Shown in pieces: positions 1 to 64,000 of a stretch of DNA of 64,000 nt (the first letter of the stretch is position 1; each line of letters starts with the position of its first letter). A model generated the notes under the pieces. It saw only the letters and a list, made by a program, of their open reading frames with translations, made no database searches and had not been told where the DNA came from. The position numbers and the translations under genes are program-made. Origin of the DNA: Halobaculum sp. MBLA0147 (GTDB taxonomy: Archaea > Halobacteriota > Halobacteria > Halobacteriales > Haloferacaceae); assembly GCF_041361345.1 (NCBI RefSeq), contig NZ_JBGKAD010000003.1, positions 124,001-188,000 of the forward strand, read 5' to 3'.

Positions 1-355
1 TCAACACGCCGGCGAAGCCGATCACGATCATCGCCGCGTCGACCGCGACCGTGGCCGCGATCGCCCGCCGCGACGCCCCAGCCACGTAGGCGACGTAGCC
101 GATCAACACCGGCGTCGTCACCAGCCAGTCGACGTACCGCGGCACGGGAACTGCGACACCCGAGACCGTGATCGTCCCCACACCCGCGGCCATCAGCGCG
201 TACGCCACCGCGGCGGCACCGGGGATCACGAGCAGCCACGCGAACTGCCCCGCCTCGCGGTCGGTGTCGTCGGCGGTCCAGAGGCGCCACCAGATCCCGA
301 CCCCGACGAGCATCCCGACAGCACCGACCGCCAGCGCGACGGTCTGTGCGGTCAC
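1..355 (-). CDS. sop2: sensory rhodopsin II, N-terminal part (cut by window edge)
   Basis: About 118 codons of a retinal-binding seven-helix photoreceptor are visible; the rest lies left of the window. Seen: a first helix with GMLVG, then AAVAYALMAAGVG, then PRYVDWLVTTP. This last motif matches helix C of Natronomonas sensory rhodopsin II (PRYIDWILTTP), including the Schiff-base counter-ion Asp and the Thr pair. The retinal lysine is beyond the edge. The GTG start at 355 overlaps the stop of the upstream transducer gene by 4 bp (GTGA), the usual tight coupling of receptor and transducer. Known of the family: blue-light photophobic receptor working as a 2:2 complex with HtrII. A proton pump is less likely given the adjacent transducer. 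Sure of the family, fairly sure of subtype II. Confidence 0.9.
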   Translation of the reverse strand, partial: MTAQTVALAVGAVGMLVGVGIWWRLWTADDTDREAGQFAWLLVIPGAAAVAYALMAAGVGTITVSGVAVPVPRYVDWLVTTPVLIGYVAYVAGASRRAIAATVAVDAAMIVIGFAGVL

Positions 356-1977
356 CACGAGCGCTCACCCCCGTCGGACCGCACCACTGCGTCCGGTCCG
401 CCCGAACTCGGCGCGGGGGTGTCGTCTGGACCCCTACCCGGTGCGCTGCCACCGCCCTCGTCCGGTCCGTCACTCACTGCCTCGGCGTCCACCTCGAAGG
501 CGTCGAGACGGTCGGCCAACTGCTCCGTCTGCGTCTCGAACTCCTCCGAGCGGGTGATCACGTCTGCGACCGCGTCGCCCGCCACTTCGGTCGCCGAGAC
601 GATGTCCTCGGTCGCGTCACTCACCTGGTCGCCGACGGCGGCGACGCGGTCGACCTTCGTGGTGAGCCGTTGGGTCGTCTCCGCCTGTTCGTCCGTCGCA
701 CCGCTGATCTCGCCGACGCCGTCGTCGATCCGGGCGACGGACTCGGAGATCGTCTCGATCTGGGTGACCGCCTCGCGGGTCGTCTCGACACCCTCGGTGA
801 GTGACTCGTTGGTGGTCGCGATCTGGTCCGTCGCCGCCCGCGTCTCCTCGCGCAACTCGTCGATCGTCTCGCCGATGGCGTCCGCCTGCTCGCCGGTCTC
901 CTCGGCGAGACTCTTCACCTCGTCGGCGACGACGGCGAACCCGTCGCCCGCGTCGCCGCCACCGCCGCCGTCGCCGCCGGCGCGTGCAGCCTCGATGGAG
1001 GCGTTCAACGCCAGCATGTTCGTCTGGTCGGCGATGTCGGCGATGATCTCCACGACCTCCGTGATCTCGGCGGTGCGCTCGTCGACGCGCTCGATCCGCT
1101 GGACGGCGTCGGCCATCTCTCGTTGGACGGTCTCGACCGTCTCGATGGCGGTCGTCGCCGCCTCCTGCGCCTCCGTCGCCGCGTCCGCGGCGGACTCGGC
1201 GTCGCGTGCCACCTCGTCCGTGGTCGCCGCGATCTCCTCGGCGGTCGCCGAGAGGTCGTTCATCTCCGCGGTCGCCTCCTCCAGTTGCTCGCGTTGGTCG
1301 TCGACCGCCGACAGCGTCTCGCGCGTCGCGTCGGCGACCGCCCCAGCCTCCTCGTCGATCTGCTCGGCGGCGACTCGCACCTCGGCCGAGCCGTCCGCGA
1401 CCGTGTCGGCGAAACCAGACACGTCGCCGAGTGCGTCCTCCAGCTCGTCGACGGTGGCGTTGAACTGCTCGCCGATCACCTCCATCGCGGTCGACTCCGT
1501 CGTGGCGTCGACGCTGGTCACGTCGACGCGCTGTGAGAGGTCACCCGTCGCCGCGGCGGCCATCGTCTCCGCGTACTGTTCGGCGATGGCCTGATGTTGT
1601 GCGGCGATCTCGTCGGCCTCCTCGCGTGCCGCTTGCGCCTCCTCGCGGGCCCGCTCGGCCGCCTCGATCCGGTCGGCCAGCGTCTGACGCATCCGCTCGA
1701 CCGACGCCGCCGTCCGTCCGAACTCGTCGCTACGTGTCGTCTCGACGCGTGTCTCTAACTCGCCGTCGGCGATCGCCGCCGTCCGGCGTTCGAGGAACCG
1801 CAGCGTCGCCAGTGTCGTCGTCCCGGTGATCGACCCGAGTACCAGGAGTCCGACCAGCCCCGCCAACACCGTCGCGGCGACGCTGTCCGTCACGACCCCG
1901 GTCGCCAGGATCACCGCCCCGACGCCGAGGTACCCGGTCGCGAGCTTCGCGCCGTACCGGTCCCGAACGAGTGTCAT
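352..1977 (-). CDS. htr2: sensory rhodopsin II transducer (HtrII-type methyl-accepting protein)
   Basis: 541 residues. Two membrane helices (about 12-30 and 34-60) are joined by a very short external loop, so there is no extracellular sensor domain, as in transducers that read a rhodopsin partner. HAMP segments follow (about 61-115 and 130-190), then the long coiled-coil signalling domain with the hairpin tip DQTNMLALNASIEAARA (317-333) and FAVVADEV. The tip is followed by a Gly/Asp-rich insert at 334-345. ATG at 1977 is chosen because upstream codons look non-coding and GGAGG lies about 10 nt before it; a TTTAGG stretch near 2016 may be the TATA element. The stop overlaps sop2. Role: passes the light signal to CheA/CheW at the membrane. 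Its C-terminal tail is a disordered Gly/Pro/Asp stretch. Confidence 0.92.
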   Translation of the reverse strand: MTLVRDRYGAKLATGYLGVGAVILATGVVTDSVAATVLAGLVGLLVLGSITGTTTLATLRFLERRTAAIADGELETRVETTRSDEFGRTAASVERMRQTLADRIEAAERAREEAQAAREEADEIAAQHQAIAEQYAETMAAAATGDLSQRVDVTSVDATTESTAMEVIGEQFNATVDELEDALGDVSGFADTVADGSAEVRVAAEQIDEEAGAVADATRETLSAVDDQREQLEEATAEMNDLSATAEEIAATTDEVARDAESAADAATEAQEAATTAIETVETVQREMADAVQRIERVDERTAEITEVVEIIADIADQTNMLALNASIEAARAGGDGGGGGDAGDGFAVVADEVKSLAEETGEQADAIGETIDELREETRAATDQIATTNESLTEGVETTREAVTQIETISESVARIDDGVGEISGATDEQAETTQRLTTKVDRVAAVGDQVSDATEDIVSATEVAGDAVADVITRSEEFETQTEQLADRLDAFEVDAEAVSDGPDEGGGSAPGRGPDDTPAPSSGGPDAVVRSDGGERSW

Positions 1978-2235
1978 CGTCTCGTAGCCTCCGTGTGAAC
2001 TATCCACAACACACCTAAAGGCTCTTTGGGGCTCGTTATCAGCCTGTAGAACCACACCCGTCCCGATCTCGACGGAGCGAGGGTAGTACGAGTGCTCCTG
2101 AAGGATCACTTCCCAGATTCACACACCGGTGTGACCCGAGTCTCACTCCGCGAGTACCCGACGGGCGACCGCCGGTAGTTCACTTGGCGTGCAATGCCGT
2201 CGGGAGCGGTACCTCTCGGGTTCGGCCCTCTCGTG

Positions 2236-3282
2236 TCAGTCCCAGGGCTTCACGAGCACCTTGATCGCCTCGCGGTTCGACATCGCCTCGTAGCCGTCCG
2301 GCACGCCATCCAAGTCGACGGTCTCGGTGAAGATCGGCGCTGGATCGAGGGTGCCGCCGAGCACGTCCGCCATCAGCTCCTCGGCGTACGCGCGGACCGG
2401 CGCGACGCCGCCGGCGAGCGTGATGTTCGGCCCGAAGAAGTCGAACAGGTCCAGTCCCTCGCTCATCCCGTGGGGAACGCCGACGTAGCCGATCGTCCCG
2501 CCGGGGCGGCAGACTGTCGTCGCGGTCTCCATCGCGGAGGCGGCTCCGACACACTCCAGTACGTGGTCGACGCCGCCGTCGGTCGCCGCCAGCGCGGCCT
2601 CCCCGTCGTCCGTGTCGCCGCCGCCGACGACGATGTCCGTCGCGCCGAACTCTTCGGCGAGTTCGAGGCGGTCCTCGTGGTGGCCGACGGCGACGATCCG
2701 GCGCGCGCCGAGTCGCCGCGCGGCGAGGACGCCACACAGTCCGACCGCGCCGTCGCCGATCACGACACAGTCGTCGCCTGCCTCGACACCCGCGGAGACG
2801 GCGGCGTGGTGACCCGTCCCCATCACGTCCGTCAGGGGGAGTAGGGACCGCAGCGTCTCCTCGTCGTCGGCGTAGCGGTCCGGCACGCGGACGAGCGTCC
2901 CGTCGGCGTGGCGCGACCGGACGTACTCGCCCTGCCCGCCGCCGTTGTCGCCGCTCCACCCGTCGCCGTTCACACACGAGGTGTGGAGTCCCTTCCGACA
3001 GAACTCACACTGGCCACAACTGATCCGGAACGGTGCCAACACCCGGTCCCCCGGCTGGACGCGTGTCACGTCGTCGCCGACCTCCTCAACGACCCCCATC
3101 GGCTCGTGGCCCACGCGCGAGCCGGCGTCCCGGTCGCTGTCGCCCTCGTAGAACCACAGGTCCGACCCACACACAGCCGTGTGGGTCACCTTCACGATGG
3201 CGTCCGTCGGTTCCTCGATCTCCGGTTTCGGGACCTCCTCGACGCGGATGTCGCCGGGGCCGTGGTAGACTGCTGCTCTCAC
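2236..3282 (-). CDS. zinc-dependent alcohol dehydrogenase (medium-chain family)
   Basis: 348 residues, normal for the family. Catalytic zinc ligands are seen in AVCGSDLW (Cys) and GHEPMG (His-Glu). The structural-zinc loop CGQCEFCRKGLHTSC has all four cysteines. The Rossmann nucleotide-binding turn is GDGAVGLCG. Reaction class: NAD(P)-dependent oxidation of an alcohol or polyol; the substrate cannot be read from sequence. GTG at 3282 fits the family N-terminus (VRAAVYHGPGDIRVEEV); longer in-frame upstream codons look like untranslated leader. It stands alone between a chemosensory pair and a small membrane protein. A threonine or sorbitol dehydrogenase-like substrate is equally possible. Confidence 0.88.
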   Translation of the reverse strand: MRAAVYHGPGDIRVEEVPKPEIEEPTDAIVKVTHTAVCGSDLWFYEGDSDRDAGSRVGHEPMGVVEEVGDDVTRVQPGDRVLAPFRISCGQCEFCRKGLHTSCVNGDGWSGDNGGGQGEYVRSRHADGTLVRVPDRYADDEETLRSLLPLTDVMGTGHHAAVSAGVEAGDDCVVIGDGAVGLCGVLAARRLGARRIVAVGHHEDRLELAEEFGATDIVVGGGDTDDGEAALAATDGGVDHVLECVGAASAMETATTVCRPGGTIGYVGVPHGMSEGLDLFDFFGPNITLAGGVAPVRAYAEELMADVLGGTLDPAPIFTETVDLDGVPDGYEAMSNREAIKVLVKPWD

Positions 3283-3445
3283 GCACGGATCCTCGGGCGG
3301 CACCGGGAAAAGCCGGTCGGAGCCGGCCAGTGTCGGATCGGGGGCCATCGGGATCGGACCGCTGTGGCGGGTCGGACCGGCGTGGGGAGCTGGATCGGCG
3401 GCAGGATCGGATCGAGGCGGACTCGGATCTCGCTGCGGCCCCGAA

Positions 3446-3640
3446 CTACCCGAACGCGCGGTAGACGGCGTAGCCGCCGACGAGCGTCGCGGCGGCGACG
3501 GCGACGGCGGCGGCCCACCGGGGCCCGGTGACGGTCAACACGGTCGCGACGCCGTACCCCACGATCACGGCGAACAACAGCGACCGCGGTGCGGTCGGTC
3601 CCTCCTCGGCGGTCGGATCGTACGGGTCTACGTCGCTCAC
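3446..3640 (-). CDS. small two-helix membrane protein
   Basis: 64 residues starting MSDVDPYDPTAEEGPTAP, an acidic cytosolic head of haloarchaeal style. Two hydrophobic segments follow: about 20-37 (LLFAVIVGYGVATVLTV) and 42-62 (AAAVAVAAATLVGGYAV). No recognised domain. The ATG start and the codon bias support coding. It follows the same direction as the dehydrogenase downstream, but 163 bp separate them. Function unknown. Confidence 0.6.
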   Translation of the reverse strand: MSDVDPYDPTAEEGPTAPRSLLFAVIVGYGVATVLTVTGPRWAAAVAVAAATLVGGYAVYRAFG

Positions 3641-3748
3641 ACACTACCCTCTCGCCGCATGCGACTTGGCTCCACCGGAATCGGGTGTGTTCGTCCAGTT
3701 CCGGTGCTCGGCGACAGGTTCTCGTCGAGTGTGGACGAACGTGTCGAC

Positions 3749-3985
3749 GTGTCCAGTACGATCATCGGGCTCTCGGCGGAGACGAAGCGACTGCTCGACA
3801 CACTGAAACGGGACGACGAGAGCTACGAGGCGGTGATCCGGCGGCTGGCGCTGCGCGACAGGTGGACGGGGTTCGGGGCGTTCGAGGAGGCGGACGCCGA
3901 CGACGCGGCGGCGGGACTCGCGGCGGTTCGCGCGGACCTCGAGGCGGAGTCGGCCGACCGGATCGAGCGACTCGCCGAGCGGTGA
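3749..3985 (+). CDS. VapB-like antitoxin, partner toxin truncated
   Basis: 78 residues. The core IIGLSAETKRLLDTLKRDD..SYEAVIRRLA is the same short N-terminal module as the antitoxin at 4768 (RVSDDTKRMLERLKRDEETFDELLERLA). This is typical of haloarchaeal antitoxins paired with PIN toxins. The acidic C-terminal tail would wrap the toxin. GTG at 3749 is preferred by that alignment; a longer start is possible. The next reading frame begins with a 4-bp GTGA overlap, the normal vapBC coupling, but encodes only a 39-residue remnant. Inferred: DNA-binding autorepressor that has outlived its toxin. Confidence 0.7.
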   Translation: MSSTIIGLSAETKRLLDTLKRDDESYEAVIRRLALRDRWTGFGAFEEADADDAAAGLAAVRADLEAESADRIERLAER

Positions 3986-4101
3986 TCGTCGTGGATACGA
4001 CCCTCGTGGGCGACGACTTTGTCGGCCGAGCGGCCGCTCGCGAGCGTCCGGAACGGTACGAGCGCTCCGTCGGCTCGCCGGGCACGGCCGGATCGGAGTG
4101 A
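3982..4101 (+). pseudogene. vapC (PIN toxin) remnant
   Basis: 39 codons from a GTG that overlaps the antitoxin stop (GTGA). The start VIVVDTTLVGDDFVGR matches the first strand of PIN ribonucleases and keeps the first catalytic Asp. The rest (Arg/Glu/Gly-rich) has no PIN features and stops after one third of the usual length of about 130. The later acidic residues needed for magnesium binding are absent. Inferred to be a dead toxin cut by deletion or frameshift. The 135 bp downstream do not show an obvious PIN C-terminus in any frame. Confidence 0.6.
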
Positions 4102-4236
4102 CGACACTGCGGCTCGACGGGGCTGTCTCCCTCGTGTCGAAGTCGGACACGACCTGCTTGAACGCAGTAACTGGATCGAAGAGTGAAACGAGTGGCGAGC
4201 AGAAAGTACTTGATCTACCGGAGGGCAGTCGACTCC

Positions 4237-4644
4237 GTGCACAGGAGAGCGATACTCGCTGCCGTCGGCGGAGCGATCGGACTCGCCGGTTGCACCGGCG
4301 GCGTGGAGACGACCCTCCGCGTGGAGGTGTTGAACTCGCGTGAGCGGGCGGTCCCCTACGAACTGTCGCTGTCCCGAGGGGGCGAACGGATCGTCACGAC
4401 CACCGACGAGGTCGCCGGCACGAGCGCGGACGACGACGGTGCCGACACGGACGAACTCCGGCTCGGGTTCGACGCGATCCGGACGCGACAGACGTTCGTC
4501 GTCGAGGTGGAGACCGAGACGGCGACGGCACGGAAACCCGTCACACTCTCGTGTCGCGCCCGCGACGGCGGCGCGTACCTCTCGATCAGATTCCACGGCG
4601 ACGAACAGATCATCGTGAAGTCGAGCGACTGTCGCGGCGACTGA
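4237..4644 (+). CDS. small lipoprotein of unknown function
   Basis: 135 residues from GTG 4237. The N-terminus HRRAILAAVGGAIGLAGC carries an Arg-Arg pair, a hydrophobic stretch and a lipobox cysteine, so export and lipid anchoring are likely, probably by the Tat route used by halophiles. The remainder is a beta-rich domain (ETTLRVEVLNSRERAVPYELSLSRGG) that resembles an immunoglobulin-like or DUF-type extracellular domain. One more cysteine pair (SCRA, SSDC) near the end could form a disulfide. An upstream ATG (4183) would give 18 extra residues before the signal, which is less convincing. No partner genes nearby. Confidence 0.65.
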   Translation: MHRRAILAAVGGAIGLAGCTGGVETTLRVEVLNSRERAVPYELSLSRGGERIVTTTDEVAGTSADDDGADTDELRLGFDAIRTRQTFVVEVETETATARKPVTLSCRARDGGAYLSIRFHGDEQIIVKSSDCRGD

Positions 4645-4748
4645 CGACGCGGCCGGGGGCCGTGTGGCAAAGAAACGGACCGATTCCCCGGTCATCGTCC
4701 ACTCCGCCATCGGCACTGCAGACGACTCGTCGAAAGCTAATTATCCTC

Positions 4749-4765
4749 GTATGCACACCGCATAC
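4749..4765. promoter_or_regulatory. inverted repeat in vapBC promoter (operator candidate)
   Basis: Perfect arms GTATGC / GCATAC around a 5-nt spacer. The site ends 2 nt before the GTG start of the antitoxin. An AT-rich TATA-like stretch (TAATTATCC) lies just upstream at about 4738-4746. The position fits an operator through which the toxin-antitoxin complex represses its own transcription. Confidence 0.6.
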
Positions 4766-4767
4766 AC

Positions 4768-4965
4768 GTGAGCACGTCGATCCGCGTCTCCGACGACACG
4801 AAACGGATGCTGGAGCGTCTCAAGCGGGACGAAGAGACGTTCGACGAGTTACTCGAACGGCTCGCCCAGAGTGAGCAGCCGATCGACGTCGGTGCGTGGG
4901 GTGCAGAGCGGGCGGATCGTGCGCGTGATGCCGTACGGCGATCTCGGGAGAGTTTCGAGCAGTGA
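4768..4965 (+). CDS. vapB: VapB-type antitoxin
   Basis: 65 residues starting at GTG. The N-terminal module STSIRVSDDTKRMLERLKRDEETFDELLERLA is the short DNA-binding module seen in haloarchaeal VapB-like proteins; the charged tail (RADRARDAVRRSRESFEQ) probably binds the toxin. The stop overlaps the vapC start by 4 bp. The palindrome at 4749-4765 suggests autoregulation. It is the intact sister of the locus at 3749-4101, only 0.7 kb away. Confidence 0.8.
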   Translation: MSTSIRVSDDTKRMLERLKRDEETFDELLERLAQSEQPIDVGAWGAERADRARDAVRRSRESFEQ

Positions 4966-5354
4966 CGTTCCTCGACTCGTCGATCGTCATCGACATGCTC
5001 GAGGGCGTGCCGGAGGTCGTCGAGTACGTCGAAGACCGCGGCCAGCCCTACCTCACCTCGTCGCTGTGCGTGTTCGAGGTCGTCGACGGTGAAGTCGGCT
5101 CCGGAACCACCGACGTAGACGCGGTCCGGGCGGAGTTCGGTGGTGTCCGGGCGCTCGACCTCGACGAGCAGGTGGCACTGGAGGCGGGCCGGATGCAAGA
5201 CCAGCTGATGGACGACGGTGAACGTATGGCTACGCGTGATCTCCTCGTCGCTGCGACTGCGCGATCTACCGGTGACGAACTCGTCGTCGCCGACGGCGAC
5301 TTCGAGACACGAGTCCTCACGGATCTGATGGACGTGACGAACCTCAGGGAGTAG
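4962..5354 (+). CDS. vapC: VapC toxin, PIN-domain ribonuclease
   Basis: 130 residues, full PIN length. The four acidic positions are visible: Asp5 (FLDSS), Glu39 (CVFEVV), Asp93 (ATRDLLVAATA) and Asp111 (VVADGDF). Known of the family: Mg-dependent endoribonuclease acting on tRNA or rRNA, neutralised by VapB. The GTG start overlaps vapB by GTGA. All key residues are present, so the protein is probably active. Confidence 0.88.
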   Translation: MTFLDSSIVIDMLEGVPEVVEYVEDRGQPYLTSSLCVFEVVDGEVGSGTTDVDAVRAEFGGVRALDLDEQVALEAGRMQDQLMDDGERMATRDLLVAATARSTGDELVVADGDFETRVLTDLMDVTNLRE

Positions 5355-5535
5355 GACCGGGTGGACGTGGGCGGTGAGAGCACACGCCGATCGGCGCAAC
5401 CGAGTCAGTGTCACCGACGGGGTGACGAGACGGGTGGAAACTGTCCCCGAGGAGACGGAACGGGTCGGGAGTGCTGTCGAGAATCCCTCCCGATCCCCGA
5501 GACACGACTCCCGCCCGCTACCGCCTGCTCCCGAC

Positions 5536-6354
5536 TCACTCGTCCGCGAGGAACGGGAAGGTTCCGTCGTCGAACGCGCTCCCGCCCAACGAGGTGACGA
5601 CGCGGTGGGGGAGCAGCCGCGGTGTGAACCCGACGAGTCTGTCCTTCAAGTCCGGGAAGATCACGCGCTCGCCGTCCAGGTGCCCGTTCCACGTCGTCCG
5701 CGCCACGTCGACCGGGTCGTGAGTGAGGCCGTCGTCGACGCCACTCTCGGCCATCCCGCCGCGTTCGACGAACTCCGTGTCGACGGCGGTCGGACAGACG
5801 ACGGAGACGGTGACGCCGAGCGGTTCTAGTTCCGCCGCGACGGCTCGCGAGAAGTGGTTGACGTACGCCTTGCTCGCCGCGTAGACGGCGGTCCGTGGCG
5901 CGGGGTAGTAGCCCGCCGCCGATCCGACGTTGACGACGCCGCCGTGTCTGCGCTCGGCCATCGGCGCCGCGAGTCGTACGGTCAACTCCGTCAGCGCCGT
6001 CGCGTTCACGGTGACCTGGTCGCGGGCAGTCTCCGGATCGGTCTCCGTCGCCGGGCCGTAGGTCGGGAAGCCGGCGCTGTTTATCAGGCGGTCGATCCGG
6101 TGGTCCGTGGCGGCGACGCGGTCGGCCAGCGACGCGGCGCCGTCCGGCTCGGCGAGGTCCTGGGGGAGCACCGTCGCGGCGACGCCGTACTGCTCGCGTG
6201 CCTCGCTCGCGACGGCTTCGAGTTTCGCCTCGCGGCGGGCCGTGAGCACCAGATCGTAGCCGTCGGCGGCGACCTCCAGCGCCAGTGCCGCCCCGATTCC
6301 ACTCGACGCCCCGGTCACGAGCGCCGCGTCTTCGGACTCGGTCGTGGCTGTCAC
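5536..6354 (-). CDS. short-chain dehydrogenase/reductase
   Basis: 272 residues of the classical SDR fold. Cofactor motif TGASSGIG lies near the N-terminus, NSAG is the structural motif, a Ser is in NVGSAAGYY, and the catalytic pair is YAASK. An Arg in TARREAK after the second strand favours NADPH. Substrate unknown; DltE-like/YqjQ-type SDRs look similar. GTG at 6354 puts the cofactor motif about 14 residues in, as expected. The preceding 180 bp (5355-5535) hold no gene I can support. Confidence 0.87.
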   Translation of the reverse strand: MTATTESEDAALVTGASSGIGAALALEVAADGYDLVLTARREAKLEAVASEAREQYGVAATVLPQDLAEPDGAASLADRVAATDHRIDRLINSAGFPTYGPATETDPETARDQVTVNATALTELTVRLAAPMAERRHGGVVNVGSAAGYYPAPRTAVYAASKAYVNHFSRAVAAELEPLGVTVSVVCPTAVDTEFVERGGMAESGVDDGLTHDPVDVARTTWNGHLDGERVIFPDLKDRLVGFTPRLLPHRVVTSLGGSAFDDGTFPFLADE

Positions 6355-6467
6355 GACCCGACGGAGGGACGGCACTCACTTGGTGGTCACGACACGGCGT
6401 GACCGAGGACGACGGCGGGTCGACTGGAGAAACGGTGCGAACTCGAGTTTTCCCGCGGCGTCGTCGG

Positions 6468-7778
6468 TCACTCCGGCGGGCGCAGGAGTGCGGTGGCGAG
6501 ACCGGCGACGGCGAGGACGACCCCCGAGATCCGGAAGGAGGTCGTCCACCCGAGCGAGACGACGAGCAGACTCGCGACGGTGCCGCCGAACACGCTCCCC
6601 CACACCTTCCCGGTGTACAACAGCGCGTAGTTCTCGGAGGAGCGTCGCTGGCCGTAGTACTCCCCGATCAGACTCGGGAACACGGAGAAGGCGGGACTCC
6701 GGAACAGGGCGGCGGCGCCGACCAGCGCCGCGAACGGCCACGCGGCGGCGGCCGCCCCGGCGACCGTGGCGGCGACGAGCGCGACGCCGGAGAGGACGAG
6801 CGACGCCGAGACGGTCCGCACACGTCCGAGCCGGTCCGAGACGCCGCCGACGGTGACGATCCCAGCCGCGTCCGCCGCCGCGACGACGGAGGCGCCGGCA
6901 GTGGCGACCGCCGCCGGCAGCTCCAGCGCGTCGGCGTACGCGACCACCTTGCCGATCAGCATCAGCCCGACGCCGTTGACGACGATCATCACCGCGTACA
7001 GCAACCAGAACTGCCACGTCCGTACCGTCTCGCGCCACTCGTAGGTCCCCGCCGCAGGGGACTCGACGCCGGCGTCTGGCTCCGGCGTATCGCCGTCTCT
7101 CTCGCCTCGGTGGCCGCCGGCGTCGGCCGGTACGTCGTCGGCTCCGTCGCCGTCCGGTTCCGACTCCCCGTCGGCCTCGCCCGCTCCGCCGCCGTCCAAC
7201 GCACTCGCTGGCGGGTCGCGGACGACGACGGCCGCCAGCAGTGCCGCCAGCGCGACGCCGACACCGAGGACGATCAGCGTCTCGGTCAGCGCCGTCTCGA
7301 CACCGCGGCGGACGAGCGGAATCGCGAGGAAACTCACGCCGCTGTACGCCATCGTCACCACCCCGGTCGCGAGTCCGCGCCGCTCCGTGAACCACTTCAC
7401 CGGGGTGTTGACGGCGACGGTGTAGACGACGCCGCTCCCGATTCCACCGAGTGCGTAGGCGGCGTAGACGAACGGGAGCGACTCGGCGAGGGCGGTGCCC
7501 GCGTAGCCGATCGCCAACAGCGGGGTCCCGACGAGCAGCGGGACGCGGGGGCCGTAGCGGTCACGCACCCACCCGGCCGGGAACTGCGAGCCGGACTGGA
7601 ACACGAGGAAGACTGTGAAGACTGTGCCGAGCGCCGTCTCCCCGGTGCCGAGTCGCGCCCCCAGTGGGAGCCGCACGGACGACCAGACGAACTGGTAGGT
7701 GCCAACGGCACCCATCGCAAGCGCCGCGACGGCGACCAGCGTCCACCGCGACACCGGGAGATCCTCGCTCGGGTTCAC
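6468..7778 (-). CDS. MFS transporter, oxalate/formate antiporter-like
   Basis: 436 residues with about 12 hydrophobic segments in two halves. The intracellular loop-2 motif is RDRYGPRVPLL and its repeat in the second half is SDRLGRVRTV, both MFS signatures. The first half resembles OFA-family monocarboxylate carriers (FQSGSQFPAGWVRDRYG, VNTPVKWFTERRGLATG). The central loop (about residues 195-255) is a long Asp/Glu/Gly-rich insert. The GTG at 7778 is chosen as the start nearest the first helix. Probably a carboxylate transporter; substrate is a guess. Confidence 0.8.
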   Translation of the reverse strand: MNPSEDLPVSRWTLVAVAALAMGAVGTYQFVWSSVRLPLGARLGTGETALGTVFTVFLVFQSGSQFPAGWVRDRYGPRVPLLVGTPLLAIGYAGTALAESLPFVYAAYALGGIGSGVVYTVAVNTPVKWFTERRGLATGVVTMAYSGVSFLAIPLVRRGVETALTETLIVLGVGVALAALLAAVVVRDPPASALDGGGAGEADGESEPDGDGADDVPADAGGHRGERDGDTPEPDAGVESPAAGTYEWRETVRTWQFWLLYAVMIVVNGVGLMLIGKVVAYADALELPAAVATAGASVVAAADAAGIVTVGGVSDRLGRVRTVSASLVLSGVALVAATVAGAAAAAWPFAALVGAAALFRSPAFSVFPSLIGEYYGQRRSSENYALLYTGKVWGSVFGGTVASLLVVSLGWTTSFRISGVVLAVAGLATALLRPPE

Positions 7779-7888
7779 GACCACCGAGTGACGACGGAGC
7801 GGAAAGAGCCCCACGAAACGCTCGGCCAGGTCCCCGTCAAGTTCGCACGGACGGGAACTGACTTGCCCCTGGAGCCCGGAGTCGTCAC

Positions 7889-9004
7889 GTGAACTCGGAC
7901 TCGCCTCGTCGGTCGCCCCCCGACTCCCGTGGTGTCGCCAGCCACACCGGATACGCTGGCTACGCTGGACAAGCCGGGCGGCTCGTGGGTCTCTGCCTCG
8001 CCGCGGTGTGGCTCGTCGGACTCGCCACGGCTCACGTCGACTACGTCACGGACGGCACCGGCGAACTGAGCAACCCCGTCACGTTCCTCGTCGGCGTGTT
8101 GTCGACGCCCGGGAACCTGGCGCTGTTCGGTGCCGGTGGCCTCGCCGCCGCCGTCGGGGTCGGGAGTTACGCCCGGTTCCGGCCGTTCGCACACGACCTC
8201 CGCGTCGCGCGCCGGACGATGCAGTCGTACCGCCCGTACCTCCCGTGGATGTTCCGGCTCTCCGTCGGCCTCCCGCTCGTCGGCGCGGGGTTCACCGGCT
8301 ACCTCTTCACGCCGGAGGTCCAGACCTCGCTGCGACTGCTCCAGATCGGACTCGGCTTCCTGTTGCTGTTCGGCCTCGCGACGCGGTGGGTCGGCGTCGT
8401 GGGGCTGGTCGTCTACGGCTGGGTGCTCGTCGTCGCGTGGCCGGTCCCGCTGCTCGCGCTGGAGTACGTCGGCGGCTTCCTCGCCATCGCACTCGTCGGG
8501 AGCGGCCAGCCGAGCGCGGACGGCCTCTTCCGGCGGCTCCGCGTCACGGACGGGACCCTCCTCAACCGTCTGGGTGTCGGCGGCGACCCGCTGGCGGATC
8601 TGGTCGGACGGACCGGCGCGGCGCGGTTCGCGGGGCCCGCAGTCCGACTGGCACTGGGTGTACAGTTCGTCTACCTCGGACTCGTCGAGAAGCTGATGCA
8701 GCCACAGGACGCGTTACTCGTCGTCGAGAAGTATGACCTGACGGCGGTCGTCCCCGTCGCGCCGGAGATGTGGGTCGCCGGTGCCGGGGTGACCGAACTC
8801 GCCGTCGGACTGCTGTTGATCACCGGGACGCTCACCCGTGCCTCCGCGTCGATCGCGTTCCTGCTGTTCACGACGACGCTGTTCGGGCTCCCGGACGACC
8901 CAGTGCTCGCACACGTCTCGCTGTTCGGACTCACCTCCGCGCTGCTCGTCACCGGTGCCGGCCCGCTGTCGGTCGACCGACTGTTGTTCGGCGACGAGGT
9001 GTGA
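7889..9004 (+). CDS. multi-pass membrane protein with DoxX-like C-terminal half
   Basis: 371 residues from GTG. About nine hydrophobic segments. The last third (VRLALGVQFVYLGLVEKLMQPQ... to LLVTGAGPLSVDRL) has the helix spacing and the Glu/Lys pair of the DoxX family, whose best-known members are quinol oxidase subunits or accessory membrane proteins. The N-terminal half may be a diverged repeat of the same fold. No catalytic motif can be read. It diverges from the MFS gene across 110 bp. Confidence 0.6.
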   Translation: MNSDSPRRSPPDSRGVASHTGYAGYAGQAGRLVGLCLAAVWLVGLATAHVDYVTDGTGELSNPVTFLVGVLSTPGNLALFGAGGLAAAVGVGSYARFRPFAHDLRVARRTMQSYRPYLPWMFRLSVGLPLVGAGFTGYLFTPEVQTSLRLLQIGLGFLLLFGLATRWVGVVGLVVYGWVLVVAWPVPLLALEYVGGFLAIALVGSGQPSADGLFRRLRVTDGTLLNRLGVGGDPLADLVGRTGAARFAGPAVRLALGVQFVYLGLVEKLMQPQDALLVVEKYDLTAVVPVAPEMWVAGAGVTELAVGLLLITGTLTRASASIAFLLFTTTLFGLPDDPVLAHVSLFGLTSALLVTGAGPLSVDRLLFGDEV

Positions 9005-9022
9005 CGTGGGGAGGCGTGGGGT

Positions 9023-9082
9023 GACGAGATGCGGGGTGGTGTGGTGTGTGACGACGAGATGCGGGGTGGTGTGGTGTGTGAC
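9023..9082. repeat. perfect 30-bp tandem duplication
   Basis: Two identical adjacent copies of a 30-nt unit beginning GACGAGATGCGGGGTGG, followed by a partial third copy (GACGAGGTGTGAGAC). It sits in the convergent gap between the DoxX-like gene and the monooxygenase gene, 18 bp after the former stop. The strand bias (G/T versus A/C) is strong. Confidence 0.85.
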
Positions 9083-9151
9083 GACGAGGTGTGAGACGAC
9101 GGGGTCCGAGGCGGCGCAGTCGGCGGCTCGTCGCGTGTCTCTCCCGTCGGT

Positions 9152-10465
9152 TCACCGCGGCCGGTCGCGTCCGAACAGGCGGCTCCTGAGCGTCTCGTCG
9201 GCGTCGTAGCCGTCGGGCGTCAGCCCGCGCTCGCGGAGCTCCGGCAGGAGGTGTTCGACCACGTCGGCGAACGTTCCGGGGACGACCGGCGCGGTGACGA
9301 CGACGCCATCCGCGCCCGCAGCCTGCCACCGCTCCAACTCGTCGGCGACCGCCTCCGGTGTCCCGACCAGCTCCGCCGTCGGGTAGCGCGCGTAGCGCAC
9401 GGCCGCCTCCCCGACGGTCCACTCGCGGTCGTCGTCGAGGAACACCCGCAACGCGCCCCGGATGCCGCTCGCGTCGATCGCCTCCAGTGGATCGTCGAGA
9501 TCGTACTGCGAGTAGTCGTGATCGAAGTGGTTCGAGAGGCGCACCAACCCCGTCTCCGGCTCGATGGCGTCCAACACGCGGTCGCGCTCCGCCTCGGCCG
9601 CCGCCCGCGTCGGGGCGACGTACGGCGTCACCGCCGGGTAGAGCCGCACGTCGTCGGGGTCGCGTCCGGCGGTCTCGACCCGCTCGCGAACGTCGGCGGC
9701 GTAGTCCGCGAACCCCGCCCGCGACAGCGAGAACGAGAACAGCGCCTCGCCGTGACGCGCCGCGAACGTCCGCCCGCGATCCGACTGGCCCGCCTGGAAC
9801 AACACGGGCGTCCGCTGTGGCGTCGGCGCGGTCATGTGCGGGCCGGGGACGGAGAACTGCTCGCCCTCGTGGTCGACGAACGACACCGCGTCCGGGTCGG
9901 CGTAGGTACCGGTCGACGCGTCGCGGACGACGGCGTCGTCGTCCCACGACGCCTCCCAGAGCGCGCGGACGACCTGGAGGAACTCGTCGGCGCGGTCGTA
10001 GCGCTCGTCGTGGCCCAACTGGTGGCCGAGGACGTTCTCGAACTCCAGGCGGCCGGCGGAGGTGACGACGTTCCAGCCGAGTCGCCCGTCGGTGAGGTCG
10101 TCCAGCGTCGAGAGCTTCTTCGCCAGCAAGTACGGCGGGTACAGCGACGTGGAGGCGGTCGCGACGAGCCCCAGCGACTCCGTCGCCGCCGCGAGTGCAG
10201 ACACCAGCGGGAGCGGGTCGTTCTCCGGGAACTGCTCGCCGCGGCGCACCGTCGGGGCGACACTCCCGCGGTAGCGGTCGGCGACGTTGTACGCGTCGGC
10301 GAAGAACAGCCCCGCGAACTCGTCGTCCAACAGTCCGGCGAGCTCCGTCCAGAACCCGAGATCGCGGTAGCCGTCCGCCTGCTCGTGGTCGGACAGCCGC
10401 CAGGCGTCCTCGACGGTCGGCGAGTGGCTGCAGTTGACGTACGCGAACAGGTCGAACACGACCAC
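9152..10465 (-). CDS. LLM-class flavin-dependent monooxygenase (NtaA/SnaA/DszA-type)
   Basis: About 437 residues, the size of the nitrilotriacetate/dibenzothiophene-sulfone monooxygenase branch of luciferase-like FMN enzymes. Seen: LATASTSLYPPYLLAKKLSTLDDLTDGRLGWNVVTS, described here by its hallmark GRLGWNVVTS; the downstream PTPQRTPVLFQAGQS; and the insertion FVDHEGEQFSVPGP. All are hallmarks of this subfamily. It would use FMNH2 made by a separate reductase that is not in this window. Divergent from the ABC importer starting at 10668, which may supply its substrate. Start is GTG 10465 or 10459; the ORF continues open upstream. Confidence 0.85.
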   Translation of the reverse strand: MVVFDLFAYVNCSHSPTVEDAWRLSDHEQADGYRDLGFWTELAGLLDDEFAGLFFADAYNVADRYRGSVAPTVRRGEQFPENDPLPLVSALAAATESLGLVATASTSLYPPYLLAKKLSTLDDLTDGRLGWNVVTSAGRLEFENVLGHQLGHDERYDRADEFLQVVRALWEASWDDDAVVRDASTGTYADPDAVSFVDHEGEQFSVPGPHMTAPTPQRTPVLFQAGQSDRGRTFAARHGEALFSFSLSRAGFADYAADVRERVETAGRDPDDVRLYPAVTPYVAPTRAAAEAERDRVLDAIEPETGLVRLSNHFDHDYSQYDLDDPLEAIDASGIRGALRVFLDDDREWTVGEAAVRYARYPTAELVGTPEAVADELERWQAAGADGVVVTAPVVPGTFADVVEHLLPELRERGLTPDGYDADETLRSRLFGRDRPR

Positions 10466-10667
10466 AGTTCGGGCTCCGCGGACAAGTCTCCACCTATCCT
10501 CGCGGTCGGCGCGAGGAGATCGCGTCACTCACTGCCGCGGCCGGGGAGTGGCGTTCCGTCGCCACGAGCGCCGGAGCCGTGATCACCGTTCACACGCCAC
10601 GAGACGGCGACAGACGGCAGTCCGAGCGGGCGCCAGATACTAACCGACGGCGCTCTTGGAACAGTCG

Positions 10668-11813
10668 ATGTCCGAACACGGGGACGACCGTGGACGCACG
10701 ACGCGACGAGCAGTACTCGGAGCCACCGGCGCCGGCATCGCCGGGTTGAGCGGGTGTCTGGGTGGCTCCAGCGGCGGCGGGGACGACGGAGGTGCAGGTG
10801 GCGGCACGACGACCGGCACCGTCGACTCCGCCCAGCCGTTCCGCAACAAGACGCTCCGGTTCTCGACGTGGAGCGGGACGAACGCGACGGTGTTCGAAGA
10901 GGAGATCAAGCCGGCCTACGAGGAGAAGACGGGCGGCACCCTCGAGATCGTGCCGGGGTGGTCCGAGATCCTCGCGAAGATCCGCGCCGCACCCGCCGAC
11001 AGCCCGCCGTACGACCTCACTGTCACCGGCGACCGGGCACACTACATCGGACTCCAGTCGGACCTGTGGGAGCAGATCGACTTCGACCAGTTGGACAACG
11101 CCGGGGTCATCAAGCAGAACTTGCTGCGGGAGGACCCCATCTCCGTCCCGCTGGCGTACGGCGTGATGTGTTACGCCTACGACGAGGCGGCCATCGGCTT
11201 CGACCCAGGCGAGTGGAGCGACCTCACGACGGAGGCCGAGGACGCCGCCCTCCCGGGGTCGTACTTCACCAACTCGCTGCAGATGGCCTCGATCGTCTCC
11301 GAGGAGATGCCGTTCGACGAGGAACTGTACAGCCCGGAGGGCCACGACGCCATCTTCGAGACGCTCCGCGAGATCGACACCGCGACGTTCTACACCGGTG
11401 CCCAGGACATGTGGACGGCGATCTCGCAGGGTGTCGCCACCCTGGGGCAGTACTTCTTCGCGTACTCGCTGAAGAAACGGCAGTCGACGGACTCCTTCGA
11501 CATCGGGCTCCACGTCCCCGAACGGACGACCGGCTACATCGACGACTACCACCTCGTCCGGGGGACGAGTCGCGGCGAGATGGCCCACGACTTCCTCGAC
11601 TTCATGCTGTCGGCGGAGATGCAGACGACCTACGCCCAGAACTTCAACATGGGGATGGTCAACCCCGAGACGGACTACCCGTCCGCGACGGAGGAGAACG
11701 TCCCGCTGGACAACGAGGCGCTGGCCGACGTGTCCTTCCTGGAGTGGGCGGACGTGGCACAGTACGCCGAGAGTCTCAACGAGCGGTTCAACGAACTCAA
11801 ATCCGAGGTATGA
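10668..11813 (+). CDS. ABC importer substrate-binding lipoprotein (PotD/Fbp-like)
   Basis: 381 residues from ATG 10668. Twin-arginine signal TTRRAVLGATGAGIAGLSGC with a lipobox Cys, then a Gly-rich linker. The mature part (LRFSTWSGTNATVFEEEIKPAYEEKTG) is the start of a type-I/II extracellular solute-binding fold of the PotD, thiamine or iron family. It captures the solute outside the cell and hands it to the permeases. First of four genes: its TGA overlaps the ATPase ATG (ATGA). Polyamine is the family default, but no polyamine-contact residues could be verified. Confidence 0.85.
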   Translation: MSEHGDDRGRTTRRAVLGATGAGIAGLSGCLGGSSGGGDDGGAGGGTTTGTVDSAQPFRNKTLRFSTWSGTNATVFEEEIKPAYEEKTGGTLEIVPGWSEILAKIRAAPADSPPYDLTVTGDRAHYIGLQSDLWEQIDFDQLDNAGVIKQNLLREDPISVPLAYGVMCYAYDEAAIGFDPGEWSDLTTEAEDAALPGSYFTNSLQMASIVSEEMPFDEELYSPEGHDAIFETLREIDTATFYTGAQDMWTAISQGVATLGQYFFAYSLKKRQSTDSFDIGLHVPERTTGYIDDYHLVRGTSRGEMAHDFLDFMLSAEMQTTYAQNFNMGMVNPETDYPSATEENVPLDNEALADVSFLEWADVAQYAESLNERFNELKSEV

Positions 11814-13114
11814 GCGGGGGGACGGGCGGTCGCGATCCGGTGCTCGAACTCGACGGCGTCGTCCGCGAGTTCGGCGACGTGCGGGCGGTCGACGACCTCT
11901 CGCTGTCGGTCGACGCGGGGGAACTCGTCTGTCTGCTCGGACCGTCCGGCTGCGGGAAGTCGACGACGCTGCGGACAGTCGCGGGGTTCGAGACACCCGA
12001 CGCGGGCGCGGTGCGGATCGACGGCCGCGACGTGACCGGGCTCGCGCCCAACGAGCGGGCCACCTCGATGGTGTTCCAAGACTGGGCGTTGTTCCCGAAC
12101 AAGACGGTACTGGAGAACGTCGCCTTCGGACTCGCGATGGACGGCGTCGACACGGCGACGCGTCACGACAGGGCTCGCGAGATGTTGGAGTTGGTCGAGA
12201 TGGCCGGACACGCCGACGACCACCCGGACCAGCTGTCTGGCGGGCAGAAACAGCGCGTGGCGTTGGCGCGTTCGTTGGCCGTGGACCCGGAGCTGTTGTT
12301 GCTCGACGAGCCGCTGTCGAACCTCGACCGGAAGCTCCGCGAGGCGATGCAGTTGGAGATCGCCGAGATCCAGGCGGAGTTGGGGACGACGATGCTGTAC
12401 GTCACCCACGACCAAGACGAGGCGTTCACCCTCGCCGACCGGATCGCCATCGTCAACGAGGGCCGGATCGTCCAGTCCGGACCGCCGGCGGCGGTGTACA
12501 CGGACCCGGACCACCGTTTCGTCGAGTCGTTCCTCGGGACGACGAACTTCCTCTCGTGTACCGTCGCTCGCGACGGCGACCCGCCCGCGGACCGAGTCGC
12601 GCTGGCGACCCCACTCGGAGAGCCGCTGTACGCGCCCACCGGGACGCGCAGTCTCGACTCCGAGGAGGCGGTGACCGCCTCGATCCGGCCGGAGCGGTTG
12701 TCGCTGTCGGCGGACCCGGCGGATCGCGGCGGCCGCCTCTGGGCCGGTGAAGCTGGCGGAGCCGCCGAGACGACCGCCGACGGAGCCGCCGAGCGGAGTG
12801 CCGACGGAGAGGCGGATGCCCGCGCCGATGACGCGGACGCCGACACCCGCCGCGAGCGCGCGGTGGCGGACGACGGGGCGACGACCGACGGCGGCGAGAC
12901 CGACCCGCCGCCGCTGCGGACGACCGGCGAGGTGACGCGGCGCCTCCACCGCGGTTCGCGGGTGCGCTACGAGGTGCGCGTCGGCGAGGCGACGCTGGTC
13001 ACGGAGCGCGGGATCGACCGGCCGCTCGGCGTCGCGGAGGGTGACACTGTCGGCGTGGGTGCCGCGGGCGGCGCGGTGAACTACTTCGACGGCGACGGGA
13101 GGCGGTTGCGGTGA
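11810..13114 (+). CDS. ABC importer ATPase (PotA-like)
   Basis: 434 residues. Walker A GPSGCGKST (44-52), Q-loop VFQDWALFP, signature LSGGQKQR, Walker B LLLLDEPLS and switch HD in VTHDQDEAF are all intact. A TOBE-type C-terminal domain follows but is split by a long Ala/Asp/Glu/Thr-rich insert encoded at roughly 12745-12915. The insert lies between VTASIRPERLSLS and the final beta-strands, so the core should fold normally. Overlaps its neighbours by 4 bp at both ends. Energises the importer on the cytosolic face. Confidence 0.92.
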   Translation: MSGGTGGRDPVLELDGVVREFGDVRAVDDLSLSVDAGELVCLLGPSGCGKSTTLRTVAGFETPDAGAVRIDGRDVTGLAPNERATSMVFQDWALFPNKTVLENVAFGLAMDGVDTATRHDRAREMLELVEMAGHADDHPDQLSGGQKQRVALARSLAVDPELLLLDEPLSNLDRKLREAMQLEIAEIQAELGTTMLYVTHDQDEAFTLADRIAIVNEGRIVQSGPPAAVYTDPDHRFVESFLGTTNFLSCTVARDGDPPADRVALATPLGEPLYAPTGTRSLDSEEAVTASIRPERLSLSADPADRGGRLWAGEAGGAAETTADGAAERSADGEADARADDADADTRRERAVADDGATTDGGETDPPPLRTTGEVTRRLHRGSRVRYEVRVGEATLVTERGIDRPLGVAEGDTVGVGAAGGAVNYFDGDGRRLR

Positions 13115-14007
13115 GTCTCGCGGGTGCGACCCCCGGCCGACTCCGGCGTGCGGTCGACGACCGCTCCGCGACCCTGCTCGTCGTCCCGCTGTTGCTGTTC
13201 GACCTGGCGGTGTTCGTCGTGCCGTTCGGCTACCTCCTGCGGATCGCCCTCTCGGAGCGCGCCACCGCACAGGCGTACGTCGAGGGGTCGTGGTCCGTGG
13301 AGAGTTTCACCTACCTCGCGACCGCGAGCAACGTCCACGAACTGTTCGCGTTCACGCTCGGGTTCGCCGTCGTCGCGACCGTGGTCTCGTTGGCCGTCTC
13401 ACTGCTGTACGCCTACGCGATGTGGCGCGCCGACGGGGCGTTGCGGGTGGTGCTCACCGCCGGGGTACTGGTGTCGATGTTCACCGCCATCGTCGTGAAG
13501 CTGTTCGCGGCGGTGTTGGTGTACTCCCCGAACGGTCTCGTCAACGACCTGTTGGTCGGGAGCGGCCTGCTCGCCGAGCCGCTGTTGCTCGTCAACAACG
13601 GCGTCGGTGCGCTGCTGGGACAACTGTACGTGATCGTCCCGTACTCCGTGTTGGCGGTGTACTCCGTACTGGCGACGATCGACGAGTCGCTGCTGGAGGC
13701 GGCTCGCGACCTGGGTGCCGGTCCGATTCGGACCGTCCGGGCGGTCGTCGTGCCACACGTCGTGCCCGGCTTACTCGTCGGCGGCGTGATCAGCTTCACC
13801 TGGAGCATCGGCGCCTACGCCGCGCCGCTGTTGATCGGCTCCGGGAGCGAACGCACCGCGGGGATCGCCGTCTCCGACTTCCTGTTGCAACAGTTCGACT
13901 GGCCGGTCGCGGCCGCGTTGGGGCTGGTCGTCACCGCCACCGTCTTCCTCGCGCTCGTCGTCACCTGGCTGGCGCTCTCCCGCTCGGGGGTGGACACCGG
14001 TGTCTGA
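13111..14007 (+). CDS. ABC importer permease, PotB-like
   Basis: 298 residues from GTG with six hydrophobic segments. The EAA-type ATPase-contact loop is LLEAARDLGAGPIRTVRAVVVPHVVPG, whose hallmark is EAARDLGAG...VVVPH. Starts in the ATPase stop (GTGA) and overlaps the next permease by 8 bp, so all four genes form one operon. PotB/CysT-like half of the channel. Confidence 0.9.
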   Translation: MSLAGATPGRLRRAVDDRSATLLVVPLLLFDLAVFVVPFGYLLRIALSERATAQAYVEGSWSVESFTYLATASNVHELFAFTLGFAVVATVVSLAVSLLYAYAMWRADGALRVVLTAGVLVSMFTAIVVKLFAAVLVYSPNGLVNDLLVGSGLLAEPLLLVNNGVGALLGQLYVIVPYSVLAVYSVLATIDESLLEAARDLGAGPIRTVRAVVVPHVVPGLLVGGVISFTWSIGAYAAPLLIGSGSERTAGIAVSDFLLQQFDWPVAAALGLVVTATVFLALVVTWLALSRSGVDTGV

Positions 14008-14887
14008 CCGCGACGGACTCACCGACGGCGGAACCGCGACCCGAGATCGAAGCCAGTCCGGCCGGCCGGACTCGCCCGTCGTCTCGCGGCTCCGACGGAC
14101 GGCGGGGACGTGGCTGTTCCGGCTGGCGTACCTGGTCGTGTTCGCGTTCCTACTGGCGCCCATCCTCGTCGTCGTCGCCTCCTCGTTCGACGCCACGGGT
14201 GCGGTGACGTTCCCGCCGGAGGCACTGTCCGCGCGCTGGTACGGGGAACTGCTCGCGAGCGAGGCGTGGACGCGTGCGATCCGCAACAGTCTGGTCGTCG
14301 CGACCGGGACGACACTGTTCGCGACGACGCTGGGCGTCCTCGCGGCACTGGGTGTACGGCGACTCGACGACGACCTGTCGGCGGTCGTCAGCGCGCTCGC
14401 GGTGCTCCCGCTGCTCGTCCCGGGGGTCGTGTTGGGCGTGACGCTGTTGGTGTTCTTCAGCGAGTTCGGACTCCAACAGCGACTCCCGACGCTGGTGTTG
14501 GCACACTCGCTGTGGGCGACGCCGCTCACCTACTCCGTCGTGCGGGCGACGTTCGCGCGGTTCGACTGGTCGGTGCGCGACGCCGCGCTCGACCTCGGGG
14601 CGACTCGCCCCCGCGCCTTCCGCGAGGTCGTCGTCCCGAACGTCCGTGCCGGCCTCGCCGCGGCGGCGCTGGTCGCGTTCGTGGTCAGCCTCCAGGAGTT
14701 CGTGATGACGCTGTTCCTCTCGGGGCGGGACACGCGGACGGTGCCGGTGAAGGCGTGGAACTCGCTGCGGAACTCGTTGGACCCGCTCGTGAGCGTCACC
14801 TCGACGCTGTTGGTCGTCGCCGTCCTGCTCGTCGTCGTCGGTGCCGGCGTGCTCGTCGGCCTCGAACGACTGGCGCGCGACAGTTGA
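14000..14887 (+). CDS. ABC importer permease, PotC-like
   Basis: 295 residues. A Ser/Arg/Gly-rich cytosolic head of about 38 residues precedes six membrane segments. The EAA loop reads DAALDLGATRPRAFREVVVPN. EFVMTLFLSGRDTRTVPVKAW is typical of PotC/YdcV permeases. The GTG start lies inside the end of the first permease gene. Last gene of the operon; 14888-15016 carries only a short AT-rich promoter-like stretch for the next gene. Confidence 0.9.
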   Translation: MSDRDGLTDGGTATRDRSQSGRPDSPVVSRLRRTAGTWLFRLAYLVVFAFLLAPILVVVASSFDATGAVTFPPEALSARWYGELLASEAWTRAIRNSLVVATGTTLFATTLGVLAALGVRRLDDDLSAVVSALAVLPLLVPGVVLGVTLLVFFSEFGLQQRLPTLVLAHSLWATPLTYSVVRATFARFDWSVRDAALDLGATRPRAFREVVVPNVRAGLAAAALVAFVVSLQEFVMTLFLSGRDTRTVPVKAWNSLRNSLDPLVSVTSTLLVVAVLLVVVGAGVLVGLERLARDS

Positions 14888-15016
14888 GCGGTCGGAGACG
14901 GTCGTCGACGGTGTGGAATCCCCGTTCGTCCTCCGCCCGGACGTGTTGTTATTTCACACGAGAGTAGGGCCACCCCGACAGTCGTTAGTACCGTCCCCGT
15001 GTCTGTGACCACGAAA

Positions 15017-16906
15017 ATGAACACACAGAACAATACTGCCGGGGGCTCGGAGGGCCGATTGCGGCGCTTCCTCCGGGACGTTCCCGACGGTCGGTCGATG
15101 GGCGAGGAGATGTGGCGCGGTCGCCACCGGAAGATCCTGCTCGCTCTCGCGGCCCACGTTCCGGTCCTCGCCGCGCTGGGACTGTTCAGCGGCACGATGC
15201 CGGTGACGGAGGCGACGATCCCCGTGACGCCGCTCTGGATCGTCGGCACGGAACTCGCGGTGTTCGCCGCGACGATCGCGGTCGCGTGGAGCGGTCGGCC
15301 ACGACGCCGGGTGCGGACGCTTCTGTCCGCGTTCGGCTGGATGCTCGCGTCGATGATGCTCGTCCAGTTCTCGGGCGGATACATCGAGGCGCACTTCCAC
15401 TTCTTCGTCGCCGTCGGCGTGCTGGCGAGCTACGAGGACTGGCTCCCGTTCGCCGCGGGGATCGGGTACGTCGTCTTGGGTCACGGGGCCTTCGCGACGG
15501 TTCTCGACGCCTCGCGCGTCTACAACCACGCCGCCGGAGCGGCCAACCCGTGGGTCTGGGGTGGGATCCACGGCCTGTTCGTGTCGCTGCTCGCCGTCTC
15601 CGAACTCTCGAACTGGCAGTCGATCGAACGGTCGCGTCGCGAGGCGAGCGACCAACTCGCGGAGGCGGAACGCCAGCGCGAACTGGTGACGGACGCCGAG
15701 GCCGCCCAGGCGGAGGCGGAACGTCGCGAGGCGGAGATCGCCGCGTTGAAACAGGAGCTCGAGACCACCGCCGAGCAGTACCGGGGGACCATCGCGGAGG
15801 CGGCAGACGGCGACTTGACCGTCCGACTCGACCCGGACGTCGACGACGACGCGATGCGAGCCGTCGCAAACTCGATCAACCAGATGCTCGCGGAGATGGA
15901 AGACACCGTGACCGAGGTCCAGTCGTTCGCCGAGGCGGTGGCGGAGAGTTCCGAGTCGGCGACGACCGCGGCGACGACCGTCGAGACGACGAGCGAAGAC
16001 GTCGGTGGGACCGTCGACGACGTGGAGCGCCGAGTCACGGACCAACGGGACCGACTCGTCGAGGTCGCCGACGAGATGAACACGCTCTCGGCGACCATCG
16101 AGGAGGTGGCCTCCTCGGCGACGGAGGTCGAGACCACCGCGACGCGGATGGTCGAGACGGCCGACGACGGCCGGAACGCCGTCGACGACGCGGTCGAAGC
16201 CGCCGGTGCGGTCCGCGAGACCGCGACCGAGACCGTCACCGCCGTCGAGACGCTGGACGACCGGATGGCCGAGATCGGCGAGATCACGGCCATGATCGGG
16301 GAGATCGCCGAGCAGACGAACCTGCTCGCGCTGAACGCCAACATCGAGGCTGCACGGGCCGACACCGACGGCAGCGACGGGTTCTCGGTGGTCGCCGACG
16401 AGGTGAAACAACTCGCCGAGGAGACGCGGGAGGCGACCGGCGAGATCGAGTCACTGATCGCGAGCGCACAGGCACAGACGGAGGCGGTCACAGAGACGGC
16501 TCGACGGACCGCCACGCACGCCGACGACGCCGAGACGGCCGTCTCGGCGGCCGGCGACCAGTTCGACGACCTCGCCGACCAGGCAGAGCGGACGACCGGC
16601 GGTGTGACCGAGATCAGTCGTGCGACGGACGACCAGGCGGCGAGCACCGAGGAGACGGTCACGATCGTCGACGAGGTGCAGACGGCGAGCGAGCGGACCA
16701 CCGAGAGCGTCCGGGAGATCGCGACGGTGGCCACACGACAGACCGACGAGGCACAGTCGATCGTCACCGAACTCGGGACACTCGCACGGCAGACGGACAC
16801 CCTCCGGGAGTCGCTGACGACACTGGTCACCTCGGAGACTGCCGACGCGCCGTCGGCGAGCACACGCGGCCACACCGGCGCCCCGCCCGTGGCCAACTCG
16901 CGGTGA
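15017..16906 (+). CDS. methyl-accepting chemotaxis transducer with six-helix membrane sensor
   Basis: 629 residues from ATG 15017 (a GTG at 14999 is possible). Residues about 40-185 hold six hydrophobic segments with the motif GGYIEAHFHFFV. That motif occurs in membrane sensor modules of kinases, cyclases and halobacterial transducers; its paired His and Glu could bind metal or haem. HAMP and coiled-coil follow, with the signalling tip EQTNLLALNANIEAARA and FSVVADEV. No extracellular domain. It differs from htr2, which has only two helices. Ligand unknown; a role in sensing membrane energy or oxygen is only a guess. Confidence 0.85.
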   Translation: MNTQNNTAGGSEGRLRRFLRDVPDGRSMGEEMWRGRHRKILLALAAHVPVLAALGLFSGTMPVTEATIPVTPLWIVGTELAVFAATIAVAWSGRPRRRVRTLLSAFGWMLASMMLVQFSGGYIEAHFHFFVAVGVLASYEDWLPFAAGIGYVVLGHGAFATVLDASRVYNHAAGAANPWVWGGIHGLFVSLLAVSELSNWQSIERSRREASDQLAEAERQRELVTDAEAAQAEAERREAEIAALKQELETTAEQYRGTIAEAADGDLTVRLDPDVDDDAMRAVANSINQMLAEMEDTVTEVQSFAEAVAESSESATTAATTVETTSEDVGGTVDDVERRVTDQRDRLVEVADEMNTLSATIEEVASSATEVETTATRMVETADDGRNAVDDAVEAAGAVRETATETVTAVETLDDRMAEIGEITAMIGEIAEQTNLLALNANIEAARADTDGSDGFSVVADEVKQLAEETREATGEIESLIASAQAQTEAVTETARRTATHADDAETAVSAAGDQFDDLADQAERTTGGVTEISRATDDQAASTEETVTIVDEVQTASERTTESVREIATVATRQTDEAQSIVTELGTLARQTDTLRESLTTLVTSETADAPSASTRGHTGAPPVANSR

Positions 16907-16949
16907 GTGACGGCGACGGTCCTCCGCTCCGCCACCGGCGCCTCGGTGC

Positions 16950-18446
16950 TCAGTCCGTCGGGTCTGGCTCGCCAGGGTCCGGCTCCGCGTCTGGCCCGAG
17001 CTCGCGCCCGACGGCGAGCCACGCGCCCGTGCGGAACCGCGCGACGTTGACGACCATCGGGACGAGCGTCTCGGCGAGTACGGCGAGGTAGAGTCCGACG
17101 ACACCCAGCGCCGTCTCCGTCCCGAGGTACGCCAGGGGGAGCGCGACGAGGTAGAGGCCTGCGAGGGTGGCGAGGAACGGCACCCGCGTGTCGCCCGCGC
17201 CACGCAGCGTCCCGGTGACGGAGCCGTCGACACCCAACGGGAGCGCACTGAGCGCCGCGACGGCGACGAACACCGCGGTCGCGGCGACCGCCTCCCCGTC
17301 GACGAACACCGAGGCGACGGGCGTCGCGAGGAGGCCGACGACGGCCGCCGACAGCGCGTACACCACCGCCGAGAGCGTCGTGATGTCGCGTCCGTAGGCG
17401 ACGGCACGCGTCTCCTCGCCGGCACCCAGTGCCTGGCCGACCAGCGTCGAGGCGGCGATGGAGAACCCCCAACTGAAACTGTTGAGCAGCTGTCGGACCT
17501 GCCGCGCGACGCCGACCGCCGCGAGCACGACCGGGCCGAACGTCGCAGCCAGCGCGAGCAGTGGGAAGACGAAGACGCCCTGCACGACGCGGCGAGCGAC
17601 CAGCGGCGTCGCGACGCGGAACAGCTCTCGCACCAGCGCGCCGTCGGGACGCGTGGTCCGGCCCACCGGGAGCGGACTGGCGCCGCGTCCGCGGTAGTAC
17701 GAGCGCCCGCCGAGCCCCCACGCGAACACCCCGGTGACGATCCCGGTCGAGACGGTGGTGCCGATCGCGGCCCCCACGACGCCGAGGTCGAGTCCGAACA
17801 CGAGCCCGACGCTGGCGAGGACGTTGAGCACCGCGCCGGCCGCACGGACGGCCATCGGGGTGACGGTGTCGCCGACGCCGGCGTAGGTCCGCGAGGCGAC
17901 GAGGTTCACCGCCTCGAAGACGATCCCCGGTGCGACGATCGCGAGGTAGGTCGCCCCGAAGCCAGTCGCCGCCTGCCCGCCGCCGACGAGCGTCACCAGC
18001 GGCGTCGCGAAGACGTTGTACGCGACCGCGACGGGGACGGCCGCCCCGGCCGCGAGGACGAGACTCGCGGCGACGACCTCACCCGCGCGTTCGCGGTCGT
18101 CGCCGCCGAAGTGTTGGGAGACGAGGGCGATGGTACCGCCGGCGAACCCGATGAACGCGAACTTCCCGAGCGTCCAGAAGGCGTTGGCGAGTGTCAGGCC
18201 CGCGACCGCCTCGGCGCCGACCGCGACACCGACGACGGCGAGGTCGACCGTCCGTTTGGACATGATCGCGAAGCCGGTGACGATGCGTGGCCACGACAGC
18301 GAGAGTGTCTCGCGGAGGCGCTCCTCGGCGACGACGCCGGTCCGGTCCAACAGCGAGACGACGGCACGGCCCGCGGGACGGAGGAGTCCGAAGACGGCGG
18401 CGACTGTCGCACGGAGTACACTCGCGAGCCGGTCGGGGAGCGACAC
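16950..18446 (-). CDS. MATE-family efflux transporter
   Basis: About 498 residues from GTG 18446; a TTG at 18500 would add 18. Twelve hydrophobic segments in two similar halves. Typical MATE features are SWPRIVTGFAIMSKRTVDLAVVG, shortened here to its hallmark VDLAVVG; VSQHFGGDDRERAGEV; and VGQALGAGEETRAVAYG. It exports drugs or metabolites against a sodium or proton gradient; sodium is likely in a halophile. It converges with the chemoreceptor gene 43 bp away. Confidence 0.88.
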   Translation of the reverse strand: MSLPDRLASVLRATVAAVFGLLRPAGRAVVSLLDRTGVVAEERLRETLSLSWPRIVTGFAIMSKRTVDLAVVGVAVGAEAVAGLTLANAFWTLGKFAFIGFAGGTIALVSQHFGGDDRERAGEVVAASLVLAAGAAVPVAVAYNVFATPLVTLVGGGQAATGFGATYLAIVAPGIVFEAVNLVASRTYAGVGDTVTPMAVRAAGAVLNVLASVGLVFGLDLGVVGAAIGTTVSTGIVTGVFAWGLGGRSYYRGRGASPLPVGRTTRPDGALVRELFRVATPLVARRVVQGVFVFPLLALAATFGPVVLAAVGVARQVRQLLNSFSWGFSIAASTLVGQALGAGEETRAVAYGRDITTLSAVVYALSAAVVGLLATPVASVFVDGEAVAATAVFVAVAALSALPLGVDGSVTGTLRGAGDTRVPFLATLAGLYLVALPLAYLGTETALGVVGLYLAVLAETLVPMVVNVARFRTGAWLAVGRELGPDAEPDPGEPDPTD

Positions 18447-18628
18447 ACAGTTGCCTGGGCGCGACGGGGCTTCGGCCTGTCGCTTCCGGTCGGTGACCAA
18501 CTGCCGTGGACCCCACGGCGGCCGGACCCGAGTGACGCCGGTGTCCGTCGAGACCGGTCGGAGGAGGACACGTCGGCGGGGACGGAGGTGGAACGAAGGT
18601 GGAGGGTACCAGCGCCAGCGAGGGGCGG

Positions 18629-18681
18629 CAGCGAGCGAGTGTGGAAGGCGCGAGCGTCCACGTGGGTCCAGCGAGCGAGTG
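18629..18681. repeat. 13-bp direct repeat in intergenic region
   Basis: CAGCGAGCGAGTG occurs at 18629-18641 and 18669-18681, 40 bp apart. Shorter AGCGCCAGCG copies flank it near 18609 and 18698. The stretch 18447-18729 otherwise holds no gene I can support. Confidence 0.5.
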
Positions 18682-18729
18682 CCGAGGGGACGAGCGCCAG
18701 CGGGTCTGTCGTCTGTCGGTCGTTGTCGA

Positions 18730-18996
18730 TCAGTCGTCGCCGAACTGCGAGAGCTCCGCCGTCAGACTCTCGAACTGCGTCGACACGTCCGAGAGGTGGC
18801 CGTCGAGGGCAGCGAACTGCCGTTCGCTCTCCTCGAGTCCCGTCTTCAACTCGCCGTAGTGACTCGTGGACTCGTCGGTGGGGTCCGTCTGGCCGGTCGT
18901 CTCTCTTACCGACGGGCCGGCCTCTCTCGTCGCGGACGGCGTCGGCTCGGGTGCTGTCGCGTCGGATCTCGTCTCGGTGGTGGGGCGCGTCGACAT
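18730..18996 (-). CDS. small acidic protein with C-terminal coiled coil
   Basis: 88 residues from ATG 18996. The first half is Thr/Ser/Pro/Glu-rich and probably disordered. The second half (residues about 46-86) has heptad-like spacing in ELKTGLEESERQFAALDGHL and SDVSTQFESLTAELSQF and should form a helix or coiled coil. Codon use is typical of the genome, so it is likely real. No family recognised. Its promoter side faces the gene at 19142. Confidence 0.6.
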   Translation of the reverse strand: MSTRPTTETRSDATAPEPTPSATREAGPSVRETTGQTDPTDESTSHYGELKTGLEESERQFAALDGHLSDVSTQFESLTAELSQFGDD

Positions 18997-19141
18997 CGTG
19001 ACTACTACTGGGACCGCCACCCGCATGGGTCCCGATGCTCACAACCGAGTGACCTCGCACAGCCGGGGCTAACTATACAGACTCGGTCGACGACGGCGTC
19101 ACACCCACCATTCAGGTGGCCCGAGCACGTACAGTGTCACC

Positions 19142-19462
19142 GTGCATCAGGGACTGCCAGGGAACTACCACACGCGGGACGTGATCGCCGGCGAACTGTT
19201 CGACGACGACGGAGCGGTGGGCGGTCGCTCGGCAGCCGACGACGGAGCGGTGGGTGACCGGACGCCGACCGACGACGGGCCGGCCACCGACGGAACGTCC
19301 ACGAGCACGACGACGAACGGCGGGCGTCGAGAGGCGTCCACCCGCGCACCGTACGAGACGCCGAAACGGCGCCGCGAGACCGACGCTGACTTCTACGATC
19401 CCGACGACGACGACCCGCTGACGGGGGCCGACATCCTCACTGGCCCCGCCGCCGAGGAGTAG
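19142..19462 (+). CDS. hypothetical acidic protein with internal repeat
   Basis: 106 residues from GTG. It starts HQGLPGNYHTRDVIAGELF, followed by a threefold imperfect repeat around DDGAV/DDGPA, a basic patch (KRRRE), and an acidic end (DPDDDDPLTGADILTGP). No membrane segment and no recognised domain. Codon bias supports coding. The divergent neighbour at 18730 is also small and acidic. Confidence 0.5.
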   Translation: MHQGLPGNYHTRDVIAGELFDDDGAVGGRSAADDGAVGDRTPTDDGPATDGTSTSTTTNGGRREASTRAPYETPKRRRETDADFYDPDDDDPLTGADILTGPAAEE

Positions 19463-19579
19463 TCGCCACTCCGACCCGACTCCGTCGGCCACCGGTCGAC
19501 TCCACCGACGCGACCTCTCCCACACCGCTCGACCTACCACACGTCCGACAGAAACCCGATTCTGTCCCGCGCTCGACAG

Positions 19580-19601
19580 AAGTGTAATTCGGCTTACACT
19601 T
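19580..19601. promoter_or_regulatory. perfect 8+8 bp palindrome upstream of MFS gene (operator candidate)
   Basis: Arms aagtgtaa and ttacactt are separated by a 6-nt spacer, 27 nt before the GTG of the transporter at 19629. The site is AT-rich in a GC-rich surrounding and lies where the TATA element would be. A repressor bound here would block transcription. It is not followed by a T-tract, so a terminator is unlikely. Confidence 0.6.
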
Positions 19602-19628
19602 ACGGCGATCGCGCGGCTGGTCTCTCTC

Positions 19629-21092
19629 GTGTCACTGCTCAGATCCAATCGGGAGTTCAGGCGACTGTTCGTCGGTCGACTGACGACGAACGCGGGCGAC
19701 AGTCTGTACGCGATCGCGGCGATGTGGCTCGTCTGGGAGTTGACGAGAGACCCGTTGTTCACCGGCGTCGCGGCGTTCCTCACGCAGGCGCCGTCGGCGC
19801 TGGGGTTCCTCGTCGGGCCGCTCGTCGACCGTTGGGACCTCCGGCGTGTGTTGGTCGTCGTCCAGGCCGTGCAGGCGGTGTTGGTGCTCGCGGTGCCGCT
19901 CGCGTCCCTGACGGGGACGCTGTCCGTCTGGGTCGTCTTGCTCGTGATGCCGGTGCTGGCCGCCGTCGACCAGTTCACCGGTCCGGCGCAGACGGCCGCG
20001 CTGCCACTCGTGGTCGACGACGACCGGCTGACGCGTGCGAACTCGCTGTTCGCCACGACCGCCGGCGCGGCGAACGGCGTGTTCAACGCGCTCTCGGGGG
20101 TGCTCGTTGCGCTGACGGGTGCCGTCGCGCTGTACGCGCTCGACGCCGTCACCTTCGGCGTCGCCGCGCTGCTGTTCCTCGGGCTGCGACTCGACGGGGA
20201 CGAGGAGACGGCCGAGACCGAGGTGGACGGCCGCTCGGCCGAGAGCGACGTCGCGGAGGGATCGACCGACACCGACGTGGACGCAGACGAGAGCGGCCCG
20301 GACGAGACCACGGGAGCAGCCGAGGCCGACGGCTTCGACTGGGCCGGGTACGCGGACGAACTCCGGTCGGGCGCGCAGTACCTCCGTGGGTCCGTGTTGG
20401 TCCCCGTCGTCGTCGGCGCGCTGGTGGTGAACTTCACCTCGGCGGCGACGATGGCGGTACTCCCGGCGTTCGCGGCGGAGTTCTCCGGTGCGCAGTCGTA
20501 CGGGTTCCTGATGGCCGCGTTCGCGGTCGGGAACCTCGCCGGCACCGCCGCAGCCGGTGTCCTCCCGGACAGGCCGTTCGGCGAACTCGCCGTCGTCTGT
20601 CCGTTGGTGACCGGTGTGGGGTTCGTTGCGGTCGCGTTCGTCGACTGGTTCCCGGCCGTCCTCGCGCTCGTCGTCGTCGCGCTGGTGCCGATGGGACTGT
20701 TCAACGTCACCTTCCAGTCGCTGGTCCAGTCCGTCGTCGCGGACGACCTGCTCGGACGGGTCTCATCGCTGCTGAAGAGCGGCACCTCCGTCGCGATGCC
20801 GATCGGCTCCGTCGTCGGTGGTGCCGCGGCGGGCGTCGTCGGCGTCCGCGGGTTGATCCTCGGGCAGGCGGTGGCGATCGCGACGCTCGGCCTCGCGTTC
20901 GCCGTCTCCGGGCGACTGCGCTCGATTCCCACCGTCGCCGACGCCGACCCGAGTGCCCTCGGGTTGGGGGCGGACCCGGACCGAGCCGACGCGACGAGTG
21001 TGTCGGCGTCTCCCGGCGAAGGGCACACGGACGACGCCGGTCACGAGCCCGACGACGACGCGCTCGGTCCGCGGACCGACGCCACCGAGTGA
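19629..21092 (+). CDS. MFS transporter, EntS-like exporter family
   Basis: 487 residues from GTG. Ten to twelve hydrophobic segments. The start LLRSNREFRRLFVGRLTTNAGDSLYAIA is shown by its hallmark NREFRRLFVGR; PLVDRWDLRRVLVV and VDQFTGPAQTAALPLVV follow. These are typical of the MFS_3 group, which includes the enterobactin exporter EntS and macrolide exporters. A central acidic loop (about 198-238) and an acidic tail (about 445-487) are low-complexity. Export of a siderophore or an inhibitor is possible. Expression is probably controlled at 19580-19601. Confidence 0.82.
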   Translation: MSLLRSNREFRRLFVGRLTTNAGDSLYAIAAMWLVWELTRDPLFTGVAAFLTQAPSALGFLVGPLVDRWDLRRVLVVVQAVQAVLVLAVPLASLTGTLSVWVVLLVMPVLAAVDQFTGPAQTAALPLVVDDDRLTRANSLFATTAGAANGVFNALSGVLVALTGAVALYALDAVTFGVAALLFLGLRLDGDEETAETEVDGRSAESDVAEGSTDTDVDADESGPDETTGAAEADGFDWAGYADELRSGAQYLRGSVLVPVVVGALVVNFTSAATMAVLPAFAAEFSGAQSYGFLMAAFAVGNLAGTAAAGVLPDRPFGELAVVCPLVTGVGFVAVAFVDWFPAVLALVVVALVPMGLFNVTFQSLVQSVVADDLLGRVSSLLKSGTSVAMPIGSVVGGAAAGVVGVRGLILGQAVAIATLGLAFAVSGRLRSIPTVADADPSALGLGADPDRADATSVSASPGEGHTDDAGHEPDDDALGPRTDATE

Positions 21093-21273
21093 GCGGTCGG
21101 TCCGGCTCCGACACGGTTCGGACCCCCCGTGTGCGAAGTGTAGATTCGTCTGGAGGCAGCAGAGGAGTACTCTCGGTGGGGCTCGTGATACTCGCCTCGT
21201 AGCACCCCGTACACCGAAGTCGGCCGTGCGCGGTGGTCTGCCGAACGTGGGATCACTGTGTCGAGGGTCCTGG

Positions 21274-22548
21274 TTACCCGCGTCTCTCGTCGACCGCACG
21301 GACGAACCCCGCCGGGTCGATCAACGGGGCGACGCGTCGTGTCGTCCCGTCTCGCGTGTCGACCTGCACGACGTCGCGGTCGAAGGGCACCGTCTCGATC
21401 ACTCCCAGCAGTCGCCGCCCGACGGATCGGTCGGTCGTCTCAACGTTCGACACGTCGGCCAGCGAGAGGCACCACTGTACCTCCGCGGTGAGCGTGTCGT
21501 ACGCGACCACGTGATCTTCGTAGAGTCTGAGCTCGTCGTTGGCGGTCCCGAGCCACCGGCAGACGGCTCCGGTCGGGAAGCCGACCACCGGACCGGCGAC
21601 GACACCGACGAGCACGCCGTCGACCGCGACGCTGAGCGATCCGGAGACGACGAGTCCCATCCCGCCGAGCAGTGCCGCCAGGAACACCCCCACGACGACC
21701 GTGTAGGTGATCCCGGTGTTCACCGCGAGTCGCCGTGCGACCGTGCGATCGACCGGGAACGACCCGATCGGAGTCTCGTCTCTCTCTCCGGTCGCTCCGT
21801 CGTCGGGGACACACCGGCCGCCGTCGTCCGATTCGCGCTCGTCACCCGTCGACTCGTCCGCGCTCTCGTCGGCCAGGTCGTGACCGAACGGCCACGGGCG
21901 AATCCCACAGTCGTACCAGTCGAACGGGTGTCGGACCCCGACGGCGATCACCGTCGCCGCGGTCACGTCTGCCGCCGTCGGCGGTGCGGCGGCGAGGACC
22001 ACCACGGCGACACACCCCAACACCCCCGAGACGAGGAGCTCTCGCCCCCGACGCACGGTCCGTGGCGACGCCGCCGCGTACCGTCCGGTCGCCGTCCAGG
22101 CCCGGATCACCAGCGAGTGTCTCGTCGCGATCAGGATGAGCCCCGGAACCAGCGCGAGTCCCAGTCCCCCCTCCAACGGCTCCGAGACCGTCAGTGTGAA
22201 CACGACGACGGGGAGCAGTGCGAGGAGCACACTCCACTGTTCGACGACGTACGGGAGGTTGCGCGGGGAGACCGCCGGTAGTCGGGGGTGGAGTCGGACC
22301 GATCCCCGCCGATCACGGACCGTGTCGTACAACGACTCGAGGATACCGTAGGGGTCCGACGCCGGTGGCTCCGCCGCCGGTCGCCCGGCCGCGGCCCGCT
22401 CGAACAGCACTCTGGCGACGCCGACCACCACGTCGACGACGAGCAACAGTGCGACTGTCAGGGCGCTCTCCGACAGCAGGGCGGCGACCACCAACGTCGC
22501 GTGGAACCCGACGAGGGCGACCACCGATCCGACCGTCCTGTGGTCCAT
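21274..22548 (-). CDS. multi-pass membrane protein with C-terminal PH-like domain
   Basis: 424 residues. About eight hydrophobic segments, with an acidic cytosolic loop near residues 225-260. After the last segments, WLGTANDELRLYEDHVVAYDT...LADVSNVETTDRS reads like the strand pattern of a small PH-like domain found at the end of prokaryotic membrane proteins. DHRTVGSVVALVGFHATLVVAA at the start recalls haloarchaeal DUF6498-type proteins, but I am not sure. No catalytic motif. 21093-21273 shows nothing recognisable. Confidence 0.6.
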   Translation of the reverse strand: MDHRTVGSVVALVGFHATLVVAALLSESALTVALLLVVDVVVGVARVLFERAAAGRPAAEPPASDPYGILESLYDTVRDRRGSVRLHPRLPAVSPRNLPYVVEQWSVLLALLPVVVFTLTVSEPLEGGLGLALVPGLILIATRHSLVIRAWTATGRYAAASPRTVRRGRELLVSGVLGCVAVVVLAAAPPTAADVTAATVIAVGVRHPFDWYDCGIRPWPFGHDLADESADESTGDERESDDGGRCVPDDGATGERDETPIGSFPVDRTVARRLAVNTGITYTVVVGVFLAALLGGMGLVVSGSLSVAVDGVLVGVVAGPVVGFPTGAVCRWLGTANDELRLYEDHVVAYDTLTAEVQWCLSLADVSNVETTDRSVGRRLLGVIETVPFDRDVVQVDTRDGTTRRVAPLIDPAGFVRAVDERRG

Positions 22549-22660
22549 CCGTGCGCCTCCGAACGTCCGGCCTCACTTCAGTCTCGTCGGTCTCCGACCG
22601 GTGGGCCGTCCACGACGCTCGTTACGAGGTGTCTCCTAAGAGTACCCGCCGACTGGCCCG

Positions 22661-23569
22661 TCACACCCGCTCCGTCTCGACCACCGACGCAGTGTCGTCG
22701 ACGGTCACGACCAGTCGCTCGTCGTCGACCGCGAACGTCACTCGGAGTCGCGACTCGTCACCCTCGTTCGTCGTTCGTGCCGACTCCGGGTCGAGGAGCG
22801 GTGCGAGTTCCCACGCGTAGCGTTCCCGCAGGTCGACACCCGCGTCGGTCAGCAGCGAGACGACGGCTGGATCGGCGAGGAGGACGGCGCCGACGTTCAG
22901 ACGTGGCTCCGCACCACAGACGCGACAGTCGAACCGCACCCCCAGCTCGCGGCGGTGCGCGACGGCCTCGTCGTCGGTGTCGCCGACGAGCGTCGCGTCG
23001 ACGCGCCCATCACAGTGCGTGCAGAAGCCCCGCGCGAGCCGTTCGGCGGTCCGGCGGAGGTGGTCACTGACGACGCGTACGACCGACTCTCGCCGTGAGG
23101 ACTCCCGCTCTGCAGGGTCTCGCTCTGCCGACTGGATCACCGCCGGCGGCACGGCCGTCTCCGCGGCCAGGAGGCCACACTCCGGACACGCCACGGTCGC
23201 CACACCCGCCTCGTAGCGGAGTTCGGTGGTCGCCGGACAGGAGAGACACTCGCCCGCCGGCGTCGCGTCGACGGTCGGCCCGTCCCGGCCGTCCAGCCGG
23301 CCCGAGACGGCGACTCCGACCACCTGTCGCCCGGCGTACGTCAGCGTGTAGCGGTCTTCGACCGACTCGACGAACGCGGGTTGCAACTCGTTCAGGTGGT
23401 AGTTGAACGTCCCCGAGTCCGGCCCACCCACGCGCTCCCGCAACGCAGAAAAGGACAGTGGGTCCGGGAACGCGAGCCACAGCTCGCGGACGACCGCTAC
23501 CCGGAGGTCGTTCGCGAGGAGCCCGAACACGTCGGCCAGTTCCGACGGAGAGGGTGTCTCGAACGCCAC
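22661..23569 (-). CDS. winged-helix transcription regulator with two zinc-ribbon knuckles
   Basis: 302 residues. The N-terminal 85 residues are an ArsR-like winged helix (LADVFGLLANDLRVAVVREL, with FSALRERVG..DSGTFNYHLNEL as recognition part). The middle has CLSC...CPEC (about 108-130) and then CTHC...CRVC (about 182-220), two CxxC pairs each, likely zinc sites. This layout is common among haloarchaeal ArsR-family proteins whose ligands are unknown. Target genes may be itself or the divergent cytochrome gene at 23843. Confidence 0.82.
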   Translation of the reverse strand: MAFETPSPSELADVFGLLANDLRVAVVRELWLAFPDPLSFSALRERVGGPDSGTFNYHLNELQPAFVESVEDRYTLTYAGRQVVGVAVSGRLDGRDGPTVDATPAGECLSCPATTELRYEAGVATVACPECGLLAAETAVPPAVIQSAERDPAERESSRRESVVRVVSDHLRRTAERLARGFCTHCDGRVDATLVGDTDDEAVAHRRELGVRFDCRVCGAEPRLNVGAVLLADPAVVSLLTDAGVDLRERYAWELAPLLDPESARTTNEGDESRLRVTFAVDDERLVVTVDDTASVVETERV

Positions 23570-23842
23570 TGGTCGGCTCTCTCGCGCCAGCGGGTTTGTG
23601 TGTTGTGAACCGGCTCGGTCCGGGACGGGAGAGTGGTAATAGCTCTTACAGGAACCGTCTCCTGCGAGCGTTTACACCTCCCCGTCCACTGAGTGGTCAC
23701 CTGTCGGTGTTCGGAGAGGAGTTCGACCACGAGCCCTCCGAGGTGTCGGCGAGCGCTCGAGGACCCGACGCCAGTCTCACGAGTGGTCTGGCGTCGTGGC
23801 CGAGCGAGCCACGACGACCCCGGAGTCAGACACGATCACACG

Positions 23843-24664
23843 ATGACAGAGACAGACGAGGCGGACACGGACGGAGCCGAGAACAGCCCGCGAGCGTCGT
23901 CGCCGGACGACGACCGGACGCCGCCACGGACGGACGGCGGCGGCACCGGAGTCGTCGCACCGGACGACGAGACACCCACCTGGCGCGAGCGCAAAGAGCG
24001 CACGCAGGGACTCTCGCGACTCACCTACGAGTACTTCGAACGCTCTCGCCGGGAGGACGAGGACCTCCGGCGAGAGTCGGACTACGTCGAACGGGACGTG
24101 TTGGCGTTCCCGACGTGGCCCCACGAGGTCGTGCGGAACCTCGCGATCGGGTGTTTCTTCGTCGGCATCCTGCTGTTCCTGGCGGCGACGCTGCCGCCAC
24201 ACATCGGTGCACCCGCGAACGCACAGGACACGCCGGAGATCATCCTGCCAGACTGGTACCTCTACTGGTCGTTCGGGCTGTTGAAGCTCGGTCCGCTCAA
24301 CCCCGAGCTGTCGATCCTCGACGGTTCGAAGCTGATGTCCGACCGGATGTTCGGCGTGTTGACCAACGTCATCGTCGTCGGTGCCATAGCGGTCGTCCCG
24401 TTCCTCAACAAGGGGTCGGCGCGACGCCCCGTCGAACAGCCGTTCTGGGCGGCGGTCGGTGTCGGCGGGACGACGTTCGCGTTCACGCTGGCCGTCTACT
24501 CCGCGAAGAACCTCGTCCCGATGGACCCGACGCTGTTGTTCGATCTGACGTTCCTGCTGCCGATCCTCACCGGGGCGGTCTCGTACGCCGTCCTCAAGAC
24601 GATGCGCGAGGGGTACATGTACGACCTCAACCGCCGGTACTACCGACTGCGGCCGCCGAAGTGA
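23843..24664 (+). CDS. cytochrome b C-terminal domain/subunit IV-like protein
   Basis: 273 residues from ATG. A disordered acidic head of about 85 residues precedes four hydrophobic segments (about 100-117, 167-188, 201-219, 232-252). The Qo-site motif PDWY (136-139, in ILPDWYLYWSFGLLKL) and the spacing match subunit IV (PetD) of cytochrome b6f or the C-terminal part of cytochrome b. It would form part of the quinol-oxidation site in the membrane. No Rieske protein or haem-bearing cytochrome b N-terminal gene lies next to it. The preceding 270 bp contain a promoter-like stretch but no gene. Confidence 0.78.
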   Translation: MTETDEADTDGAENSPRASSPDDDRTPPRTDGGGTGVVAPDDETPTWRERKERTQGLSRLTYEYFERSRREDEDLRRESDYVERDVLAFPTWPHEVVRNLAIGCFFVGILLFLAATLPPHIGAPANAQDTPEIILPDWYLYWSFGLLKLGPLNPELSILDGSKLMSDRMFGVLTNVIVVGAIAVVPFLNKGSARRPVEQPFWAAVGVGGTTFAFTLAVYSAKNLVPMDPTLLFDLTFLLPILTGAVSYAVLKTMREGYMYDLNRRYYRLRPPK

Positions 24665-24704
24665 GCTCGCGGTCGACCGTCACCCCCGCAGGGGGCTGCG
24701 ATCC

Positions 24705-26096
24705 TCAGAGGGTGGTCTGTGCGTCAAGCGCGTCCCGGAGTGCGTCGCCGACCACGGTCACCGCGACGACGGTTCCCGCGAGGAAGGCGACCGGAACCGT
24801 CGAGACCCACCAGATGTCGAGGAACGGTGCCTGTGCGCGGAACCCCTGCGAGATCGAGAGTCCCCACGACGGGACGCTCGTGTCGTTCAACAGGAGGAAC
24901 GAGATCGCCGCCTCGGCGAAGAGGATCGCCGGAATCCGTTGTGTGACCGCCGTGGCGACCGTCCCGCCGAGGTTCGGGAGGACGTGTCGGACGACGAGCC
25001 GGACGTGACCGACGCCGTGGACGACTGCGGCGTCGACGAACGACGTCTCGCGCAACTGGACCACCTCGTCGCGGACGACGCGCGCGACCCCACCCCAACT
25101 CGTCAACCCGAACACGAGGACGAGCAGGAACAGACTCTGTCCGAGCGCGTACGTGAGGACGATGTACACGAGGAACGCCGGAACCGTCTGCTGGACGTCG
25201 ACGTACCGCATCGCGAGCGTGTCGACCCACCCACCGACGTACCCTGCCAGCGTCCCCACGACCGCCGCGACCGGCACCACCAACACCCCGACGACGACCG
25301 CGACCTGGAGACTCACACGCATCCCGCGCACGATCACGACGGACATCGGGATGCCCTGTCTGTTCGTCCCGAGCGGGGACTGCAGTGTCCCCGGACACCC
25401 GGCGTCTGTCAGTGTCCCGACACAACCGGTGACGACCGACGCGGGGGCGGTGAACCCCAGCGGCGGTTGGTTCGATCGTGCGAGGTCGCTCGTCACGTCG
25501 GCCACCAACGACGGCCCGACGAGGCCGAGTCCGACGAACGCGACGAGGTACGCCGTCGCGACCCCGACGGCCGGTCGCGCTCGACAGGTCTCGAGCACTC
25601 GCGTCCGGCGGTCCGGGTCCGTCACGACCGGGACGACGACGGCCCCGAGACAGACGAGCGCGGGGACGAACAGCCAGTCCGTCTGTGTCGGGTCGGCCCC
25701 GAACAGTGGTGTCGCGTCCGGTGGCGCCGCGTAGTCGACCGCGAACGCGGCACCGACGACGGCGAGACACGTGAAGAGTGCCAGTCCACGACGCCCCGGG
25801 TAGATCGGGGCTCGCCCGTCTCCGTCGAACGTGACCGCGTCCAGCGAGGTGGACCCCGACGCTGTCGTCGTGTCGGCGTCCGGCTCTCCGCCGTCGGTCC
25901 GCGGCGCGCTGCCGTCTCTCTCGGTCGCCTCGTCGTCGCTCCCCTCCGTTCTCCCGCCACTCCCGGCCGTGCCGCCCTCTCTCTCACCCTGGTCGTCGCT
26001 TCCACTGGCGTCGGGAGCGTCGGAGTGCGTCGCCGGCGCGCCGCGCTCGCGACGCTCCGTCTCGTCTCGGTTCACGTCTCGCCGCCGGTCGAACAC
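24705..26096 (-). CDS. ABC transporter permease, DppC/OppC-like
   Basis: 463 residues from GTG 26096. A disordered Asp/Glu/Gly/Thr head of about 85 residues comes first, then six or more hydrophobic segments. The permease hallmark SPLGTNRQGIPMSVVIVRGMRVSLQVAV is recognised by GTNRQG and RGMRVSL. The EAA loop is DAAVVHGVGHVRLVVRHVLPN. Two extra N-terminal helices precede the usual start of the domain. Pairs with the DppB-like gene upstream (163 bp gap). The binding protein and ATPases normally beside such a pair are absent. Confidence 0.82.
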   Translation of the reverse strand: MFDRRRDVNRDETERRERGAPATHSDAPDASGSDDQGEREGGTAGSGGRTEGSDDEATERDGSAPRTDGGEPDADTTTASGSTSLDAVTFDGDGRAPIYPGRRGLALFTCLAVVGAAFAVDYAAPPDATPLFGADPTQTDWLFVPALVCLGAVVVPVVTDPDRRTRVLETCRARPAVGVATAYLVAFVGLGLVGPSLVADVTSDLARSNQPPLGFTAPASVVTGCVGTLTDAGCPGTLQSPLGTNRQGIPMSVVIVRGMRVSLQVAVVVGVLVVPVAAVVGTLAGYVGGWVDTLAMRYVDVQQTVPAFLVYIVLTYALGQSLFLLVLVFGLTSWGGVARVVRDEVVQLRETSFVDAAVVHGVGHVRLVVRHVLPNLGGTVATAVTQRIPAILFAEAAISFLLLNDTSVPSWGLSISQGFRAQAPFLDIWWVSTVPVAFLAGTVVAVTVVGDALRDALDAQTTL

Positions 26097-26259
26097 CGAC
26101 GGTCGTCACCGCGAGAGTCACACCTGGGGACCATACCGCCCGGTCGGTTCCCGTCTCGTCGGATAACTGTTGTGGTGGCCCGGGCGGAGACGACCGCTCC
26201 TCGTGGCGCGGTGGCACAGACGAGGTGCCGGTCGACGAGACCCCGCTCGAGCGTGTGGA

Positions 26260-27249
26260 CTACTCGTCGATCCGGGGGTCGAGACGCGTCGTCGCGACGT
26301 CTTTGAGGAAGGTGCCGAGGACGCCGGTGGCCGCGACGACGAGCGTGACACCGACGATCACCGGTAGGTCCCGGTTCTGGACCGACCGGAGGGTGAGGAG
26401 TCCGAACCCGGGCACGTCGAAGACGAACTCGATCACGACGACACCCAACACCAACACCCCGAGCAGGTTCGAGAGCACCAGCGAGAGGAGCGGGAGCGCG
26501 GCCACCCGGAGGACGTGTCGCGCGACCCGGGGCCGACTCGCTCCCTTCGCACGCACCACCTTGACGAACGTCTCGTCGCGGGTGTCGAGCACTCTCGTCC
26601 GGACGTACCGCGCCAGCGTCGCGATCAGTCCGGTCCCGAGCAACAGTGCGGGGAGCACCAGTTTCTCGAGGTTCTTCCTCGCCCACAGACCACGGTCCAA
26701 CTCGTAGCCGGTCAGTGTGAGGATGCCGAACTCCCACACCGCGACCGACAAGACGACGCTGGCGATCCAGAAGTTCGGGACGGCGTAGGTCGTGTACGAC
26801 ACCAGCGTCGCCACTCGCGAGAGAGAGTCGTCGTCTTCGAGCCCGGCGTACGTGCCGACGACGGTCCCTCCGAGTACCGCGACCGCGAGCCCCGGGAGTG
26901 TGTACTGGAGCGTGATCACGAGCCGTCGGGCGACGAGCGGGGTGACGAACTGCCCGGTGCGGTAGGAGACGCCGAGGTTCAGCGTCGCTACGCTCTGCAT
27001 CCAGGCGAGGTACCGGTCCAACACCGGCTCGTCGAGGTTCCGCGCCTCGCGGTAGCCGCGGAGAGCCTCCTCGACGGCCGCCGAGACGTTCTCGCCGCCC
27101 GCGAGTGCCGTCTGCGCAGCCTCGAACCTGATCAGCCCCTCGTTGGGGTCGTCCGTGAGCGCGACGAACGCGAAGGCGACGGAGACGACGGCCCACAGCG
27201 CGACGAACGAGAGGAGTGCACGACGGAGGAGCCACCACCGTCGCGTCAT
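26260..27249 (-). CDS. ABC transporter permease, DppB/OppB-like
   Basis: 329 residues from ATG 27249, whose TRRWWLLRRALLSF start is typical. Six hydrophobic segments. LNLGVSYRTGQFVTPLVARRLVITLQYTL, hallmark LGVSYRTGQ..V, and the EAA-like KVVRAKGASRPRVARHVLRVAALPLLS are DppB features. In-frame upstream codons are open and acidic but contain no start codon. It forms the membrane channel with the gene at 24705; the substrate is presumably peptide or nickel-type. ATPase partner not visible in the window. Confidence 0.85.
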   Translation of the reverse strand: MTRRWWLLRRALLSFVALWAVVSVAFAFVALTDDPNEGLIRFEAAQTALAGGENVSAAVEEALRGYREARNLDEPVLDRYLAWMQSVATLNLGVSYRTGQFVTPLVARRLVITLQYTLPGLAVAVLGGTVVGTYAGLEDDDSLSRVATLVSYTTYAVPNFWIASVVLSVAVWEFGILTLTGYELDRGLWARKNLEKLVLPALLLGTGLIATLARYVRTRVLDTRDETFVKVVRAKGASRPRVARHVLRVAALPLLSLVLSNLLGVLVLGVVVIEFVFDVPGFGLLTLRSVQNRDLPVIVGVTLVVAATGVLGTFLKDVATTRLDPRIDE

Positions 27250-27621
27250 CGTCTCTCTCCGACAGCTACCGCCGTCACGGTGTGTCGTCTCGTCGGTCGT
27301 CTCACCGTCTTCGGTCGCGTCGTCTCGCGAGTGGCTCGCCGCTCCGTCGTCTCGAGGCCGTGTGTCGTGACCGTCGGACGCCGGCCACGAGCGGTTCGGG
27401 TTCGGGGGACCATCTGTGAGCGCCGACCGGCAGTGTCGGAACCCCCCGACTAAAACACTGTGCCGGCGACCACCCGACTGTCGGCGAAACGAGACGACAC
27501 CGTGTGAGGTGGTCACGCCAGCGAGTGGGGACCGGATCGGACGAAGGCGGCGGAGAGGGCCGCTCCCGCGGCTGTGTCCTCGGTCGGGAGGTCGGAGACC
27601 GAACCGAACTCGGCGGACGGC
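27250..27621. other. intergenic region without a supported gene
   Basis: 372 bp between the dppB-like start and the small membrane gene. Short ORFs here have atypical codon use. It contains an imperfect inverted repeat near 27431-27472 and a TTTTAGT stretch on the minus strand that may serve as a promoter element for the permease pair. Confidence 0.4.
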
Positions 27622-27864
27622 TCAGTCGTCGACCGCCTCGACGCGGTCCGTCTGCTCGTCGCCGGCGGCGTCCGCGTCGGGTGCCGACATCCCAGTCATT
27701 CGGTCGGCCCGCTCCTCGTAGGCGACCGCCATCGCTCCACAGACGAGCGACAGCGTGCCGAACAGGGCTCGCCGTCGGTCTTCGCCGACGATCGACAGTG
27801 CCGCGAACGCACCCGTCAACGCACCCAACAGGTACGCCCGGGCTCGTGCTGTCGGGAGTGTCAC
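27622..27864 (-). CDS. small two-helix membrane protein
   Basis: 80 residues from GTG 27864. Segments about 10-26 (AYLLGALTGAFAALSIVG) and 32-48 (ALFGTLSLVCGAMAVAY) are hydrophobic and separated by a GEDRRR turn. The tail is acidic (APDADAAGDEQTDRVEAVDD). No domain recognised. Codon bias supports coding. Divergent from the DUF4112 gene. Confidence 0.55.
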   Translation of the reverse strand: MTLPTARARAYLLGALTGAFAALSIVGEDRRRALFGTLSLVCGAMAVAYEERADRMTGMSAPDADAAGDEQTDRVEAVDD

Positions 27865-28009
27865 GCCCGCCCGTTCTCGCCGGAGTGGCTTGACTGCTCG
27901 GGATTCCGCGCACTCCGTGTCGTTCTGCAGATCCGACTCGTGACGACGAGACCCGTCGGAACGCCGTCGGACCGGTACGTTTTCCCCTCGGGCGTCGGAT
28001 ACCGGGCGT

Positions 28010-29323
28010 ATGTCGCGATCCGCCGGAACGGGGTCGGGCGGCGGGATCAGCGTGGAGAACGGGACCGACGAGCGACGCGTGGTCGAGATCGGGCCCATCG
28101 GCGGCGACACGACGGAGCGGACCGTCGAGCCACGGGGAGCGTTCGTCTGGGGAGAGACCCCCGACGACCGGTTCGACCTCGAGGTGTCGACCGACGAGCA
28201 CTGGGCCGTCGTCGAGGTCGACGCCGGGACGGACCCGAACGGGATCACTGTCCGCCTGACACGGTCCGGTGTGGTCGTCGATCACCCGGGTGACGTAGAG
28301 GGCCCCGACGACACACCGAACTCCGAACACGACCCGACGGGCGACGTGACTACGGACGATCCCTGGGGAGACGGTGCGGAGTCCGCGAGCGAACGTGGGA
28401 TCGACCTGCTCGGTGGCGGGTCGCCCGACGAGACGACGAGCGGGCCCGAGTCGCCGTCCAGTCGGTCGCCCCCCGACTCACGGCACGGTGATGGGTCGGA
28501 CGACGACGCCGTCAGTCGGTCCGGCGAGTCCGTCGACACGTCGTCACCCGGCGCTTCTACGTCGTCGGGTGGCGCCGAATCACCCCACGACCCCGCGTCA
28601 CCTGGTTCCGAGTCCACGAGCGAGTCCCAGTCGCCGTCGTCGACCAGTCACGAGCGCGAACGGGTGCCTGAGGCCGACACGGACGACGACGAGACGGAAC
28701 ACGCGTCGCAGTCCGACACGAGAGGTGACGAGACCCACGCGTCTCCGGGGACCGACACGAACGGCGTGGCGGAGACCCCGTCGGAGCCAGCCTCGCGGAC
28801 CGCCCAGTCTGCCGGGACGGACGCCGCCGCCGAAGCGACCACGGCCGTCGCGGACCCGGACGCCCCCACACCCGACGCGGCGCGCGAGGCGTTCGAGCGG
28901 ACGACCGCGATCGACGAACGCCTGGACGAGTTGGAGCGGCGTGCGGTGTGGCTCGACGAGGAGTTCCGGATCCCGCTGACGAACACACGAGTCGGTGTCT
29001 CCTCGATCGTCGGGCTGCTGCCGGGCGCCGGTGACGGGCTGATGTTCCTCGTCGCCCTGTCGTTGGTGTACCACGGACTGCGACTCGGTGCGCCGACGCG
29101 GACCTTACTGTGGATGTCGGTGGTACTCACGGTCGAGTTCGCGGTCTCTGTCGTCCCGGTGGTGGGTGACCTCGTCGGGCTCCTCTGGTCGGCGAACGTC
29201 CAGAACGTCGGGTACCTCCGCGCGAACCGCGAGTCACTGGACGGCTCGACCAACTGGGTGTTCGTCCTGCTGTTGTGTTCGCCCTGGATCGTGACGCTTC
29301 TCGCGGTGGTGAGTCTCCTGTGA
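28010..29323 (+). CDS. DUF4112 membrane protein with long disordered region
   Basis: 437 residues from ATG. Residues 1-90 form a small beta-rich domain (VVEIGPIGGDT..RTVEPRGAFVWGE). Residues about 90-300 are a Ser/Asp/Pro/Thr/Glu-rich linker. The C-terminal part has the DUF4112 hallmarks VWLDEEFRIPLTNTRVG, LLPGAGDGL and VPVVGDLVGLLW, with three or four hydrophobic segments. Function of DUF4112 is unknown. Overlaps the next gene by GTGA, so the two are co-translated. Confidence 0.75.
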   Translation: MSRSAGTGSGGGISVENGTDERRVVEIGPIGGDTTERTVEPRGAFVWGETPDDRFDLEVSTDEHWAVVEVDAGTDPNGITVRLTRSGVVVDHPGDVEGPDDTPNSEHDPTGDVTTDDPWGDGAESASERGIDLLGGGSPDETTSGPESPSSRSPPDSRHGDGSDDDAVSRSGESVDTSSPGASTSSGGAESPHDPASPGSESTSESQSPSSTSHERERVPEADTDDDETEHASQSDTRGDETHASPGTDTNGVAETPSEPASRTAQSAGTDAAAEATTAVADPDAPTPDAAREAFERTTAIDERLDELERRAVWLDEEFRIPLTNTRVGVSSIVGLLPGAGDGLMFLVALSLVYHGLRLGAPTRTLLWMSVVLTVEFAVSVVPVVGDLVGLLWSANVQNVGYLRANRESLDGSTNWVFVLLLCSPWIVTLLAVVSLL

Positions 29324-29805
29324 CGACGAGTACGCCCGGTTACTTCACGACGACCGAGACGACTCGATCCGAACCGGAGACACTCGTCGAGGGTCGGCTG
29401 TTCCTCACGGACACGGAACTCGTCTGTGGTGCGGGGACTGGACCCGTCACGAGTGGGTACGCGGGAGCGGTCGACGACCACGCCGGGTCGACACTCCGGC
29501 GACTGTTCGGGGGGCGACTCGATCCTCAGCAGTTCTCCCTCGACGACGCCCGCTCGCGCGAGCGGACCGTCGTCGTGCCCTTCGCGGCCGTCGACGATGT
29601 CGCGTCGGTGTCGTGGTCCGGGTCGGACCTGTCGGGCACGGACCAGACGTTCGCCGTCCGTGTCGAGACATCGCGCGTCGACGGGTCACTGCTGCTCCAG
29701 TTGGGGCACGGCACCCGCAACCGTGGGAGTGGTCGCGAGCGCCACGACCGACTCCGCACGCTCCTCGCCGTCTCCGCCGACGCGAGTCGGACGGGCAGGG
29801 AGTGA
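29320..29805 (+). CDS. hypothetical soluble protein coupled to the DUF4112 gene
   Basis: 161 residues from GTG 29320 inside the stop of the preceding gene. The strand pattern (ETLVEGRLFLTDTELVCG ... RTVVVPFAAVDDVASVSWSG) resembles a GRAM/PH-like fold, but I cannot assign a family. No signal peptide or membrane segment. The overlap implies a joint role with the DUF4112 membrane protein. Confidence 0.65.
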   Translation: MTTSTPGYFTTTETTRSEPETLVEGRLFLTDTELVCGAGTGPVTSGYAGAVDDHAGSTLRRLFGGRLDPQQFSLDDARSRERTVVVPFAAVDDVASVSWSGSDLSGTDQTFAVRVETSRVDGSLLLQLGHGTRNRGSGRERHDRLRTLLAVSADASRTGRE

Positions 29806-29919
29806 CTCCGGACGACCGGGTCGTCGAACTGATCTCGCTCCCTCTCTGGGTGCCGTAGAGTATCACTCGCAGTCTGAACCGCCCGGGAGGAGTCGTGCGG
29901 CGGAACGATTATACCGCCG

Positions 29920-29936
29920 TGTGCAAGAGTTGCACA
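29920..29936. promoter_or_regulatory. inverted repeat in RHH/PIN promoter (operator candidate)
   Basis: Arms TGTGCAA / TTGCACA around GAG, 4 nt before the ATG at 29941. A TATA-like GATTATACC lies just upstream (about 29907-29915). This fits autorepression by the ribbon-helix-helix antitoxin. Confidence 0.65.
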
Positions 29937-29940
29937 TCGA

Positions 29941-30303
29941 ATGAGTGCGAGTGACGATCCTCGGCGGGTTCACTTCCAGTCGCCGGAGTACCTCGTCGAC
30001 CGTTTGGACGCTATCGCGGAGTTGTTCGATACAGATCGGACGGAGCTGCTCGTCGAGGCGATTCGCGAGTACGTGGAGGAGACAGCGGAGAGTGAGACGT
30101 TTCGGGAACTCGTCGCACAGAAGTACTACGACGATCGGCTCGACTTCGAGACAGCCCAACAGTTGGTCGGTACCGAGGCCGCTCAGCGACTCCGACTTCT
30201 CAAGCGTGATCTCGACGAAGAACCGCTCGACATCGACCCCGCAGCCGCGGTCGACATCTACGACGGCGATCCGACGACGGTCGATACCGCAGACGACGGA
30301 TGA
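29941..30303 (+). CDS. ribbon-helix-helix antitoxin
   Basis: 120 residues. The N-terminal strand RRVHFQSPEYLVDRLDAIAELFDTDRTELLVEAIREYVEE is described by its RHH pattern: strand VHFQ, helix LVDRLDAIAEL, helix RTELLVEAIREYV. The rest is an acidic helix-rich tail suited to toxin binding. Its start follows the palindrome by 4 nt; its stop overlaps the PIN gene by ATGA. Likely a labile autorepressing antitoxin. Confidence 0.82.
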   Translation: MSASDDPRRVHFQSPEYLVDRLDAIAELFDTDRTELLVEAIREYVEETAESETFRELVAQKYYDDRLDFETAQQLVGTEAAQRLRLLKRDLDEEPLDIDPAAAVDIYDGDPTTVDTADDG

Positions 30304-30869
30304 CCGACCGGCGACTTCGAACCGTCGTCGCCGACACCAGTGGTCTCGTCAGTCTCGCCGTCCCCCGTGCGGACGACGCCGTCGGAACCGACCTCCCCGA
30401 CCCACTTCGGATCTTCCTCACCTCGTGTGATGTGACGGTGCCACGAGAGGTGGTCACAGAACTCCGCGACATCGCAGAGTACCGGGACATCCACGCCGCA
30501 GCCGCGAGCAACGTACTCGACGCTCGGGAGCACTACGCCGTCGAAGACCCGTACGAACGAGACGAGACGCCAGACTCACGACCGGCGTTCGGTCTCGACG
30601 AGGGTGAGACCGACGGGGTCGTCCTCGCGAACGCCGTTCCCGTCGACGGGTTTCTCACGGACGAGTTCGGTGGGACCAACTTCCCGTTGATCCACGCCGT
30701 TCTCCAGGGCCCTCGGGTCGTCCCGACTCCCCGGTTCGTCGCCGACTACGCCAGGAACGGACACATGGACCTCGAGGTGGCACGGAAGCTGATCACGGCC
30801 ATCGGCGAGCACCGAAGCTGGGAGAACAGCCCCTACGTCACACGGCTGCTCCAGCAGCTCGCGACGTGA
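30300..30869 (+). CDS. PIN-domain toxin (DUF3368-like)
   Basis: 189 residues, longer than standard VapC. Acidic active-site candidates: Asp12 (VVADTSGL), Glu54 (EVVTEL), the GLDEGETDGVVLA segment (99-109) and Asp121 (FLTDEFGG). GLDEGE..GVVLA resembles the DUF3368 group. It has an extra helical C-terminus (about 150-189). Ribonuclease activity is inferred from the fold. Overlaps its antitoxin by 4 bp. Confidence 0.78.
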   Translation: MTDRRLRTVVADTSGLVSLAVPRADDAVGTDLPDPLRIFLTSCDVTVPREVVTELRDIAEYRDIHAAAASNVLDAREHYAVEDPYERDETPDSRPAFGLDEGETDGVVLANAVPVDGFLTDEFGGTNFPLIHAVLQGPRVVPTPRFVADYARNGHMDLEVARKLITAIGEHRSWENSPYVTRLLQQLAT

Positions 30870-31246
30870 ACGAACGTGGGTGCCTCGGGGACCCTCTCTC
30901 TCGTGCAGTGTCGGCTCCCCCTACCGGTACGGTCTCGGTCACACTACACTGTGTCTTTTCACATTAACAGTGAGTGCTGCTCGTCGTCACGTATCCCTTC
31001 TGCCCCCGCCGTAGCGTCGTCGAACCCGGATATTCGGCGTTTGTAAACCGTATAGGGCGATAGAGAATGGTGTTCTCGCAGGGGGAGAGACCACATCCTG
31101 TCAGTACATCCGTGACGTGCAGTGTCGATCGAGTCCGATCGGGCCGAGTAGGGTGGTTCCAACCAGACACCACCTTCCGGGACGGTGATCTGGGTGGCTA
31201 CGAAGATGGGTGACGGTGAGGAGGGCACACGTGCTCGTGGGCAACA
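30870..31246. other. intergenic region of unusual composition, no supported gene
   Basis: 377 bp between two toxin-antitoxin loci. It is AT-richer than its surroundings (for example TTTTCACATTAACAG near 30956 and GTTTGTAAACCGTATAGGGC near 31043). A minus-strand frame is open through it but lacks the genome's codon bias. It may be a relic of a mobile or foreign segment; nothing in it could be identified. Confidence 0.4.
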
Positions 31247-31495
31247 ATGGCTAACGGGATGAAGATCGATGCCGACGAACTCCAGACGAACGAGACCGAC
31301 GACCGGGGCCGGGTGTATCTCGGCACCGAGTACGCGAACAAACGGGTCACGGTGGCCGTCGTCGAGGTCGAGTCCGAGACTCCCGACGAGGCGGAACTGG
31401 CCGCCGCGCACCGTGAGGCGTCTGAAAGCGCGGGTAGTCTCGCGGACGAGTGGGACTGCACTTCGGACGAAGCGTGGTCGGAACTTGACGGGTGA
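31247..31495 (+). CDS. AbrB-like antitoxin, partner MazF truncated
   Basis: 82 residues (a second ATG at 31259 is also possible). KIDADELQTNETDDRGRVYLGTEYANKRVTVAVVEVE, hallmark DDRGRVYLG..Y..KRVTVAV, matches the swapped-hairpin AbrB/SpoVT type of antitoxin. The acidic C-terminal tail (DEWDCTSDEAWSELDG) is the usual toxin-binding part. Its TGA overlaps the toxin GTG (GTGA), but the toxin is only a fragment. Likely an orphan antitoxin. Confidence 0.68.
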   Translation: MANGMKIDADELQTNETDDRGRVYLGTEYANKRVTVAVVEVESETPDEAELAAAHREASESAGSLADEWDCTSDEAWSELDG

Positions 31496-31600
31496 GTGAC
31501 GGCCCCGAGATTCGGCGCGGTGACGTCGTCGTCGTCCGACTCGACCCTCCCGAGGAGACGTCGTCGCGTCGCCCCCGACCCGCCGTACCACTCCTTTCGG
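31492..31600 (+). pseudogene. mazF/pemK toxin remnant
   Basis: From GTG 31492: EIRRGDVVVVRLDPPEE then RPRPAVP. This is the N-terminal strand and the RPAV motif of MazF endoribonucleases. After about 35 codons the similarity ends at AT-rich sequence around 31595-31650, and the frame then runs out of phase into the MFS gene. The central and C-terminal catalytic regions are missing, so no active toxin can be made. Confidence 0.6.
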
Positions 31601-31669
31601 TGCAAGTATTACGAAAACCCGAGACACGCATAAGACAACGGTCATGTCGCCTCGATAGCCACCACCGGT

Positions 31670-32935
31670 GTGGCGTCTCGACGTTCGGCCGTCCGGTCGC
31701 GTCTCCCGTCGGTGAGTGTCCTGCAGTACTACCTCTACAAGTCGACGGAGGCGGTGGAGTTCTACCGCCCGATCATGTACCTCTTCTTCATCTCGCGGGG
31801 ACTGGGGTTCACGGAGATCGCGATCCTCGAGGCGACGTACAACCTGACCACGGTGCTCGGCGAGATCCCGACCGGCTACGTCGGCGATCGCGTCGGTCGC
31901 CGCAACAGTCTCCTGATCGGCACGGTGCTGGTCTCGGTGACGTTGGTCGGGATCGGACTGGCCGGTTCCTTCGCGTCGCTCGTGGTGCTGTACGTCTGCT
32001 GGTCGACGGGGTACAACTTCCGGTCGGGGAGCGAAGACGCGTGGCTGTACGACACGCTCACCGACGACGACTCCGACGACGAGTTCGCACGAGTGCGAGG
32101 GCGCGGTGAGTCCGTCTCGCTGGCGGTCGGGGCGGGCGCCGCAATCACCGGGGGCTACCTCGGTAGCCTCGACCTGTCGTACCCGTGGTTCGTCGCCGCA
32201 GCGGTCACGGCGGTCGGGGCGGTCGTCCTCGTCACCGTCGACGAACCGGCGAGCTACGAGGACGCCGAGACGACGGCCCTGACCTTCCCTCGGGCGCTCT
32301 CGATCGTCCGGGAGACGGTCTCGGGACGGACCCTCCGTGCGTTCGTGCTCTACTACTACGTCCTCTACGCGGCGGTGACGTACCTCGTGTTCGTGTTCCT
32401 CCAGCCGATCTTCGAGACCGTCGTCCTCGGGTTCGGCGTCCCGGCGTCGCGCGTCGAGTCACTGCTCGGAGTGTTCTACGCCGTGTACAGCCTCGTCGGG
32501 GCGGGCGTGAGCTACTGCGCCGGGGCGATCCGCGACCGGATCGGTCTCCGAACCTGGTTCTTGTGGCTCCCGTTCGTCGTCGGCGGGGCGTTGGTGGGAA
32601 TGTACTTCCTCCCCGTGCTGGCGCTGCCGACGTTCGTGGTGGTGCGTGGCCTCTCGGACGTGACCCGCACGTTCGCCGGGCAGTACGTCAACGATCGGGT
32701 CGCGACCCTCGGCCGCGCGACGGTTCTCAGCGGGATGGCGATGGTCAGCGGGCTGGCGGTCGTCCCGTTCCAGCTCGGCAGCGGTGTCCTCTCGGACGCC
32801 GTCTCGCCGCTGTTCGCGCTCGCCGTCGCCGGTGGTATTCTGGTCGTCTGTGCGGCCCTGATCCGCCTGTGGGAGCCGCCAGTCGAGCCGGACGTTGATG
32901 AGAGCGCCGGTGGCGGGAGCGAGCACGGGGTGTAG
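31670..32935 (+). CDS. MFS transporter
   Basis: 421 residues from GTG. Twelve hydrophobic segments. The signature GYVGDRVGRRNSLLIG lies after helix 2. The start SVSVLQYYLYKSTEAVEFYRPIMYLFF, hallmark YYLYKSTEAVEFYRP, is shared by a haloarchaeal MFS group of unknown substrate. It begins about 70 bp after the mazF fragment and may have arrived with the rearrangement that cut that gene. Confidence 0.8.
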   Translation: MASRRSAVRSRLPSVSVLQYYLYKSTEAVEFYRPIMYLFFISRGLGFTEIAILEATYNLTTVLGEIPTGYVGDRVGRRNSLLIGTVLVSVTLVGIGLAGSFASLVVLYVCWSTGYNFRSGSEDAWLYDTLTDDDSDDEFARVRGRGESVSLAVGAGAAITGGYLGSLDLSYPWFVAAAVTAVGAVVLVTVDEPASYEDAETTALTFPRALSIVRETVSGRTLRAFVLYYYVLYAAVTYLVFVFLQPIFETVVLGFGVPASRVESLLGVFYAVYSLVGAGVSYCAGAIRDRIGLRTWFLWLPFVVGGALVGMYFLPVLALPTFVVVRGLSDVTRTFAGQYVNDRVATLGRATVLSGMAMVSGLAVVPFQLGSGVLSDAVSPLFALAVAGGILVVCAALIRLWEPPVEPDVDESAGGGSEHGV

Positions 32936-33047
32936 TTCTCCGGAGACCGAGGACGACACAGCCACGGGTGACGAGCGAATCATCGGCCACGGGAACCACC
33001 GCATTGAAACGCCCGGTGAGCGAACCGCACGACGACGATCACCACCG

Positions 33048-34112
33048 ATGAGTGACCCGAACCAGCGACCGACGCCGGGCCGTCTCCGCGACAGCATCCG
33101 AGCGGGGACCCACGACGAGACGGTCGCGTATCTCGACCGGCTCGCGGACGCCGACGCCGACACTCGCAAGCGGATCCTCCGGGCCGTGCGGGAGGTCGCC
33201 GACGAGGACCCGACCAGTCTCGACGGACTGGCGGAGCCACTCGCGGCGTTCCTGACCGACGAGGAGCGCGCCGTCCGGTTGACGACCGCGAAGACACTGG
33301 TCGCCGTCGCCGAACACGACCCCGACGGCGTGGTCCCGGTCGTCGACACGCTGGCAGCTCGGTTGGCCGACGAGACGGCGTTCTACTACGTCCGGGCGCG
33401 GTGTGCGGAGGCGTTGGGGTACGTCGCCGTCGAGCGGCCGGACGCGGTGGCGGACCCGGCGACGCTGGCGGACCTCCGGGTCGGGTTGTCGTTCGACCAG
33501 CGTGAGGTGCGCGAGAAACTGGCGAAGGCGCTGGCCCACGTCGCACTCGGGGACCCGAGTCGCCTCCGCCACCAGGTCGCGTCGCTGGCCGACCACCTCG
33601 GGGACGACGCCGACCTCGTGCGCTACCACCTCTGTACGGCGCTCGTCGTGATCGGCTGTGAGTACCCCGAACGCCTCGACGAGGCCGAGTCGGCGCTCCG
33701 GGACCGACTGGCAGCGGAGGAGCCAGACGAGGACCCGTACGTCCGCGGACGGGCGGCAGAGGCCCTCGGGCTGTTGGCCGGATCGGAGGCGGGACTCACG
33801 TCGGTGCCCGACCTCGACGTCGTCCCGAGCGACGACGACCCGCCGTCGTTCCTCACCGACCGCCTCGGCTTCTGTCGGTCGCGACGTCACGGGGCGCCGG
33901 CCGGATCGTCGGAGACGGCCGAGGCGAGTGAGTCCTCCGAGCCGTCCGAGTCGTCGACAGCCAGCGTGGGCACGGTCGCCTCCGTCCGCGAGGGCACCGA
34001 GGCGGTCGTCGCCGAGATGACCGCCCCAGACGGCGAGGAGTGTCCGAGTTGTGGATTGACGCTGCCCAACGGCGGACCGCCGACGTGTCCGGGGTGTGGC
34101 GCTCCACGCTGA
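33048..34112 (+). CDS. HEAT-repeat protein with C-terminal zinc ribbon
   Basis: 354 residues from ATG 33048. Residues about 20-245 are successive helical pairs (AVRLTTAKTLVAVAEHDPDGV, VRARCAEALGYVAVERPDAV, VREKLAKALAHVALGDPSRL), the pattern of HEAT/armadillo-like repeats. A Ser/Glu-rich linker follows. The end is CPSCGLTLPNGGPPTCPGCG, two CxxC pairs of a zinc ribbon. Probably a scaffold for protein-protein contacts. No neighbour gives it a function. Confidence 0.78.
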   Translation: MSDPNQRPTPGRLRDSIRAGTHDETVAYLDRLADADADTRKRILRAVREVADEDPTSLDGLAEPLAAFLTDEERAVRLTTAKTLVAVAEHDPDGVVPVVDTLAARLADETAFYYVRARCAEALGYVAVERPDAVADPATLADLRVGLSFDQREVREKLAKALAHVALGDPSRLRHQVASLADHLGDDADLVRYHLCTALVVIGCEYPERLDEAESALRDRLAAEEPDEDPYVRGRAAEALGLLAGSEAGLTSVPDLDVVPSDDDPPSFLTDRLGFCRSRRHGAPAGSSETAEASESSEPSESSTASVGTVASVREGTEAVVAEMTAPDGEECPSCGLTLPNGGPPTCPGCGAPR

Positions 34113-34242
34113 CTCGCGGCGTGACGCCAGCGACTGCTCCCGGGTCCGGCGTCGTGTGACCGTCCGCCCGGCCGGCCCCCGAGCGTGCGACCGTCGGTTT
34201 CTTCCGGCCAATCCGCCGTGTGGTCGGAAGGTACTTGTACGC

Positions 34243-34258
34243 TTTAGGAACGCCTAAA
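34243..34258. promoter_or_regulatory. DtxR/SirR-type iron operator 1
   Basis: TTTAGG-AACG-CCTAAA, a perfect 6+6 palindrome. It ends 4 nt before the GTG at 34263. Identical arms and identical spacing to the start codon occur at 36469 and 38701. The upstream CTTGTACG is also shared with operator 2. Confidence 0.85.
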
Positions 34259-34262
34259 CCGT

Positions 34263-34412
34263 GTGACAGAGGACACCGGTCGACTGGTGAGGCCGACACG
34301 ACGGTGCAGTGTGGGGGACGACGGCTGGGTCGTCGTCGAGGAGCACTGCCGGATGTGGGACAGTGTCCGGTGTGAGAGACACGGCGCCGGTACCGTGGGG
34401 GTGCTCGGATAG
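34263..34412 (+). CDS. 49-residue Cys/His-containing leader protein of the iron operon
   Basis: A short ORF too small for routine callers. GTG at 34263 lies exactly 4 nt after the iron operator, the same spacing as in the two binding-protein genes, which argues it is the true start of this unit. The stop TAG (34410-34412) directly abuts the permease ATG (34413). Residues Cys15, His28, Cys29, Cys37 and His40 could form a metal site. No family recognised. It could be an iron-sensing regulator, a small permease partner, or a translated leader that couples translation. The spacing and abutment are seen; the role is inferred. Confidence 0.6.
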   Translation: MTEDTGRLVRPTRRCSVGDDGWVVVEEHCRMWDSVRCERHGAGTVGVLG

Positions 34413-35528
34413 ATGGCGACCGAGACGGCGTCCGATCCGGAGCAGCCGAGTCGGCGCGAGCGGTGGCTCGGCTGGATCGACGGCTCGCTGCTCACGCTCG
34501 TCGTCGGGAGCCTCCTCGTCACCGTCGGCGGGGGGCTCGTCCAGGTGAGCTTCGGCGCGTTCTCGATGAGTATCCTCGAGGCGTGGCGGGCCGTCTTCGA
34601 CCCGAACGTGCTGTTGTCCGCGCAGGCGTGGGAGGCGTTCCTGCTCGGCGGCGAACTGCCCGAGATGAACAAACGCAGCCTGATCGTCTGGAACATCCGC
34701 CTCCCGCGCGTGCTGGTCGGCGTGTTCGTGGGGACGAACCTCGCCGTCTCCGGCGCGATCTTCCAGGCGGTGACGCGCAACGAACTCGCCAGTCCGTTCG
34801 TCCTCGGCGTCTCGTCGGGCGCCGGGCTGGCGATCCTGTTGACGCTCGTCGTCTTCTCGGGGCTGTCGGCGGTCCTGCCGATCGTCGCCGCCGTCGGCGG
34901 GGCGGTCGCGTTCCTGATCGTCTACGTCATCGCGTGGAAGAACGGCACCTCGCCGGTTCGATTGGTGCTGGCGGGTGTGATCGTCGGGACCGTCTTCGGG
35001 AGTCTCCAGACGGGACTGTTCTTCTTCGCCGACGACATCGGCGTCGTCCAGTCCGCCATCGCCTGGACGACCGGCTCGTTGACCGGGACCGACTGGGAAC
35101 AAGTCCGGATGGCACTGCCGTGGACCGTCCTGGCGATCGGACTCGCACTTGTCAGCTCCCGCCAGTTGAACGTCCTCTTGCTCGGCGAGGAGACCGCGAG
35201 TTCCCTCGGGATGAACGTCGAGCGGGTCCGGTTCGCGCTGTCGGGCGTGGCGGTGTTGGCCGCGGCCGCGAGCATCGCCGTCGCGGGGATCGTCGGCTTC
35301 GTCGGACTGATCGTCCCGCACATGGTCCGGACAGTCGTCGGGAGCGACTACAAGAAGCTCGTCGTCGGCTGCGTGTTCGCCGGGCCGGCGCTGATGGTCG
35401 CCGCCGACGTCGGGGCCCGCCTCGCGTTCGACCCCGTCCAGATCCCCGTCGGGATCGTCACGGGCCTCGTCGGTGGACCGTACTTCCTCTACCTGATGCG
35501 CAAACAGGAACAGATGGGTGAGATCTGA
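34413..35528 (+). CDS. iron-siderophore ABC permease (FecCD family)
   Basis: 371 residues with about ten hydrophobic segments. LPRVLVGVFVGTNLAVSGAIFQAVTRNELASP, hallmark RLPRVLVG..G..LAVSGAIFQ..TRN.LASP, is the FecCD/BtuC signature, and GFVGLIVPHMVR and DVGARL are present. It channels ferric-siderophore, haem or cobalamin; iron is favoured by the operator and neighbours. Only one permease gene is present, so it should act as a homodimer. The ATG abuts the leader ORF and the stop overlaps the ATPase start (TGATG). Confidence 0.92.
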   Translation: MATETASDPEQPSRRERWLGWIDGSLLTLVVGSLLVTVGGGLVQVSFGAFSMSILEAWRAVFDPNVLLSAQAWEAFLLGGELPEMNKRSLIVWNIRLPRVLVGVFVGTNLAVSGAIFQAVTRNELASPFVLGVSSGAGLAILLTLVVFSGLSAVLPIVAAVGGAVAFLIVYVIAWKNGTSPVRLVLAGVIVGTVFGSLQTGLFFFADDIGVVQSAIAWTTGSLTGTDWEQVRMALPWTVLAIGLALVSSRQLNVLLLGEETASSLGMNVERVRFALSGVAVLAAAASIAVAGIVGFVGLIVPHMVRTVVGSDYKKLVVGCVFAGPALMVAADVGARLAFDPVQIPVGIVTGLVGGPYFLYLMRKQEQMGEI

Positions 35529-36433
35529 TGGCACGACAACGAACCGGCGATCCACGGGAGAACGGGCACAGTTCGGACGGTCCAGACGGACACAGTTCGG
35601 GACAGACCGACGACGATCCGCCGAGCGAGCGTCCCGGCGGTCGCCTCGCCGGAGAGGACCTCGTGTTGTCGTACCCGACCGGCGACGGGCCGGTGGTCGA
35701 CGGGGAGTCGATCACGGCCGAGGCGGGCGCGGTGACGGCACTCGTCGGACCGAACGGCTCCGGGAAGAGTACCCTGCTGAAGGGCCTCGCCGACCAACTG
35801 GAACCCGACGCGGGGTCGGTCCTCGTAGACGGGCGCTCGGTCCAGTCGTTCGACGAGAAGGAACTCGCTCGGACGCTGGGGCTGCTCTCACAGGAGAGCA
35901 CCGCCCCCGACAGCATCACCGTCGAGGATCTCGTCTACCACGGGCGGTATCCACACCGCGGGTTCTTCGAGCACACGACCGCCGAGGACGAGCGAGCCAT
36001 CGACCGCGCCGTCGAGTTGGCCGGCTGTGGCCACCTCCGCGACCGCGAGGTGGGGAGTCTCAGCGGGGGGCAGAAACAACTCGCCTGGATCGCGATGGTG
36101 CTCGCCCAGGACACCGACGTGCTCTTGCTCGACGAGCCGACGACGTTCCTCGACTTACACCACCAACTGGAGGTGATGGAGATCGTCGAGACGCTCCGCG
36201 AGGAGAGCGACATCACCGTCGTGGTGGTCCTCCACGACATCCAGCAGGCGGCACGCCTCGCCGACGAGATGGTGGCGTTGCGTGACGGGGAGATCCAGGC
36301 GCGTGGCCCGCCGGAGTCCGTCGTCACCGAGTCGCTGCTCGCGGAGGTGTTCGACGTCGAAGCCGAGGTCGAACACACCCCACGCGGCCCCCGGATCGAC
36401 CCGCTGCGCCCCCGACCCGACGGACGCGAGTGA
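35528..36433 (+). CDS. iron-siderophore ABC ATPase (FecE-like)
   Basis: 301 residues with a Ser/Gly/Asp-rich head of about 40. Walker A GPNGSGKST, signature LSGGQKQ, Walker B VLLLDEPTT and switch HDIQQAARLAD are intact. QESTAPDSITVEDLVYHGRYPH matches FecE/FhuC ATPases, hallmark VEDLV..GRYPH. Overlaps the permease stop by one base. Followed 55 bp later by its likely binding protein under a separate copy of the operator. Confidence 0.92.
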   Translation: MARQRTGDPRENGHSSDGPDGHSSGQTDDDPPSERPGGRLAGEDLVLSYPTGDGPVVDGESITAEAGAVTALVGPNGSGKSTLLKGLADQLEPDAGSVLVDGRSVQSFDEKELARTLGLLSQESTAPDSITVEDLVYHGRYPHRGFFEHTTAEDERAIDRAVELAGCGHLRDREVGSLSGGQKQLAWIAMVLAQDTDVLLLDEPTTFLDLHHQLEVMEIVETLREESDITVVVVLHDIQQAARLADEMVALRDGEIQARGPPESVVTESLLAEVFDVEAEVEHTPRGPRIDPLRPRPDGRE

Positions 36434-36468
36434 CGGCCGACCCGACGGATCGAAACGGTCTTGTACGT

Positions 36469-36484
36469 TTTAGGTTCGCCTAAA
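36469..36484. promoter_or_regulatory. DtxR/SirR-type iron operator 2
   Basis: TTTAGG-TTCG-CCTAAA, perfect arms, 4 nt before the ATG at 36489. Same layout as operators 1 and 3. Confidence 0.85.
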
Positions 36485-36488
36485 TCGT

Positions 36489-37736
36489 ATGGCAGACGAG
36501 CCACGAGACGAGACGACGCGAACACGCAGAGAGTACGTGAAGTACGGCGGCGCAGTCGTCGGTGGTGGGCTCCTCGCCGGCTGTGCGGGGCAGTCGGAGT
36601 CCGGCGCGGGTGAGACGACGACGGAGACGGCCACCGCGACCGAAACGCCGACACCGACAGAGACGGAGGGAGAGACCGAGACCCCCACGGCGACCGACGA
36701 GAGTTGGTCGGTAGAGTTGTCGCCGGTCGGCAGCGTCGAGTTCGACGCCGTCCCGGAGGAGGCGGTCGTCTACTCCAACCACGACGCGGACATCCTCGTG
36801 TCACTCGGACAGGCGGACGCGATCCAGTCGCTCGGGTTCCCGGAGAACTACAGCGCCACTTACTACGACGAACTGCCGGGGGTCTCGCTGGACACCGACG
36901 ACCTGACGCAGATCTACGACGACGGGGTCGACAAGGAGATCTTCTACGAACTCGAAGCCGACGTTCACCACATCGACCCGGTCTGGTTCTCCAGTTGGTC
37001 GTCGTTCGACGAGGCGGACGTCGAGGAGTTGTCGTCGAACGTCGCCCCGTTCTTCGCCAACTACCACAGTCGGACGAACGTCGCCCCCGAATCCGCCTCG
37101 AACTACCAGTTCTACTCCATCTGGGAACTCGTCGACAAGTACGCCCGTGTCTACCAGGTGCCGGAGCGTGGTGAGCGGCTGAAGGCGATCCGCGACGGAA
37201 TGCTGGAGGACATCCAGGCGGAACTGCCGCCGGAGTCGGAGCGCCCGGAGGTGGGTGTCGTCTGGTACGACCGCGAGAAGGAGTCGTTCTGGGTGTACCA
37301 CCTGAACGCGCCCGGGTTCCAGAACGCCCACACGCGGCCGCTGGGTGCGAACGACGCGCTCGCGGAGCTCCCGAGCGGCCCGCGCAGCGGGTGGTCCGAC
37401 AGCGCACTGATCGGGATGGAGGCGATGCTGGAGGTGGACCCGGACGTGTTGGTCCACTTCTCCGACTGGCAGAACCCCGACGAGGCGACGGAGGCGTTCT
37501 TCGCGCTGGAGGACCACCCGGTCGGGAGCCAGTTGACGGCGGTACAGAACGACCGGCTCTACGCCGGCGGCGACGCCTTCCAGGGGCCGATCATCAACAT
37601 CTTCCAGACGGAACTCACGGCCAAGCAGTTCTACCCGGACCTGTTCGGCCAGCCGCCGGAGCCGGGCAACACCGGCGACCTGGGCGAGTTGTTCGACCCG
37701 CAGGCGGTCGCAGACGTGATCACCGGGGACGACTGA
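36489..37736 (+). CDS. iron-siderophore binding lipoprotein 1
   Basis: 415 residues. Tat signal TRREYVKYGGAVVGGGLLAGC with lipobox, then a Thr/Glu/Pro spacer (about 34-70). The mature domain (VPEEAVVYSNHDADILVSLGQADAIQSLG and later QTELTAKQFYPDLFG) is a FepB/FecB-type periplasmic binding fold, anchored outside the membrane. Its start shares near-identical DNA with the paralogue at 38721 (CGCAGAGAGTACGTGAAGTA), evidence of duplication. Own iron operator. 7 bp upstream of the flavoprotein gene, so probably bicistronic. Confidence 0.9.
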   Translation: MADEPRDETTRTRREYVKYGGAVVGGGLLAGCAGQSESGAGETTTETATATETPTPTETEGETETPTATDESWSVELSPVGSVEFDAVPEEAVVYSNHDADILVSLGQADAIQSLGFPENYSATYYDELPGVSLDTDDLTQIYDDGVDKEIFYELEADVHHIDPVWFSSWSSFDEADVEELSSNVAPFFANYHSRTNVAPESASNYQFYSIWELVDKYARVYQVPERGERLKAIRDGMLEDIQAELPPESERPEVGVVWYDREKESFWVYHLNAPGFQNAHTRPLGANDALAELPSGPRSGWSDSALIGMEAMLEVDPDVLVHFSDWQNPDEATEAFFALEDHPVGSQLTAVQNDRLYAGGDAFQGPIINIFQTELTAKQFYPDLFGQPPEPGNTGDLGELFDPQAVADVITGDD

Positions 37737-37743
37737 TCGAGCG

Positions 37744-38616
37744 ATGCCGACGGCACAGTCGGACCCGGACGTGCTCGTCGTCGGCGGGGGGCCGGCGGGC
37801 TGTTCGGCGGCCGTCTTCACCGCCAGGTACGACCTCGACACGCTCGTACTGGACCGGGGCCACTCCTCGCTCCAGCAGTGTGCGTTCGTCGAGAACTACC
37901 TCGGGTTCCCCGGCGGCATCGACGTGGCGACGCTGTACCGGACGATGCACGCTCACGTCGAGCGAGTCGGCGGAACCGTCGTCGACGACATGGTGACGGA
38001 ACTCACCGAGACGGACGCCGGGTTCCGCGTCGAGACGCAAGGGGGCACGTACACGGCAGACCGGGTCGTCGCCGCCTCGACGTACGACGTGAGCTACCTC
38101 GAGAGTGTACTCGGCGAGCACTTCGAGTCGGACGGTGGCGAGACGTGGCTCGATCCGGAGTTGGCCGGGGAGCGCGGGGAGACACCCGTCGACGGGTTGT
38201 GGCTCGCCGGCCCGACCGCGGGAGTCGAGAGCCAGATCGCCGTCGCCGTCGGCCACGGCGCCCGCGTCGGCGTCGCCCTCGTCGAGGCGTACCGCCGCGA
38301 GGCGGAGAACATCTGGCCGGGGTCGGCCGACTACACGGACTGGGTCGTCCAACAGGGACGCTACGAGGGCGAAGAGTGGCTGGAGACGGCGACCGGTTGG
38401 CACCTGGAGGCCGCACCAGAGGACCGCGACGAGGAGGCGGTCCGGGAACTGGCACGCGACCTCGCGGAGCGCCAGCAGGCCCAACAGATCGGCGAGGCGG
38501 AGGTCGCCAGCCGCACCGAGCGCGCCCACCGCCGGCTGCTCGCCCACCTCGACGACGACCTGGTCCTCGAACGGGCACGCGAGATCGAGGCCGAGCGGGC
38601 GGCCGGGGACGGCTGA
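37744..38616 (+). CDS. FAD-dependent oxidoreductase, thioredoxin-reductase-like, in iron operon
   Basis: 290 residues. The FAD motif VVGGGPAGCSAAVFTARY is at the start and the second FAD-binding motif is GLWLAGPTAGVESQIAVAVGHGARVG. The central NADPH domain and the redox CxxC of thioredoxin reductase are missing, and a Glu/Arg-rich helical tail (about 200-290) follows. Position after an iron-binding protein gene suggests release of iron from the siderophore by reduction, or siderophore modification. That is inference; the electron donor is unknown. Confidence 0.75.
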   Translation: MPTAQSDPDVLVVGGGPAGCSAAVFTARYDLDTLVLDRGHSSLQQCAFVENYLGFPGGIDVATLYRTMHAHVERVGGTVVDDMVTELTETDAGFRVETQGGTYTADRVVAASTYDVSYLESVLGEHFESDGGETWLDPELAGERGETPVDGLWLAGPTAGVESQIAVAVGHGARVGVALVEAYRREAENIWPGSADYTDWVVQQGRYEGEEWLETATGWHLEAAPEDRDEEAVRELARDLAERQQAQQIGEAEVASRTERAHRRLLAHLDDDLVLERAREIEAERAAGDG

Positions 38617-38700
38617 ACCGAGAGTGACACCACTCCGGTGACCCACCGATCCCGACGCCGTCGCTGGGTTCCGGCGGAAGTTCGAAACCCACTTCAACTG

Positions 38701-38716
38701 TTTAGGCTGGCCTAAA
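38701..38716. promoter_or_regulatory. DtxR/SirR-type iron operator 3
   Basis: TTTAGG-CTGG-CCTAAA, perfect arms, 4 nt before the ATG at 38721. Third copy of the same element and the same spacing. Confidence 0.85.
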
Positions 38717-38720
38717 ACAC

Positions 38721-39977
38721 ATGGCACGAGAGCCAGCCGGCGAGGAGGCACCAACACGCAGAGAGTACGTGAAGTACGGGGGCGCAGTCGTCGGTAGCGG
38801 CCTGCTCGCCGGCTGTGCGGAGCAGTCGGCGACCGAGACACCGACGGGAACTGAACCGGACACGGAGGCGCCGACGGCGTCGAAGACGGAGACGGAGACC
38901 GCGACACCGGACGACGGGTACTCGGTGTCGTTGGCGCCGGCCGGCGAGGTCTCCTTCGAGGAGGTGCCGGAGGAGGTGTTCACCATCCTCGGGCACCACG
39001 CCGACATGCTGGTCGCGCTCGGTCGTGGCGACGACATCAACGCCGTGCACGCGCCGGAGTACCACCAGTCGCTGTACGAGAAGTTCCTGCACCACCTGGA
39101 GGGTGTCTCCGTCGACTGGGAGGGACTCTACTCCTCGTGGCCGCCGACGAAGGAGAAGCTGTACGAACTCGACAGCGACGTGCACGTCGCCGACCCGGCG
39201 AAGGTCGCGACCGCCGACGGGTGGGACGACGACGACGTTCGCGAGGTGGCAGACACCGTCGCCCCGTGGGTCGGGAACACCCTCAGTGGGACGCACGAAC
39301 AGCCTCCGACTGGCTGGCGCGATCGGTACGAGTACTACACGCTGTGGGAGATCTTCGCGGAGATCGCACGACTGTTCCGAGCGACCGACCGGTACGAGGC
39401 GTTGGCCGCCGTCCGGGAGAGCCTCCGCGAGCGGATCGCCACGGACCTCCCGCCGGAGAGCGAGCGACCGACGGCGGCGCTGGTGTTGTTCGCCGCAGAG
39501 GAGGAGAAGGCGTGGGGGTACAAGCTGAACCACCCGGGGTACTACGCCGCCCACACGCGCCCGATGGGCGTGACGGACGCACTCGCCGAGGCCGTCGGCG
39601 AGGGGTACGGCGACGACGGCCGGAACGTCACCCTCGACTACGAGACCTTGCTGGAGGCCGACCCGGACGTGTTGCTCGTCTTGGGACCGATGACGGGCTA
39701 CTTCGACCTCGGCGAGATCCGGTCGCGACTGGCCGATCACGAGGTCGCGAGTGAACTCACCGCCGTCGAGACGGGCCGGGTGTACGCACAGGGTGCGCGG
39801 CGCCAGGGGCCGATCCTCGAACTGTTCCAGACTGAGATGACGGCGAAGCAACTCTACCCCGACCAGTTCGGCGAGTGGCCGGGCTACGTGGACGGCGAGC
39901 CGTACCCGGAGATTCCCGCCGAGGAGCGCCTCTTCGACCGCGAGCGGGTCGCAGACGTGATCCGCGGCGATCTCTGA
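38721..39977 (+). CDS. iron-siderophore binding lipoprotein 2
   Basis: 418 residues. Tat/lipobox signal TRREYVKYGGAVVGSGLLAGC, Thr/Glu-rich spacer, then the same fold as its paralogue at 36489 (VPEEVFTILGHHADMLVALGRGDDI; QTEMTAKQLYPDQFG). Sequence between the conserved ends has diverged, so ligand specificity may differ. Monocistronic under iron operator 3. It probably shares the single permease/ATPase set upstream. Confidence 0.9.
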   Translation: MAREPAGEEAPTRREYVKYGGAVVGSGLLAGCAEQSATETPTGTEPDTEAPTASKTETETATPDDGYSVSLAPAGEVSFEEVPEEVFTILGHHADMLVALGRGDDINAVHAPEYHQSLYEKFLHHLEGVSVDWEGLYSSWPPTKEKLYELDSDVHVADPAKVATADGWDDDDVREVADTVAPWVGNTLSGTHEQPPTGWRDRYEYYTLWEIFAEIARLFRATDRYEALAAVRESLRERIATDLPPESERPTAALVLFAAEEEKAWGYKLNHPGYYAAHTRPMGVTDALAEAVGEGYGDDGRNVTLDYETLLEADPDVLLVLGPMTGYFDLGEIRSRLADHEVASELTAVETGRVYAQGARRQGPILELFQTEMTAKQLYPDQFGEWPGYVDGEPYPEIPAEERLFDRERVADVIRGDL

Positions 39978-40071
39978 CCCTCGTCGGCCCGGGCTGCCAG
40001 CCGTCGTCCCGCTTCTGTCGGTGATCTCCGCGCCGACAGGCTCAATCGGCTCGCGTTCGAACCGAGTCCCG

Positions 40072-40395
40072 ATGGGCCAACGGACACTCGGCGGGGACGA
40101 CCTCGGACCGCTCCGCGAGGCGTACCTGGAACGGGTCGAGGACCGCCTCCCGGCGCGGGCGCGAGCGGCCGGCGACTGGCCGATCCACGAAGACCACTGC
40201 TTCGCACGTGTCGTGTTGGACAACGTGTTCGGCGACGAGTGGTACGCCCACGTCGACGGCTCGCCGGCCTACGAGCGGCTCTCGCGGGCCGAGTTGGAAC
40301 GGGCGGTCGACATCGCGGACCGGATGCTCTCGGAGGGCCGTCCCGCGGTGATCGAACTGAACGAGAAGTCGTTACGGTGGCGCGGCGAGCGGTGA
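40072..40395 (+). CDS. conserved haloarchaeal hypothetical protein
   Basis: 107 residues from ATG 40072. Soluble, with aromatic and charged motifs WPIHEDHCFARVVLDNVFGDEWYAHV, shown as IHEDHCFARVVLDN, and the ending ALNE-like IELNEKSLRWRGER. Its Cys/His pair could bind metal. The position after an iron-binding protein is suggestive but no operator precedes it. Family not recognised. Confidence 0.6.
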   Translation: MGQRTLGGDDLGPLREAYLERVEDRLPARARAAGDWPIHEDHCFARVVLDNVFGDEWYAHVDGSPAYERLSRAELERAVDIADRMLSEGRPAVIELNEKSLRWRGER

Positions 40396-40477
40396 GGGTG
40401 TCGAGGTGGCGGAGTGGTCGGACGGGTCCTCGTCGGGCCGTGTGCGACCGTGGTGTGACCGTCGAAACCGCGACCTC

Positions 40478-40918
40478 TCACCCGTCGACGACGGTCGCCG
40501 GTGAGAGCCGATCGGTGACGCCGTCGAAGTCGTCGTCGAAGCTGAGAACCGTGTCGAGATCGTGGTACTCGACGGTCGCTACCGTCACGGCGTCGGTGAA
40601 ACTCAGTGTCTGATCGTCGTACGTCTCCTGGATCGCGACCGCGTCGTCGAAGACGGACCGAGACGTGTGCAACAGTTCGATCGCGTCTGGGTACCCGTCA
40701 CCACGGAGCCGTCTTCCGACTTCCAGTCCGGCTTCTCGATCGCCGGTCCGTCGCTGGGTGAGAGTCACAACTTCGTCGTACACGTAGTCCGATGTCGTGA
40801 TCCATCCGTACTGGTCGCTCTGGAGGACGACACGCAACGCGTCGGCGGCCGTCTCGTGTCGCGACGCGTCCGTGTCGTGGTGTGCGTAAAAGACGCCGGT
40901 GTCGACGAAGACACTCAT
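40478..40918 (-). CDS. PIN-domain toxin (VapC-like)
   Basis: 146 residues. Acidic positions Asp6 (FVDTGVF), Glu49 (YVYDEVVT), Asp109 (LSFTDAVTVA) and Asp128 (LSFDDDFD) match the PIN active site. FVDTGVFYAHHD and SFTDAVTVATVEYHDLDTVLSFDDDF are typical of archaeal VapC nucleases. Transcribed after its antitoxin with a 4-bp ATGA overlap. Probably active. Confidence 0.87.
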   Translation of the reverse strand: MSVFVDTGVFYAHHDTDASRHETAADALRVVLQSDQYGWITTSDYVYDEVVTLTQRRTGDREAGLEVGRRLRGDGYPDAIELLHTSRSVFDDAVAIQETYDDQTLSFTDAVTVATVEYHDLDTVLSFDDDFDGVTDRLSPATVVDG

Positions 40919-41190
40919 CCGTAGAGGATGTCGTCGATGTCTGCTTCGTCCGTCTCCACGCCGGAGGAGACGGTTCCACTGTCGAACGCCTCGAACTCCG
41001 CGTCGGAGAGACTCGTCGAGACGTCTCGAAACGAGTCGACGAACTCACTACGGGAGTCGACGGCAGACTGGACGAGGCGCGCCAGCAACTCCTGTTGTGT
41101 GACCTTCTCTCCGGTCTTGAGTTTGATCTCCGCTTGGAGTTCCTCTAACTGGGACTTCGTCTCTTCGTCCATTTTGACTGCGGTCGCCAT
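40915..41190 (-). CDS. antitoxin of PIN-toxin pair
   Basis: 91 residues from ATG 41190. ATAVKMDEETKSQLEELQAEIKLKTGEKVTQQELLARLV, shown by its core KMDEETKSQLEELQAEI and VTQQELLARLV, looks like an RHH-type DNA-binding head found in archaeal antitoxins. The acidic tail ends DEADIDDILYG. The stop overlaps the toxin start. Confidence 0.8.
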   Translation of the reverse strand: MATAVKMDEETKSQLEELQAEIKLKTGEKVTQQELLARLVQSAVDSRSEFVDSFRDVSTSLSDAEFEAFDSGTVSSGVETDEADIDDILYG

Positions 41191-41690
41191 GTGGTCTCCC
41201 GTTGCAAGAGAAACCTAGTCAATGTTTCCACCGTCGATTGCAGATGCGACCCACCCGCTGCACCGACCGTTCGGTGTCCGATGCCGCAGTCGTGTCCCCA
41301 GGCCAGTCGCCACCCGTCGCCGGTACTCGCGGCGACGGCCGTCTCAACGAGTGCGACGCCCACCTGCGTCGGTGTCGCCGACACCGTCGACGCGGGTCAC
41401 CTCCTCCTTACCCGACTCCCGGCGTCCGCGGGTGGGTCCGTCACGAGCGGAGTCGCTCCGGGCCGGGACCTCACCCTCTCGATCGCCAGGTGCAGACACC
41501 TCACCCCTCCGGGAGCCGAGAGCCGACACCACCCTACTCCGGTCGGGGCGAGCGACGGCAGGGGTCGGCGGGGACGACGCAGCTCGTCGGTGAACGCAGC
41601 CGATTCCGCGACACTGTGAGTGGCGCTCACACGACACGGTCTGTGTAGTTAGCGCCGTGATACTCCCCCGAGACGTGTGTCTGTAGACAC
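41191..41690. other. 500-bp region without a supported gene
   Basis: Several overlapping frames are open on both strands, but none has haloarchaeal codon bias or a recognisable domain. The right end carries the hairpin at 41663-41702; the left end should carry the promoter of the antitoxin gene. Confidence 0.5.
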
Positions 41691-41702
41691 GTGCTGGGGG
41701 AG
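41663..41702 (+). promoter_or_regulatory. hairpin enclosing the start codon of the zinc-ribbon gene
   Basis: Outer stem CTCCCCC / GGGGGAG (7 bp), a 3-nt internal mismatch, inner stem ACGTGT / ACACGT (6 bp) and an 8-nt loop. The GTG at 41691 lies in the 3' side of the inner stem. Could sequester the start in the RNA, or be a DNA operator. Confidence 0.55.
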
Positions 41703-41834
41703 ATCAAGCGCCTCTTCGTCGGAACGGAGAGTACACGGGCGGTGGTCGAGTGTCGACACTGCGGTGTCTCGCACGACGAGCACGCCGAGAACTGTGTGCA
41801 GTGCGGCGGCGACGTGACCAGCTACGACGTGTAG
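41691..41834 (+). CDS. 47-residue zinc-ribbon protein
   Basis: Too short for standard ORF calling. GTG start, then LGEIKRLFVGTESTRAVVECRHCG...CVQCGGDVTSYDV: two CxxCG knuckles (ECRHCG and NCVQCGG) 13 residues apart, the classic zinc ribbon. No other start is available after the upstream in-frame stop. Haloarchaea encode many such micro-proteins of unknown role; regulation by protein or nucleic-acid contact is likely. Confidence 0.72.
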   Translation: MLGEIKRLFVGTESTRAVVECRHCGVSHDEHAENCVQCGGDVTSYDV

Positions 41835-42031
41835 CCACGAGCGGGTCGGAGTCGGGAGCCTCCGGGTCGAGCGCGGCGACACCCGTGCGACGACGAGACG
41901 GCGGCCGGCGGGCACCGGCCGAGTGGGACCGTCTCGGACCGCGGGTGTCGCGGGGGAGTCGTGGCTCTCGGGCGATCGAGACGAGGCCGCCGATCCACTC
42001 ACGCGCGGTCGAGACTGGGTCACCGATCCAC

Positions 42032-42244
42032 TCACGCGATCGGAACGAGACCGCCGAGCCACAGGAGTACCGGTACCGAGCCGGCGGCGGCGACGAGCCC
42101 GCCGTACACCCGTTCGCCGGCGGCGTGGACGCGGTAGCCGCAGTAAAGCGCCACCGTCCCGGCGAGTGGGAGGAGGAACACCAACGCGAGGACGGCCGCC
42201 GCCGTCCCGCCGAGTGCGTACCGCGTCGGTCTGGCTCGCGTCAC
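42032..42244 (-). CDS. small two-helix membrane protein
   Basis: 70 residues from GTG 42244. Basic N-terminus TRARPTRYALGG, helix about 10-34 (TAAAVLALVFLLPLAGTVALYCGY), loop, helix about 45-68 (VYGGLVAAAGSVPVLLWLGGLV). No family recognised; reading frame and codon use support it. Confidence 0.5.
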   Translation of the reverse strand: MTRARPTRYALGGTAAAVLALVFLLPLAGTVALYCGYRVHAAGERVYGGLVAAAGSVPVLLWLGGLVPIA

Positions 42245-42441
42245 GACCCTACGGTGGTGGGGTCACCCACTTCGGTCTTGCGGCCCCGCGACTCGCCCCC
42301 ACCGAGCCACCGTCACCACCGCTCGGCAACGTTCGCGCCGGCACCACCATTTATGTACGTCCACTTCGGAATGTCACTCGATGTCGTACGGTGACTCCCG
42401 TAGCGTTCTCTCACGGGGCCCACGAGCCGTGCGACCGCGAC

Positions 42442-42457
42442 CGGGCCGTTAGGCCCG
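42442..42457. repeat. GC inverted repeat upstream of argG
   Basis: CGGGCC-GTTA-GGCCCG, perfect 6-bp arms, about 120 bp before argG. Could be a terminator hairpin for an upstream transcript or an operator; nothing else in 42245-42510 is recognisable. Confidence 0.45.
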
Positions 42458-42509
42458 ATCGTACCATCCCTTCCAGACGGAGACCAGACCTCGACCGGCT
42501 AGCGTGCCG

Positions 42510-42574
42510 TGTATCATTAAATTACAATTTTTCAATCAGCAAATTTATACGGTGTGGCCCCGTCGACACGACCG
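42510..42574 (+). promoter_or_regulatory. argG promoter with AT-rich control element
   Basis: A 45-bp AT-rich island (ATTAAATTACAATTTTTC then CAAATTTATAC) in GC-rich DNA. AATTTATA at 42543-42550 is a good haloarchaeal TATA box; its centre is 28 nt before the ATG at 42575, so the transcript is probably leaderless. The AT-rich half upstream may bind a regulator. Confidence 0.65.
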
Positions 42575-43849
42575 ATGACAGATCGCGTCGCGCTCGCGTT
42601 CAGCGGTGGGCTGGACACGACCGTCTGTGTCCCGCTGCTGGAAGAAGAGTACGGCTACGACGAGGTGATCGGCGTCACGGTAGACGTCGGGCAACCCGCC
42701 GCGGAGTTCGCGGAGGCGGAGGCGACCGCCGAGGCACTCGAGTTGGACCACCACGTCGTGGACGCGCGAGCCGCCTTCGCCGAGCAGTGTCTCGACGCGG
42801 TCCAGGCGAACGCCACCTACCAGGGGTACCCGCTCGGCACCGCGCTGGCGCGCCCGGTGATCGCCGCAGAGATCCTCGCGGTCGCCGAAGACGAGGACTG
42901 CGACGCGGTCGCGCACGGCTGTACCGGCAAGGGGAACGATCAACTCCGCTTCGAGGCAGTGTGGCGCACGAGCGACCTCGAGGTGATCGCCCCGGTCCGC
43001 GAGTTGGGACTCACCCGCGAGTGGGAGATCGACTACGCCGCCGAGCGCGACCTCCCGGTGGAAGGTGGCGACGAGGGTACCTGGTCCATCGACACGAACC
43101 TCTGGTCGCGCTCCGTCGAGGGTGGGGACCTCGAACACCCCGAGCACGTCCCCGGGACGGAGATCTACGCGTGGACGGACGACCCCGACGGCGACACGGA
43201 GACTGTCGAGATCGGCTTCGAGGCCGGCACACCCGTCTCGCTGGACGGCGAGACTCTCGCACCCGTCGCGTTGATCGAGACGCTGAACGAACTCGCCGGC
43301 TCCTACGGCGTCGGCCGGTCGGACCTGATGGAGGACCGCATGCTCGGGCTGAAGGTCCGCGAGAACTACGAACACCCCGCCGCGACGACGTTACTCGCCG
43401 CCCACGAGGGACTGGAGGGACTCGTCCTCACCCAGGAGGAACGCCAGTTCAAGACGCACGTCGACCAGCAGTGGGCCCAGAAGGCCTACGAGGGGCTGCT
43501 CGACGCGCCGCTCGTGGACGCACTGGAGGCGTTCCTGGCGGCGACGAACGAGCGCGTCACCGGCACCGTGACGATCCGGTTCGAGGGTGGACAGGCGCGC
43601 GTGGTCGGCCGCGAGTCCGAGTACGCCACCTACTCCGCGTCGGCGGCGTCGTTCGACACCGCGGCCGTGGGCGACATCGAACAAGCCGACGCCACCGGCG
43701 TCGCGAAGTACCACGGCTTCCAGAGTCGCCTCGCGAACGGCGCCGGGGTGGCGGCCGACGACACGGCGGACGACCAGACGCTCGCCGCCGACGGCGGTGG
43801 CGGCGTCACCACGGAAGACGACGGCACTACCGACACGACGGAGGAGTGA
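42575..43849 (+). CDS. argG: argininosuccinate synthase
   Basis: 424 residues from ATG 42575. ATP-pyrophosphatase loop AFSGGLDTTVCV near the N-terminus; GCTGKGNDQLRFE and EDRMLGLKVRENYEHPAA are family hallmarks. Joins citrulline and aspartate with ATP to give argininosuccinate, the seventh step of arginine synthesis, in the cytosol. The last about 25 residues are a Gly/Asp/Thr tail absent from usual enzymes. First gene of the arg cluster, read from the leaderless promoter above; argH starts 6 bp after its stop. Confidence 0.96.
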   Translation: MTDRVALAFSGGLDTTVCVPLLEEEYGYDEVIGVTVDVGQPAAEFAEAEATAEALELDHHVVDARAAFAEQCLDAVQANATYQGYPLGTALARPVIAAEILAVAEDEDCDAVAHGCTGKGNDQLRFEAVWRTSDLEVIAPVRELGLTREWEIDYAAERDLPVEGGDEGTWSIDTNLWSRSVEGGDLEHPEHVPGTEIYAWTDDPDGDTETVEIGFEAGTPVSLDGETLAPVALIETLNELAGSYGVGRSDLMEDRMLGLKVRENYEHPAATTLLAAHEGLEGLVLTQEERQFKTHVDQQWAQKAYEGLLDAPLVDALEAFLAATNERVTGTVTIRFEGGQARVVGRESEYATYSASAASFDTAAVGDIEQADATGVAKYHGFQSRLANGAGVAADDTADDQTLAADGGGGVTTEDDGTTDTTEE

Positions 43850-43855
43850 CTCACG

Positions 43856-45418
43856 GTGACCGACGAGGCCCACGACGCGTCCGGGGCGGACTCGACCGGC
43901 GCAGAGACGACGGCGGCGGAGGCCGGAGCGGCAGCGGAAGACTCCAGCACGACGGGGAGTGTCGTCCGCGGCGAGCGGTTCCGCGGTGGGCCCGCGCGGT
44001 CGTTCCTGTCGAGTCTCGCGGCCGACGAGCGGATCTTCGCGGCCGACCTCGCCGTCGACCGCGCACACGTCGTGATGCTCGCCGAACAGGGAATCGTCGC
44101 GGAGGGCGTCGCGAGCGAGATCCTGACCGCACTCGCCGCCGTCGAGGCAGCCGGCCACGACGCCCTGCCCGAGGGTGAGGACGTCCACGAGGCGATCGAG
44201 TCGGCGGTGGTCGACCGCGTCGGCCCCGACGGCGGACGGATGCACACCGCTCGCTCGCGCAACGACGAGGTGGCTGCGTGTATCCGGTACCGGCTCCGCG
44301 AGGACCTGCTCGCGGCGGCCGAGGCGAGCGTCGGGTTGCGCGAGTCGCTGCTCTCGGTGGCGGAGTCACACGCCGAGACGGTGATGCCGGGGTACACGCA
44401 CCTCCAGCCCGCACAGCCGACGACGGTCGCCCACTGGGCGCTGTCCTACGAGAACGCGGTGGCACGCGACACGAGTCGGCTGCTGGCGGCGTTCGCGCGG
44501 ACGAACCGGTCGCCACTGGGCGCGGCCGCGTTCGCTGGCACGACCTTCGACGTGGACCGCGAGCGGACCGCCGCGTTGCTCGGCTTCGACGGCGTGGTGC
44601 GCAACGCCGCCGACGCCGCCGCCGGCCGCGACTTCCTCGTCGAGACGGTCGCCACGCTGGCGACGCAGGCGACCACGCTGTCGGGACTCGCGGCGGACAC
44701 GCTGTTGTTCGCAAATCGGGGGTTGCTCACGCCCGCCGACGAGTACGCCTCGACCTCCTCGATCATGCCCCAGAAGGTGAACCCCGACACGCTGGAGTTG
44801 GTCCGCGCGACCGCTGGCGACGCCGTCGGCGGACTGACGGGGCTACTCACGACGTTGAAGGGGCTGCCGCGGGCGTACAACCGCGACCTGCAGCGCGCGA
44901 CACCCCACGCCTGGGAGACGGTCGACGCCGTCACGGAGGCGACGGAGGTCGCCGCCGGTGCCGTCGCGACCGCGACGTGGCACGAGGAGGCGCTCGCGGC
45001 GGCGGCCGGCGAGGGGTTCGCGACGGCGACGGGTGTCGCGGATCTGTTGGCGCAGGCCGGCGTCCCGTTCCGGCACGCCCACGAGGCAGTCGCCGCGGCG
45101 GCGGCCGACGCGGAGGTGGCGCTGGCGGAGGGTGACACCGACGCCGCCGTCGCGGCCGTCGACGCGGCCACCGAGTCCGTCGTCGGCGAGCCCGCCACCA
45201 CGCGGGTCGACGAGGCGACACTGCGCGCCGCGCTCGACCCCGTCGAGAGTGTGGCGAGTCGCGACTCTGCCGGCGGGCCCGCGCCGTCGGCGACAGCCGC
45301 GGAACGCGAAGCGGCACGGGCCGCGCTGGTCGCCGACCGCGAGTCGATCGCGGCGTGCCGGCAGGCACTCGCCGCCGCTGCGGAGACCCTCGACGCGGAG
45401 GTGAGCGGGTATGTCTGA
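43856..45418 (+). CDS. argH: argininosuccinate lyase
   Basis: 520 residues from GTG. Fumarase-superfamily signature SSIMPQKVNPDTLE, plus ARSRNDEVAACIRYRLR and the catalytic-His region PGYTHLQPAQPTTVAHW, named here by YTHLQPAQP. Cleaves argininosuccinate to arginine and fumarate. A disordered Ala/Glu/Thr head of about 40 residues precedes the fold; the enzyme is longer than the usual 460. Its stop overlaps a small ORF by 8 bp. Confidence 0.96.
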   Translation: MTDEAHDASGADSTGAETTAAEAGAAAEDSSTTGSVVRGERFRGGPARSFLSSLAADERIFAADLAVDRAHVVMLAEQGIVAEGVASEILTALAAVEAAGHDALPEGEDVHEAIESAVVDRVGPDGGRMHTARSRNDEVAACIRYRLREDLLAAAEASVGLRESLLSVAESHAETVMPGYTHLQPAQPTTVAHWALSYENAVARDTSRLLAAFARTNRSPLGAAAFAGTTFDVDRERTAALLGFDGVVRNAADAAAGRDFLVETVATLATQATTLSGLAADTLLFANRGLLTPADEYASTSSIMPQKVNPDTLELVRATAGDAVGGLTGLLTTLKGLPRAYNRDLQRATPHAWETVDAVTEATEVAAGAVATATWHEEALAAAAGEGFATATGVADLLAQAGVPFRHAHEAVAAAAADAEVALAEGDTDAAVAAVDAATESVVGEPATTRVDEATLRAALDPVESVASRDSAGGPAPSATAAEREAARAALVADRESIAACRQALAAAAETLDAEVSGYV

Positions 45419-45789
45419 TCTGTGTCGGCGCGAGTTGGAGAAGCGCGGACTCGCCAGTCCCGACCGCGACGCCAGCGACGCCGGAGCGCTCGTCCGAGGA
45501 CGGCGAGCGACTGCACTCCCGGCGCCGGCCGCGCCGGCCGTCCCGCTGCCGCCGCCCCGAGAGGGGCACACACTATCACACCACCGACGGCGACTGCACC
45601 TGCGACCGGGCGAGGACGGGCGAGCCCGTCAGCGACCGAGCGAGGCGGGACGACCACACCCGCGAACGGGCGGGCTCGGACGACTGCACTCGCGACCGGG
45701 AACGGCCCGACGACGAGGGTGTCACCGGTGGCACGACGACCGCGATATCACCGCCAGCGGCGCCTCTGCATGTTTATTTCATTAATTGA
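45411..45789 (+). pseudogene. possible frameshifted small gene between argH and lysW
   Basis: An ATG at 45411 overlaps argH and starts a plausible haloarchaeal frame (SDLCRRELEKRGLASPDRDASDAGALVRG). Near 45505 codon quality drops in this frame (runs of CGA) and rises in the +1 frame (EDGERLHS...GTHYHTTDGDCTCD ... SDDCTRDRERPDDEG), which ends at 45789. The +1 part is rich in Cys, His, Asp and Arg. A single indel would join them. Could be a pseudogene, a sequencing error, or no gene at all. Confidence 0.35.
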
Positions 45790-45832
45790 ATACGACAAAT
45801 TGAAGTAGTCTCCCGTCGGAGGTGGAGACGCG
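45771..45832 (+). promoter_or_regulatory. lysW promoter and ribosome-binding site
   Basis: AT-rich island GTTTATTTCATTAATTGAA with a TTCA..TGAA near-palindrome and a TATA-like TTTATTT. GACAAATTGAA follows, similar to CAGCAAATTTATA before argG. GGAGGTGG lies about 10 nt before the ATG at 45833. The biosynthetic genes from lysW on may thus have their own control point. Confidence 0.55.
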
Positions 45833-46003
45833 ATGACCGAGGCAGACTGCGTCGAGTGTGGGGCGACACTGACCCTGCACGACGACTACGAGATCGGAGA
45901 GATCGTCGACTGCACCACCTGCGGCGTCGAGTTGGAGGTGCTGGACACCGAGCCGCCGGTCCTCGACGAGGCGCCCGAACTCGCCGAGGACTGGGGTGAG
46001 TGA
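45833..46003 (+). CDS. lysW: amino-group carrier protein LysW
   Basis: 56 residues. Zinc knuckles CVECG and CTTCG (residues 6-10, 27-31), an acidic body, and the invariant C-terminus EDWGE whose last Glu is the attachment point. Known of the family: the terminal Glu gamma-carboxyl is ligated to the amino group of glutamate (by ArgX/LysX), protecting it through the next steps. Missed by length-limited ORF calling. Overlaps argX by GTGA. Function in arginine rather than lysine synthesis is inferred from the cluster. Confidence 0.95.
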   Translation: MTEADCVECGATLTLHDDYEIGEIVDCTTCGVELEVLDTEPPVLDEAPELAEDWGE

Positions 46004-47043
46004 GTGTGAAGCTCGGTCTCCTCTACTCCCGGATTCGGACGGGCGAGAAGCTGCTGTTGACCGAACTCCGCGACCGCGGCCACGAGGTCGTGAAACTCGA
46101 CGTGCGCCGCACCACCTTCGGCGTCGACGACGGGGCTGCCGCGAGCGTCGAGACGAGCGGCGCGTCGACCACCGAGACGACCGGCAAAGGTGCCGCCGAG
46201 TCGACCGGCGAGACGACCGACGGGAGCAGTGGTGGGACGGACGACGGGACGACAGACACGCTCTCGACCGGCGACGCGGCGGCCACACTGTCGGACTGTG
46301 ACCTGGTGTTGGACCGCTGTCTCGCCACCTCGCGGTCGCTGTACACCACCCAGTTCGCGGCGGCGTACGACCTGCCGGTGGTGAACACCCCCGACACGGC
46401 ACGGGTGTGTGCCGACAAGGTGGAGACCAGCCTCGCGCTGTCGGCGGCCGGCGTCCCGACACCCGAGACGCGGGTGGCGTTCGACACCGACAGCGCCTTG
46501 GACGCCGTCGAGTCGCTCGGCTACCCGTGCGTGCTCAAGCCAGTCGTCGGCTCGTGGGGCCGGCTGCTCGCGAAACTGGAGGGGCGTGCCGCCGCGGAGG
46601 CTGTCCTCGAACACAAGTCGACGCTGGGTCACTACGAGCACGACGTGTTCTACGTCCAGGAGTTCGTCGAGAAACCCGGCCGGGACCTGCGGGTGTTGGT
46701 GCTCGGCGAGGAGCCCGTCGCCGCGATGGCGCGATCGGGCGACCACTGGGTCACGAACGCGAAGCGGGGCGCGGAGACGAGTGCGTTCGAGTTGGACGAC
46801 CGGGCCGCCACGCTGGCGAGCGAGGCCGCCACGGCGGTCGGCGGCGGGCTGCTCGGCGTCGACCTGATGGAGACCGGCGACGGGTACACCGTCCACGAGG
46901 TGAACCACACCGTCGAGTTCGAGGCGCTCGCGGAGGCGACCGACGTGGACGTAGCCGCCACGGTGGTCGACTGGTTGGAGGCGCAGGCAACGGCCGAGGA
47001 CGGCGACGCGGAGACGGACACGGAGGTGACGGCGACCGTATGA
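46000..47043 (+). CDS. argX: glutamate-LysW ligase (ATP-grasp)
   Basis: 347 residues. RimK/LysX-type ATP-grasp: TPDTARVCADKVETSLALSAAGVPTPETRVAF, shown by its core CADKVETSLAL and VPTP; CVLKPVVGSWGRLLAKL; and metal-binding EVNHTVEFE. NHTVEF near the end is where LysX and ArgX types differ, and it fits glutamate selection. Residues about 43-94 are a Thr/Ser/Gly insert not found in relatives (DNA 46126-46281). Ligates glutamate to LysW. GTG 46000 or 46006; stop overlaps argC (ATGA). Confidence 0.93.
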   Translation: MSVKLGLLYSRIRTGEKLLLTELRDRGHEVVKLDVRRTTFGVDDGAAASVETSGASTTETTGKGAAESTGETTDGSSGGTDDGTTDTLSTGDAAATLSDCDLVLDRCLATSRSLYTTQFAAAYDLPVVNTPDTARVCADKVETSLALSAAGVPTPETRVAFDTDSALDAVESLGYPCVLKPVVGSWGRLLAKLEGRAAAEAVLEHKSTLGHYEHDVFYVQEFVEKPGRDLRVLVLGEEPVAAMARSGDHWVTNAKRGAETSAFELDDRAATLASEAATAVGGGLLGVDLMETGDGYTVHEVNHTVEFEALAEATDVDVAATVVDWLEAQATAEDGDAETDTEVTATV

Positions 47044-48173
47044 CGGCGCTCGATCACGAGGAGAGCGACGACACGAAGGCCGGAGGGGCAGCAGACGACG
47101 CCGACAGCCACGACGCGACCGGCCACTCCAGCGAGAGCGACCAGTTCCACGCGACGGTGTTGGGCGGATCGGGGTACGCGGGCGGGGAGCTGTGTCGGCT
47201 CCTCGCGGATCACCCGCAGTTCGAGATCGACGCCGTCACCTCGCGCGAGTACGAGAACCGCTCGCTCGGGAGCGTCCACCCGAACCTGCGCGACCTCGAC
47301 GTGCGCTTCTCCGACCCGACGGACCTCGCGGCGACGGACGTGTTGTTCGCCGCGACACCCCACGGGGTGACGATGGAGCAGATCGACCGGCTGCGCGACG
47401 TGGCCGACACCGTCGTCGACCTCTCGGCGGACTTCCGGCTCGCGGACGAGACGGCGTACGACGAGTGGTACGACGGCCACGCCGCCCCCGACCACCTAGA
47501 GGACGCCGTCTACGGACTCCCCGAGTTGACCCGCGAGCAGCTCCACGGCGCGGAGTTGATCGCCGCCGGCGGCTGTAACGCGACGGCGACGTTGCTCGGC
47601 CTCGCGCCGCTGGTCGAGGCGGACCTCCTGACGGCCGACGACCGCGTCGTCGTCGACGTGAAGGTCGGCTCCAGCGAGGGTGGTGCCGGCGGCGGCCGCG
47701 CCGCCAGTCACCCCGAGCGGTCCGGTGTGGTCCGCCCGTACGCGCCGACCGGCCACCGCCACCAGGCCGAGATCGAGTCCCTGCTGGGGATCGAGACGGC
47801 GTTCACGGCCCACGCGGTCGACACGACTCGCGGTGCGTCGGCGACGTGTCACACCTTCGTCGACCCCGTCTCGAAGCGAGACCTGTGGGACGCGTACCGC
47901 GACGCCTACGACGACGAGCCGTTCGTCGACCTCGTCGCCGGTGGGAGCGGCGTCTACCGCTACCCCGAGCCGAAGAGCGTCGCGGGGACGAACCGCGCGG
48001 AGGTCGGCTTCGAGGTCGACCCCGACGCGGGTCGCGTGATCGTGTTCGCCGCGCTCGACAACCTCGTGAAGGGATCGGCCGGACAGGCCGTCCACGCCGC
48101 GAACGTGGCCCTGGGCCTGCCCGAGACGACTGGCCTCGAACACCGCGGGCTCCACCCGGTGGGTGCGCCGTGA
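47040..48173 (+). CDS. argC: LysW-gamma-glutamyl phosphate reductase
   Basis: 377 residues from ATG 47040. An acidic disordered head of about 35 residues, then the NADP-binding GGSGYAGGELCR. Catalytic Cys in AAGGCNATATLLGL and the proton-relay His in TGHRHQAEIE. Reduces the carrier-bound acyl phosphate to semialdehyde with NADPH. Sits between the ligase and the kinase with 4-bp overlaps on both sides. Confidence 0.95.
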   Translation: MTALDHEESDDTKAGGAADDADSHDATGHSSESDQFHATVLGGSGYAGGELCRLLADHPQFEIDAVTSREYENRSLGSVHPNLRDLDVRFSDPTDLAATDVLFAATPHGVTMEQIDRLRDVADTVVDLSADFRLADETAYDEWYDGHAAPDHLEDAVYGLPELTREQLHGAELIAAGGCNATATLLGLAPLVEADLLTADDRVVVDVKVGSSEGGAGGGRAASHPERSGVVRPYAPTGHRHQAEIESLLGIETAFTAHAVDTTRGASATCHTFVDPVSKRDLWDAYRDAYDDEPFVDLVAGGSGVYRYPEPKSVAGTNRAEVGFEVDPDAGRVIVFAALDNLVKGSAGQAVHAANVALGLPETTGLEHRGLHPVGAP

Positions 48174-49345
48174 CGGGAGACCACGAAGCGGACGTGGTGG
48201 ACCACAGCCACGTCGACACGGCCTCGGACCCTGGCGTCCACCGCGCACCTGACGGGACGATCCGGTTCGCGGCCGACGGCGGCGAGACGGGCGATGCCGG
48301 CCTCGACCCGGACACGGTGGTCGTCAAGATCGGCGGCGCGGCGGCGGTCGACCCCGCGGGTGCGGTGACGGACGTGGCGCACCTCGTCGCCAACGGCGTC
48401 CGGGTGGTCGTCGTCCACGGCGGCTCGACGGCCGTCGACGAGACGCTCGGGGAGTTGGGGATCGAGCCGGAGTACGTCGAGACGCCGGACGGCGTCACCG
48501 GCCGGTTCACCGACGCCGAGACGATGCGGGCGTTCACGATGACGCTCGCCGGTGAACTGAACACGGATCTCGTCACGCAGTTCCGCGAGGCGAACGTCGA
48601 CGCGGTCGGCCTCTCCGGTGTCGACGGCGGCCTGCTGACCGGCCCGCGGACCGGCACGGTCAGGGTCGTCGAGGACGGCCGCAAGAAGATCAGACGCGGC
48701 GACCACTCCGGCCGGATCGCGTCCGTCCGGACGGAACTGCTGGAGACGCTACTCGACGCCGGTCACGTCCCGGTGGTGACCGTCCCGATGCTCGCGACGG
48801 ACGAGGGCGGAGGTGCGAGAGCCGGAGACCGTGCCTCGGCGGCCGAGAACGAGGATGCGGCGGCAGGCGACGACGGGTCGGCGGGAGACGACGGCGGATC
48901 GACGGCAGGCGACGGCGCGACCGAGACTCGCGACCTCCTGCCGGTCAACACCGACGCGGACCGCGCCGCGGCGTCCGTCGCCGGGGCGCTGGACGCGCCG
49001 CTCGTCGCGCTGACGGACGTGCGGGGCGTCTACGCCGACCCCGACAACCCGGAGACGCTGATCGAACACGTGGAGACGGGGGAGGCGTTCGCCGCGCTGG
49101 AGGCGGCCGCAGAGGGGTTCATGACCCGCAAGGTGATGGCGGCCGAGGCGGCGCTGTCGGCCGGATCGCCCGCGGTGGTAATCGGCGACGCGAACGTCCG
49201 CGACCCGGTGATCGCCGCGCTCGGCGGCGACGGCACCAGAGTCGACCGGGCGGCGGTCGTCGACGAGGCCGGTGCAGGTGAATCCAGTGCCGGCGAGTCG
49301 AGCGCCGACGAGACGACAGACGAGTCCGCGGAGGTGGAGTCGTGA
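48170..49345 (+). CDS. argB: LysW-gamma-glutamate kinase
   Basis: 391 residues, against about 260-290 in relatives. Amino-acid kinase fold: VVVKIGGAAAV, VVVVHGGSTAVDETL and the later LPVNTDADRAAASVAGAL. The excess comes from an acidic head (about 35 residues), a Gly/Ala/Asp insert encoded at about 48803-48930 between TVPMLATDEG and TRDLLPVNTD, and a Ser/Glu/Asp tail. Phosphorylates the carrier-bound glutamate. GTG start within argC stop. Confidence 0.94.
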   Translation: MTGDHEADVVDHSHVDTASDPGVHRAPDGTIRFAADGGETGDAGLDPDTVVVKIGGAAAVDPAGAVTDVAHLVANGVRVVVVHGGSTAVDETLGELGIEPEYVETPDGVTGRFTDAETMRAFTMTLAGELNTDLVTQFREANVDAVGLSGVDGGLLTGPRTGTVRVVEDGRKKIRRGDHSGRIASVRTELLETLLDAGHVPVVTVPMLATDEGGGARAGDRASAAENEDAAAGDDGSAGDDGGSTAGDGATETRDLLPVNTDADRAAASVAGALDAPLVALTDVRGVYADPDNPETLIEHVETGEAFAALEAAAEGFMTRKVMAAEAALSAGSPAVVIGDANVRDPVIAALGGDGTRVDRAAVVDEAGAGESSAGESSADETTDESAEVES

Positions 49346-50595
49346 CCCGTGCCCCACACACGGACGACGGCGAGTCGATCCGTGGTGAGGCTAGCGACCG
49401 CCTCGTTCCAGACGGCGGGACGGCGGTGGGTGCCGACGAGGCGACCGCGGGCGAGGACGGCGAGGGGTTCGTCTTCTCGGAGAAGCCGCTGGAGATCGTC
49501 GGCGGCGACGGCGTCCACCTCCACGACGCCGACGGGACGGCGTACCTCGACGCCGGCGCGGCGTACGCCTGTGCGCCAATCGGACACTGTCACCCGGCAG
49601 TCGTCGAAGCCGTGCAGACCCAAGCCGAGGAGTTGCTGTACGTCCAGGCGTCGTACCCGACGCCGACGCGGACGGAGACGTACGCGAGACTCGGCGCGCT
49701 CGCCCCAGGCGACTGCTCGAAGGTGTGGCTGTGTAACTCCGGGACCGAGGCGGTCGAGGCGGCACTGAAGTTCGCGCGCTCCGCGACCGGCCGGACGAAG
49801 GTGATCGCGGCGAAGGGTGCCTTCCACGGCCGGACGATGGGCGCGCTGTCGCTGACGTGGAAGCCGAAGTACCGCGCGGGGTTCGACCCGATCCCGCGTG
49901 GGGTGCAGTTCGTCCCGTACGGAGACGAGGCGGCGCTCGCGGACGCGGTCGACGACGACACCGCCGCGGTGTTCCTCGAACCGATCCAGGGGGAGGGCGG
50001 TATCCACCCGGCGAGCGACGACTACCTCCAGACGGCCCGCGAGGTGACCGCCGAGCGCGGCGCGGCGCTGGTGTGTGACGAGATCCAGACGGGACTGGGC
50101 CGCACCGGGGATCTCTGGGCCTGTGAACACGCCGGAATCGTCCCGGACGCGGTGACGACGGCGAAGGGGGTCGCCTCCGGACTCCCGCTCGGGGCGACAC
50201 TGTGTGCCGACTGGCTCGCGGAGGGTGCGGGCGACCACGGCTCGACGTTCTCGGGGAACCCGCTCGTCTGTGCGGCGGCCGACGCGACCGTCGACACGAT
50301 CGTTGAGGAGAGTCTCGCGAGTCACGCCGCCGACGTGGGCGCGTACCTCCGCGAGCGGCTGACGACGGCCGCCGAGACGCACGACCTCCCGATCCGCGAG
50401 GTACGCGGCCGCGGGCTGATGCTCGGCGTGCAGGTCCGCCGCGGCGCGAACCGGACCCTGAAGCAGTTGGCACTCTCCGAACGGGTGTTGGCGCTCCCGG
50501 CGGGCCGCACCGTCGTGCGCCTGCTCCCGCCGCTGACGATCGAACGGCACCACGCCGACCGGATCGTGGACGCACTCGTGGAGGTGTTGTCGTGA
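49342..50595 (+). CDS. argD: LysW-gamma-semialdehyde aminotransferase
   Basis: 417 residues from GTG. Class-III PLP transaminase: NSGTEAVEAALKFAR, KGAFHGRTMGALS, Asp in VCDEIQTGLGRTG and PLP lysine in TTAKGVASGLPLGA. Transfers an amino group from glutamate to the carrier-bound semialdehyde, giving carrier-bound ornithine. Head of about 45 residues is acidic and disordered. Overlaps argB and argE by 4 bp. Confidence 0.95.
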   Translation: MTRAPHTDDGESIRGEASDRLVPDGGTAVGADEATAGEDGEGFVFSEKPLEIVGGDGVHLHDADGTAYLDAGAAYACAPIGHCHPAVVEAVQTQAEELLYVQASYPTPTRTETYARLGALAPGDCSKVWLCNSGTEAVEAALKFARSATGRTKVIAAKGAFHGRTMGALSLTWKPKYRAGFDPIPRGVQFVPYGDEAALADAVDDDTAAVFLEPIQGEGGIHPASDDYLQTAREVTAERGAALVCDEIQTGLGRTGDLWACEHAGIVPDAVTTAKGVASGLPLGATLCADWLAEGAGDHGSTFSGNPLVCAAADATVDTIVEESLASHAADVGAYLRERLTTAAETHDLPIREVRGRGLMLGVQVRRGANRTLKQLALSERVLALPAGRTVVRLLPPLTIERHHADRIVDALVEVLS

Positions 50596-51830
50596 CCGAC
50601 ACCGACGCCACGGCAGCGGAGACCGGTCGGGACGATGGGGACGGCGAGACGGAAGCCGGTCGCGAGAGTGACCGCACCGAGACGCCGGACTCCGGGGCCG
50701 ACACCCTCGCCGTCGACGAGTCGGCACTGACGACGCCGGCTCGCGAACTGCTCGCCGACCTCGTCGCCACACCCTCCGTCTCCGGCGACGAAGAGGCAGT
50801 CGCAGACCGGCTCGCGGCGTTCTTCGCGGACCGGGACCGCTCGGTCCGGATCGACGCGGTCGGCAACGTCCGCGCACCCGCACCGGACGCGGCGCCGGGC
50901 GAGGACGTGTTGCTCACGTCGCACCTCGACACCGTCCCGGGTGAAGTGCCGGTCCGCGTCGAGCGCGTGCCGGTCGCGGACGCCCGCTGGGGCGGCGATC
51001 CTGCGGTCGACGACTCGCGAGAGACGGTCCCAGAACTGTGGGGTCGTGGATCGGTCGACGCGACCGGGCCGCTGGTCGCGCTGGCCGCCGCTGCCGTCGA
51101 GACGGGGGCGTCGTTCGTCGGCGTCGTCGGCGAGGAGACGGACTCGCGTGGCGCACGGCACCTCGTCGACGACCGCCCCGCGCCTGCCGCCGTCGTGAAC
51201 GGCGAACCCTCCGGCTGGGACGCCGTCACGCTCGGCTACCGCGGGTTCCTCCGGGCGCGCTACGAGGTGACGACGGACGCCGTCCACTCCTCGCGGCCGG
51301 AGCCGAACGCGATCCAGCACGCGACGGACTGGTGGCGGCGCGTGTCGGAGAGCGTCGGCGACACGGCGGAGACGGCACCCGGCAGCGTCTTCGAGTCGGT
51401 GACGGCGACGCCCGTGCGGATCGACGGCGGGCCGACCGACGACGGCCACGCCGTCGCCGCGACCGTCGCGGCGGAGTTCCGCGTGCCGCCGACGACGACA
51501 CCGGACGCGATCCGCGACCGTGTCGCCGCCGAGACCGACCGCGGTGACCTGACGTGGACGGAGTCGATCCCGCCGACGACCGCCAGTCCGCGGACGGAGT
51601 TGGCGCGGGCGTTCCGTGTCGCCGTCCGCGGCGCGGGTGGCGACGTGCGGCTGCTCCGGAAGACCGGGACGGCCGACGCGAACCTCTTCGCGGCGGCGTG
51701 GGACGCGCCGGTCGTCACCTACGGTCCCGGCGACTCCGCGCTGGACCACACCGCCGACGAGCGGGTGCCGCTCCCGGAACTCGACCGCGCGGCGGGCGTC
51801 GCCGCGACCGCCGTCGAGCGACTGCGATAG
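50592..51830 (+). CDS. argE: LysW-ornithine hydrolase (M20 peptidase)
   Basis: 412 residues. Metal ligands in LLTSHLDTVPG (His, Asp), GRGSVDATGPLVA (Asp), GVVGEETDSRGARHLV (Glu pair) and the late YGPGDSALDHTADE (His). M20 family, LysK/ArgE type. Releases ornithine from LysW and frees the carrier. Thr/Asp/Glu-rich head of about 45 residues. Last gene of the overlapping run; argF follows after 93 bp. Confidence 0.93.
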   Translation: MTDTDATAAETGRDDGDGETEAGRESDRTETPDSGADTLAVDESALTTPARELLADLVATPSVSGDEEAVADRLAAFFADRDRSVRIDAVGNVRAPAPDAAPGEDVLLTSHLDTVPGEVPVRVERVPVADARWGGDPAVDDSRETVPELWGRGSVDATGPLVALAAAAVETGASFVGVVGEETDSRGARHLVDDRPAPAAVVNGEPSGWDAVTLGYRGFLRARYEVTTDAVHSSRPEPNAIQHATDWWRRVSESVGDTAETAPGSVFESVTATPVRIDGGPTDDGHAVAATVAAEFRVPPTTTPDAIRDRVAAETDRGDLTWTESIPPTTASPRTELARAFRVAVRGAGGDVRLLRKTGTADANLFAAAWDAPVVTYGPGDSALDHTADERVPLPELDRAAGVAATAVERLR

Positions 51831-51923
51831 GGGCCTCCGCCCCGACTCTCTCCTCACCCCGCCGACGCTCCGACTCGACCGTACACCACCTAGAGAACAC
51901 ACCACACTCACACGATCCGACAG

Positions 51924-52922
51924 ATGACTGCACTCACACCTGACGACACGACGCCACCTGGGTCCACACACGAGGAGCAAGACGAGGCGAGCGGCCCTCA
52001 CGACGCCACCAACCCGACACACTTCACCCACGTCGACGACCTCTCGGCGGGGACAGTCGAGCGACTACTCGACCGTGCGGCGGTGCGCGCCGAGGACCCG
52101 TCCGACTCGCCGCTGTCTGAGCGAACGGTCGCGTTGCTGTTCGAGAAACCCTCGACGCGGACGCGGGTGTCCTTCGAGACGGGACTGACGCGCCTCGGGG
52201 GGCACGCGCAGTTCCTCGGCCCGGACGACCTCCAGTTGGGTGCCGGCGAACCACTCCGAGACACGGCGCGGGCGCTGTCGGGGTACGTCGACGGGATCGT
52301 CGCCCGGCTGTTCGACCACGAGGACCTCGAGACGCTGGCCGAGTACGCGACCGTCCCGGTCGTGAACGGGCTCACCGACGCCGCGCACCCGTGTCAGACA
52401 CTCGCGGATCTGCGGACGCTCCAGCAGACCGTCGGTCTCGACGCCGCGGTGACGTGGGTCGGGGACGCGAACAACGTCGCGCGGTCGCTCGCCGTCGGCT
52501 GTGCGCTGCTGGGCGTCGACCTCACGCTCACGACGCCCGCGGCCCACGGGTTCGACGAGGGGTTCCTGGACCGCCTGCCCAGTGTCGCCGACGGCGGGCC
52601 GACCCCGACGGTCACGAGCGACCCCGAGTCCGCGGTCGCCGGTGCCGACGCCGTCTACACGGACGTGTGGATCAGCATGGGCGAGGACGCCGCCGGCGAC
52701 AAGCGCGCCGCGTTCGAGACGGGTGGGTTCCAGCTCGACGCGGACCTCCTCTCGCTGGCGGCCGACGACGCCGTCTGTCTCCACTGCCTCCCCGCGCACC
52801 GTGGCGAAGAGATCACCGACGCGGTGTTGGAGGGGCCCCAGTCCGTCGTCTGGACGCAGGCGGAGAACAGACTCTACACCCAGGAGGCGCTCGTGGAACA
52901 CCTCGTCGCGAGTAAGGAGTGA
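51924..52922 (+). CDS. argF: ornithine carbamoyltransferase
   Basis: 332 residues from ATG. Carbamoyl-phosphate loop STRTRVSFE, AHPCQTLADL, and the ornithine-side VCLHCLPAHRGEEI. Makes citrulline from ornithine and carbamoyl phosphate, linking the LysW branch to argG/argH. No clear TATA box in the 93-bp gap, so it may be read through from the operon. An Asp/Glu-rich head of about 30 residues precedes the fold. Confidence 0.96.
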   Translation: MTALTPDDTTPPGSTHEEQDEASGPHDATNPTHFTHVDDLSAGTVERLLDRAAVRAEDPSDSPLSERTVALLFEKPSTRTRVSFETGLTRLGGHAQFLGPDDLQLGAGEPLRDTARALSGYVDGIVARLFDHEDLETLAEYATVPVVNGLTDAAHPCQTLADLRTLQQTVGLDAAVTWVGDANNVARSLAVGCALLGVDLTLTTPAAHGFDEGFLDRLPSVADGGPTPTVTSDPESAVAGADAVYTDVWISMGEDAAGDKRAAFETGGFQLDADLLSLAADDAVCLHCLPAHRGEEITDAVLEGPQSVVWTQAENRLYTQEALVEHLVASKE

Positions 52923-52935
52923 CCCTCACCAGACA

Positions 52936-53134
52936 CCCCCGTGACGCGGAGCCCAGGTGTCACCTCCACCTCCCGTGACGCGGAGCCCAGGTGTCACCTC
53001 CACCCCCGTGACGCAGAGCCCAGGTGTCACCTCCACCCCCGTGACGCGGAGCCCAGTGTCACCTCCACCCCCGTGACGCGGAACCCAGTGTCACCTCCAC
53101 CCCCGTGACACAGAGCCCAAGTGTCGTCTCCACG
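52936..53134. repeat. six-copy 32-34 bp tandem repeat
   Basis: Units begin with GTGACGCGGAGCCCAG-like sequence at 52941, 52975, 53008, 53041, 53073 and 53105, joined by CACCTCCACCCCC. The first three copies contain the palindrome AGGTGTCACCT; later copies have lost one G. Copies decay toward 3' (GTGACACAGAGCCCAA in the last). Located just after argF and before the TbsP-like gene. Not CRISPR, because there are no spacers. Confidence 0.85.
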
Positions 53135-53295
53135 TCCGGCGGCGTGGAACGGGTCGTCGGCTACACGGCCTGCAGCGTGGAATCGAGTTCGACCGCACCG
53201 CGTGTGTGCGAATTCCGAACCCCCGTAGATGTATTTCAGCGAGAGACACGACTCGTCAATATTATATTCCCTACCCTACTGAAGCCGAACGATAG

Positions 53296-54108
53296 ATGTC
53301 GGAGTACGATCACGTCGGCGACAGATCGGCGGTCGTCGCGTCGGTGTTGGGGGACGCGGAGGGACCGGTGCTGATCGTCGATCCGGACGTTCGGCTGTTG
53401 GAGACCGTCGTCGCACACGCGGTGACGACGGAGGTCGGAGCGCAGATTCGACTACTGGCGACCGAGACCGTGCTGAAGGCGGTTCGGGACGACTTCCCGG
53501 TCGCGGCAGACACGGCCGACCTCGTCGAGGACGGCACGTTGGAGGTACGCACGCTCTCGGAGGCGACGTCGAACACCCTGTTCGTGACGGACGACGACGT
53601 GTTCGCCGTCGTCGGAACCGCGACGGACGCGGCGGCGTTGACGGCAGAAGACGACGAGTTCGTCGCGGACGTCAACGAGACGTACGGCGAGCAGTTCGAG
53701 ACCGCCGAGCCGTTCGACCTCCGGACGCCGGGTCGTACTCGGATGCTGGAGACGCTGACGGAGGAACTCGGCGAGGCGGCCGCCGACGACTTCGCGGCGG
53801 TGCTAGGTGAACCGGGTCACAGTCCGTCCGGCGACCCGGTCGACGGCGTCGCGCTGTCGCTGCTCGTCGCGGCACGTCACGAGGCACAGCTGTACACCGT
53901 CAGTCACTGGGGCGAGGACGTGGGGCTCGCCTCGCGTGCGACGTTCTCGCGCGAGAAGACGGAACTGGAGGACGACGGCATCCTCACCACCGAGAAGGTG
54001 CCGACGGACGTGGGTCGCCCACGCCTCCGACTGCTGTTGGCCGACGAGGAACTCGCGGCCGCCGACGACGAGACGTTCGTCGAGCTGGTGACGGAACTGC
54101 TGACCTGA
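53296..54108 (+). CDS. TbsP-like transcription regulator
   Basis: 270 residues from ATG. It aligns along its length with the haloarchaeal regulator TbsP (DUF5821 family): PVLIVDPDVRLLETVV, LRTPGRTRMLETLTEELGE, VALSLLVAARHEAQLYTVSHWGEDVGLASRATFSREKTELED, shown by its core WGEDVGLASRATFSR, and TEKVPTDVGRPRLRL. The C-terminal half is a winged helix. Known TbsP acts with TrmB on central carbon genes; this paralogue's targets are unknown. TATA-like ATTATATTC lies about 25 nt upstream. Confidence 0.85.
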   Translation: MSEYDHVGDRSAVVASVLGDAEGPVLIVDPDVRLLETVVAHAVTTEVGAQIRLLATETVLKAVRDDFPVAADTADLVEDGTLEVRTLSEATSNTLFVTDDDVFAVVGTATDAAALTAEDDEFVADVNETYGEQFETAEPFDLRTPGRTRMLETLTEELGEAAADDFAAVLGEPGHSPSGDPVDGVALSLLVAARHEAQLYTVSHWGEDVGLASRATFSREKTELEDDGILTTEKVPTDVGRPRLRLLLADEELAAADDETFVELVTELLT

Positions 54109-54201
54109 TCGCCGCGGTCCCGACCCGCTTCGGACGCGGATTCTCGCGGCGCCGTGATCCTCGCCAGTCGGAAGTGTCTCCCCGTCGTGTCGACACACGT
54201 C

Positions 54202-54384
54202 GTGTCCAGTGAACGACAGGCGACGAGATCCCACCTCGACGAGTTGGACGACGGCTGTGGCTGTACGGAAGTGTGGGAACACGTCAGCGAGCGACGCACA
54301 GAGCGCCAGACGACCGCCGGAGACGAGGAGACCGAAGAGAGCGAGTCGACGGGTAGCGGAGACGACGAGACTGCGTCCGAGTGA
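54202..54384 (+). CDS. small acidic protein with CGC motif
   Basis: 60 residues from GTG 54202 (a GTG at 54187 is also possible). SSERQATRSHLDELDDGCGCTEVWEHVSERRTER, core DDGCGCTEVWEHVSE, looks like a small conserved haloarchaeal protein. The CxC pair could bind metal or be redox-active. The tail is Glu/Asp/Ser-rich. No known function. Lies 93 bp after the TbsP-like gene. Confidence 0.55.
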   Translation: MSSERQATRSHLDELDDGCGCTEVWEHVSERRTERQTTAGDEETEESESTGSGDDETASE

Positions 54385-54422
54385 CCGCAGGCTGCGTCTC
54401 CCGGCGTGGCGGCCGGAGTCCG

Positions 54423-55022
54423 TCACCCCGGCCCGCCCGACAACTCGACGACCGCCCTCGAGCCGAGCGGATCGGGGACGAACAACTCCACCGTCGTCGT
54501 CGCGCCGTACGGCGTCGTGATCCGGACTTCGGCGCGTTCACCGCGGGCGAGCCCGCCGTCGCCGGTCTCGATGGCGGCCACGTCGATGGTGAGGACGATC
54601 CGGTCGCTCTGCTCGGTCAACACCGTGTCGTCGCCGCGCAACGCGACCGTCGAGAAGGAGACTGCGTCCGCCGACCCCTCCGTGTACCCGAGTGCGGCGG
54701 TCCTGCTCCCGTCGTACACGACCGTCGCCCGCGTGAGGTTGAGATCGGACGCTCCCGGCGCGGGACCGAGTTGTAACTGGACCGTCGTGACGCCGCCACC
54801 GCCGTCGGTGTCCACCTCGCCCAACTTCCCGTGGACGAGGACACCGCCGTTGACCCGCTGTTGTGCGGCCCGCCCGGCCTCCTCGCCGCGCGTCCCGAGG
54901 ACGCCGGCCGACTGCAACAACAGTCCGGCCGCGACGGACCCGACGACGATCAGCGCCAGGAAGACGAGCAACGTCCCGAGTCCGATCTGTGACCGGTCGG
55001 ACCGTCCCTCCCCGTCGCGCAC
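54423..55022 (-). CDS. archaellin-like (flagellin) protein
   Basis: 199 residues from GTG 55022. The N-terminus DRSQIGLGTLLVFLALIVVGSVAAGLLLQSAGVL, recognised by QIGLGTLLVF and AAGLLLQSAG, matches archaellins: a short charged class-III signal, cleavage before Gln/Ile-Gly-x-Gly, then the hydrophobic assembly helix. The rest is a beta-rich Thr/Val domain (VELFVPDPLGSRAVVELSGG at the end). The motif TTVQLQLGPAPGASDLNLTRATV fits surface archaellin. TATA-like TTTAACAA lies about 28 nt upstream. No fla/arl genes are nearby. It could be a minor archaellin or a relative in another filament. Confidence 0.8.
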   Translation of the reverse strand: MRDGEGRSDRSQIGLGTLLVFLALIVVGSVAAGLLLQSAGVLGTRGEEAGRAAQQRVNGGVLVHGKLGEVDTDGGGGVTTVQLQLGPAPGASDLNLTRATVVYDGSRTAALGYTEGSADAVSFSTVALRGDDTVLTEQSDRIVLTIDVAAIETGDGGLARGERAEVRITTPYGATTTVELFVPDPLGSRAVVELSGGPG

Positions 55023-55245
55023 AGAATCGCGTACGATAACTGGGTTGTTAAACCTATCCTCCCGACGGGTCGGCGCCCAACCGGGGGAGAGAACTGGAGC
55101 GTAGCGACCGTCACACGAGTGTTCGCCGAGAGGCGGCTCGTCGGTGCCGACTCGACGCGCGGGAGACCCTCGTCGGTTCGGTCGTTCGTGTCCGACACAC
55201 GACAGCCGTCTGTCGGACGCCCGCGCTCCCTGTTCGGACGCGAGA

Positions 55246-57102
55246 CTACCGCTTCGCGCCCGGGTCCGTGACCGCTCCGTGGGCGGCCGAGCCGAACGCG
55301 CGGCCGTACTTCGCGAGCACGCCGGTCTCGTAGTCGGGGTCCGGGCGCTCTCGGTCGGCGAGGCGGCGCTGGATCTCGCTCTCCGAGAGGCCCACGTCGA
55401 GCCGGCGGTTCGGCACGTCGACGGTGACGGTGTCGCCGTCTTCCACGGCCGCGATGGGGCCGTCGGCGGCCGCCTCCGGAGCGACGTGCCCCACCATCGG
55501 TCCTCGCGTGGCACCCGAGAACCGGCCGTCGGTCAGGAGTGCCACGTCGTCCTCGTGGCCCTGCCCGACGACGGCCGCCGTCACACCCAGCATCTCGCGC
55601 ATCCCCGGCCCGCCGCGTGGCCCCTCGTTGCGGACGATCAGCGTGTCGCCCGACTGGAGGTTGCCGTCTTGGACCCACGCCATCGCGGACTCCTCGTCCT
55701 CGAACACCCGCGCGGGGCCCTGGTGGTACAGTTCGTCGTCGCCGGTCACCTTCAGCACGGCCCCGTCCGGCGCGAGACTCCCGTCCAAGATCACGATCGC
55801 TCCCTCCTCGTGGATCGGGTCGTCCAGCGGCCGGACGACGGACTCGTCGACGGCTTCGTCCGCCGGCAGGTCGAGCCGGGCGAGCTCCTCGCGGACCGTG
55901 TTGCCGGTCACCGTCTGGGCGTCGCCGTGGAACAGGTCCGCTTGGATCAGGCGGCGGATCACGACCGGGACACCACCCTGTCGGTGGAGGTCCGCCATCA
56001 CGTACGTCCCGCCAGGGCGGAGGTTGGCGACGTGGGGCGTCCGGCGCGAGATCTCGTCGAAGTCGCCGATCTCCAGCTCCACGCCGGCCTCGGCGGCCAA
56101 CGCCAGCAGGTGTAAGACGGCGTTCGTCGAGCCGCCGACCGCCACCTGGAGCGCGATGGCGTTCTCGAACGACTCTCGCGTGAGCACGTCCGAGGGTGTG
56201 TGGTCCGTCTCGATACAGTGGAGCACGGCCTCGCCGGCCCGCCGGGCGACATCGAGCCGTTCCTCTGTCACGGCCGGTGCGGTCGCGGAGCCGAGCGGTG
56301 CGAGGCCCAGTCCCTCCGAGACGGTCGCCATCGTGTTCGCGGTGTACATCCCGGCACACGACCCGGCGCCGGGACACGCCTGGTGTTCCAACTCGTCGAG
56401 TTCGGCCCGGGAGAGGTCACCCTCCGCGTGGGCACCGACCGCCTCGAACACGTCCTGGATCGTCACGTCGTCGCCGTCGAACTCGCCCGGGAGGATGGTC
56501 CCGCCGTAACAGAACACCGTCGGCAGATCCGTCCGGATGGCGGCCTGCATCATCCCGGGGAGGTTCTTGTCGCAACCCGCGACGGTGACCAAGGCGTCCA
56601 GCGACTCCGCGAAGGCGACGAGTTCCACGCTGTCGGCGATCACCTCCCGCGAGATCAGCGACGCCTTCATCCCCTCGGTCCCCATCGAGATGGCGTCGCT
56701 GACGGTGATCGTCCCGAACTCGACGGGCATCCCGCCGGCCGCCTCGATCCCCGCGACGGCGGCGTCGGCCACGTCGTCCAAGTGGACGTTACACGGCGTC
56801 ACGTCCGCCGCGGGGTTGGCGACGCCGACCATGGGCGCGGCGAGGTCGTCGTCGTCGTACCCCATCGCCCGGAACATCGCGCGGTGGGGTGCGCGGTCCG
56901 CGCCCTCGGTCACGGCCGCGCTCGGGAGGTCCGGGTCCTTCTGCGGCCGTGGCGCGTCCCCGGTCGTGTCTCGATCCGGCCGCTGGTCGGCGCGCTGGTC
57001 CGTCACTCCGTCTGCGCGCTGGTCCGTCGCCCGGTCCGTGCGCTGTTCGCTCGCTCGATCCGCCCTCTCGTTCGCCTCGCCGTCCGTGTCTTGACTACTC
57101 AT
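55246..57102 (-). CDS. ilvD: dihydroxy-acid dehydratase
   Basis: 618 residues, about 50 more than usual. Fe-S and substrate motifs [28 protein letters not shown] and [12 protein letters not shown], with the late [22 protein letters not shown], core [10 protein letters not shown]. Dehydrates 2,3-dihydroxy-acids to 2-keto acids for valine, isoleucine and leucine. ATG 57102 gives an N-terminal extension with a repeated Asp-Gln-Arg-Ala-Asp element before the normal start near [17 protein letters not shown]. Last of the minus-strand block, 99 bp after leuB. Confidence 0.95.
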
Positions 57103-57201
57103 GCTCGCAGGTGTCTCCGTGGTCGCTCGCGTCTGTCGGCGCCGGGTCGGCGCCGCCTCGGTTCCGTTCTGTGCTCCGTGGCACACTCCGTTCCACGCCG
57201 A

Positions 57202-58347
57202 TCACAGTCGCTCCACCACCGCGTCCGTGACCGCCTCGGTGCTCGCGTCGCCGCCGAGATCCGGCGTGTGTGGCCCCTCGACCAGCGTCTCGTGGATCGC
57301 ACTCCGGACGCGCTCGGCGGCGCCGGGCTGGCCGACGTGCTCCAACAGCATCGCCGCCGAGAGGATGGTCGCCGTCGGGTTGGCGACGCCCTCGCCCGCG
57401 ATGTCCGGCGCGGTGCCGTGGACTGGCTCGAACAGGCCCCCGTCGCGGCCGACGTTCGCGGACGGGAGCAGTCCGAGTCCCCCGACGAGTCCCGCCGCCA
57501 GGTCCGACAGTACGTCCCCGGCGAGGTTCGGTGTCAGGATCACGTCGTACGCCTCGGGGTGCTGGACCAACTCCGTCGCGAGCGCGTCCATCAGTGCCGT
57601 GTCGTAGGTCGTCGTGTCGGCGGTCGCCGTGTCGGCTCCCGTCGTGTCGTCCCGACGCGCCGAACTCCCTCCACCCGTCGCTGCTGCCGCGTCTCCGTCT
57701 CCCTGTCCGCGCTCGGCGGCGACCGCCGCGACGGCGTCGAGGAACTGCCCGTCCGTCTCGCGCATCACGTTCGCCTTGTGCGCGACCGTGAGCCGCGCGT
57801 CCCGTTCCGCGGCGTACGCGAACGCGAACTCCGCGATCCGCCGCGAGGCGGCCTCGGTGACCACGCGCGTCAGCGTCGTCACCCCGTCGGCGACGCGATT
57901 CTCGATCCCGCTGTAGACGCCCTCCGTGTTCTCGCGGACGATCACGAGATCCGTCTCCGGCGCGCGGGCCTCGACGCCCGGGTAGGCGCGGGCCGGGCGG
58001 ACGTTGGCGAAGGAGCCGACCGCCTCGCGCAGCGGGAGGATCACGTCCGCGGCCGTCTCGCCGGCCGCGCCGAACAGGACGGCGTCGGCCGCCGCCGCGC
58101 GGTCGTACACGGTGTCCGGGAGCGGGCGCCCGGTCTCGGCCGCCACCGCGTCGCCCGCGCGGGCCGTCTCGAACGACAGCGCTGCGTCTGTCGCCGCCAG
58201 GACCCGCACCGCCGCCGGCACCACCTCGCGGCCGACCCCGTCCCCCTCGACGACCAACACGTCCGCCGGGCGGTCGTCCGAGTCGGTCGGATCGGCGTTC
58301 GCCACCGCCGATCCCCCGTCCACCGACTGCGACTCGAACCCAGTCAC
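57202..58347 (-). CDS. leuB: 3-isopropylmalate dehydrogenase
   Basis: 381 residues from GTG 58347. Isocitrate/isopropylmalate dehydrogenase fold: [45 protein letters not shown], and [21 protein letters not shown] followed by [13 protein letters not shown]. Oxidatively decarboxylates 3-isopropylmalate with NAD. A Gly/Thr/Asp insert of about 35 residues lies between AAVAAERG and [13 protein letters not shown] overlaps the leuD stop (GTGA). Confidence 0.94.
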
Positions 58348-59042
58348 GAACCACCACTCCCGGCTGGGTCGCTCACAGTGTCGACGTACGGCAGCTCCGC
58401 GGCGGTCTCGCGGACAGTCTCGAGGTTCGCACGCAACATCGCCGTCGTGTCCCACTGCCCGTCGAGCAGGGCGTTTCGGGTGGCGTCGTCGATCTCGACA
58501 CTGACCGCGTGGTCGCCGTACGTCACCCGTTCGGCCCGAACGTCGATCCGCACCGGCGCGTCCGGGTTCGCGGCGACGAACTCGCGGAGCTCGTCGACGG
58601 TCTCGCGGTCGGCGGTGACGGTCGGCACACCGAGCGCGGCGCAGTTGTCCGCGAAGATCTCGGCGAAGGAGACGCCGACGATCCCGCGGATGCCCCACCG
58701 GAGCAGCGCCTGCGGCGCGTGTTCCCGCGAGGAGCCACAGCCGAAGTTGTCGCCGACGACGAGCACCCGCGCGTCGGCGTGTTCCGGCCTGTCGAACGGG
58801 TGGTCGCCCAGCTGGCCGTCCGCGTCGCGGCGCTCGTCGTAGAAGACGTACTCGCCCATGTCGTCGAAGGTGACCTCCTTGAGGAACCGCGCCGGGACGA
58901 TCTGGTCGGTGTCCACGTCGTCGCCGGGCAGTGGGAGTCCCGGGCCGACGACGTGCTCGACCGACTCGCCGCTCGTCGGACGCTCGGCACTGCCGCTCGT
59001 CGGGCGGTCGGGACGCGCGGTCGCGTCCGACGCGTCCGTCAC
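58344..59042 (-). CDS. leuD: 3-isopropylmalate dehydratase small subunit
   Basis: 232 residues from [20 protein letters not shown] and [15 protein letters not shown] are small-subunit hallmarks; the family enzyme is about 200 residues. Acts with LeuC to isomerise isopropylmalate. Head of about 35 residues is Thr/Ser/Asp-rich. Overlaps leuC and leuB by 4 bp. Confidence 0.94.
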
Positions 59043-60535
59043 GCCACCACCTCCCGCGGGTCGACGATCGCGCCGGTCACGGCGCTGGCGGCGACCGTCG
59101 CCGGACTCGCCAACACCGTCGTCGCCGCCGTCGACCCCTGTCGGCCGACGTAGTTGCGGTTCGACGCGGAGACGCACACCTCGTCGCCGACGAGTTCGTC
59201 ACCGTTCATCGCCAGACACATCGAACAGCCCGCCTGGCGCCACTCGAAGCCGGCCGCCCGGAACACCTCGTCGACGCCCTCCGCCTCCAGTCGGGCGCGG
59301 ACGCGCTCGGACCCCGGCACCGCGACGGCGCGCACGTCGTCCGGCACGGTGTGACGAACCGTCGGCCGGACGACACCGCCGTCGCTCGCCGCCCGCGCGT
59401 CGTCGCCCGCCGACTCGGCCGGGACGACCGGGTCGCCGCCGGTCAACACGCGCGCCGCAGCACGGAAGTCGGAGGCACGGCCGTTCGTGCAAGTGCCGAG
59501 GAACGCCACGTCGACCGGCGTCCCGCGCATCGGCTCGCCCGGTGTCGCGCCGGTGTGTGCCTGTGCCTCGCGAGCCGCCGCGGCCTCGTCGTCCGGCAGG
59601 TCCGCGGGGTCCGGTACCGGTTCGTCGACCCCGACGGCCTGTGCCGGCGTGGTGCCCCACGTCACCGTCGGCTGGATCGCGTCGGCGTCGATCTCGACCA
59701 CGTCGTCGTACGTCGCGTCGTCGTCGCTCTGCAGCGCCAGCCACTCCGCGGCGCGTTCCTCGAAGGCTTCGCCCTCCGGCGCGAACGGGCGGCCACGCAG
59801 GTACTCCACGGTCGTCTCGTCGGGTTCGACGTAGCCCGCTCGCGCGCCGCCCTCGATGGACATGTTACACAGCGCGAGGCGACTCTCCACGTCCAACTCG
59901 CGGATCGCCTCGCCGCCGTACTCGTACACGTAGCCGACGCCGCCGTCGACACCCAGCCGGCGGATGACGGTGACGATCAGGTCCTTCGCCGTCACCCACT
60001 CGTCCAGCGAGCCGGTCACCTCGATCCGGCGCACGTCGCGCTTCTCGGCGGCGATACACCCAGTGGCGAGCACGTCGCGGATCTGCGAGGTGCCGATCCC
60101 GACGCCGATGGCGCCCACGGCCCCGTGGGTCGCCGTGTGTGAGTCGCCGCACGCGACGGTCATCCCCGGACGTGTGAGGCCCTGTTCGGGGGCGACGACG
60201 TGGGTGATCCCCTGCCGCTCGTCGCCCAGTCCGAAGAACCGCACTCCGGCGTCCGCGACGTTCTCCTCCAACGCGGACAGCATCGTCTCCGCCTGGTCGT
60301 CGGCGAGCGGCCGGTCGCGTTCGGTAGTCGCCGTCGGCACGACGTGGTCCGTCGTCGCGACGGTTCGTTCCGGGAAGGCGACTTCCAGGTCTCGCTCGCG
60401 GAGCATCCCGAACGCCTGCGGACTCGTCACCTCGTGGACCAGGTGGAGCCCGACGAACAACTGGTCGCGCCCGTCGGGGAGTTCGGCCACCTTGTGGCGC
60501 TCCCACACCTCGTCGTACAGTGTGCCCTCGCTCAT
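59039..60535 (-). CDS. leuC: 3-isopropylmalate dehydratase large subunit
   Basis: 498 residues from ATG 60535. Aconitase family with Fe-S cysteines in FLGTCTNGR and [37 protein letters not shown], core [11 protein letters not shown], and [17 protein letters not shown] are typical. Slightly longer than usual because of Asp/Glu/Ala loops near [19 protein letters not shown] and [14 protein letters not shown]. Overlaps ilvC upstream by ATGA. Confidence 0.95.
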
Positions 60536-61743
60536 ACCGCGTCCGCCTCCGGCGGGTCTCGGGTCTGGTCGTCCTCGCCGTCCGCCGCGTCGTCGGGCGT
60601 CCCCGTCGTGGTCTCCTCCCCGTCGGCCTCGCCGGGCGTCTGGGTCGCGCCGTCCGTCGGAGCAGCGGCGTTGTCGCTCCACGCGAACAACTCGCGGAGT
60701 TCCGCGCCGACCCGTTCGATCTCGTGTTCGCGGGCGGCGGTGCGGTGCTGCCCGTACGCCGGGCGCCCGGCCCGGTTCTCCGTGATCCACTCGCGGGCGA
60801 AGGTGCCGTCCTGGACCTCCTCCAGCACCGTCTCCATGTTCTCGCGGACCTCCTCGTCGATCACGTCGTCGCCGCGGGTGAGCCCGCCGTACTCCGCCGT
60901 GTCGGAGACGGAGTCCCACATCCCCGAGGTGCCACCCTCGTACAGGAGGTCGACGATGAGCTTCAGTTCGTTCAGACACTCGAAGTACGCCATCTCGGGG
61001 CTGTAGCCGGCGTCGACGAGCGTCTCGAACCCGGCCTCGATCAGCTCCGTGACGCCGCCGCACAACACCGCCTGCTCGCCGAACAGGTCCGTCTCCGTCT
61101 CCTCGCGGAACGTCGTCTCCACGACGCCGGCTCGCGTACACCCGATACCGGCGGCGTACGCCAGCGCCCGCTCGTGTGCCTCGCCCGTCGCGTCGCGGTA
61201 CACCGCCAGCAGCCCGGGTGTCCCCTCGCCGCGGCGGTAGTCGCGCCGGACGATGTGGCCCGGGCCCTTCGGCGCGACCATCGTCACGTCCACGTCCTCG
61301 GGTGGTTCGATCTGGTCGTAGTGGACGTTGAACCCGTGGGCGAACTGGAGGGTGTCGCCGGTGTCCAGTTCCGGCGCGATCCGCTCGTACACGTCCGGTT
61401 GGGCGGTGTCGGGGACGAGCAGCGAGACGACGCTGGCCTCCCTCGCGGCGGCCGTCGGCGTCTCCACGCGGAGTCCGTCCTCCCGGGCCGCGGGGCGGGA
61501 ACTCGACCCCTCGCGCAGGCCGACGATCACGTCCACCCCGCTGTCCGCGAGGTTCTGGGCGTGGGCGTGGCCCTGCGAGCCGTACCCGATCACCGCGACC
61601 GTCTCGCCGGCGAGGGACGAGGGGTCCGCGTCCGCCTCGTAGTAGATCTCCGTGTCGGTCGCGCCGCTCGTCCCGGTCGTCGTCTGCGTGTCGGTCGCCT
61701 GCGTTGCGTCTGCCGTCGTGTCGTCCGTGTCGTGTGTCGTCAT
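60532..61743 (-). CDS. ilvC: ketol-acid reductoisomerase
   Basis: 403 residues, against about 330 for class I. Core [39 protein letters not shown] and the catalytic region [17 protein letters not shown] with [12 protein letters not shown]. Converts acetohydroxy acids to dihydroxy acids with NADPH; the Arg/Ser loop after the second strand favours NADPH. Thr/Asp head (about 40) and Asp/Glu/Thr tail (about 45) are unusual additions. ATG 61743 chosen by position. Confidence 0.95.
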
Positions 61744-61778
61744 GAGTGTCGTGTCGTGGTGTGTTCTCGGCCGATCCG

Positions 61779-62627
61779 TCACTCCTCGTCCGCCGGTGTC
61801 GGCGGCGGACCGTCGGGAGCGTCGCCGGTCACGCGCTTCGGCTCGCGGGCTTCCGTCGCCGTCTCGACGTCGCGTGTGTCCGTCTCGTCGCGTGTCCCGG
61901 TGTGGTCCGTCGTGCCGTCGGGGTCGAAGTCCGTCGGCGCGGCGCCGTGGTCGGCGTCGTCGAACACCGTCTCGGCGCCGCGGCCCAGCGCGGTCGTGCC
62001 GGTGCGGGACACCTCGCGGACGCCGAACCGGCCGAACGCGGCGACGGCGTCGTCGATCTCCCGTTCCGTGCCGGTCACCTGCACCGTCGCCGCCGTCGGC
62101 GACACCGAGACCACCTCGGCGTCGTGCATCGTCGCCAGCGCCTCCACCTCGCCCGGCGCCGTACAGTCCACCTTCACCAGCGCCAGCTCGCGCTCGATCG
62201 GCTGGTCCGCCAGTCCGCGGACCGTGTGGACCGACTCCAGCCCGGCGAGTTGTTTGCGAGCCTGTTCGACCCCCGGGCCGGACTCGTCGACGACGATCGT
62301 CATCCGGGCGTAGGCGTCGTCCGCCGTCGGGCCGACGGTGAGACTCTCGATGTTGAACATCCGCCGCGAGAACAGCCCCGCGACGGCCGAGAGCACGCCG
62401 GGGTCGTGGTCGACGACCGCCGACAGCGTGCGCCGCTCGCGGCCCCGTTCCGTCGCCGCGGCGTCCGCCAGCCGCACGCCCTCGTCCGTCCGCGCGCCGC
62501 TGCGGTCCGGGCGCTCGTCGGGCGCCGGTCCCGGGAGACTCCCGTCCGCGGGGCGGTCGCCGGAGCGGTCGGGCTCCGCACGGGTCGCGGACAGCGGGAC
62601 GCCACCCAGCGTCTCCTCGTCGGTCAC
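61779..62627 (-). CDS. ilvN: acetolactate synthase small (regulatory) subunit
   Basis: 282 residues, much longer than the usual 160-200. ACT domain: [36 protein letters not shown], core [20 protein letters not shown] second half has [15 protein letters not shown] Gly/Asp/Arg head (about 65 residues) and an acidic tail (about 60) flank the domain. Binds valine or other end products and controls IlvB. GTG start overlaps the ilvB stop (GTGA). Confidence 0.93.
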
Positions 62628-64000
62628 AGGTGGTCCTCCGTCAGGGCGAACTCGTCGTTCGCGCCGCCGCCGGCGACCATCGGGAACACCTTCTCCTCGG
62701 GGTCGACGTGACAGTCCACGACCGCCGGCCCGTCCGTGTCGAGCGCGGCCCGCACCGTCTCGGCGGTGCCGTCGTACTCCGTCAGTCGGACCCCCTCGGC
62801 GCCGAACGCCTCCGCGAGCGCGGCGAAGTCCGGCACCCACGGGTACTCCGAGGCCATCCGGCGACCCTCGTAGAAGCCGTCCTGCCACTGGCGGACCATC
62901 CCGACCGCCTCGTTGTTGAGCACGAAGACGGTGAGATCGAGCCCCTCGCGCACCGCGACCGACAGCTCCTGACACGTCATCAGGAACGAGCCGTCGCCGT
63001 CGAAACACACCACCTCGCGGTCCGGCGCGGCCGTCGCCGCCCCGACGGCGGCCGGGAGCCCGTACCCCATCGTCCCGAGCCCGTGCGAGGAGACGAACGT
63101 GCGCGGCTCGCGGAACGTCCAGTACTGGGCCGCCCACATCTGGTGTTGCCCGACGCCGGTGGTGACGATGGTGTCCTCGGGGGTCGCCTCGTCGACCGCC
63201 TCCACGACGAACTGCGGTTTGATCGCCTCGTCCGGCGGTGCGGCGTAGGTCAGCGGGTACTGTTCGCGCCACTCGGCACACCGCTCGCGCCACCCCTCGG
63301 TGTCCGGCGACGCCGGGAGTGCGTCCGCGACCCGCGACAGCACGCGCGCGGCGTCCCCGACCAGCGGGTAGTCGGCGTGGACGTTCTTCGAGATCTCCGC
63401 CGGGTCCACGTCGACGTGGACCACCTCGGCGTCGGGCGCGAAGGTGGACACGTCACCCGTCAGTCGGTCGTCGAACCGCGTCCCGACCGCGAACAGCAGG
63501 TCACAGTGCGTGATCGCGGCGTTCGCGTACCCGGTGCCGTGCATCCCGGCCCACGAGAGACACAACTCGTCGTCCTCCGGGAACGCGCCGATCCCTGGCA
63601 TCGTCGTCACGACCGGGACCTCGTGGGTCCGCGCCAGCTCGCGGAACTGCGCCGTCGCCTCGCCCGCGATCACCCCGCCGCCGGCGAGCAACAGCGGTCG
63701 CTCGGCGTCCGCCAGCGCCCGCGCGGCGCGCTCGACCGCCGGGTCCGGCGGACTCGGGAGTCCCTCCGACTCCGGCGACCGCGTGGGGCCGTCGGGGGTC
63801 GCGTCTGGGGAGGTCGAGTCGTCGTCCACGGTCGGCGACTCGGTGGTCTCCGCCTGCGTGACGTTCTTCGGGAGGTCGACCAGCGTCGGTCCCTGTCGCC
63901 CCGCGGCCGCCAGCGACACCGCCTCGTCGACGGTGTCACCGACTGCGTCGGGGTCCGTGGCCATGTAGTTCGCCTTCGTCACCGGCGTCGTGACGCCGAC
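62624..64000 (-). CDS. ilvB: acetolactate synthase large subunit, C-terminal part (cut by window edge)
   Basis: 458 residues visible; roughly 150 N-terminal residues lie beyond the right end. Thiamine-diphosphate fold: [23 protein letters not shown], core GMHGTGYAN; the PPi/Mg motif [17 protein letters not shown]...VFVLNN; and [18 protein letters not shown]. First step of branched-chain synthesis, condensing pyruvate units. A Ser/Pro/Thr/Asp insert of about 40 residues (after [10 protein letters not shown]) separates the first and middle domains. First visible gene of the ilvBNC-leuCDB run. Confidence 0.95.

Follow-up and report, generated by a model that had tools for sequence, protein, structure and literature searches.

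Proposed reinitiation in an iron-uptake operon

Termination-reinitiation between overlapping genes has been established experimentally in Haloferax volcanii, where Shine-Dalgarno (SD) motifs are not used in de novo initiation (PMC6728339). The process is sensitive to distance: it falls clearly at 13/14 nt and has almost vanished at 22/23 nt. Of the upstream gene, the final 15 nt are enough for it (PMC10666635). Small upstream ORFs (uORFs) are also on record for the same species: the accessible part of a report on long 5′ UTRs describes ORFs of 15-31 aa before normal genes, found in 16/97 transcripts with UTRs of 150-250 nt and having low isoelectric points (PMC4983044).

The locus considered here lies in a 64,000-nt stretch of a Halobaculum sp. 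MBLA0147 contig (NZ_JBGKAD010000003.1; hereafter the window), which carries a haloarchaeal iron-uptake cluster on the + strand. The fecCD permease (34413-35528; Pfam FecCD, 2.4e-90) is the first gene proper of this operon, and TGATG at 35526-35530 joins it, with a 1-nt overlap, to a FecE-type ATPase gene (35528-36433, assigned by domain searches). Downstream lie two binding-protein paralogues, BP1 (36489-37736; Pfam Peripla_BP_2, 1.4e-11), a predicted Tat-lipoprotein that binds iron, and BP2 (38721-39977; Peripla_BP_2, 7e-9). Both have an operator of their own, and between them, within 36489-39977, lies a flavin oxidoreductase that resembles thioredoxin reductase (37744-38616, domain searches). 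Upstream of the leader, positions 33039-34112 encode a HEAT-repeat protein whose C terminus carries a zinc ribbon; in another genome (L031) a similar gene end also stands upstream of fecCD, which makes the neighbourhood partly syntenic.

Motif searches of the window gave three TTTAGG-N4-CCTAAA sites, before fecCD (34243-34258, reading TTTAGGAACGCCTAAA; a putative iron box of the DtxR-family type), BP1 (36469-36484) and BP2 (38701-38716), where shuffles lead one to expect 0.05 and 0/100 shuffled windows held all three. Genome-wide, TTAGG-N4-CCTAA occurs 14 times (0 for a reversed-pattern control), and the boxes stand ahead of genes for binding proteins, of fecCD and of a Fe_dep_repress gene, as would be expected of a DtxR-type iron regulon. 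The preliminary description of this DNA, which had placed a short ORF first in an iron operon, is supported on that point.

That ORF, which we call the leader, occupies 34263-34412 (150 nt; 49 codons, GTG start, TAG stop; translation MTEDTGRLVRPTRRCSVGDDGWVVVEEHCRMWDSVRCERHGAGTVGVLG). Its GTG lies 4 nt past CCTAAA, an offset identical to that of the BP1 and BP2 ATGs at 36489 and 38721, and its TAG (34410-34412) directly abuts the fecCD ATG at 34413, giving a TAG|ATG junction (34410-34415) at distance 0; both observations had been made before and are borne out by the sequence. Leader and fecCD share a reading frame. This geometry is more than chance, because shuffling the leader interior brings a stop within −14 to +10 nt of the fecCD start in only 1.9% of cases and into exact abutment in 0.24%, and the junction falls within the range, overlap or ~10 nt, of haloarchaeal termination-reinitiation. 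Inside the leader, 9 nt ahead of the fecCD ATG, stands an imperfect SD-like word, GGGGGTG (34397-34403), with an exact match of 4 nt. A further GTG at 34261 is followed directly by TGA and is therefore a one-codon ORF.

The promoter elements suggest where the transcript would begin. A BRE-like CGGAA (34225-34229) lies at −38 to −34 from the leader start and a weak TATA-like CTTGTA (34234-34239) at −29 to −24. When 24 leader promoters that have the commonest offset are aligned on the start codon, CGAAA peaks at −37 to −33, and positions −29 to −26 are T or A in 87-100% of them; the BP1 promoter, for its part, has CGAAA at −38 to −34, and BP1 too would start leaderless. BRE and TATA at such distances are spaced as in haloarchaeal promoters of leaderless transcripts. 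The class profile shows this spacing, some 25-38 nt before the start codon, albeit with a weak TATA in the window itself, and the mRNA would accordingly be expected to open with the leader start codon. Could the promoter have been copied from BP1? It shares 35/48 positions with BP1, yet also 35/48 with another site (L110), so the likeness is unspecific and we rejected the idea. Elsewhere (L044, L048, L050, L090, L099, L100 and Haloferax loci), paired operators stand 34-36 bp apart before iron genes: the first precedes the BRE/TATA region and the second lies beside the start.

We think it likely that 34263-34412 is a leaderless launch ORF, one that feeds ribosomes to fecCD by termination-reinitiation and whose peptide is of little or no importance. 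An iron-regulated promoter would yield a leaderless mRNA opening with GTG34263; ribosomes would load at this 5′-terminal codon, translate a peptide whose sequence barely matters, terminate at the TAG and begin again at the fecCD ATG next to it, before reaching the ATPase gene through the TGATG. Such ORFs would arise where a promoter comes to lie before a gene that does not itself begin at the transcript 5′ end. Because reinitiation fades with distance and SD motifs are not used de novo, it is plausible that ribosomes can reach a gene 150 nt from the 5′ end only along a translated stretch. Against this proposal stand the GTG start, the weak TATA, the GTG at 34261 with its immediate TGA, and the imperfect SD-like word.

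Recurrence at fecCD and at unrelated genes

The architecture recurs well beyond the window. From 234 fecCD loci we retained 184 non-redundant upstream regions, 75 of them with an operator. In 28 of these 75, fecCD itself starts a few nt past the operator; in 41, an unrelated short ORF of 9-65 aa begins beside it, most often at the exact offset seen in the window. It is the architecture that is conserved. Their stops lie between −14 and +10 nt of a fecCD start in 39/41 cases (dinucleotide shuffles of the interior: mean 15.8, maximum 23), although this count is biased upwards, because each distance may be measured to whichever candidate fecCD start lies closest; the tight class, with stops at −4, −1, 0, +1 or +2, is less exposed to this and holds 26/41 (shuffles: mean 8.0, maximum 12). 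The other two frames of the real leader sequences give 3 and 12 near stops. When leaders are grouped by hand into 19 lineages, 18 are near and 12 tight, where 1000 shuffles give 7.4 (maximum 13) and 4.2 (maximum 8); the two leaders that do not fit (L129 and L206) belong to one lineage. SD-like words of at least 5 nt precede the main start in 19/41 leaders, against 5.7 expected from shuffled windows (maximum 13).

The same arrangement is found before unrelated genes. In this genome, the dtxR-type regulator (Fe_dep_repress, 1.4e-11; contig C1, operator at 674422; L103 1501-1580) is preceded by an operator, an ATG and a 20-aa ORF ending in GTGA, a 4-nt overlap with the regulator start, and the regulator, which carries the operator, is likely autoregulated. 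Its counterparts in five relatives have leaders of 11, 9, 43, 42 and 17 aa, all with the exact 4-nt overlap; those of 43 and 42 aa are related to each other and the rest are unrelated. A survey of every operator in the collected loci counted 89 direct gene starts, 50 leader-coupled genes (25 at −4) and 16 others, and is less strict than the fecCD test, because G+C-rich DNA yields spurious long ORFs. Among the coupled genes are fecCD, the oxidoreductase and dtxR, besides a handful without an assigned function, and the oxidoreductase and dtxR leaders mostly show the 4-nt overlap; the oxidoreductase appears to be coupled to a launch ORF in several relatives. At a further site in this genome (C1:2362805; L105 1501-1530), the operator is followed by ATG GGT GGG TGATG, which may be a launch ORF of three codons that overlaps a 430-aa gene by 1 nt.

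The best-surviving alternative, which we nevertheless consider unlikely, is that these 150 nt go untranslated, as part of a normal 5′ UTR or as a decayed stretch, and that the ORF is open by chance, fecCD starting on its own and the TAG being inherited from an ancestral junction where an upstream gene stopped right before fecCD. Chance ORFs are common at high G+C, and in relatives such as L116 and L023 an upstream gene does end in TAG directly before the same ATGGCGAC. Against an untranslated remnant stand the clustering of stops at the gene start over 19 lineages and in unrelated genes, the one preferred distance of the start codon, and homologous leaders in Natrinema and Halococcus, which keep their frame although their lengths vary by complete codons. 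For the groups that permit an alignment of leaders (Natrinema, Halococcus and Haloterrigena relatives), lengths such as 60/62 and 62/63 were found, leader dN/dS lies at 0.37-1.06, and substitutions are spread about equally over the three codon positions, while fecCD dN in the same groups is 0.00-0.04 among measurable pairs. This is the pattern that would be expected if frame and stop matter and residues hardly do.

The peptide and the origin of the leaders

The preliminary description took the leader for a hidden Cys/His micro-protein that might bind metal and sense iron, assist the permease or gate its translation. Its Cys15, His28, Cys29, Cys37 and His40 are where it placed them, three Cys and two His among 49 residues, and haloarchaea are rich in small proteins, as far as the accessible text of PMC10716476 goes. 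The peptide has no match in Pfam or NCBIfam, in keeping with the earlier remark that no family could be recognised; a search of 60 relatives returned chance-level matches only (best non-self E 0.008); AlphaFold2 gave a pLDDT of 48.6 and no confident fold; and the 49 residues contain neither a CXXC nor a C(P)XCG motif, two of the latter being the mark of a zinc-finger micro-protein. Cys is wholly absent from 25 of the 41 comparable leaders. A genuine small protein could have been picked up, because our positive control, a DUF7331-like protein of 60 aa behind the same operator type in the same genome, was found in 35/40 genomes searched. This control (L104; C1:2130208-2130387, − strand) starts 8 nt past the operator core and matches DUF7331 just under the Pfam cut-off; it appears to be a true small protein belonging to this regulon. 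A typical zinc micro-protein candidate, unlike the leader ORF, is a 47-aa ORF at 41691-41834 of the window, which carries CRHC...CVQC, a two-CXXC arrangement.

In the nearest relative that has the gene, the only congener where a fecCD gene was found (L117; L021 is identical in sequence), the operator, the offset and the GTG are the same as in the window, and with the alignment anchored at the start codon the first 35 nt of the leader can be aligned (P 0.0025 for the part past the first 12 nt). A 2-nt indel then shifts the frame, leaving a 9-codon ORF, MTDDSRVEG, which lacks Cys and His and stops 8 nt before fecCD. The refutation test set by the preliminary description therefore has a split outcome: the proximity of stop and start is kept among relatives, whereas the frame and the Cys/His residues are not. 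Of the roles proposed earlier, gating or feeding the translation of fecCD fits best; the leader ORF is most likely not a metal-binding protein, and a functional Cys/His micro-protein that senses iron or assists the permease strikes us as very improbable.

We give no more credence to an attenuator or sensor leader, in which specific codons or an RNA fold would report the iron or amino-acid state. The leader does sit between a regulated promoter and the permease, and its RNA folds slightly better than shuffles (z −1.59), but 18/200 shuffles fold equally well, Rfam returns no match, there is neither a codon run nor a conserved peptide, and leader length ranges from 9 to 65 aa. Least probable of all is suppression of the TAG to fuse the 49 residues to FecCD: the window leader is in frame with fecCD, and L031 shows an extension of 18 residues in frame, uninterrupted by a stop, but the majority of leaders are read in a different frame from fecCD and many FecCD homologues align from the ATG.

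Where, then, would launch ORFs come from? Haloferax offers a series. At two loci (L078, L029) the operator leads into a full-length binding-protein gene, behind which comes the oxidoreductase; in Hfx. mucosum (L056 2562-3023), a 153-aa binding-protein remnant overlaps the oxidoreductase by 4 nt (−4), and this truncated gene is an erosion intermediate; three more (L084, L095, L097) have a 21-aa ORF, MNEDGADFDHAFRRAVLTGAV, that stops 3 nt before the oxidoreductase (+3). The fecCD leader of L066 is a binding-protein signal peptide (HMM score 32.2, 0/200 shuffles), and so, judged by eye, is the leader before the oxidoreductase in L093 (MARHTDEGGPTRHDAIGYGGAVVGTGFLAGC). In several lineages, then, the leader ORF is what erosion has left of the 5′ end of a binding-protein gene. 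In the window, the same origin is possible but weakly supported: its leader shares P11 T12 R13 R14, V17, G21, V23 and V24 with BP2 in register (p about 0.0002-0.01, varying with the stretch, which was chosen post hoc), but the binding-protein HMM does not bear this out (p = 0.16), and searches for a DNA source of the leader interior found short G+C-rich matches everywhere and identified none.

Launch ORFs and known systems

It is tempting to generalise, and we do so tentatively, rating the idea somewhat short of even: haloarchaeal iron regulons may use sequence-indifferent launch ORFs, largely products of binding-protein gene erosion, as a general device, such that binding proteins start at the first base and the permease, oxidoreductase and regulator are reached only by reinitiation. 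If so, reinitiation would lower and fix the yield of these three relative to the high-output binding protein. The series also outlines a route by which the 5′ end of a dying gene could be retained as a translation starter. As start and stop look selected and the peptide near free, launch ORFs would be a clean natural case of translation for delivery only. Promoter-proximal small ORFs are often annotated as 'micro-proteins' or ignored, and we would predict that haloarchaeal gene starts and small-protein catalogues need a launch-ORF category. A testable question follows: is internal initiation possible on a leaderless archaeal mRNA, or is the first codon obligatory?

In the literature covered, which is partial, we found no description of regulon-wide leaderless, sequence-indifferent launch ORFs in archaea, nor of an origin from eroded genes. 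The haloarchaeal DtxR/SirR/Idr/TroR iron regulons (cited in PMC11349517) are alike in their iron genes and in having a regulator of the same family within the regulon, and the accessible parts of this likewise partially covered literature make no mention of leader ORFs. With the reinitiating gene pairs of H. volcanii (PMC6728339, PMC10666635), our leaders have in common the ATGA/TGATG or near-touching stop and start, the strong dependence on distance and, although imperfect in the window, an SD-like motif; in those pairs, however, both members are ordinary genes, whereas here the upstream member is a short, unconserved ORF at what is presumably the first base of the transcript. The uORFs of long 5′ UTRs are similar in being small ORFs before normal genes, but unlike our leaders they are not described, in the accessible part of PMC4983044, as tied to a single operator or as systematically overlapping stop with start. 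A leaderless bicistronic design for Corynebacterium glutamicum comes close in plan, with a leaderless promoter, a first cistron and a coupled second one, although that design, as the accessible text of PMC10367133 presents it, is engineered and bacterial. The components are all known already: leaderless mRNAs, uORFs, reinitiation, and the short ORF that delivers ribosomes. This last is the role that a review (PMC12548453) assigns to a short uORF that 'delivers' a ribosome to a coupled gene; there it is a general proposal, whereas the haloarchaeal iron genes would provide a regulon-wide archaeal series with a traceable origin.
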